DNA from: Candidatus Microgenomates bacterium
Lineage (GTDB): Bacteria > Patescibacteria > Microgenomatia > JADHYG01
DNA: 27,813 nt
Direction of reading: 5' to 3'
Assembly (NCBI GenBank): GCA_016782545.1
Contig: JADHYG010000008.1
Location: 1-27,813 of the forward strand
Shown here: positions 1 to 27,813 of the stretch, piece after piece
Layout: each line of letters opens with the position of its first letter
Numbering within the stretch: the first letter of the stretch is position 1
Notes under the pieces: model-generated
The model's database searches: none
What the model was told of the DNA's origin: nothing
What the model saw: the letters and a program-made list of their open reading frames with translations, nothing else
Program-made: the position numbers and the translations under genes

Positions 1-349
1 AGCCTTTAAACTTGCTTTTCTGAATAAGTCTTGGAATTTCTTTTTTTAATTTTAACGAAAGTCTTTCATCAGCATCTATGGACAAAATCCAATCACCAGA
101 GGCTTTTTGCAGGCCAAAGTTGCGCTGTTTGGAAAAATCATTTTCAAATTTTTTTAGAAAAATCTTTTTTGTATATTTTTCCGCAATTTTAACTGTTTTG
201 TCTGTACTACAAGAATCAATGATAATAATTTCATCCACGATTTTTTTTATGTTCTCCAAACAATCTTTAATATTATTTTCTTCATCTCTGGTAATAATTA
301 TTGCTGAAATCGTTGGGGTTTTAAAAGTCATTGAGCCTAAGTTTACCAT
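1..349 (-). CDS. GT2 family glycosyltransferase, 3' part outside window
   Basis: Only the first 116 codons are present; the gene leaves the window at position 1. The N-terminus reads like a GT-A glycosyltransferase of family 2: an initial strand ISAIIITRDEENNIKDCL, then VDEIIIIDSCSTDKT (nucleotide-sugar binding Asp), then GDWILSIDADERL with the DxD-type metal site. Family 2 enzymes of this short cytoplasmic type often elongate lipopolysaccharide or cell-wall glycans; the acceptor cannot be told. ATG at 349 is taken as start because AAGGA lies about 9 nt upstream; ATG at 331 is an alternative. A GATAAT hexamer at 355-360 (minus) could also be a -10 box, which would make 331 the better start. 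It is divergent from the 864-aa secreted protein, with a 49-nt shared spacer. Confidence 0.85.
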   Translation of the reverse strand, partial: MVNLGSMTFKTPTISAIIITRDEENNIKDCLENIKKIVDEIIIIDSCSTDKTVKIAEKYTKKIFLKKFENDFSKQRNFGLQKASGDWILSIDADERLSLKLKKEIPRLIQKSKFKG

Positions 350-361
350 CAAATATTATCC

Positions 362-389
362 TTGACAAATAGTCCTTTATTGATATATT
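362..389 (+). promoter_or_regulatory. Promoter for the beta-propeller/lipase gene
   Basis: TTGACA at 362-367, 16 nt spacer, then extended -10 TG-A-TATATT at 381-389. The ATG at 399 begins 10 nt after the -10 box, so the predicted transcript has almost no leader. No Shine-Dalgarno motif precedes the ATG. Confidence 0.7.
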
Positions 390-398
390 CTAAGATTA

Positions 399-2993
399 AT
401 GATAAAAAAAACTTTTTTTATCATCTTTTTTCTACTCTTGTCATTCTTTCTTATTCCAATTATTTCTCCTGCTTTTGCTCTCACTTGGACCAAACATGAA
501 AATAATCCTGTTCTAGATTTAGGGTCGGAAGGAAGTTGGGACAGTATTGATGTTTCTTCTCCTTTTGTGCTTTTTGACGGCACTACCTACAAGATGTGGT
601 ATCAAGGCTACGGTCCACTAAATGGAGTCAGCACGTTGCGAATCGGCTATGCTACCTCTCCTGACGGCAAAAACTGGACAAAATATGAGGGGAATCCTGT
701 TCTTGAATCAAACCCTAACATCCCAGAAGAAAGAAATGTCGCTGAACCAGCAGTTCTATTTAGCGAACAGATTTACGAGATGTGGTATACTTCCTTTTCA
801 AACACGCCTGCAAATTTCCGTATTGGCTACGCCACTTCTCCTGACGGCATTAATTGGACGCATCATTCTAATTATGTCCTTGTTCCCAGTGAAAACTGGG
901 AAGAAGAAGGAGTAGTCAGTCCTTTTGTTTTAAAAGAAAATAATGTTTATAAAATGTGGTATGCCGCCAGAGATGGTGTTGGCATCTGGCGCATTGGCTA
1001 TGCTGTTTCTGATAATGGTATTACTTGGATAAAAAATGAAAATAATCCCATCATAGAAGCTACAACTCCATGGGAAAATTCTGTTGTTGTATTGCCCAGA
1101 GTTATAAAGTTTGATTCGTTTTACGAAATGTGGTATCACGCAGGTCCCATGATCCCCATAGTTTTTGCTTATGCGAACTCCTCAGACGGCATTAATTGGT
1201 CAAAACCAGCCGAAGAAAATCCGGCCCTAGAGCGCGGACCGAGCGGCTCTTTTGATCACAATTTAATTGTCGCTCCATCAGTGGTTAAAAGAGAAGATGT
1301 TTACCAGATGTGGTATGGCGGCTCTGATGGCTCGCATTGGCGCATTGGTTATGCCTCAACTGGAGAAATCCCCACTCCTCCCCCTTCAAAATTACCTCTT
1401 ATCCTCCTGCCCGGTCTAGGAGCAAGCTGGAATTTTCAAAGCATTTTTTTAGGCAATAATGTTCCTCAATCAGAATGGAAAATGACTCCTTTTGTTAAAC
1501 ATTATGACAATCTTATTGCCACTTTAGAAAACGCTGATTATACTAAAAATGAAGATTTATTTGTTTTTAATTACGACTGGACTAAGCCAATTGACCAAAT
1601 CGCTGATGATTTTAAAGAATATATTGACGGTGTTGTTGACCCTCCCCAAGGAGAATCTTCTGGAAAAAAAGTTAAACTTATTGGTCACAGTTTGGGTGGT
1701 TTAGTGGCCAGAGCCTATATCCAAAATAATCCTGATAATCATCAAGTTAATCAGCTTATCACTCTTGGCTCGCCTCACAAAGGCGTTGTCCAGATTTATA
1801 AGGCCTGGGAAGGCGCCGATCTTCATAATCTCTTAGAAAACCCACTGCGTCTTACTGCCGAACTTATTTTAGCTTTAAGAGGAAGAAAATATCAAAACAA
1901 AGTTGAAGCTATCAAAAATATGATCCCCTCTTTAAAAGATCTGCTCTTTATTGATGATTATTTAAAAAAACATCCTTGGGGAAAAATCATCTCAGAATCT
2001 TCTTTAAAACAGCAAAATTCATGGCTTAAAAACTTAGGCGTTTCCGATGAACTTAAAGACCTGCTTAACCCTGTCGTCGGTAAAAGTAAAATAAATAATA
2101 CCTCAAGATGGCTGAAAGTCGTTCGTCAATCAAGTCTTGATAAGAAACTTGGCCGCTGGGAAGACGGTAGGCCCGTTGACGAAGAATATGAAATCGGCGA
2201 TAAAACAGTTTTAGCTGCTTCAGCCGGTCTTGAAGACACAACCACTACTGAAGTTGCTTTAGATCATGGAGATTTAGTCAGAACACAAGAAGGAATCACC
2301 ACCATTCTTTCTCTTTTAGAATTAGATGCTGTGCCTATAGTTAATTCATATCCTTCAGACACGCCCTATCTGGTTTTTGTTCTCGCCTCACCAGGCAATC
2401 TTAGAGTTACTAATCCTTCGGGAGAAAAAGCTGGCTTTGATATTTCTCCGCCAACCATTCCTCAATCTTTATTTTTAACTGATGAGAAAATGATTGTTAT
2501 TCCCGGTGCTATTGACGGAAAATATAAAATTGAGATTGTTGGTAATGGCGAAAGTGGCGCTTATCGACTTCTTATTGGTCATTTAACTGAAAAAGAAGAT
2601 GTCTGGCAAGAATATCAAGATGAAATTTCACCTTCAGAAACTGACACTTATACCATAGAAATAGATGAAAACCTTGAGACAACACCTTTAGCCCTTGCGC
2701 TTGACATTAAATCTAAACTTAAAGAACTGTTGATAAAAACAAATCAATCATCATTGTCATGGAAACGAAAAATGAGAATCAAGACTTATATTTTTAAAAT
2801 CCTGACTCGACTTGAAGCTGCCATCGGCTTACTTAAAGCTAATAAAAATCAGATGGCAAAAAAAATCATTGAAAAAGCTATTTTAGATTCTTTAAAGATG
2901 AGGGCTTACATGGAAAAATACAAAGTAGAAGCTCCTTTAGGCCCAACCAGAACAATCATTGACTCCCTCTACCAACTCCACCAGCTTTTGTAA
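399..2993 (+). CDS. Secreted beta-propeller (GH43/GH130-like) and LCAT/PGAP1-like lipase fusion
   Basis: 864 aa. Residues 1-28 form a signal peptide or anchor (Lys-rich start, long hydrophobic run, SPAFA before the mature part). Residues about 30-325 hold five repeats with the pattern xxPxV...YxMWY...RIGYAtSpDGxxW, typical of five-bladed propellers of glycoside hydrolase clans such as GH43 or GH130. Residues about 335-630 are an alpha/beta hydrolase: PGLGASW, nucleophile Ser431 in GHSLGG, probable acid Asp601 in GDKTV and probable His623 in DHGDL, as in LCAT/PGAP1-type lipases. The rest is a small beta domain and a Lys-rich helical tail. It probably acts outside the membrane on a glycan- or lipid-linked substrate; I could not confirm glycosidase catalytic residues, so the propeller may only bind. 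Its last 41 codons recur at 4001-4123. Confidence 0.8.
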   Translation: MIKKTFFIIFFLLLSFFLIPIISPAFALTWTKHENNPVLDLGSEGSWDSIDVSSPFVLFDGTTYKMWYQGYGPLNGVSTLRIGYATSPDGKNWTKYEGNPVLESNPNIPEERNVAEPAVLFSEQIYEMWYTSFSNTPANFRIGYATSPDGINWTHHSNYVLVPSENWEEEGVVSPFVLKENNVYKMWYAARDGVGIWRIGYAVSDNGITWIKNENNPIIEATTPWENSVVVLPRVIKFDSFYEMWYHAGPMIPIVFAYANSSDGINWSKPAEENPALERGPSGSFDHNLIVAPSVVKREDVYQMWYGGSDGSHWRIGYASTGEIPTPPPSKLPLILLPGLGASWNFQSIFLGNNVPQSEWKMTPFVKHYDNLIATLENADYTKNEDLFVFNYDWTKPIDQIADDFKEYIDGVVDPPQGESSGKKVKLIGHSLGGLVARAYIQNNPDNHQVNQLITLGSPHKGVVQIYKAWEGADLHNLLENPLRLTAELILALRGRKYQNKVEAIKNMIPSLKDLLFIDDYLKKHPWGKIISESSLKQQNSWLKNLGVSDELKDLLNPVVGKSKINNTSRWLKVVRQSSLDKKLGRWEDGRPVDEEYEIGDKTVLAASAGLEDTTTTEVALDHGDLVRTQEGITTILSLLELDAVPIVNSYPSDTPYLVFVLASPGNLRVTNPSGEKAGFDISPPTIPQSLFLTDEKMIVIPGAIDGKYKIEIVGNGESGAYRLLIGHLTEKEDVWQEYQDEISPSETDTYTIEIDENLETTPLALALDIKSKLKELLIKTNQSSLSWKRKMRIKTYIFKILTRLEAAIGLLKANKNQMAKKIIEKAILDSLKMRAYMEKYKVEAPLGPTRTIIDSLYQLHQLL

Positions 2994-3051
2994 CTTTCTC
3001 TTTATCGACAAACTCTGATTATGAAATGAAGTGGAAATATTTAATAATACC

Positions 3052-3066
3052 TAATTAACAGAAAAA
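3052..3066. repeat. Left copy of a 15-bp direct repeat
   Basis: TAATTAACAGAAAAA here is identical to 3992-4006. The two copies bracket the three small minus-strand genes. Confidence 0.6.
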
Positions 3067-3087
3067 ACAATCACCACTCAAATCAAA

Positions 3088-3115
3088 TACTTCAATGAAT
3101 TAATTCATTGAAGTA
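3088..3115. repeat. 28-bp perfect palindrome
   Basis: The two 14-nt arms (first arm TACTTCAATGAATT) are exact reverse complements with no loop. It lies 95 nt after the stop of the secreted fusion gene. It may be a cruciform, a dimeric operator or a weak bidirectional terminator; there is an A tract on its right side but no clear U tract for the plus transcript. The rest of the 2994-3252 spacer shows nothing else I recognise. Confidence 0.75.
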
Positions 3116-3252
3116 AAAAATTATTGGGATTTTTACTTTCTTTATTGGGAGAATTCTGAAGTTTTGAGATGAAAAAAAGAAGAAATAGTCTGTAATAAAT
3201 ATATACTCTCTTGCTAATAAATTACAACTCTAGATTTAATACAAAATCTTTT

Positions 3253-3438
3253 TCATATTACTCCAATACTCTGAAAAATTGCCTCTAAGCTTTGAGCAAA
3301 ATCAGAATCTCCATCTTCCTCTCTAATAACTGCTAAAAGACAACCAATTTGATCTTCAGGTGATAATTTAAGTCCAGCAAGAATTCTTTCTTCTTCATCT
3401 TCTCCTTGTTCTTTAAAATATTGTAGTTTTTCACACAT
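3253..3438 (-). CDS. Small acidic protein of unknown function
   Basis: 61 aa, rich in Glu and Asp, with a plausible helical core around AGLKLSPEDQIGCLLAVIREE. No family recognised. The best evidence that it is real is the promoter in front of it: TTGAAC, 17 nt, TATAAT, ending 10 nt before the ATG. It is the last of three small genes in one orientation within a segment bounded by 15-bp direct repeats, so it may be part of a small acquired module. There is no signal peptide or membrane segment. Confidence 0.55.
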   Translation of the reverse strand: MCEKLQYFKEQGEDEEERILAGLKLSPEDQIGCLLAVIREEDGDSDFAQSLEAIFQSIGVI

Positions 3439-3448
3439 ATAATTGAAG

Positions 3449-3477
3449 ATTATAACACAACAAAGTAATTAGTTCAA
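3449..3477 (-). promoter_or_regulatory. Promoter for the 61-aa small gene
   Basis: On the minus strand TTGAAC (3472-3477), 17 nt, TATAAT (3449-3454). The -10 ends 10 nt before the ATG, giving a predicted leader of about 4 nt. Confidence 0.7.
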
Positions 3478-3728
3478 AAACTGAATTTTAATACTTTTAA
3501 TAAATCTTTTAAAAAATATTTTTCAGACTTCTCGTACGACATTTTTTCTGGAGGAGGATCTTCTTCACCATACATCATCCTTTCAAATCCGTCTGAAGCT
3601 ACTAAATTAAAATTAACTCTATTCAAAAGTTTTGGATGAAAAGAACGTTTCTCTTTTCCTCCAACGATGTCTCCAGGAAAAATAAAACCCATTTCCAAAT
3701 CATCTAGTATTCTTTCTCTTCCACACAT
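3474..3728 (-). CDS. Small protein of unknown function
   Basis: 84 aa. N-terminal half MCGRERILDDLEMGFIFPGD and a C-terminal Lys-rich helix (YFLKDLLKVLKFSF); no family recognised. There is no signal peptide. Its stop overlaps the -35 box of the promoter of the next small gene, so the three small genes are tightly packed in one direction. A weak TACTTT lies 5 nt before the ATG, and I see no convincing promoter or Shine-Dalgarno site, so expression is uncertain. Confidence 0.45.
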   Translation of the reverse strand: MCGRERILDDLEMGFIFPGDIVGGKEKRSFHPKLLNRVNFNLVASDGFERMMYGEEDPPPEKMSYEKSEKYFLKDLLKVLKFSF

Positions 3729-3791
3729 ACAAAAAAGTATTGGCAGAATTTAATAATATTTTCAGAAAAAAGTAATTGGGGCAGTTTTATT

Positions 3792-3965
3792 TTAAGGTCT
3801 AGAAGCTGACCATTGTTCGGCAGCGGCTCTCGTAGCGTCTATATCTTCAACTATTTCTTCTAACTGATCATGGTCTAAAACATAAGCAAGGTCAATTCCA
3901 CGCTCAAAAGCAATACTAGGCATTTTATCTATTTCTTCTTGTGTTAATGGTAGTGTTTCCTTCAT
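3792..3965 (-). CDS. Small acidic protein of unknown function
   Basis: 57 aa from ATG at 3965 (an in-frame ATG at 3974 would add three residues). I prefer 3965 because a TATAAT at 3975-3980 ends 9 nt upstream, which puts the other ATG before the transcription start. The sequence begins MKETLPLTQEEIDKMPS and contains the acidic helix LDHDQLEEIVEDIDATRAAA. Its length, charge and start (a Pro-Leu-Thr-xx-Glu-Glu-Ile pattern) recall small antitoxins or regulatory proteins, but no toxin-like partner is evident and I do not assign a function. First gene of the three-gene island. Confidence 0.5.
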   Translation of the reverse strand: MKETLPLTQEEIDKMPSIAFERGIDLAYVLDHDQLEEIVEDIDATRAAAEQWSASRP

Positions 3966-3974
3966 AGATAACAT

Positions 3975-3980
3975 ATTATA
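3975..3980 (-). promoter_or_regulatory. -10 box for the 57-aa small gene
   Basis: TATAAT on the minus strand, 9 nt before ATG 3965. The expected -35 position carries only a poor match (TTCTGT). Confidence 0.5.
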
Positions 3981-3991
3981 ACAAATTTTGT

Positions 3992-4006
3992 TAATTAACA
4001 GAAAAA
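3992..4006. repeat. Right copy of the 15-bp direct repeat
   Basis: Identical to 3052-3066. The last six bases also start the duplicated gene tail at 4001. Confidence 0.6.
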
Positions 4007-4123
4007 GCTATTTTGGATTCTTTAAAAATGAGGGCCTATATGGAGAAATACAAAGCGGAGCCTCTCTTAGACCCAACCAAAATAATCATTGACTCTCTTG
4101 ACCAGCTCCACCAGCTTTTATAG
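4001..4123 (+). pseudogene. Orphan duplicate of the last 41 codons of the propeller/lipase gene
   Basis: Same length (123 nt, including the stop) as 2871-2993 and clearly homologous. It encodes EKAILDSLKMRAYMEKYKAE followed by PLLDPTKIIIDSLDQLHQLL and a stop, against a nearly identical tail in the parent. It has no start or upstream domain. Substitutions are mostly at third positions or conservative, so the duplicate was probably once under selection as part of a full second copy whose body was lost. Confidence 0.8.
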
Positions 4124-4127
4124 ATTA

Positions 4128-4181
4128 TTGACAAATCCTAGCTTCTTGATAAATTCCAATTGAACTTGACAAATTCTAGCT
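4128..4181 (+). promoter_or_regulatory. Two 16-bp direct repeats each holding TTGACA
   Basis: TTGACAAATCCTAGCT at 4128-4143 and TTGACAAATTCTAGCT at 4166-4181, offset by 38 nt. The second TTGACA has TAAATT 17 nt downstream (4189-4194), so it could be a promoter for the 4286 gene, with transcription starting just before the 30-bp palindrome. A second, closer candidate is TTGCAA 4253-4258 with TTAAAT 4276-4281, which would make the mRNA leaderless. Confidence 0.4.
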
Positions 4182-4212
4182 AAAATTTTAAATTATATTC
4201 AGAAACCTTTTT

Positions 4213-4242
4213 CCAAATTTTCCGCTTAAGCGGAAAATTTGG
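4213..4242. repeat. 30-bp perfect palindrome upstream of the PaaX/Cas2-like gene
   Basis: Arms CCAAATTTTCCGCTT and AAGCGGAAAATTTGG are exact reverse complements. It ends 43 nt before the ATG at 4286. A near-identical copy lies after the gene at 5073-5102. Position suits an operator for the HTH protein it precedes; alternatively both are copies of a small palindromic repeat. Confidence 0.8.
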
Positions 4243-4285
4243 ACAGATGTTTTTGCAATTATTACTGCCTAAATATTAAATAAAC

Positions 4286-4978
4286 ATGAAAAACACAACA
4301 CCAAAAAACTTTAAAAAAGAATCAATTAAAGTAGAAAAAAGACTTCCACTTTCTGAAAAACACTTAAAAGAAATCTCTACTCTTCTTTATAATAAATATC
4401 AAAAAGAAGAAAGAAAAAGAAAATATGCTCCTGTTAAAGAGGTGCTTACGCTCTTGGCAAGGGCGGGCTTTTTAGCCATGGCATTAGTTGCTCCAAACAC
4501 AATTGTCCTTGCAAAAGAACTTTTTCCAGAAGAATCAGAATGGAAAAATTGGAAAAGATATAATCCATCTTATCTAAAAAGTACGCTGGCAAGACTTGAA
4601 AAGCAAAAAGAAGTAAAAATCACAGAAGAAAATGATCAACAAATTGTTAAACTCACCACGCGAGGAAAAGTTAAGTTATTAAAATATACTCTTAAAGAAT
4701 TAAAAATTAAAAAACCTAAAAGATGGGATGGTAGGTGGCGATTAATTATGTACGATATTCCTAAAAAATATAAAACCTCCCAGGAATTCTTTCGTACCAT
4801 GCTTAATTATCTTTCTTTCTATCCTTTTCAGAGAAGTGTTTACTTATTCCCCCATCCTTGTGAGGATGAAATCGAATACTTGCGGCAAATCTTAGGAATT
4901 GATAGATATGTAAGAATTTTAATTGTTGAAAAAATTGAGCATGATGAAGCTTTTCGTACTTATTTTGGACTAACTTAA
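4286..4978 (+). CDS. PaaX-like regulator with Cas2-like C-terminal domain
   Basis: 230 aa, soluble and Lys-rich. Residues about 45-130 look like a winged-helix DNA-binding domain (VKEVLTLLARAGFLAMALVA, then SYLKSTLARLEKQKEVKI, which fits a recognition helix and wing). Residues about 143-225 match the PaaX C-terminal/Cas2-type ferredoxin fold: RWDGRWRLIMYDIPKKYKTS, FYPFQRSVYLFPHPCEDEI, RYVRILIVEKIEHD. In Cas2 the Asp in the first strand (here in YDIP) binds metal. Such proteins are common in Patescibacteria and are often labelled PaaX regulator or Cas2. No cas1 or CRISPR array is nearby, so I favour a regulator. Near-identical palindromes flank it. Start chosen as the first ATG after the spacer; no Shine-Dalgarno site. 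Confidence 0.75.
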   Translation: MKNTTPKNFKKESIKVEKRLPLSEKHLKEISTLLYNKYQKEERKRKYAPVKEVLTLLARAGFLAMALVAPNTIVLAKELFPEESEWKNWKRYNPSYLKSTLARLEKQKEVKITEENDQQIVKLTTRGKVKLLKYTLKELKIKKPKRWDGRWRLIMYDIPKKYKTSQEFFRTMLNYLSFYPFQRSVYLFPHPCEDEIEYLRQILGIDRYVRILIVEKIEHDEAFRTYFGLT

Positions 4979-5072
4979 AAATCAACAATTTTTCTCATTT
5001 TTTTTCATTTTATCCGTTATTTTCTTACATTTTCTCAGTTATTTTCTTAATCTTTAAACCTATTTAAAACCT

Positions 5073-5102
5073 CCAAATTTTCCGCTTAAGCGTGAAATTT
5101 GG
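5073..5102. repeat. Second copy of the 30-bp palindrome
   Basis: Differs from 4213-4242 at two positions in the right arm (GTG in place of GGA), leaving a slightly imperfect palindrome. It lies between the convergent PaaX/Cas2-like and cupin genes, where it could end transcription from both sides, although U tracts are poor. The 12-mer GTTATTTTCTTA also occurs twice nearby (5016-5027 and 5038-5049). Confidence 0.75.
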
Positions 5103-5159
5103 TGATTGTGAAAACTGTTAAAAACTATGGAGAAGCTAACTGGAGAAAGAAAGTTAAAG

Positions 5160-5540
5160 CTAAACAACTATTGTTTTGCCGGATTTTGCAGAGGCAATGC
5201 CGAGGGCGATGTATTCAACTTGCTCATTACCAATATTTTTCATAACATGAACCTTGCGCATGGGAATAACCACCGCGTCTCCCTTCCCCAATTCCTCCTC
5301 TTCGTTGTCAATTTTTATTGATGCTTGGCCATTCAAAATAATGAAAATTTCTTTCATGCTTTCATGATAATGGGCTTGAAAAGACTTCCCCACTCCCAAC
5401 TGACACCAATTAATCATGGGAATTTCGCCTTTAAGCAAATCGCCTTTTTTAAACAAAACCTTTTTAAGCACGCCCGGCGCTTGAGGATCTTCATGACTGG
5501 CCGGAATAAATTTTAATTCTTTAAAGCGAATTATTTTCAT
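5160..5540 (-). CDS. Small cupin-fold protein
   Basis: 126 aa, single cupin domain about residues 40-115. The conserved cupin motifs are visible: motif 1 around QAHYHESMKEIFIILNGQA (His-x-His and Glu metal ligands) and motif 2 around GDAVVIPMRKVHVMKNIG (second His). Single-domain cupins bind a metal and range from sugar isomerases to small-molecule sensors, so the substrate is unknown. No signal peptide. It starts 42 nt after the tRNA-Val 3' end in the same direction, with a 16-nt hairpin between, and could be transcribed with the tRNA. No Shine-Dalgarno site. Confidence 0.75.
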   Translation of the reverse strand: MKIIRFKELKFIPASHEDPQAPGVLKKVLFKKGDLLKGEIPMINWCQLGVGKSFQAHYHESMKEIFIILNGQASIKIDNEEEELGKGDAVVIPMRKVHVMKNIGNEQVEYIALGIASAKSGKTIVV

Positions 5541-5551
5541 TATTTAAGAAC

Positions 5552-5567
5552 GCGCAATAAATTGCGC
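5552..5567 (-). terminator. Short GC hairpin between tRNA-Val and the cupin gene
   Basis: GCGCAAT, two bases, ATTGCGC. It lies 16 nt after the tRNA 3' end on the minus strand and is followed by GTTCTT. It could be a weak terminator or a tRNA processing signal. Confidence 0.4.
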
Positions 5568-5582
5568 TATTGCAAGTGTTTG

Positions 5583-5655
5583 TGGCCGCTAGCGGACTTA
5601 AACCACTGACCTCTCCGATGTGAACGGAGCGCTCTGTCAACTGAGCTAAGCGGCC
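5583..5655 (-). tRNA. tRNA-Val (CAC)
   Basis: 73 nt, full cloverleaf. Acceptor GGCCGCT pairs perfectly with AGCGGCC; D stem GCTC/GAGC; anticodon stem CTCCG/CGGAG with loop TTCACAT, anticodon CAC (valine, codon GUG); variable loop AGGTC; T stem AGTGG/CCGCT; discriminator A. No CCA is encoded. The D loop is AGTTGACA and the T loop TTTAAGT, so position 19 is A and position 56 is U, a compensatory replacement of the near-universal G19-C56 pair. The first 10 nt overlap the end of the GIY-YIG gene. Confidence 0.9.
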
Positions 5656-5909
5656 ATTTTAATTTTCTGATCTTTAATGATCTGTTCAATAATATCTTTT
5701 CTCTTCAATCTCTTCAACTTATATTCGATTTTCTTCGCCTCTTTTGATTTTGCATATTTTTGGCTAAAAACTAATTCCCATGGTCGTAAATTCTTAGTAT
5801 ATAATGATTTACCAAGCTTGTGCTCTTTTAATCTCCTCTGAAGATTATTAGTGCTGCCAATATAATATCTCCCATTTTTCTTACTTTTTAGTATATAAAC
5901 CAAGTGCAT
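5646..5909 (-). CDS. GIY-YIG domain nuclease (UPF0213/YhbQ type)
   Basis: 87 aa, just one GIY-YIG domain. Visible motifs: VYILKSKKNGRYYIGSTNN (the GIY and YIG strands as VYI and YIG), Arg in QRRLKEHKLG, and Glu in SKEAKKIEYKLKRLKR, which holds the likely metal-binding acid. Single-domain members are common in bacteria with poorly known roles in DNA repair or mobile DNA. Its stop lies within the tRNA-Val gene and its start lies only 8 nt from a broken tRNA copy sharing CGTTCACATCG with that tRNA. So the gene sits exactly between two tRNA-Val-like anticodon arms, as expected of DNA inserted at a tRNA. Confidence 0.85.
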   Translation of the reverse strand: MHLVYILKSKKNGRYYIGSTNNLQRRLKEHKLGKSLYTKNLRPWELVFSQKYAKSKEAKKIEYKLKRLKRKDIIEQIIKDQKIKMAA

Positions 5910-5916
5910 AATCTAT

Positions 5917-6050
5917 CGATGTGAACGAGCGTCCCGATGCTCCGACTCACGTCGGAGGTCGGGATCCTCCGACGGAGTCCGATACTCGGCTCGTGCGGAG
6001 TCATCGGACCGACCTTACGTCGGGACTCTAACCAGCTGAGCTACACGACC
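5917..6050 (-). pseudogene. Broken tRNA 5' half (copy B), split by a palindromic element
   Basis: From 6050 the minus strand reads GGTCGTGTAGCTCAGCTGG, then TTAGAG: acceptor strand and complete D arm. A 96-bp GC-rich element (5931-6026) follows, then GCTCGTTCACATCG, an anticodon arm with the same loop (TTCACAT, Val CAC) as the intact tRNA-Val. No T arm or CACGACC acceptor partner follows; the GIY-YIG start codon comes instead. So this is a remnant and cannot fold as a tRNA. Confidence 0.7.
5931..6026. mobile_element. 96-bp GC-rich palindromic element inside tRNA remnant B
   Basis: Begins GTCCCGA and ends TCGGGAC (perfect inverted ends), with nested inner repeats such as CTCCGAC...GTCGGAG. 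It interrupts the remnant just after the D arm. It is far more GC-rich than its surroundings and too short to encode anything, so it would be a non-autonomous element. The ends resemble the cores of the palindromes at 12364-12395 and 27084-27111. Confidence 0.65.
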
Positions 6051-6065
6051 AATTACTGACAAACA

Positions 6066-6157
6066 GATCTAACCAACTGCTTGCCCCGCATACGCGCCAC
6101 CGTGAGGCCCCGCCATGCGGGGCGAACGGCAAGCGTTGTGTGGGGAGCTACACGACC
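6066..6157 (-). pseudogene. Broken tRNA 5' half (copy A), split by a palindromic element
   Basis: Starts with the same GGTCGTGTAGCTC as copy B (17 bp shared, 6145-6161 against 6038-6054). It is interrupted inside the D arm by GC-rich sequence and resumes with CAGTTGGTTAGAT. After the D arm it becomes unrelated and lacks an anticodon stem, T arm and 3' acceptor strand. Confidence 0.65.
6079..6134. mobile_element. GC-rich palindromic element inside tRNA remnant A
   Basis: Outer arms GCTTGCC (6079-6085) and GGCAAGC (6128-6134), inner arms CCGCAT (6086-6091) and ATGCGG (6115-6120), with a GC-rich centre. Another 10 nt (6135-6144) separate it from the tRNA acceptor part. Confidence 0.6.
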
Positions 6158-6166
6158 AATTTCTTA

Positions 6167-6196
6167 TTGACATTATTATATCAAATGGACTAGACT
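6167..6196 (+). promoter_or_regulatory. lepB promoter
   Basis: TTGACA at 6167-6172, 18 nt, TAGACT at 6191-6196. The -10 box ends 9 nt before ATG 6206. Confidence 0.55.
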
Positions 6197-6205
6197 AGTT
6201 CTATT

Positions 6206-6763
6206 ATGGGAATTATGAAGAAGCTCGCTGGATTTGTCTTTGATATTATTGAAACCGTAGTTTTGGCTTTAGCCATCTTTGTTGTCATCTATCTTTTCTT
6301 ATTTCAACCTCATCAAGTTAAAGGCGCTTCCATGGATAATAGTTTTCACGACGGTGAATATATTTTGACTGATAAGATTTCTTATCGCCTTCATTTTCCT
6401 AAAAGAGGTGATGTGGTTATTTTCAAAGCACCGAGAAATCCAGATCTTGATTATATTAAAAGAATAATTGGTTTGCCAGGTGAAAAAGTTAAAATTGAAA
6501 ACGGAAATGTTTTTATTAATGGTTCAAAACTTGAAGAAAACTACTTATCAGAGGATACTGTTATTTCGGGCGGACTTTATCTTCCTCAAGGAAAAGAAGT
6601 GGAGGTTCCTGAAAACTCTCTTTTTGTTTTGGGAGATAACCGCTCTCACAGCTCTGATTCAAGAGAATGGGGTCCGATTTCTACAGGAGATATTGTTGGC
6701 AGAGCTTTTTTTAGATATTGGCCGCCCAAACAAGTTGGCATCTTGCCAAAGGCAAAATACTAG
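6206..6763 (+). CDS. lepB: Signal peptidase I
   Basis: 185 aa. One N-terminal membrane helix (about residues 10-33) is followed by the S26 catalytic domain on the outer face. Catalytic Ser42 lies in GASMDNSF and general base Lys85 in DYIKRIIGLPGE; the later signature GDNRSHSSDSREWG and the final GRAFFRYWP are intact. It cleaves signal peptides of exported proteins. The residue after Ser-Met is Asp, where family members usually have SMxP or SMEP, a modest deviation. Start is ATG 6206 by the promoter position; ATG 6215 is an alternative. Lone plus-strand gene, convergent with parB. Confidence 0.95.
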   Translation: MGIMKKLAGFVFDIIETVVLALAIFVVIYLFLFQPHQVKGASMDNSFHDGEYILTDKISYRLHFPKRGDVVIFKAPRNPDLDYIKRIIGLPGEKVKIENGNVFINGSKLEENYLSEDTVISGGLYLPQGKEVEVPENSLFVLGDNRSHSSDSREWGPISTGDIVGRAFFRYWPPKQVGILPKAKY

Positions 6764-6900
6764 AAGTGAGATGTGGGAAATGGGAGTTCTTGATATTGAT
6801 TTCTTGAATCTTTGAATCCTAGAAGTGAGAAAGTTTCAAAAAATCAAAAATTCCCATTTCAGAATTCACACTTCTCCCTTCGCACTTCCCACTTCTCAAA
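6762..6900. repeat. Imperfect inverted, purine-rich repeat between lepB and parB
   Basis: CTAGAAGTGAGA occurs at the end of lepB and again near 6819. The right part, read on the minus strand, repeats GAGAAGTGGGAAGTG-like units and GAAATGGGAATTTTTGATTT, which mirror the left part (GTGGGAAATGGGAG, TTCTTGATATTGATTTC). A large imperfect hairpin could form and terminate both convergent genes. Confidence 0.5.
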
Positions 6901-6905
6901 TCAAA

Positions 6906-7712
6906 TTAACTAGTTAATTTCTTGTAGAGGTTTTTGATGGCTTTGGTTGTTTCGGAATAATCTCCCTTAAAAGTAACTTTTACCGTTGCCTGCACCGTTG
7001 ACTGTTTAATTTTAACCTTTCCACCAACAGATTTGTTTAAATCTTCAGTCATAGATAAAAATTCTTCACTTAAAGCTTCACCGCCTTTTTTCTTTTGTTT
7101 GATTCCTTTTTTTGCTTTAATTCTCCGTGCTAATTCTTCAGCATCTCTAACACTGGCATCTTGAGCCAAAATTGTTTTATAAGCAGAAATTTTAAGCTCT
7201 GGCTCGCCCAAACCACTTATCGCTCTTGCATGGCCTTCACTAATCGCTCCTGAAAGAAGCCCGTCTTTAATCGCATCAGGCAAAGATAAAAGCCTGATTG
7301 AATTTGAAATATAAGAAGAACTTTTTCCTATTCTTTGCGCCACTTCAATAATTGGCAATCCAAACTCTTCTACCAGTCTGGAAAAAGCTTTGGCTCGATC
7401 AATAGCATTCAAATCTTCCCGCTGAACATTTTCAACCAAAGCCAATTCCAACATTCCCCGGGTACTTGTTTCTCTAATAACAACTGGAACCTTTTCAAGT
7501 CCCAAAACTTTTGAAGCTCGCCACCTTCTTTCGCCAGCAATAATCTGATAACCTGCCGGTGTCTTTGCGACCACGATTGGTTCTAAAATTCCATGCTCGC
7601 GAATAGAGATAACTAATTCTTCTAAAGATTCAGGAGTAATTGATAACCGCGCCTGTAAAGGGTTTGGTTGAAGTTGTTCAGGATCTAATTCGGGAATCTT
7701 TGCTTCTACCAT
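6906..7712 (-). CDS. parB: ParB/Spo0J chromosome partitioning protein
   Basis: 268 aa. N-terminal ParB/Srx nucleotide-binding domain (about residues 1-100): PNPLQARLSI, then IVVAKTPAGYQIIAGERRWRAS, where GERRWR is the CTP/parS clamp motif. NVQREDLNAIDRA and a helix-turn-helix follow (VAQRIGKSSSYISNSIRLLS, about 125-150). A linker and C-terminal dimerisation domain end the protein. In this family ParB loads at parS sites and spreads as a CTP-gated clamp for chromosome segregation. parA is not in the window. The start is 2 nt after the rpmA stop, so it is probably co-transcribed with rpmA; no Shine-Dalgarno site is visible. Confidence 0.95.
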   Translation of the reverse strand: MVEAKIPELDPEQLQPNPLQARLSITPESLEELVISIREHGILEPIVVAKTPAGYQIIAGERRWRASKVLGLEKVPVVIRETSTRGMLELALVENVQREDLNAIDRAKAFSRLVEEFGLPIIEVAQRIGKSSSYISNSIRLLSLPDAIKDGLLSGAISEGHARAISGLGEPELKISAYKTILAQDASVRDAEELARRIKAKKGIKQKKKGGEALSEEFLSMTEDLNKSVGGKVKIKQSTVQATVKVTFKGDYSETTKAIKNLYKKLTS

Positions 7713-7714
7713 TT

Positions 7715-7960
7715 TTAAGAAACAACAATAAATTTATTGCCTAATTTTTGCTTAAATAATACTTTTCCCTCACGGATAGAATAAATAGTAAAGTCTCGCC
7801 CCATTTTTGTACCTTCTCCTGGATGAAATTTTGTTCCTCTTTGACGAACAATGATGTTTCCAGAGATAACTTTTTCACCGCCGTAAATCTTAACTCCTAA
7901 ACGTTTGGCATTTGATCTTCTTGATCCCTTAGTGGTTTTTCCTGTTTTTGTCTTAGCCAT
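7715..7960 (-). CDS. rpmA: 50S ribosomal protein bL27
   Basis: 81 aa, normal length for bL27. The N-terminus AKTKTGKTTKGSRRSNAKRLG, with GGEKVISGNIIVRQRGTKFHPG, is the family signature. bL27 lies near the peptidyl-transferase centre. There is no Firmicutes-type N-terminal extension needing cleavage. It follows rplU (usual rplU-rpmA order) but has its own strong promoter, TTGACA-18-TATAAT, whose -35 box overlaps the last codons of rplU. No Shine-Dalgarno motif precedes the ATG. Confidence 0.97.
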   Translation of the reverse strand: MAKTKTGKTTKGSRRSNAKRLGVKIYGGEKVISGNIIVRQRGTKFHPGEGTKMGRDFTIYSIREGKVLFKQKLGNKFIVVS

Positions 7961-7968
7961 TATAACTG

Positions 7969-7998
7969 ATTATAGGATATCTCTAGCAAATTTGTCAA
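7969..7998 (-). promoter_or_regulatory. rpmA promoter
   Basis: TTGACA (7993-7998) and TATAAT (7969-7974), both consensus, 18 nt apart. The -10 box ends 8 nt before the ATG, so the transcript should begin 1-2 nt from the start codon. Confidence 0.85.
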
Positions 7999-8312
7999 CT
8001 GCTACTTATCTTTTTAATCTTTAATCTTGTTAAGTAAGCACGAAATCCCATCACTTTTCGATAACGGGATTTAGCTTTAAATTTAGCGACTCTAATTTTT
8101 TCACCCCTGTCTTGCTTCACAATCTCCGCCATCACTTTTGCTTTTGTAATTTTGGGTGTACCGATAATAATTTTTTTATCATCAACAATTAACAAAATCT
8201 CATCAAAAACAACTTTGTCTCCTTCTTTGCCCTCCATCTTGTCAACAACAATTTCTTCATCTTGACAAATCTTGTATTGTCGACCGCTTGTTTTAATGAC
8301 TGCGTATTTCAT
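7995..8312 (-). CDS. rplU: 50S ribosomal protein bL21
   Basis: 105 aa, the family's usual length. Starts MKYAVIKTSGRQYKICQDEE and has the late basic rRNA-binding stretch VAKFKAKSRYRKVMGFRAYL (family form KRRKNYRRRxGHRQ). bL21 binds 23S rRNA domain I. It lies between rodA and rpmA. Its own promoter lies inside the 3' end of rodA and the spacer, with the -10 box 7 nt from the ATG and no Shine-Dalgarno site. Confidence 0.96.
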   Translation of the reverse strand: MKYAVIKTSGRQYKICQDEEIVVDKMEGKEGDKVVFDEILLIVDDKKIIIGTPKITKAKVMAEIVKQDRGEKIRVAKFKAKSRYRKVMGFRAYLTRLKIKKISSS

Positions 8313-8319
8313 GTCAGCT

Positions 8320-8348
8320 ATTTTACCAGATTTTCAGTTAATTACCAA
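8320..8348 (-). promoter_or_regulatory. rplU promoter
   Basis: TTGGTA (8343-8348), 17 nt, extended -10 TG-G-TAAAAT (8320-8325). The -35 overlaps the end of rodA. Seven nt separate -10 and ATG. Confidence 0.75.
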
Positions 8349-9410
8349 CATTTTAAATCTTTTCCTTTTTTTTAGAGAAGAAATCACCCCTAACGCTATT
8401 AATGTAGAGATAATAGAACTACCGCCATAAGAAAGCAAGGGCAGAGTAATGCCAGTGATGGGAACAATGCCTAAGTTCATACCAATATTAATAAATATTT
8501 GCAATAAAAGTTGAGTGAAAACACCAATTGAAAAAAGAACAGGAAACAAATCTTTGTTGTTTTTAGCTACTCTTAGAATCTGCAGTAAAAGAATAAAATA
8601 ACAAATTAAAACAAGCGCTCCTCCAAAGAGTCCCAACTCTTCACAAAGAGAGGCAAAAATAAAATCAGTGTGAAATTCCGGTAAAAAATTTAAATGGGAT
8701 TGAGTACCATGACCCAAACCTTTTCCCAAAAACCGTCCTGAACCAACAGCAATCTTGGTTTGAATACTATGATAACTGGCAGTCTGAGAATATTGCTGAG
8801 GGTTTAAAAAAGAAAGAATTCTTAATTTTTGATAATCTTTTAAAAAACGCCAAAATACGGGAGTGGTTAAAAAACCAAAAACTAAAGAACTAAAAATATA
8901 GACTGGATTAAGACCAGCCGCGAGCATCATCACCAACCAAGTTCCTGAATATAAAATGGCACTACCAAGGTCTGGCTGTTTAAAAATTAAAATAAAGGGA
9001 ATCAGCATTAAAAAAAGATTTAAAAAAAAAGCTCGTGGTTTCCGAGGAGGAAAAATAGCAATTATTTGCGCAAAAGAGGCAATAAAAAGTGGTTTCACTA
9101 ATTCTGAAGGTTGAATTCTGAATCCAAAAAAAATTATCCAACGATGAGAACCTCTAATTTCAGGCCCTAAAAAAGAAAGTCCTAAAAAAAGAACTGACAA
9201 GATGTAAAGAGGAATGGCAAAAAATTTTAGAAAACCCTCAAAATCTAAGGTACTTAAAAGAAAAAATAAACCAACTCCGACGACAAAAAATAAAAGCTGA
9301 GACGAAAAAAGTTGAGAAGCAGTGCTTAAAATTAAAATTAAGCTCAATCCTGCCAAAAAAAGAATAGGAAGAAAAATTAACCAGTTGAAATTTTTAAAGA
9401 TTTTCCCCAT
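8334..9410 (-). CDS. rodA: SEDS peptidoglycan glycosyltransferase RodA
   Basis: 358 aa, about ten membrane helices. SEDS-family signatures are visible: GSHRWIIFFGFRIQPSELVK, KQPDLGSAIL, GLGHGTQSHLNFLPEFHTDF followed by IFASLCEELG, and the end PLLSYGGSSIISTLIALGVI. The conserved Asp in EFHTDFIF is the usual marker of active SEDS polymerases. In rods it extends side-wall glycan strands with a class B PBP, which is not in this window. Chosen as RodA rather than FtsW because a better FtsW lies at 19182-20348 in the murD-murG context. The start overlaps the ileS end by 34 nt, so the two are translationally linked. No Shine-Dalgarno site. Confidence 0.85.
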   Translation of the reverse strand: MGKIFKNFNWLIFLPILFLAGLSLILILSTASQLFSSQLLFFVVGVGLFFLLSTLDFEGFLKFFAIPLYILSVLFLGLSFLGPEIRGSHRWIIFFGFRIQPSELVKPLFIASFAQIIAIFPPRKPRAFFLNLFLMLIPFILIFKQPDLGSAILYSGTWLVMMLAAGLNPVYIFSSLVFGFLTTPVFWRFLKDYQKLRILSFLNPQQYSQTASYHSIQTKIAVGSGRFLGKGLGHGTQSHLNFLPEFHTDFIFASLCEELGLFGGALVLICYFILLLQILRVAKNNKDLFPVLFSIGVFTQLLLQIFINIGMNLGIVPITGITLPLLSYGGSSIISTLIALGVISSLKKRKRFKMLVIN

Positions 9411-12310
9411 GTTATTTTTTGAGCTAAAGTTTTCTTTTTAATATAATCTTCAAACTTTTCCGGCCAAGAAGGAGCATAAACCACGATTTTTTCATCTAGC
9501 TGACAACCTGTTTTCTTACGCAAGTTCTGAATTTTCCTTATTAATTCTCTTGCTTCTCCTTCAGCTTTAAGCTCTGAAGTAATTTTTGTATCAAATTTTA
9601 CTGATAATTCGCCCCTACCTTTCATCCATTTTATTTCTTTTATATTGAGCTCGTCTTTTATTAACTGCTCTAACTGACTTACATAATTCTTACTTCTTTC
9701 CGTCGTCCCACCATCCGAGGAGTCCATTAGGGCCACCTCGGAGGAGGAACTACCAAAATGTTCAAATTCATTTTTAATTGTTAATTGTTTTAACGGCTGG
9801 CGAACTTTAATTCCTGCTAACTTGCGGCTGGAATGTCCTAGCTCAATTATTTTTCTCACCTGCTCCATATCTGTTAAGAGTTTTTGATCAATCTTTCCTA
9901 TTTCTGACCAGTCTTGAAGATGAACAGATTCCTTGTTTGTTAAATTCTTATAAATTTCTTCAGTAATAAACGGAATAACTGGTGCACTAATCAGACAAAG
10001 TTGACTAAGCACATAATACAGGGTTTTTAAAGCATCTTTATCACCTTTATTAAATCTTTCTCTTGACCTTCTAATATACCATCGAGAAAGATCTTCAATA
10101 AATTCTCTAATCAAATGAACAGCTTGAGGAACATGATAAGCATCCATAAATTTACTGAATTCTTTGTTGAATTGATTGAGTCTTACCAATATCCATTGAT
10201 CCAAAATGGAGTCTGCGCATTTCGTTATTGTTCGAGCTTGTCGAGAACTTTCCTTGCAATTTGCTTCTCGACTTCCCCGCCGAGCGGGGTCGCTCGAAGA
10301 ATAACCGTGCAAATTGGCGAAGGTAATAAAATATTTATATGAATTCCAAAAAGGCAAAAGAACTGTTTTGACTTGCTCGGCTATTTCTTCACCTTTGGTA
10401 ATATTCATATCTCTACCCAACATAATGACGCTTCCCATAAGATACAATCTCAAGGCATCACCGCCATATTTTTGCAAAACTACTTTTTGATCAGGAAAAT
10501 TTCCATATGACTTACTCATTTTTCTCCCATCAGTTCCAGCCATCACCCCGGTGACAACAACATTTTTAAAACAATGTTTTTCCATTAAAGCATTGGAAAT
10601 AACATGCATCACATAAAACCAGGCTCTTACTTGAGCAACATATTCAATAATATAATCAGCTGGAAATGATTGTTCAAATTCTTTTTTATTTTCAAATGGA
10701 TAATGTCTTTGAGCATAAGGCATCGAACCTGATTCTACCCAGCAATCAAGAACTTCAGGAATTCTCTTCATCAACCCACCACACTTTTGACACTTAAAAA
10801 CAAGGTGGTCAACTCCAGAACGATGCAGATCAGTGACTTTTTCTCCGCTTAATTTCTCAATTTCTTTAATTGAGCCAACGACTTTTAATTCCTGACATTT
10901 TTGACACTCCCAAATAGGCATAATCGTGGCCCAATATCTGGTTCTGGAAATACACCAATCAGGAGCAGTTTCAATCCCCTTTTTAAATCGGCCATATTTA
11001 AAATGACTTGGCACCCAATTAATTTCTTTGTTTGTTTTTAAAAGCTGTTTTTTTAATCTTTTAACATTAATAAACCATGATTCCTGAGCTTTATAAATCA
11101 AAGGTGTTTCACAACGATAACAGTAAGGATAGCGATGAGTAATCGTTTCTTTTTTAAAAAGCAGGCTTCGATTTTTTAAGTCCTTAATAATTTCCCTATC
11201 AGCATCTTTTACATAAACTCCAGCCCATTTTTTAATCTCATCAATAAACTTTCCCTCGTCATTAACAGTAAACATCAAAGTCAAACCAAAATGTTTGCCC
11301 ATTTCTGTATCAATTTCGCCAAAACCAGGCGCAGAGTGGACAACGCCTGTTCCCTCTTCCATATTAACCATGCCTTCAAAGGTATATATTTTAAAATCAT
11401 CTTTATTGGCAGGAATAAAAGTATAAAGCGGCTCATAATCAAGCCTCAACAATTCTTTTCCTTTAAATTCAGCGACGATTTTATATTTTTTGTCTGAAAT
11501 TACCTCTTTTAATCGCTTCTTCGCTAAAATGTAATGATTATCTTGTTTTTCAATTTTTACTTTGACATATATTTCGTTTTCATCAACCACTAAAGCTCTA
11601 TTTGACGGCAATGTCCAGGGAGTGGTTGTCCAGGCCAAAACAAAAGAATCTTTGAATTTTCCATTTTTCAACTTAAATTTAATAGTCACCGCCGGATCCT
11701 TCATCATTGCATAAGAATTATCCATGGCAATTTCAAAATTAGAAATAGGGGTAGAACAGCGAGGACAAAAAAGCGAAACCCGATTACCTTTATAAATTAA
11801 GTTTTTGTCATAGAGCTGTTTAAAAACCCAAATCACTGTTTCCATATAGGAAAGATCCATGGTTCGATAAGCATTATCAAAATCAACCCAGCGAGCGATA
11901 TGATCTACATACCATTTCCACTCAGAAGAAGTTTCCTCCACATACTGCCTGCACTCGGCAATGAATTTATTGATGCCAAATTTTAAAATGTCTTTTCTAT
12001 TTTTAAGACCAATTTTTTTCTCAACCTTATTTTCAATCGGCAAGCCATGACAATCCCAACCCCAAACCCTTCTTACTCGCTTTCCTTTCATTGTTTGATA
12101 TCTAGGAATAATATCTTTGGCAATGCTAGGTAAAAGCGTGCCGTAATGAGGAAGGCCGGTCACAAAAGGAGGACCATCATAAAAAGAATAGGCGTTTTCT
12201 TTTGATCTTTGTTTAATTGATTTTTCAAAAATTTTGTTTTTTTTCCAAAAACGCAAGATTTTTTCTTCTTGCTCGGGAAAATTTGGTCTTGGATCCACTG
12301 ATTTAAACAT
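9377..12310 (-). CDS. ileS: Isoleucyl-tRNA synthetase, type 2 (eukaryote-like)
   Basis: 977 aa, class Ia synthetase charging tRNA-Ile. HIGH-type motif PHYGT (residues 54-58), KMSKS at 597-601, editing (CP1) region with TTTPWTLPSNRALVV, and Cys pairs (CPRC, CYRC, CQKC) likely binding zinc. The layout (GWDCHGLPIENKVEKKIG, FEGMVNMEEGTGVVH) fits type 2 enzymes, which are often naturally resistant to mupirocin. Two in-frame insertions lie in the C-terminal half: residues about 671-694 between catalytic core and anticodon-binding domain, and about 853-865. Both match palindromic elements. A strong promoter ends 8 nt before the ATG. A structured 204-nt spacer separates it from ftsZ. Confidence 0.96.
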   Translation of the reverse strand: MFKSVDPRPNFPEQEEKILRFWKKNKIFEKSIKQRSKENAYSFYDGPPFVTGLPHYGTLLPSIAKDIIPRYQTMKGKRVRRVWGWDCHGLPIENKVEKKIGLKNRKDILKFGINKFIAECRQYVEETSSEWKWYVDHIARWVDFDNAYRTMDLSYMETVIWVFKQLYDKNLIYKGNRVSLFCPRCSTPISNFEIAMDNSYAMMKDPAVTIKFKLKNGKFKDSFVLAWTTTPWTLPSNRALVVDENEIYVKVKIEKQDNHYILAKKRLKEVISDKKYKIVAEFKGKELLRLDYEPLYTFIPANKDDFKIYTFEGMVNMEEGTGVVHSAPGFGEIDTEMGKHFGLTLMFTVNDEGKFIDEIKKWAGVYVKDADREIIKDLKNRSLLFKKETITHRYPYCYRCETPLIYKAQESWFINVKRLKKQLLKTNKEINWVPSHFKYGRFKKGIETAPDWCISRTRYWATIMPIWECQKCQELKVVGSIKEIEKLSGEKVTDLHRSGVDHLVFKCQKCGGLMKRIPEVLDCWVESGSMPYAQRHYPFENKKEFEQSFPADYIIEYVAQVRAWFYVMHVISNALMEKHCFKNVVVTGVMAGTDGRKMSKSYGNFPDQKVVLQKYGGDALRLYLMGSVIMLGRDMNITKGEEIAEQVKTVLLPFWNSYKYFITFANLHGYSSSDPARRGSREANCKESSRQARTITKCADSILDQWILVRLNQFNKEFSKFMDAYHVPQAVHLIREFIEDLSRWYIRRSRERFNKGDKDALKTLYYVLSQLCLISAPVIPFITEEIYKNLTNKESVHLQDWSEIGKIDQKLLTDMEQVRKIIELGHSSRKLAGIKVRQPLKQLTIKNEFEHFGSSSSEVALMDSSDGGTTERSKNYVSQLEQLIKDELNIKEIKWMKGRGELSVKFDTKITSELKAEGEARELIRKIQNLRKKTGCQLDEKIVVYAPSWPEKFEDYIKKKTLAQKITWGKSLKISTG
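9708..9744. mobile_element. 37-bp palindromic element, in-frame inside ileS
   Basis: CCACCATCCGAGG...ACCTCGGAGG with inverted arms TCCGAGG (9714-9720) and CCTCGGA (9736-9742). It matches 33 of 37 positions at 18569-18605 in murG, in the same orientation and reading frame. It encodes SSEVALMDSSDGG. Confidence 0.8.
10231..10298. mobile_element. 68-bp palindromic element, in-frame inside ileS
   Basis: Outer arms TTCGAGC (10231-10237) and GCTCGAA (10292-10298); inner arms GTCGAGAA (10240-10247) and TTCTCGAC (10265-10272); then a CCCCGC/GCGGGG hairpin. It adds SSSDPARRGSREANCKESSR to IleRS. GC content and Ser/Arg codon use differ from flanking ileS. Confidence 0.75.
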
Positions 12311-12318
12311 GTGAGTTT

Positions 12319-12347
12319 ATTAAACCAAAAAATCTCACCTTTCTCAA
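12319..12347 (-). promoter_or_regulatory. ileS promoter
   Basis: TTGAGA (12342-12347), 17 nt, extended -10 TG-G-TTTAAT (12319-12324). The ATG is 8 nt beyond. Confidence 0.7.
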
Positions 12348-12363
12348 CTTAAGTTTTACCCCA

Positions 12364-12395
12364 GCACCAGCCCCGACGTGACGTCGGGACGGTGC
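12364..12395. repeat. GC-rich nested palindrome in the ftsZ-ileS spacer
   Basis: Outer arms GCACC and GGTGC around CCCGACGT-G-ACGTCGGG. The segment ACGTCGGGAC also ends the element at 5931-6026, so the two are probably related. Confidence 0.65.
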
Positions 12396-12424
12396 AGGGT
12401 TTCGCCTCGGATTTTAGATAGAAA

Positions 12425-12444
12425 CCACCAGCTTTGACTGGTGG
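12425..12444 (-). terminator. Hairpin downstream of ftsZ
   Basis: Perfect 7-bp stem CCACCAG/CTGGTGG with a 6-nt loop, followed on the minus strand by TTTCTATCT. Possible ftsZ terminator together with the hairpin at 12448-12472. Confidence 0.45.
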
Positions 12445-12447
12445 AGG

Positions 12448-12472
12448 CTCACTTTTTTGAGAAAAAAGTGAG
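12448..12472 (-). terminator. 11-bp stem hairpin downstream of ftsZ
   Basis: CTCACTTTTTT, 3-nt loop, AAAAAAGTGAG: a perfect stem 43 nt after the ftsZ stop. The T run is inside the stem, so it is not a textbook terminator. The GTGAG/CTCAC motifs recur next to the ileS start (12311-12340). Confidence 0.45.
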
Positions 12473-12514
12473 ATCTAGATAATAATGTCAGTTTTAAATT
12501 GCATCTTAATTCTT

Positions 12515-13606
12515 TTACTGATTTTGCCTTAAAAAAGCAGGAATCTCCCATTTATCTTCTTTTTGAGGAGTTTCTTCAAAAACATTATCAACCCCTAATT
12601 TTTCCTGCTCTTCTTTTTCTAAAGGAGCAACTAAATCTTTAAGCCGCCTTCTTGCTTCATCAAAACCCGTGGCAATCACCGTTATCTTAACTTGATCAAC
12701 AAATTTTTCATCAATCGTAGCCCCAAAAATTATATTAGCATCAGGATCAACAGACTGAGAAATAACTTTTGCCGCTTCATCAACTTCGCTCATGGTTAAA
12801 TCTTCGCCGCCAACAATGTTGAAAAGAACTCCTTTAGCTCCATCAATTTGAATATCAAGTAAAGGAGACGAAATTGCTTGACGAGAGGCTGTTTGAGCTC
12901 TATTTTCTCCTACGCCAACACCAATTCCCATTAAAGCAGAACCAGCATTAGACATGATGCTTCTCACATCAGCAAAATCAACATTGATAAGACCGGGAGT
13001 GGTAATTAAATCAGAAATTCCTTGGACTCCTTGACCTAAAACAGCATCAGCCATTCGAAAAGCTTCTAGAAGAGTCATTTTCTTATCAATTACTTCCAAA
13101 AGTTTTTGATTGGGAATAACAATTAAAGTATCAACTTTTTCTTTTAATTGAGCAATGCCTTCTTCTGCAACCACCATGCGCCTCGTCCCTTCAAATTGAA
13201 AAGGCTTAGTCACTACCGCCACTGTCAAGGCTCCTTGTTCTTTAGCTACTTCAGCAATAATTGGTGTGGCTCCAGTTCCTGTGCCGCCACCTTCACCACA
13301 AGTTAAAAAAACCATGTCCGTACCTAAAAAAAGCTCTTTTAATTTTTCCCTTGACTCTTCAGCCGCTTGGCCTCCCAAATCTGGACTGCCTCCTGCTCCC
13401 AAACCGCGAGTTATTTTTTCTCCAATTTGAACTTTAGTCGGCACCTGAGAAGAAAGAAGGGCTTGAGCATCACAATTAACAGCAATAAACTCTACCCCAT
13501 TAACCTCTTCTGATTTAATCATTGAAGAAACAGCATTACCACCACCACCACCAATACCAACCACTTTTATTCGGGCAAATTTTGAAACATCAGGTTTAAT
13601 TAACAT
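12515..13606 (-). CDS. ftsZ: Cell division GTPase FtsZ
   Basis: 363 aa, tubulin-like. N-terminal [11 protein letters not shown], tubulin signature GGGTGTG at residues 106-112 (in [13 protein letters not shown]), and the T7/synergy segment [11 protein letters not shown] with the catalytic Asp. A short linker leads to the C-terminal peptide EIPAFLRQ, which in this family docks FtsA and other anchors. It polymerises into the Z ring with the FtsA encoded just upstream. Spacer to ftsA is 36 nt. Unlike its neighbours it has a promoter giving a real leader of about 24 nt, with only a weak GAGA before the ATG. Confidence 0.98.
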
Positions 13607-13636
13607 AGAAGTTTCTCGGGCAGGATAACATTTAAA

Positions 13637-13665
13637 ATTATATCACGGCAGAAATGACTTAGCAA
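13637..13665 (-). promoter_or_regulatory. ftsZ promoter at the end of ftsA
   Basis: TTGCTA (13660-13665, inside the ftsA tail), 17 nt, extended -10 TG-A-TATAAT (13637-13642). It ends 30 nt before the ftsZ ATG and would boost FtsZ independently of ftsA. Confidence 0.65.
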
Positions 13666-14932
13666 GATCTAAGAATTTTTTGGCAACTCCTTTTACAGGA
13701 ATTTTTTTAAAGAATTTTCCAAATTGAGAAAAAGAAACACCCTTTTCTTTTGTTTCAGCCTTAACTCCATAAACAATTAAGCCAACCGCGGTTGAAAAAG
13801 AAGGGGCTAAAATTTCATCAACCAGGCCGGTTATTCCTTGAGGAATGCCAATTCTCGCCGGCATAGCAAGATTTCGTTTGGCCGACTCAAGAGCACCGGC
13901 TGTTTTTGCTCCTCCTCCGGTAATCACTATTCCCGCAGGAGTCATTCCTCCAAAACCACTTTTTTTAATCTGAAGTCCTACCATGGTAAAAATTTCGTCT
14001 AATCTTGGTTTAATTATTCCTTCAATTAAGGTCTTTCGGGAAATCTTCCTAAGTTTTTCAGGAAGCTCAAGAGAAGTTAAATCCACCTCTTCTTCTTCTA
14101 TCTTTTTATTCTTTTCTTTTTCTGAAGGTAAAACCTTTTTTTCCTTTTTTTCTCCTAAAAATAGTTTAATTTTTTCGGCACTGTCTAAAGAAACTCTAAG
14201 TCCTATTGCTAAATCATTGGTAACATTCTTAGCACCAACTGGGATGACAGTTGAATAAGAAAGCGCCCCCTCAATATAAATAGCAATGTCTGTTGTTCCG
14301 GCGCCAATATCAACTACAACCACACCAAGTTCTTTTTCTGTCGGAGATAAAACCGCTTCTGAAGAAGCCAATCCGCCAAAGACAAAACCTGATATATCGA
14401 CACCATTTTCACCAACACACTTTTCCAAATTTCTTAAGGAAGTTCCTCCTCCCATAACTAAATGAGTATCCACTTCAAGTCTAACTCCAGTCATTCCCAC
14501 CGGATCAAGAATACCTTCTTGACCATCAACAATAAAACCACGAGGTAAAACATGAATAATCTCATATGATGAAGGAAGAGAAATTGCTTTTGCCGCTTCT
14601 ACCACTCTTAAAATATCGTTTTCTGTTATCTCTTGTTTTGGCTCTGCCACGGCTACCACGCCATGAGAATTTTGGGATTTTATATGAACGCCGCCGACTG
14701 AAATAAAAGCAGAAGAAACAGAATAACCAGCCATACGCTCTGCTGCTTCCAGACTTTCTAAAATTGGCCCGGTTGTTTCCTCAATATCAACAACCTGACC
14801 CTTCTTAATGCCTTTGCTAGGCACTGAAGATACACCAATAATGCTCTTTTCTTCATTAGAAATACTGGCAACAATAGTCACCACTTTAGAAGTACCAACA
14901 TCAATACCAACAACAACTTCATTCTTTGCCAT
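13643..14932 (-). CDS. ftsA: Cell division protein FtsA
   Basis: 429 aa, actin-like ATPase that ties FtsZ to the membrane. Phosphate-1 motif VVGIDVGTSKVVTIVA at the N-terminus, SHS2/1C domain (VSSAFISVGGVHIKSQNSHG), phosphate-2 VVVDIGAGTTDIAIY and the late GIVITGGGAKTAGA adenosine motif. A charged Lys/Glu stretch (GEKKEKKVLPSEKEKNKK) lies in domain 2B. The C-terminal helix GVAKKFLDLAKSFLP is amphipathic and is the usual membrane anchor. The start is 4 nt after the ftsQ stop, so the two are probably co-translated; no separate promoter seen. Confidence 0.96.
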   Translation of the reverse strand: MAKNEVVVGIDVGTSKVVTIVASISNEEKSIIGVSSVPSKGIKKGQVVDIEETTGPILESLEAAERMAGYSVSSAFISVGGVHIKSQNSHGVVAVAEPKQEITENDILRVVEAAKAISLPSSYEIIHVLPRGFIVDGQEGILDPVGMTGVRLEVDTHLVMGGGTSLRNLEKCVGENGVDISGFVFGGLASSEAVLSPTEKELGVVVVDIGAGTTDIAIYIEGALSYSTVIPVGAKNVTNDLAIGLRVSLDSAEKIKLFLGEKKEKKVLPSEKEKNKKIEEEEVDLTSLELPEKLRKISRKTLIEGIIKPRLDEIFTMVGLQIKKSGFGGMTPAGIVITGGGAKTAGALESAKRNLAMPARIGIPQGITGLVDEILAPSFSTAVGLIVYGVKAETKEKGVSFSQFGKFFKKIPVKGVAKKFLDLAKSFLP

Positions 14933-14936
14933 TTTT

Positions 14937-15665
14937 TCAAAAAGTCAAAACTGGCTTTTCAAAACGTAAATCTATTTTTTTTGGCCACTTACCTTCAATC
15001 TTAAATTTCTTTGCTAAAACTCCTAATGTATAAATTATTTTCTCTTTTTCCTTCTCTAAACCTATTAAGATCACTGTATCTTGAGAAAGAGTTAATTTTA
15101 ATGTTTTTCTGGTCTCATCTATTTCAAATTTTGAACCTAAAACGCTTTCTTCCAAAGTCAAAATTATACCAAGGGCAAAATCCACATTATTATTCTTAAT
15201 CCTATCACCAATTTTAAAATTTTGCAAGCCAGCAATAATAATTGGCAGGCTTTTTTCCTCATCTGTTTCTCTAAGAATTACTCCCTCATCATCTATTAAT
15301 AAAACGGTTGAAGAATTGGGGTTAAAAATCGCTGCCCTTTCTTTTCTTTTTTCAATTTTAATTAAAATCTGAAAGGGAAATTCTTTTTCAATTTCTATTT
15401 CTTTTAAAATTGGGTTTTCCTTTTCTATTTCCTCTTCCCATTTGTCCTTGTCTAAAAAAAGAAGGTTCTGATCACCAAGTTTTTCTACACCTGACAAGGT
15501 TTTTTCTTCTAGGCCAATAACTTTTATGGTTTTAACGATAAAAAAATTGGTGATAAGGTTATAGACTCCAAAGATCAAAAAAGCTATCCCAAAAAAAATG
15601 AAAGTCCTTTTTAACAACGGCTTTTTAAATCTTCTTTTTTTAAAATTAAAAACTCTTTGTCGCAT
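14937..15665 (-). CDS. ftsQ: Cell division protein FtsQ/DivIB
   Basis: 242 aa. Basic cytoplasmic tail (KKRRFKKPLLKR), one membrane helix (about 24-43), then a POTRA domain starting FIVKTIKVIGLEEKTLSGVE and a beta domain ending in KIDLRFEKPVLTF. In the divisome FtsQ/DivIB bridges FtsB/FtsL to the septal synthase. Identification rests on topology, the POTRA-like start, the LRF...P end and its place before ftsA; sequence identity in this family is always low. An extended -10 ends 9 nt upstream of the ATG. Confidence 0.88.
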   Translation of the reverse strand: MRQRVFNFKKRRFKKPLLKRTFIFFGIAFLIFGVYNLITNFFIVKTIKVIGLEEKTLSGVEKLGDQNLLFLDKDKWEEEIEKENPILKEIEIEKEFPFQILIKIEKRKERAAIFNPNSSTVLLIDDEGVILRETDEEKSLPIIIAGLQNFKIGDRIKNNNVDFALGIILTLEESVLGSKFEIDETRKTLKLTLSQDTVILIGLEKEKEKIIYTLGVLAKKFKIEGKWPKKIDLRFEKPVLTF

Positions 15666-15674
15666 GTTGTAAAT

Positions 15675-15683
15675 ATTTTATCA
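15675..15683 (-). promoter_or_regulatory. ftsQ extended -10 promoter
   Basis: TG-A-TAAAAT on the minus strand (-10 at 15675-15680), 9 nt before the ATG. The -35 position (TTTTAC) is weak. It lies back to back with the plus-strand promoter at 15716-15744. Confidence 0.55.
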
Positions 15684-15715
15684 TGAAAGTCATAGTAGTA
15701 AAATCTCTATCTTGT

Positions 15716-15744
15716 TTGACAGAATGAGTAAATATTCATAAAAT
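15716..15744 (+). promoter_or_regulatory. Promoter for the GT2 gene at 15756
   Basis: TTGACA (15716-15721), 17 nt, TAAAAT (15739-15744). The ATG is 11 nt after the -10 box. Confidence 0.8.
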
Positions 15745-15755
15745 TAACATCATCA

Positions 15756-16424
15756 ATGATTAAGTCCAGAAATTTAAAAATCTCGGCTGTTGTTCCTGTT
15801 TATAACAATCAGGCCACAGTTAAAAAAGTGGTTCAAGTTCTTCTCAATTGTCATTTCTTAGAAAAAGTCGTTGTTATAGATGATTATTCTCAAGATTTAT
15901 CCTTAAAAATCTTAAAAAGCTTCAACCATAAAAAACTTCAACTCATCCCCCTTCCTTTTAATCATGGCAAGGGAGCGGCCATTGAAAAAGCTCTTGACTC
16001 AATAAAAAACCAAATAGTCATGATTGTTGATGCTGATCTTAGTAAGTTAAGAAAAAAACACTTAATTAATCTTAAAAATAGCTTTATCGATAGTAATGCC
16101 GACATGGTCATTGCGGCTCGAAAGGGTAAATTGCAGTTCAAACTCATTGATTGTTTAAGCGGAGAGAGGATTTTTTTCAAAAAAAATATTCAGTCAGTTC
16201 GCCCTCTTCTCAAAAAAGTAAATAATGGCTTTGAGCAAGTTGTTAACTTTGCCCATAAAAATAAAAAGATTAAGTCAATTTACTCATATAATATCGGTCA
16301 TATCTTAAAACTTAGTCGTTATAAAAATAAAGAAATATATAAAATTCCTCTTAATTATGCTCAAGAAGGCTGGGATCTTCTCAAAACCACCCTTCTTATT
16401 AAATCTCAATCAAGATTACGGTAA
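15756..16424 (+). CDS. GT2 family glycosyltransferase
   Basis: 222 aa, soluble, single GT-A domain. SAVVPVYNNQATVKKVVQVL, then Asp42-Asp43 in VVVIDDYSQD for nucleotide binding, NHGKGAAIEKAL and DAD at 92-94 (metal-binding DxD). This is the layout of dolichol-phosphate-mannose synthase-like enzymes that move a sugar to a lipid carrier. There is no membrane segment, so it would act on the cytoplasmic side. It is a diverged paralogue of the N-terminal half of the next gene, in which DDGS is intact; here it is DDYS. Each of the two genes has its own TTGACA promoter. Both interrupt the minus-strand division cluster. Confidence 0.85.
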   Translation: MIKSRNLKISAVVPVYNNQATVKKVVQVLLNCHFLEKVVVIDDYSQDLSLKILKSFNHKKLQLIPLPFNHGKGAAIEKALDSIKNQIVMIVDADLSKLRKKHLINLKNSFIDSNADMVIAARKGKLQFKLIDCLSGERIFFKKNIQSVRPLLKKVNNGFEQVVNFAHKNKKIKSIYSYNIGHILKLSRYKNKEIYKIPLNYAQEGWDLLKTTLLIKSQSRLR

Positions 16425-16425
16425 G

Positions 16426-16454
16426 TTGACAATAATCACCACTCCGCTTAAGAT
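16426..16454 (+). promoter_or_regulatory. Promoter for the GT2/hydrolase fusion gene
   Basis: TTGACA (16426-16431, starting 1 nt after the upstream stop codon), 17 nt, TAAGAT (16449-16454). The ATG is 8 nt beyond. Confidence 0.7.
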
Positions 16455-16462
16455 ACTAAACC

Positions 16463-17992
16463 ATGGAAGTCACGGCGCTTGTTCCTTGTTATAACGAAGA
16501 ACAAACAATCAAAAATATTCTTGAAGTCTTAATTGATTCTCCTTTAATTACAAAGGTTGTCGTTATTGATGATGGATCTACCGACCAATCATTGAAAATT
16601 ATTAAAAGATATCAAGGAAAAAAATTAGAAACTGTTTTTTTAACAAAAAACAGAGGCAAAGGAGAGGCTGTAAAAGAAGGCTTAAAAAAAGTGAAAACAA
16701 AAGCTGTTTTTCTTTGCGACGCCGATCTTCAAGGTTTAAAAAACTTTCATATTAAACTTTTGGTAAAAACCTTTCAAAAAAGAAAGCAACAAGTGGTGGT
16801 GGGGTTAACAGAAAAGAAATTGAGCAAAATAACTCATCCTCTTCGTGAAAATCTTCTTCTTTTAATTTCCGGCCAGAGAATTTATTTACTTTCCCACCTT
16901 AAGAAAATCACTAAAAACCCTCTTTCTTCACAATGGGGCTTAGAAATCTATGCCAACTATTACTGTCGAAAAAACAAAATAAAAATTACCAAACTTCTTT
17001 TAAAAGGAGTTAATGATTCTCCAAAATGGAAAAAAGGGCATGGAATAAAACCCGCTCTTAAAGAGGCATTTGATATTCCTTTAAGATATTTTCTCATCTA
17101 TTGTCTATATAATCCTTATCAAATTTTCTCCTCGCAATTACATTCTAAAAAAAGAAGAAGAGGGAAATTTAAAATCAGAAAAATAAAAATTAATAAAAAA
17201 ACAATCAACTTTGCCCAAATAGGCAAAGGAGAACCATTACTTTTAATCCATGGCTGGGCAAATAATTGGGAAGGCTGGATTCCGTTGGTGCCGACTTTAA
17301 AGAAAAAATATACTCTTTATTTGATCGACCTACTTGGATTTGGCGACTCCAGTCCTTTAAAAAATTATTCAATTGAAAATCAGACAAAATATGTTTCTTT
17401 ATTCTTAGAAAAATTAAAAATCTACCCCAAGGCAATTATTGGCGTTTCTATGGGAAGCTTGATAGCAGGAGCAATAGGCAAGAATTATCCCCAAAGAACA
17501 CAAAGCATTATTCTTATTGGCGCTCCTTTTAAAACAAAAAGCCTCACCCTAGCCGCTAAGGCGTTTGAAAAAAGCCTAGCTATGATCAATGGCAGAAAAA
17601 AAGCGGAAACAGCCCTGAAAAAAATTGTTGAAACTAGAGTAACAGCCTACCTTTTAGCTAAATATATTAATATGCACAAGTTTAATAAATTTTTGATTGA
17701 TGCTTATGGAATGATTGGCAAGAAAAAAATGACTAAAGAAGCGTTTGTGCAAATGGGTTTATCTGGAGCAAGACTCAGATTAGAAAAAGTTTTAGATAAT
17801 TGTCAATTGCCAGTATTTTTTATTTATGGAGCTCAAGATAAAATTATTCCTTTAAAACAAGCCAAAAAAATACTTGAAGGCAAAAAAGGCAATTTTTCTT
17901 TTGCTTCTGTTCCTTTAGCCGGCCACGTTGTTCCCTGGGAAAAACCAAAAAAAGTCGCTTCTTTAATCAAAAAATTTCTTAAAGATATTTAG
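16463..17992 (+). CDS. GT2 glycosyltransferase fused to an alpha/beta hydrolase
   Basis: 509 aa. Residues 1-220: GT2 domain with EVTALVPCYNEEQTIKNILE, VVIDDGSTDQSLK, NRGKGEAVKEGL and DAD at 86-88. A basic linker (KKRRRGKFKIRKIKINKK) joins it to an alpha/beta hydrolase from about residue 245: oxyanion-type HG at His263 (LLLIHGWANNW), nucleophile Ser329 in GVSMGS, probable acid Asp459 in YGAQDKIIP, and His488 in AGHVVPW, a complete triad. The pairing suggests one step that adds a sugar and another that removes or moves an acyl group, perhaps on a glycolipid; the substrate is unknown. No frameshift is seen at the junction, so it is a real fusion. The stop overlaps the murG end by 4 nt on the other strand. 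Confidence 0.85.
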   Translation: MEVTALVPCYNEEQTIKNILEVLIDSPLITKVVVIDDGSTDQSLKIIKRYQGKKLETVFLTKNRGKGEAVKEGLKKVKTKAVFLCDADLQGLKNFHIKLLVKTFQKRKQQVVVGLTEKKLSKITHPLRENLLLLISGQRIYLLSHLKKITKNPLSSQWGLEIYANYYCRKNKIKITKLLLKGVNDSPKWKKGHGIKPALKEAFDIPLRYFLIYCLYNPYQIFSSQLHSKKRRRGKFKIRKIKINKKTINFAQIGKGEPLLLIHGWANNWEGWIPLVPTLKKKYTLYLIDLLGFGDSSPLKNYSIENQTKYVSLFLEKLKIYPKAIIGVSMGSLIAGAIGKNYPQRTQSIILIGAPFKTKSLTLAAKAFEKSLAMINGRKKAETALKKIVETRVTAYLLAKYINMHKFNKFLIDAYGMIGKKKMTKEAFVQMGLSGARLRLEKVLDNCQLPVFFIYGAQDKIIPLKQAKKILEGKKGNFSFASVPLAGHVVPWEKPKKVASLIKKFLKDI

Positions 17993-19182
17993 AAAGCAAT
18001 TTTTTCCAAAATGTCAACAATTTTTTCGGCGGCGTTGAGATCTACTAATTTTTTCCCTTTTTCAGCATTTTTCTTATATTCATCAATGTTTTGTATTAAT
18101 GATTCAATATATTGATACAAAACTTGACCAGTTAATTTTTCTTGAGGCAAGATTTTGGCTGAACCGAGATTTTTGAGAATTTGAGCATTTTTTTCCTGCT
18201 CCCCTGCCCCTGCCCAAGGAAGAGGAATTAAAATCGCTGGTTTACCCAAAGCTAAAAGTTCAGTCATGGTATTGGCTCCGGCTCGCGAAATAACTAAGTC
18301 AGCATTATTTAATACCCAGCCAATATCTTCCAATTCCACAAACTTAGTCAAATAATATCTTTTTCTTAATCTTGTCTCGAGCCTTGAGCCTCGAGCCTCG
18401 AGCAGTTTATAGTCTCTATAAACTTTTGAGTCGCCACATTGGTGAATAACGCGATATTTTTCCAAAAGCCGAGGTAAAATATCTAGTACAACCTCATTAA
18501 TACTGTGGGCACCAAGACTACCACCGGTTATATAAATAAGAGGAAAAGATTTGCACTTTTTAAAACTTCCACCATCCGAGGAATCCCTTCGGGCTACCTC
18601 GGAGGTGAAAAAGCGCAAATTTTTAGTAAGAGGTAATTTTCCCTCTGATAGTTGATTGTTAAAGATCTCTCGCCTAACCGGATTGCCGGTTAAAACTATT
18701 TTTTCTTTAGGAAAGTTTTTAACAGTTTCTGGCCAGGAAAGACAAATCTTTTTAGCAAAAAAAGCAATGATTTTATTGGCCAATCCGCTAGTCATTGTCT
18801 GTTCATGAGTAATAATAGGAATTCTCAATAACCAACCAACAATAACAACTGGAAAAGCAATATAGCCGCCAAAAGAAAGAATTATATCAGGGCTTGTTTT
18901 TTTAATAACAAGAAAACTCTGAATTAATCCTAAGGGAATTTTGAACAAAGAAAAAATCGTGTAACGAGTGAATTTTCGCTGAAATCTACCGGTTTTTAAG
19001 TCAAAAAAAGGCAGTTGCCGTTTTTTAATAATTCTATATTCCAATGAAAGAACCTTGTCTCCTTCCAATGGATATTTTCGACCCACAAAGAAAATTTCCC
19101 ACCTGTTTCTTTTTTCAAGCTCTTCTATCACCGCTAAAGCAGGAGAAAAATGTCCGCCAATAATTAAGATTTTTTTAGTCAT
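17989..19182 (-). CDS. murG: UDP-GlcNAc:lipid I GlcNAc transferase MurG
   Basis: 397 aa, longer than the usual 350-370. Makes lipid II from lipid I on the inner membrane face. N-terminal KILIIGGHFSPALAVIEEL (the Gly-rich GGHxxPAL loop), central PLIYITGGSLGAHSINEVVL, and ISRAGANTMTELLALGKPAI with LPWAGAGEQEKNAQIL for UDP-GlcNAc. ATG 19182 is chosen because it overlaps the ftsW stop (TGATG); the TTG just before it is less likely. The extra length comes from two in-frame insertions at residues about 193-205 (TSEVARRDSSDGG) and 260-270 (LLEARGSRLETRLRK), both made of repeat DNA. Probably translated with ftsW. Confidence 0.95.
   Translation of the reverse strand: MTKKILIIGGHFSPALAVIEELEKRNRWEIFFVGRKYPLEGDKVLSLEYRIIKKRQLPFFDLKTGRFQRKFTRYTIFSLFKIPLGLIQSFLVIKKTSPDIILSFGGYIAFPVVIVGWLLRIPIITHEQTMTSGLANKIIAFFAKKICLSWPETVKNFPKEKIVLTGNPVRREIFNNQLSEGKLPLTKNLRFFTSEVARRDSSDGGSFKKCKSFPLIYITGGSLGAHSINEVVLDILPRLLEKYRVIHQCGDSKVYRDYKLLEARGSRLETRLRKRYYLTKFVELEDIGWVLNNADLVISRAGANTMTELLALGKPAILIPLPWAGAGEQEKNAQILKNLGSAKILPQEKLTGQVLYQYIESLIQNIDEYKKNAEKGKKLVDLNAAEKIVDILEKIAF
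18376..18404. repeat. CTCGAGCCT-type tandem repeat inside murG
   Basis: Units of CTCGAGCCT/TGAGCCTCGAGC repeat about three times and encode LLEARGSRLE in MurG. Its GC content is unlike the flanking gene. Length change in this unit would alter MurG. Confidence 0.65.
18569..18605. mobile_element. 37-bp palindromic element, in-frame inside murG
   Basis: CCACCATCCGAGG...ACCTCGGAGG with arms TCCGAGG (18575-18581) and CCTCGGA (18597-18603) and an inner CCC-TTC-GGG stem. Differs from the ileS copy (9708-9744) at 4 of 37 positions, and is read in the same frame. Confidence 0.8.
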
Positions 19183-20348
19183 CAATTCACTCTTTGACGA
19201 GAAATATTAAATAAAATACCCATACCGACAAAAGTTATTAATAAACTTGAACCGCCATAAGATAAAAGAGGAAGAGGAGCGCCTGTCAAAGGAAGAAGAA
19301 CAACCATCGCCGAAAGATTAATGATGACCTGAATAGCAAAACCAGCTGTAATGCCTACCGCTAGAAATCTACCAAAACGATCAGGGGCTCTTTTGGCAAT
19401 CGAAAAGCCACGATAAATAATAAATAAGAAAAGTAAAATAAGAATAAAAGCACCAAAAAAACCAAATTCTTCGCCAACAATGGCAAAAATAGAATCAGTG
19501 GTTGCCTCGGGTAAAAAAAGATGCTTTTGTCTTGATTTGCCAATACCAACACCCGTCAACCCTCCAGAACCCAAAGATAATAAAATCTGACGAATGTGAT
19601 AAGAGGCTCCTTGCGGATCAGTGCTGGGATCAAAAAAAGTCACTAACCGCCGAAAACGATAAGGCGATATTAAAGCAAGTCCTAAAAAAGAAAAAAGTCC
19701 CAAAGGGATTAAAAGAAAAAAATGACTAATTGGACTTTCAGAAACAAAATAAATCACTATGGCCGTAGCAGCAATAATAACGGTCGTTCCTAAATCAGGC
19801 TCTAATACCACCAATCCCAAAATAATACCCAATAAAAATAAAAAAGCGATTAAACGGCCTTTTTCTTTAGAAGCAAACCAAGCTGAAAGATAAACAGTCA
19901 AAGTCAATTTTGCCAGTTCTGCTGGTTGAAAAGAAAAAAGTCTTAAATTAATCCAGCGGGAAGCACCTTTAACTTTAATCCCAATTCCAGGAATAAAAAC
20001 TGCTCCTAAAAAACAAATCGTAGAAAAAAGAAGAGGAACAGCCAAATTATAAAGATGATGATAGTCCAAAAAAGAAAAAACCAATAAAGCAACAATTCCT
20101 ATTCCCAACCACTTGCTTTGTTCTCTGACAAAATAATATTTATCACCAAATTCTTGATATGCAGAAACAGTTGAAGCTTCAAAAATCATTAATAATCCAA
20201 AAAGAGATAAAAAAACAACAATCAAAATCAATAAATAATCTCTTTCTTTTTTTTGCTTTTTAAGAACAGCTCTTTTTTTTCTTTTTGTTTCTTTTTTAGT
20301 GAGATTAGGGATTTTAAATGATATTTTTTTAAATTTTAGCCGCTTCAT
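19182..20348 (-). CDS. ftsW: SEDS septal peptidoglycan polymerase FtsW
   Basis: 388 aa from ATG 20348, about ten membrane helices after a very basic 40-residue cytoplasmic tail. Signatures: KGASRWINLRLFSFQPAELAK, EPDLGTTVI, GVGIGKSRQKHLFLPEATTD followed by SIFAIVGEEFG, and PLLSYGGSSLLITFVGMGIL. In the family it polymerises lipid II at the septum with FtsI/PBP2x. Named FtsW rather than RodA because it lies between murD and murG. A longer reading from 20420 is possible but would run 92 nt into murD; the 20348 start overlaps murD by 20 nt and gives a normal length. Confidence 0.92.
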   Translation of the reverse strand: MKRLKFKKISFKIPNLTKKETKRKKRAVLKKQKKERDYLLILIVVFLSLFGLLMIFEASTVSAYQEFGDKYYFVREQSKWLGIGIVALLVFSFLDYHHLYNLAVPLLFSTICFLGAVFIPGIGIKVKGASRWINLRLFSFQPAELAKLTLTVYLSAWFASKEKGRLIAFLFLLGIILGLVVLEPDLGTTVIIAATAIVIYFVSESPISHFFLLIPLGLFSFLGLALISPYRFRRLVTFFDPSTDPQGASYHIRQILLSLGSGGLTGVGIGKSRQKHLFLPEATTDSIFAIVGEEFGFFGAFILILLFLFIIYRGFSIAKRAPDRFGRFLAVGITAGFAIQVIINLSAMVVLLPLTGAPLPLLSYGGSSLLITFVGMGILFNISRQRVN

Positions 20349-21717
20349 TTTTGAACTGCTTGCCCCTTTCTTTATAATTTTTAAACATATCAAAAGAAGC
20401 TGAAGCCGGCGATAAAACAATAATGTCGCCTGGATTAGCTTCTATTCTTGCCTCTTTGATAATTTCTTTCATAGTTTTAAGGTTTTTAATTATTTTTAGT
20501 TTGGAGTTTTTGAGTTTTGGAGTTTTGGAGTTTTTTCTTACGGCTTTCTCAATCTTATCAGCAATCTGGCCGATCAAGATTAATGTCTTCACCGAAGAAT
20601 TTACAATTTCTTTTCCTAGTTCAGTATAATCAAGTCCTTTTTCTGATCCTCCGGCAATAAGAATAATTGGTTTTTTAAAAGCCTTAATAGCGGCAATAGC
20701 TGTTTCCGGAGTAGTCGAAAAAGAATCATTATAATATTTTACCCCCTCAACTTCCCGGACAAATTCAAGTCGATGTTCAAGGCCTTTAAAATCAAAAACA
20801 GCCTTTTTAATTGCTGAAATGGGCGCACCAGCTAAAGAAGCCGCACAAATAGCCGCCGTGACATTTTCCCAATTATGAATGCCGGGCAAAATCAGATTTT
20901 GTGTTTCGCCGATTAAATCCTTATTTAAAAAAAGGCTATTGCTTTGCACATATGCTCCTTTAATTTTCTTTTTTTTGCTGAAATAGTGAATTTGTCCCTG
21001 AGTTAATTGAGAAAAATTCCTCGAAACCTGATAGTCAAAATTCAAAACAGCATAGTCTTTCTTTTTTTGATATTTAACAATGTTTTCTTTCGCCTTAAGA
21101 TAATCTTTTTGAGAAAGATGATAATTTGGATTGTCTGGAGCAACAGAAAAAAGATGGTCAGAAGTAATATTTAAAACAACGGCAATATGAGGGCTTGCTT
21201 CTAAATCTTCGAGTTGAAATGAAGAAAGCTCAAGAATGACCCAAGAATCAGAAGTTAATTTATCTAAAAACTCAATCGGAGGATTACCAATATTACCTCC
21301 TAAAAAAACATTTTTACCAGCAGTTTTCAAAATTTCAAAAATCAAACTGGCCGTTGTCCCCTTGCCTTTGGTTCCGGTTACGCCAATAATAGGACAAGGA
21401 CAAAGATCAAAAAATAATTTGGTTTGAGAAGAAATCTGAACACCGGCTTTTTTAGCAGTAATTAATTCAGGATGCCATAAGGGCATGCCTGGAGTTCGAA
21501 AAAGAATTTCGAATTGATTTAAGTTTTTAAGACAATTTTTTCCTAATTGAAGTAAAACCTCGTCTGCTTTTATTTTTTTAAGATTTTCTTCTAATTTTTG
21601 AGGTGAGTTTTGATCACAAACAATAACTCTTGCTCCGGCTTTAAGTAAATATCTGGTCGTGGCCATGCCTTCAATAGAAAAACCTAGAACAGCTGCTTTT
21701 TTTCCTTTTAAATTCAT
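20329..21717 (-). CDS. murD: UDP-MurNAc-L-Ala:D-Glu ligase MurD
   Basis: 462 aa, cytoplasmic Mur ligase adding D-Glu. Rossmann-like N-terminus (KKAAVLGFSIEGMATTRYLL), ATP loop GVTGTKGKGTT at residues 112-122 (most bacteria have GTNGKST), central LELSSFQLED with catalytic acid, HNWENVTAAICA, EHRLEFV, and C-terminal LSPASASFDMFKNYKERGKQF, specific for MurD. Residues about 394-407 (KNSKTPKLKNSKLK) are encoded by a low-complexity repeat and are probably an insertion in the C-terminal domain. One nt separates it from the mraY stop. Confidence 0.95.
   Translation of the reverse strand: MNLKGKKAAVLGFSIEGMATTRYLLKAGARVIVCDQNSPQKLEENLKKIKADEVLLQLGKNCLKNLNQFEILFRTPGMPLWHPELITAKKAGVQISSQTKLFFDLCPCPIIGVTGTKGKGTTASLIFEILKTAGKNVFLGGNIGNPPIEFLDKLTSDSWVILELSSFQLEDLEASPHIAVVLNITSDHLFSVAPDNPNYHLSQKDYLKAKENIVKYQKKKDYAVLNFDYQVSRNFSQLTQGQIHYFSKKKKIKGAYVQSNSLFLNKDLIGETQNLILPGIHNWENVTAAICAASLAGAPISAIKKAVFDFKGLEHRLEFVREVEGVKYYNDSFSTTPETAIAAIKAFKKPIILIAGGSEKGLDYTELGKEIVNSSVKTLILIGQIADKIEKAVRKNSKTPKLKNSKLKIIKNLKTMKEIIKEARIEANPGDIIVLSPASASFDMFKNYKERGKQFKNEAAKI
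20497..20536. repeat. GGAGTTTT tandem repeat inside murD
   Basis: About four units of GGAGTTTT/GAGTTTTT. On the minus strand it encodes NSKTPKLKNSKLK in the C-terminal domain of MurD. Confidence 0.6.
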
Positions 21718-21718
21718 G

Positions 21719-22753
21719 TCATCTCATTAGAGCCAAAAAAAGACCAAAAAAGGCCAGCATCATTGCTGCCAGCCAGGCTCGAAAAACTATTTTTGGTTCT
21801 TCCCAACCTTGTTCTTGAAGATAAAGATGAAGAGGGGCCACTTTAAACAATTTTTTCTTCAAAAACTTTTTAGATAAGATTTGCATTAAAGATGAGGCCG
21901 CCTCAACAACAAAAAGACCGCCAATAACCACTAAAGCAAAAGCCTTGCCAAGCAAAAGACCAATCACCGCAAAAGTGGCCCCAAAAGACAGAGCCCCTAC
22001 ATCACCTAGAAAAATTCTTGCCGGACTAACATTAAAATACAGAAAAGCAATCAATCCTCCCAGCCAAACAGCAATAAAGGCAGAAAGAGGAGTATCCAGA
22101 ATTGAAGCTGAAATAATCCAAAGAGCACAAAGAGCAATCATTAAAATTCCTGAAGCTAAACCATCTAAACCATCAGTAATATTAAAAGCATTACTAAAAG
22201 AAACAATAACAAGCATCGCAAAAGGAATGTAAAAAACTCCCAAATTAATCACTCCTAAAAAAGGAAGATTAAGAATTTCAATTTTAAAATCACTAAAAAG
22301 CCAAATAGAAATAATGAGGGCTAAAAATATTTGTAAAAAAAGCTTTTGAGAAAATCTTAAGCCAAAAAATTTACTTGACAATGAGGGAAATGTTTTTTTA
22401 ATATCATCATAAAGACCTAAAATACCAAAAGATAAAAAAGTAAAAATTAAAATCTTAACTTCTTTTGAAAAAGAATAAACCGAGGTTACTGGTATTAAGA
22501 AATAACGAAAAATAAGTAAGGATAATAAAAAAATTAAGGTTGTGGTAATGATAATCAAAAAACCCCCTCCAACTGGAGTGCCTTCTTTTTGATGATGAAA
22601 TTTATCAAATATGGGGGTAAGGCGTAAAAAAAGATCTCTTGTTTTTTGCTTTTTTCTTTGAAAACGAAGCTTATACAAAAGATCAATAAAGGGCACCAGA
22701 AGAAAACTATTCACCAAAAAAGCAAAGATCAAAAGACCTAAAAGAAGAACCAT
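21719..22753 (-). CDS. mraY: Phospho-MurNAc-pentapeptide transferase MraY
   Basis: 344 aa, about ten membrane helices. Forms lipid I from UDP-MurNAc-pentapeptide and undecaprenyl phosphate. Signatures: KEGTPVGGGFLII, LGLYDDIKK (the first Asp pair), NAFNITDGLDGLASG, and PARIFLGDVGALSFGA with the catalytic Asp. The usual HHH loop (APxHHHFE) reads APLHLYLQEQGWEEP: only the first His is kept. Relatives such as WecA/TagO lack HHH, but the MurF-MraY-MurD-FtsW-MurG order supports MraY. Upstream spacer 22754-22842 is AT-rich repeat DNA with no clear promoter. Confidence 0.92.
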   Translation of the reverse strand: MVLLLGLLIFAFLVNSFLLVPFIDLLYKLRFQRKKQKTRDLFLRLTPIFDKFHHQKEGTPVGGGFLIIITTTLIFLLSLLIFRYFLIPVTSVYSFSKEVKILIFTFLSFGILGLYDDIKKTFPSLSSKFFGLRFSQKLFLQIFLALIISIWLFSDFKIEILNLPFLGVINLGVFYIPFAMLVIVSFSNAFNITDGLDGLASGILMIALCALWIISASILDTPLSAFIAVWLGGLIAFLYFNVSPARIFLGDVGALSFGATFAVIGLLLGKAFALVVIGGLFVVEAASSLMQILSKKFLKKKLFKVAPLHLYLQEQGWEEPKIVFRAWLAAMMLAFFGLFLALMR

Positions 22754-22762
22754 AAATGAATT

Positions 22763-22842
22763 GCTAAAATTTTCAATTTCTAATTCTCAATTTACAATCA
22801 AACTCCAATTTAAAAATTTTCAAACTGTTTGGAAATTAAACA
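22763..22842. repeat. AT-rich low-complexity repeat in the dgkA-mraY spacer
   Basis: Repeated TTTTCAATTTCTAATTCTCAATTTAC-like units (read in pieces) followed by the imperfect palindrome AATTTTCAAACTGTTTGGAAATT, given here as AATTTTCAAAC and GTTTGGAAATT. It separates dgkA from mraY; any mraY promoter must lie in it. Confidence 0.5.
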
Positions 22843-23211
22843 CTATAAGCCCATTAATATATATGGGCCGAGAATTAATACTGCAATTATAATAGCACCA
22901 ATAGCTGTTAGAAGCATCATCCCTGCAGAAACATCTTTGGCAATTTTGGCTTTTTTTGACCATTTCATGGTTATCAAATCAGTCATTGCCTCAATTGAGG
23001 TATTGACCATTTCCACGGCTAAACCAAAAATAACAGTTAAAATCAAAATCGTCATTTCTAAAAAGGAAATTTTAAAATAAAAACCAGTTAAAACTACCAA
23101 AAAAGATAAAACGAAATGAATTCTAAAATTGGGTTGAGTGGAAAAGGCCCAAAAAATACCTTCAAAGGCGTTTTTAAAAGAAACCTTATGTTTTTTTATT
23201 ATTTCTATCAC
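22843..23211 (-). CDS. dgkA: Diacylglycerol/undecaprenol kinase
   Basis: 122 aa, the family's normal size, with three membrane helices after an amphipathic N-terminus. FKNAFEGIFWAFSTQPNFRIH, then EMVNTSIEAMTDLI (catalytic Glu of the ExxNTxxE motif) and AKDVSAGMMLLTAIGA are the DgkA signatures. In Gram-positives this family phosphorylates undecaprenol, which fits its place next to mraY. The start is GTG at 23211; a TATAAT ends 6 nt before it, so transcription would begin at or next to the GTG. Confidence 0.92.
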   Translation of the reverse strand: MIEIIKKHKVSFKNAFEGIFWAFSTQPNFRIHFVLSFLVVLTGFYFKISFLEMTILILTVIFGLAVEMVNTSIEAMTDLITMKWSKKAKIAKDVSAGMMLLTAIGAIIIAVLILGPYILMGL

Positions 23212-23217
23212 TATCTT

Positions 23218-23245
23218 ATTATAGACCTCTCGGTCAAAATTGCAA
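23218..23245 (-). promoter_or_regulatory. dgkA promoter
   Basis: TTGCAA (23240-23245), 16 nt, TATAAT (23218-23223), 6 nt before GTG 23211. The spacer holds a small inverted repeat GACC-GAGA-GGTC that could bind a regulator or end the upstream transcript. Confidence 0.6.
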
Positions 23246-23249
23246 AATT

Positions 23250-24269
23250 TTAAAGACGACGGACTTTTTTTCTTATGCTTTCAACTAGCAAGTTTATTAA
23301 ATAATAAGAATTTAATGGTAAATCATGAGCATGAAGAAAAACTTCTTCATAGCCTCCAAAGCCCTTTTTAAAAAGAGTCACCCCAGCAAAACGATGATGG
23401 TGTTTATTAGGAGGAGCAATACCCCAAAAATTAAAAGTTTTAAAGTTTTGTTTTTTTGCCTCTAAAATTGCCTTCCAAATTAAAAGATGTGAACTGGAAA
23501 TTTTAGGATATTTCGAAGAAGTGGCCGCATAATGATAAACAGCTTCTTCTTTATAAAGCATAATCATGGCAATAGAAACAATTTCATTTTTATATTTGGC
23601 CAAGAAAAGACTGGCTTGATTATCTTTTGAAAAAACCTTAAACATATTAACAAAATGTTTTTTAGAAAAAGGCACAAACTGATGACGAGAAACAGCTTGT
23701 TTTTGCAAATAATAAAGATAGGCTATGTCTTTTATTTCATCACTCTGAAAAATCTCAACCCCATCACGATCGGCTTTTTTAATAAGATAACGAGTGGTTT
23801 TTCTCATTCCAGCAAGAAGATTCTCTTCTTTGGCCGTAATATCTAAAAACCAAGTCCTTTCCGCATGAAGATGCATTGGCGCTGGTTTACAACCTAAAGT
23901 TTGAAACCAATCCCTATTTTCTTTTGTGTCTTTAATCGGTGGTCTAATTCTCACAAAAGAAGCATTTTCTTTTTTGCCCAGTTTTTTCAAATATTTAAGT
24001 AAGATCTTAAAATGACTGATTTTTTCCCAATTAATCAAAGGTCCAGCTGGACAAATTAAATAATTGCCTCTTTTGGCATGAATTTTAATTAAAAGACAAA
24101 CTCCAACAAGCTGTTCTTCTTCAAAAATCCCCAATCGGAATACTTTTTCGCCCATTGTTTTTTGAAACTCACCCCAATTCCACGACTGGAGAAAACTCCC
24201 ATTTTCATCAGATAAAACAAACTGCTCCCAAATATTCTTCTCTTTAATTTCTTTAATTAAAACCGTCAT
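23250..24269 (-). CDS. FemAB/FemX-type peptidyltransferase for peptidoglycan bridges
   Basis: 339 aa, two GNAT-like domains. N-terminal SFLQSWNWGEFQKTMGEKVF and LICPAGPLINW, then GMRKTTRYLIKKADRDGVEI, central YKNEIVSIAMIMLYKEEAVY with YHYAATSSKYPKISSSHLL, and NFWGIAPPNKHHHRFAGVTL with FKKGFGG: the standard FemAB signature. In this family aminoacyl-tRNAs donate residues to the lipid II stem peptide. The place between MurF-like ligase and MraY fits that role. No MurM-type coiled-coil arm is evident. Its ATG overlaps the stop of the aminotransferase gene by 4 nt. Confidence 0.9.
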   Translation of the reverse strand: MTVLIKEIKEKNIWEQFVLSDENGSFLQSWNWGEFQKTMGEKVFRLGIFEEEQLVGVCLLIKIHAKRGNYLICPAGPLINWEKISHFKILLKYLKKLGKKENASFVRIRPPIKDTKENRDWFQTLGCKPAPMHLHAERTWFLDITAKEENLLAGMRKTTRYLIKKADRDGVEIFQSDEIKDIAYLYYLQKQAVSRHQFVPFSKKHFVNMFKVFSKDNQASLFLAKYKNEIVSIAMIMLYKEEAVYHYAATSSKYPKISSSHLLIWKAILEAKKQNFKTFNFWGIAPPNKHHHRFAGVTLFKKGFGGYEEVFLHAHDLPLNSYYLINLLVESIRKKVRRL

Positions 24270-25513
24270 ATTTTCCTAAAATATTCTTTAATTATTTCTA
24301 TCACTCTGAAGACATCTTTTTCTCTCATTCTAGGATGAGTTGGTAAATTAATCACTTGTTTGGCCACTTGTTCGGCTGTTGAACAAGTCCCCTTTTCATA
24401 TCCTATCTTATCAAAATTCACTCCTTTTGGATCAATAACATTAGCATACCAATTGCCTAAAAGAACACCTCTTTTTTTGGCAAATTGATAAAGCTTTAAA
24501 GCTTTTTTTGTTTTAATTGGATAACGAAAAACAATCGAACCATCATCTATTTTGGGAAGCGATATTGGTAATTTCTTCAACTCTTGTTGATAATGATCTG
24601 CGATTTCCAGTCTTTTTTTATTGAATCGGTCAAGTTTTTTGAATTGATGATAAGCAAGAATGACAAGAGCATGAGGAAGTTTGGCCGGATGAATGCTTGG
24701 TTTTTTAGCCAGCCTCTCTTTTTTCTCAACCGGAAAGGAAAGAAGATTTGCTTTTTGCAGCAAAAAGAGAATAATTTTTCCAACCCCGAAAAAATTATAA
24801 AAAGGCAAAACTAATAAATTAAAGATTAAAGGATGGAGAAGCTGCTGGAAAATCCAAAAATATGAAGGGCTCTGAAGGTTTTTTTGAAAACTTTTAAGTC
24901 CTTCTCCCAAAACATCGTCATTAGTTACTGCCATACCTCCAAAAACTGAAGAAATTACCTTGTCTCTGCCAAAACTAAAAAATGAGGCTTTGCCAAAAGT
25001 GCCTGTTAATTGTCCTTTATATTTTGCTCCTAGAGAATGAGCACAATCTTCAATAACAATTAAATTATTTTTTTTGGCTATCTTTAAAATCTTTTCCATT
25101 TCTGCGGGTTGACCAAAGGTATGCTGAACAATTATTGCTCTTGAAGAAGAATTAATTTTTTTCTTTAGATTGTTGGGATTAATATTAAATGTATTTTTTT
25201 CAATATCTACATAAACTGGTTTTGCTCCTATCCAAAGAACAGAATTAGGAACAACAACACAAGTAAAGGCTTGAAGCAAAACCTGATCACCTTTTCCTAG
25301 ACGCAAAGATTTTAAAATTGCTAATTGAGCGGTTCTGCCGCTATTAAAAGAAGTGGCGTGTTTTACACCTAAATATTTGGCAAATTCTTTTTCTAATTTT
25401 TCAATATATTCTCCTCTTTTCCACTGCCAAGGAGAAAAAAGAAGTTTTAAAGCCAAAAAAACATCATCTTTTTCTGTATTTGGAGATAATGAAATAGTGA
25501 TGGGATAGTGCAT
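24266..25513 (-). CDS. DegT/DnrJ/EryC1/StrS family PLP aminotransferase
   Basis: 415 aa. Fold-type I, sugar aminotransferase family: SFNSGRTAQLAILKSLRLG, QAFTCVVVPNSVL, Asp156 in VIEDCAHSLGA (binds the pyridine ring), and FFSFGRDKVISS with the PLP lysine Lys185. The family usually has SFxxxKxxxxGEGG; here GRDKVISSVFGG. In this family a keto-sugar nucleotide becomes an amino sugar. Residues about 205-250 hold an unusual hydrophobic stretch (FWIFQQLLHPLIFNLLVLPF) that could contact the membrane. It lies in a run with murF and femAB, so the product may feed the cell wall or a surface glycan. Starts 5 nt after the murF stop. Confidence 0.88.
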   Translation of the reverse strand: MHYPITISLSPNTEKDDVFLALKLLFSPWQWKRGEYIEKLEKEFAKYLGVKHATSFNSGRTAQLAILKSLRLGKGDQVLLQAFTCVVVPNSVLWIGAKPVYVDIEKNTFNINPNNLKKKINSSSRAIIVQHTFGQPAEMEKILKIAKKNNLIVIEDCAHSLGAKYKGQLTGTFGKASFFSFGRDKVISSVFGGMAVTNDDVLGEGLKSFQKNLQSPSYFWIFQQLLHPLIFNLLVLPFYNFFGVGKIILFLLQKANLLSFPVEKKERLAKKPSIHPAKLPHALVILAYHQFKKLDRFNKKRLEIADHYQQELKKLPISLPKIDDGSIVFRYPIKTKKALKLYQFAKKRGVLLGNWYANVIDPKGVNFDKIGYEKGTCSTAEQVAKQVINLPTHPRMREKDVFRVIEIIKEYFRKI

Positions 25514-25539
25514 AGTGACTAGTGACTAGTGACTAGTGA
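25514..25539. repeat. 7-bp tandem repeat at the murF/aminotransferase junction
   Basis: AGTGACT occurs three times plus AGTGA. It holds the murF stop codon and ends at the next start codon. On the minus strand a TAG falls at 25535, 25528 and 25521, one in each frame. Confidence 0.85.
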
Positions 25540-27057
25540 TTTAAGATAATTGGCGGCTCCTTTTCCTTCAAACAAAATCACTCCCTTTTGGATTTTGGAT
25601 AAATCTTTTTTAAAAGTTAGTTTTCCTTTAGCACCTTTAAGAAGGTCTTGATAATTATTTTCATTGGTTAAAACAATTTGATCACAAATTTCTCCTGCTT
25701 TTTTGCCTATTTTTTGATGAACTCGCGCAGAAGCTTTTCCTAATTCAATAATTGGCTGAAAAACAAAAATCTTTTGGCCTTTAAAAGTTTTTAAAAAATC
25801 AAGCGCCGCCAAGACTCCTTGAGGATTGCTGTTATAAGTGCTGTTAATTAAAACCAAATCTTTCTTTTTAATAATTTCCATTGTTTGAGACAGCATCTCT
25901 AATTTCTCAATTGCTCGAGCGATTTTTTCAGACGGTATGCCTAATTCTTCAGCAACTATTTTAGCCATCTGAATATTTTCTAAAAAGTGTTTTCCAACTA
26001 AATTAATTTTAAGATTGTTTTTTTCTTTTTCAGTAATTTTTACTTTTCTACCCATTTTATTTGCTTTTTTGGCCATTTCAAGACAATATTTGTTATAACC
26101 ATTAAAAACAGCCAGGCCATTTTTCGACAAAGCTTCAATCAACTCGAATTTAGCTTGAATAGTATTTTCCAAACTGCCAAAAAGAGCCTGGTGCTGTTCA
26201 TTAAGACCAGTAACAATGCCTATTTTGGGTTTAACTAGGTCGCAAAGCGCTTTGATTTCTCCAACTTTATAAGCGCCCATTTCGCAAACAAAAATTTGCT
26301 GGTCTTGATGAAGATCTTGAAGAATAGTTTTAGCAATACCAATGGCGGTATTAAAATTGGCTGGTGTTTTTAAAACTTTAAATTTTGAAGCAAGAATTTG
26401 GGCTAGAAATTCTTTAGTGGAACTTTTTCCGTAACTGCCGGTAATACCAATCACTAAAAGATTAGGATGATCTTTAATTTTCTGCTTGGCTTTTTGAATA
26501 ATAAATTGCTGATAAATCTTGGCCGGAATATTGGTCAAAATAACAAAAAGAGAAACGGTTAACAATAATAGTCGGTCAAAAATTAAAAGTTTTACTAGTA
26601 AGTAACCCTGAGCAAAAATTATTCCTAAACAAAACAAAAAAACCAAAGCCATAATTAAAACTGCTTTAAAAGTAAAATCTGGCCATTTCCATTCTTTTTT
26701 AAAAAGCTGTCTAAGATAAAAAAAGGCTTCAATCAAAAAAGAGGTCAAAACCAGCCAACTCATGTCATTCTGAACTTGTTTCAGAATCTCTATCATGAAT
26801 CCATTTCGGAATCTAGATGCTGAAATAAATTCAGCATGACTCTTACTCCACAAAAGCAAAGAAGCAAAAAATAACCAAAGCCATTTAAAAACCTCTTTTT
26901 TGCCCAATAAAAGCTTGCGTCCCTGTTGGATGTTTAGATGAATTAAGAATCGATCTAAGCGATACTCTTTCCTTTGCCACCAAAAAAGATAGAATATAGT
27001 ATTTTTTAAAATGACGATAAAAAAAGCAATGATCAATAAAATCTCTAATTTTCCCAT
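25519..27057 (-). CDS. murF: MurF-like Mur ligase with N-terminal membrane domain
   Basis: 512 aa. Residues 1-180 carry about four or five membrane helices, not found in classical MurF. The ligase follows: ATP loop GITGSYGKSST from residue 204 (Lys211), TPANFNTAIGIAKTIL, CEMGAYKVGEIKALCDLVKP, TGLNEQHQALFGSLENT and INSTYNSNPQGVLAALDFL, typical of the MurF side of the family. MurF adds D-Ala-D-Ala to the UDP-MurNAc tripeptide. Membrane-tethered MurF-like ligases are known from this type of genome; a different substrate cannot be excluded. Residues 73-98 (HAEFISASRFRNGFMIEILK...) are a palindromic element in a loop between helices. AAGAGG 9 nt upstream is one of the few Shine-Dalgarno sites in the window. 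Confidence 0.85.
   Translation of the reverse strand: MGKLEILLIIAFFIVILKNTIFYLFWWQRKEYRLDRFLIHLNIQQGRKLLLGKKEVFKWLWLFFASLLLWSKSHAEFISASRFRNGFMIEILKQVQNDMSWLVLTSFLIEAFFYLRQLFKKEWKWPDFTFKAVLIMALVFLFCLGIIFAQGYLLVKLLIFDRLLLLTVSLFVILTNIPAKIYQQFIIQKAKQKIKDHPNLLVIGITGSYGKSSTKEFLAQILASKFKVLKTPANFNTAIGIAKTILQDLHQDQQIFVCEMGAYKVGEIKALCDLVKPKIGIVTGLNEQHQALFGSLENTIQAKFELIEALSKNGLAVFNGYNKYCLEMAKKANKMGRKVKITEKEKNNLKINLVGKHFLENIQMAKIVAEELGIPSEKIARAIEKLEMLSQTMEIIKKKDLVLINSTYNSNPQGVLAALDFLKTFKGQKIFVFQPIIELGKASARVHQKIGKKAGEICDQIVLTNENNYQDLLKGAKGKLTFKKDLSKIQKGVILFEGKGAANYLKSLVTSH
26764..26840. mobile_element. 77-bp palindromic element, in-frame inside murF
   Basis: Ends GTCAT and ATGAC. Two hairpins: TTCTGAACTTGTTTCAGAA and GCTGAAATAAATTCAGC. 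It encodes HAEFISASRFRNGFMIEILK then QVQND. Peptides of the form (H/S)EFISxS...EILKQVQND are familiar to me from repeat insertions in many unrelated bacteria, similar in idea to Rickettsia palindromic elements; this is memory, not a search. Confidence 0.8.
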
Positions 27058-27083
27058 TTCTTACAACCTCTTTATCACCTCAC

Positions 27084-27111
27084 GCTTGAGTGCCCGATCG
27101 GGACCTCAAGC
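27084..27111. repeat. Nested palindrome in the murF leader
   Basis: Outer arms GCTTGAG and CTCAAGC around CCCGATCGGG. Same plan as 12364-12395 (outer arms, 2-nt gap, CCCGA/TCGGG core, then AC). It lies 27 nt upstream of the murF ATG. Confidence 0.75.
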
Positions 27112-27162
27112 ATGATGTCCTATAGCTTAAATAGGATTACTCTAAAACTTCTCGCTGATAAT

Positions 27163-27171
27163 ATTTTAGCA
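27163..27171 (-). promoter_or_regulatory. Possible extended -10 for the murF operon
   Basis: TG-C-TAAAAT on the minus strand (-10 at 27163-27168). No good -35 is seen. It would give a leader of about 100 nt containing the palindrome at 27084-27111. Confidence 0.35.
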
Positions 27172-27195
27172 CAACCACCAAAATACCTGCTCTCT

Positions 27196-27225
27196 GGCTT
27201 AATTATTGATTAAACTTCTTAAGCC
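27196..27225 (-). terminator. Possible hairpin after the 27248 gene
   Basis: GGCTTAA and TTAAGCC arms with a 16-nt loop, 22 nt after the stop at 27248. There is no U tract, so termination is uncertain. Confidence 0.3.
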
Positions 27226-27247
27226 TTCAAACAGGTTGTCTTTTTTA

Positions 27248-27493
27248 TTAGGGTGTATTTACTATGACTTCTTCATATTCTTTTCTTGCGGATAAAACCA
27301 TGGTCGTGTTTTCTGGAAAGGGTTGATTAATGCCCAACATATTCCCAAGTGGTTGCACATCGTATCCAAAAACTTCTCCATCTTCAACAAATAAGCCGAT
27401 CACTTTAAACTTTCGTTGCGGATAACCTGATTGCTCACGAACAGTAAATCTGGTTCCAATTATTCCTTCTGTTGTTCCTAATCTCTCTCTCAA
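27248..27493 (-). CDS. Hypothetical protein of about 81 aa
   Basis: The only in-frame start is TTG at 27493; upstream codons reach a TAA with no ATG or GTG. The product reads as a real globular protein rather than noise: LGTTEGIIGTRFTVREQSGY, then KFKVIGLFVEDGEVFGYDVQ and PENTTMVLSARKEYEEVIV, suggesting a small beta-rich fold. No family recognised and no signal peptide. Neither a convincing promoter nor a Shine-Dalgarno site is visible, so the start is unsure and it could be a 5'-truncated gene. Confidence 0.5.
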   Translation of the reverse strand: MRERLGTTEGIIGTRFTVREQSGYPQRKFKVIGLFVEDGEVFGYDVQPLGNMLGINQPFPENTTMVLSARKEYEEVIVNTP

Positions 27494-27552
27494 TTCTGGG
27501 CTGGTAGATCTTTTTTAAGGCAGGAAATTGTATAAAATTACAACAAATACTC

Positions 27553-27813
27553 TTATTTCTTAAAATTATCTAAAAATTCCAGACATTTTTTGGAAAAGAG
27601 TTTTGGGTTTTCGTAGGGAAGTTTGTGGGAAGCGTTAGAAATAACAATTAGATCTGTTTTAGGAATTCTGTCATAGATTTTTTGAGCGATGGTAACTGGA
27701 ACCATTTTATCTTTTTCTCCCCAAAGCAAAAGACAAGGAGTTTTGATTTTAGAAAGCAACGAAGCAAGATTTTCAGAAATGATATTTTTAAATGTTTCGC
27801 GCATCAATCCTTT
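27553..27813 (-). CDS. Alpha/beta hydrolase, N-terminal part outside window
   Basis: The last 86 codons of an alpha/beta hydrolase that enters from the right edge (the frame is open to 27813). KIKTPCLLLWGEKDKMVPVT holds the acid of the triad (Asp in GEKD) and VISNASHKLPYENPKLFSKK holds the catalytic His. The nucleophile lies outside. The same pattern ends the GT2/hydrolase fusion at 16463-17992 (YGAQDKIIP, AGHVVPWEKP), so they may be paralogues. The 59-nt spacer to the next gene shows no feature. Confidence 0.85.
   Translation of the reverse strand, partial: KGLMRETFKNIISENLASLLSKIKTPCLLLWGEKDKMVPVTIAQKIYDRIPKTDLIVISNASHKLPYENPKLFSKKCLEFLDNFKK

Follow-up and report, generated by a model that had tools for sequence, protein, structure and literature searches.

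REP/TIR elements are described, in the available part of a 2013 survey (PMC3733652), as short palindromes that occur singly, as dimers or in groups; most are intergenic and some lie within ORFs, including those of tRNA synthetases and the UvrD/REP helicase. The same part of the survey describes tyrosine transposase genes flanked by TIRs, some of which are self-complementary and belong to repeated families. Rickettsia palindromic elements, at 105-146 bp, are found in frame in many unrelated genes whose proteins tolerate them, according to the accessible sections of PMC10969869 and PMC2229807, and those of the latter also place ERIC/RU-1 and the 107-bp Correia MITEs within genes, with TA ends and target-site duplications. 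The window considered here is the whole analysed stretch of 27,813 nucleotides from Candidatus Microgenomates bacterium (contig JADHYG010000008.1), and it carries two short palindromes within the reading frames of ileS and murG (Table 1).

A preliminary description of the window had reported a 37-bp pair matching at 33 of 37 bases in the same orientation and frame, and recomputation confirmed this: positions 9708-9744 and 18569-18605 are identical at 33/37 bases, and both copies share strand (minus) and frame. Allowing up to three mismatches, a search with the consensus pattern gave exactly two matches in the window and none in 100 dinucleotide shuffles, which rules out a chance origin of the pair. 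Folded alone, the 56-base minus strands gave z-scores of -2.9 for the ileS copy and -4.7 for the murG copy. The arms originally recognised within the 37-mer stand, but the murG hairpin is longer than had been described and is bounded by the outer arms TTTGCGCTTTTT/AAAAAGTGCAAA. A second, different palindrome lies in frame in ileS, where the fold of 10215-10312 has a z-score of -4.4, and the length of the corresponding IleRS insert varies among aligned relatives. No Rfam family matched within the window at gathering scores, and a known RNA family was accordingly rejected as the identity of the elements.

Table 1 Features of the window that bear on the palindromic elements
Feature	Coordinates	Strand	Evidence
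Palindromic element in ileS, peptide SEVALMDSSDGG	9706..9750	-	R1 61.8 bits, but an R1 training copy
Palindromic element in murG, peptide SEVARRDSSDGG	18567..18611	-	R1 67.8 bits, but an R1 training copy
ileS, host gene	9377..12310	-	Pfam tRNA-synt_1, 3.9e-127
murG, host gene	17989..19185	-	Pfam Glyco_tran_28_C, 1.2e-32
Extended murG hairpin, element in the loop of the TTTGCGCTTTTT/AAAAAGTGCAAA palindrome	about 18549..18620	-	Fold z -5.0
Second, different palindromic insert in ileS (IleRS residues 674-690)	10241..10291	-	pLDDT < 50; own hairpin
MurG low-confidence inter-domain linker, element-bearing (residues 194-208 of P0001)	18559..18603	-	AlphaFold2 pLDDT < 50
IleRS low-confidence loop, element-bearing (residues 852-870)	9701..9757	-	AlphaFold2 pLDDT < 50

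Comparison with orthologs indicates that the two peptides are inserts. The MurG element peptide is common to the window protein and P0002 (80% identical), and neither the other 28 full-length relatives aligned nor a partial one has it. Several of the relatives that do not have it bear other inserts at the same linker, and a ...DSSEV... stretch in the MurG linker of P0006 and P0007 may, by its sequence, be a relative of the element. For IleRS, P0121 (82% identical) carries the element peptide, reading SEVARRDSSDGG, and 24 other aligned relatives lack it. ALMD in the window ileS copy stands in place of the ARRD of P0121, a substitution that would fit drift. These empty orthologs of MurG and IleRS rule out a conserved protein motif as the reading of the shared peptide. 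LeuRS carries differing inserts at differing sites from genome to genome, one of them antisense, and those sites are empty in other genomes.

The sole filled and empty pair at the DNA level is pyrF of G010 and G015, where an in-frame difference of 57 bases takes in the element with its flanks; divergence between the two genes is too great for the element ends to be placed. Twelve of 15 pyrF loci were aligned, the other three having no ORF by the motif used: eight are of the short form, one shows the far side only, and G003, G005 and G010 have inserts. The insert of G005 (L140) is a different palindrome in the same loop, which suggests that this loop may be an insertion-tolerant hot spot. The preliminary prediction that relatives would lack these residues thus holds in most of the MurG and IleRS proteins aligned and likewise in LeuRS and pyrF, and the copies together with the empty orthologs support its reading of a small element that enters coding DNA without breaking the frame.

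AlphaFold2 models built with homolog alignments had a mean pLDDT of 87.5 for MurG and 84.2 for IleRS. It had been proposed that the sites be mapped on structures, and both inserts fall in loops predicted with low confidence. The MurG segments below 50 are the element (194-208) and the adjoining linker (181-188); those of IleRS are the element (852-870) and the second insert (674-690). The low pLDDT suggests that the insert loops are disordered, with the qualification that few aligned sequences there would also lower the confidence. Sequence similarity to solved structures is interrupted close to the inserts, the best IleRS stretch being 3-846 and those of MurG 9-175 and 217-395.

The prediction of further copies was borne out in relatives. 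An exact 27-position pattern, which diverged copies would escape, gave four matches across the genomes of 84,980 species, under the titles Patescibacteria, Gottesmanbacteria (two) and Microgenomates; the reversed pattern gave none in 4 and in 15 genomes. The exact pattern had no match in viral contigs and one 66-base copy had none among 50,697 phage and 72,556 plasmid records, and a phage or plasmid origin was ruled out on these searches.

A covariance model, R1, was then built on 11 copies from seven genomes. The R1 stem comprises 15 pairs; all of the training copies show a T.T mismatch in it and a purine-purine one. Three pairs are changed on both sides, a number reached in 57 of 500 shuffles, and the covariation score exceeded all 500 shuffles, the sequences being related to each other. 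Two genomes show a compensatory change in the arms, from TCCGAGG/CCTCGGA to TCCCAGG/CCTGGGA. Of 15 genomes from one order, 10 had R1 matches (E <= 0.001) with at most 150 candidates scored per genome; G003, G004, G012 and G013 among them were sources of training copies. G003 has 82 copies, G016 has 15 and the other eight positive genomes have 1-6, so that most of the 15 hold few or none. In a sample of the phylum, searched under stricter filters, 11 of 379 genomes matched at E <= 1e-6, the training copies among these positives coming from G003 only; negative genomes may hide missed copies because 16 candidates per genome were scored.

The palindrome arms are kept across distant Patescibacteria. 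Beside the stem the consensus reads AARA on its left side and RAGG on its right (49 of 50 copies); the flanks conserved in G003 are not clear in the two window copies. The model spans in G003 are 42-85 bases, and whole elements are somewhat longer. Judged by sequence, the window copies belong to a palindromic element family of Microgenomates/Patescibacteria that comprises several subfamilies. The earlier remark that no family of this kind had been named in Patescibacteria agrees with the titles and abstract openings in the literature, which show none, subscription papers lying mostly outside the search; the words Patescibacteria and Microgenomates are absent from the available part of PMC6006769.

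G003 is a fragmented MAG of ~1 Mb. Rescanning the 43 loci around matches gave 88 matches, of which 82 were kept as non-overlapping; the true count may be 80, since two pairs, located where contigs C56 and C129 end, appear to be a single locus. Fifty-three of the 82 copies lie within stop-to-stop frames 150 or more codons long, compared with 2183 of 2719 positions drawn at random from these loci (p 0.001), so the elements are mildly depleted in genes, which contradicts an enrichment there. The coding copies occupy all six frames (18, 13 and 5 on the element strand; 2, 8 and 7 on the other). The shared frame of the two window copies therefore stands for that pair and fails as a property of the family. 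The element consensus can be read without a stop codon in each of the six frames, and 25 of the 88 matches are open in all six, as are 3.6% of letter shuffles. The model spans of the coding copies show no bias towards multiples of three (18/53), and an in-frame length is therefore claimed for the pyrF pair alone.

The 53 coding copies fall in 44 ORFs. A Pfam family (E <= 1e-5) was assigned to 31 of the 40 that were scanned; hosts identified in this way include OMP decarboxylase (pyrF), DHQ synthase (aroB), shikimate kinase, a ClpB-type ATPase, TsaD, UvrD, RecJ, a formyltransferase and a carbamoyltransferase.

Palindromes are also nested in palindromes. The terminal loop is expanded by other sequence in 27 of the 82 G003 copies; this sequence is by eye often self-complementary, and some of it recurs among different copies. 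A preference for insertion into hairpin loops is not claimed from these long-loop copies because R1 would miss inserts in the arms. Several intergenic G003 copies (for example L047, L048 and L058) lie within an outer TTTTGCACTTTT/AAAAGTGCAAAA palindrome, some as opposed pairs, and its arms resemble the outer arms of the window murG copy.

At 26745-26860 of the window, within a Mur-ligase gene on the minus strand (25519-27057), the peptide HAEFISAS...RNGFMIEILKQVQNDM is encoded with a weak fold (z -2.1). It looks like another in-frame palindromic insert, presumably of a kind that occurs in other bacteria. The MurG protein P0004 has a similar insert, HPEFIS...RNDT. On the plus strand, 399-2993 encodes a large protein in which four spaced copies of an MWY-terminated motif are followed by a stretch that is lipase-like by reading of the sequence alone.

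Candidate movers were sought among Y1 (HUH) transposases. Y1_Tnp (PF01797) scored above the cut-off in 11 of the 15 order genomes, with the highest counts in G003 (13) and G016 (8), the two genomes richest in elements. Y1 and R1 counts are correlated over the 15 genomes (Spearman 0.78, p 6e-4), and also when the top two are removed (0.65, p 0.016); these and the following statistics ignore the relatedness of the genomes. By presence, nine order genomes have both, one (G007) has the element and no Y1 gene, two have Y1 alone and three have neither, a distribution that falls short of significance (p 0.077). Across the phylum sample, Y1_Tnp was found in 11/11 element-positive genomes versus 155/368 others (one-sided p 9e-5).

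Fifty Y1 loci, some overlapping, were fetched from the order genomes, and 46 were readable. A CACC...GGTG palindrome stands on both sides in 10 of the 46, against a background in which 237 of 3779 random 360-base windows contain one. In G003, CACCTCCGAGGTG flanks the Y1 gene at L190 on either side, and CACCTGGAAGGTG flanks the one at L195 on one side. Among the left halves of the 88 G003 matches no strings are commoner than these two, with 21 and 17 occurrences, and CACCTGGAAGGTG occurs 13 further times as its reverse complement. The Y1 gene of G009 (L133) likewise has CACCTCCGAGGTG on both sides, and the 18-base string ATAACACCTCCGAGGTGA is common to this locus and to the G009 element L078. 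CACCTCCGAGGTG is absent from the 15 readable Y1 loci (20 fetched) of seven other element-positive genomes. The REP-associated tyrosine transposase of NCBIfam (REP_Tyr_transpos) was the only match for six of six Y1 proteins, at 46-59 bits and below the 80-bit cut-off, and H-F-H and YIHLNP can be read in Y1 protein sequences.

A further gene in the window has palindromic flanks. Near-identical 31-base palindromes at 4212-4242 and 5072-5102 flank a PaaX_M/Cas2-like gene (4286-4978), an arrangement that resembles the terminal repeats of a small transposon. This PaaX-like gene was dropped as a mover, none of the 11 readable relative loci (of 20) being flanked on both sides.

Set against the described systems, the family shares with REPtrons and TIRtrons, as presented in the part of the literature available, short palindromes, single, dimeric or grouped, of which some lie in ORFs (tRNA synthetases and UvrD-type helicases included), and, in G003 and G009, Y1 genes with palindromic flanks. 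Y1 flanks drawn from a repeated family, as in a TIRtron, were seen at L190, at L133 and on one side of L195, and not at the 15 loci of the seven other genomes. The hosts differ, being Patescibacteria; loops here often carry other sequence; and 53 of 82 G003 copies are in ORFs, unlike the mostly intergenic REPs in the accessible text of PMC3733652. The GTAG and CGTC superfamilies of REPs are likewise high-copy short palindromes, as are the 82 copies of G003, but neither tag stands beside the stem here, where AARA and RAGG are found.

Rickettsia palindromic elements, in so far as the available descriptions go, resemble the family in being palindromes inserted in frame into unrelated protein genes with empty orthologs. 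They differ in size (105-146 bp against the 57 bp of pyrF), in phylum, the exact-pattern matches here being titled Patescibacteria, Gottesmanbacteria or Microgenomates only with diverged copies missed, and in that all six frames are used here and a candidate transposase is at hand. With ERIC/RU-1 and Correia MITEs, again from partial sources, the likeness lies in non-autonomous elements whose open frames are fused to genes. IS200/IS605 MITEs, for their part, insert 3' of a short fixed target and make no duplication. Since the GTAG/CGTC tag is lacking and neither the size nor the host is that of Rickettsia, we regard the family as a variant of the REP/TIR kind that belongs to neither group. In effect the elements agree with the Rickettsia-like reading first proposed; in mechanism they stand nearest to REP/TIR elements and their tyrosine transposases.

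The family is repeated, its copies are inserted in frame where orthologs are empty, the host frames stay open otherwise, six frames are used and the loops have low predicted confidence. The elements are probably non-autonomous palindromic mobile elements that spread in Microgenomates-type Patescibacteria, coding genes included, and are mobilised in trans by RAYT-like Y1 (HUH) transposases, some of which in these genomes have flanking palindromes of the CACC...GGTG type that the element also shows. The palindrome would fold in single-stranded DNA, a RAYT-like Y1 enzyme could recognise the half-palindrome or hairpin in this form, and the enzyme would copy or move the element in trans. Frame-keeping inserts in surface loops would then survive by drift; as the consensus is stop-free in six frames, inserts of a multiple of three into such loops would be tolerated and persist. 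We put forward more tentatively, as a possibility we would not yet favour, that this is a RAYT-type single-strand transposase system whose hairpin elements are adapted to coding DNA, being stop-free in six frames, tolerated in many housekeeping proteins and nested in the loops of other palindromes.

The elements could also be mobile by a route other than the Y1 genes found, through an unknown or lost transposase, phage or host hairpin repair, with the Y1 link reflecting repeat-richness or shared ancestry. The 15 readable Y1 loci with no exact flank match point this way, as do the two of five element-negative order genomes that have Y1 and the one element-positive genome that does not, relatedness being uncorrected. 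The exact flank matches within the same genome in G003 and G009, and the 11/11 versus 155/368 of the phylum sample, argue against such a route, which we consider unlikely. That the palindromes are functional signals kept by selection, such as DNA uptake sequences or RNA hairpins, and are in genes by accident would agree with arms conserved over distant Patescibacteria and with the covariation of the palindrome; it is improbable given the empty ortholog sites, the use of either orientation and of six frames, the patchy distribution (11/379 genomes at the strict threshold) and the change between ALMD and ARRD in ileS.

Selection on the added peptide itself, for example for interaction or regulation, would account for its being kept between the window species and P0002 or P0121. 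Six frames yield unrelated peptides, however, the loops have low predicted confidence and the host proteins are unrelated, which makes this very improbable. An artefact of assembly or binning is scarcely credible: G003 is a fragmented MAG and the contig-end pairs of C56 and C129 do look like one locus, yet these inserts recur site for site in proteins of other contigs, the frames are intact, and one structure fits 11 copies from seven genomes.

Strongly reduced genomes are expected to shed repeats; that of G003, at ~1 Mb, nonetheless has 53 copies in open frames, in genes that by Pfam include pyrF, aroB, uvrD, recJ and tsaD. The family is another case of protein-coding palindromes, here with a candidate transposase. 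We know of no mover of the in-frame palindromes in Rickettsia, and the tentative RAYT-type system adapted to coding DNA, if true, would provide a testable enzyme for in-frame palindromes. In such a system the small Patescibacteria proteomes would also go on gaining disordered peptide loops. An odd peptide that recurs in Patescibacteria proteins can be such an insert, a caution for alignments, phylogenies and structure work.
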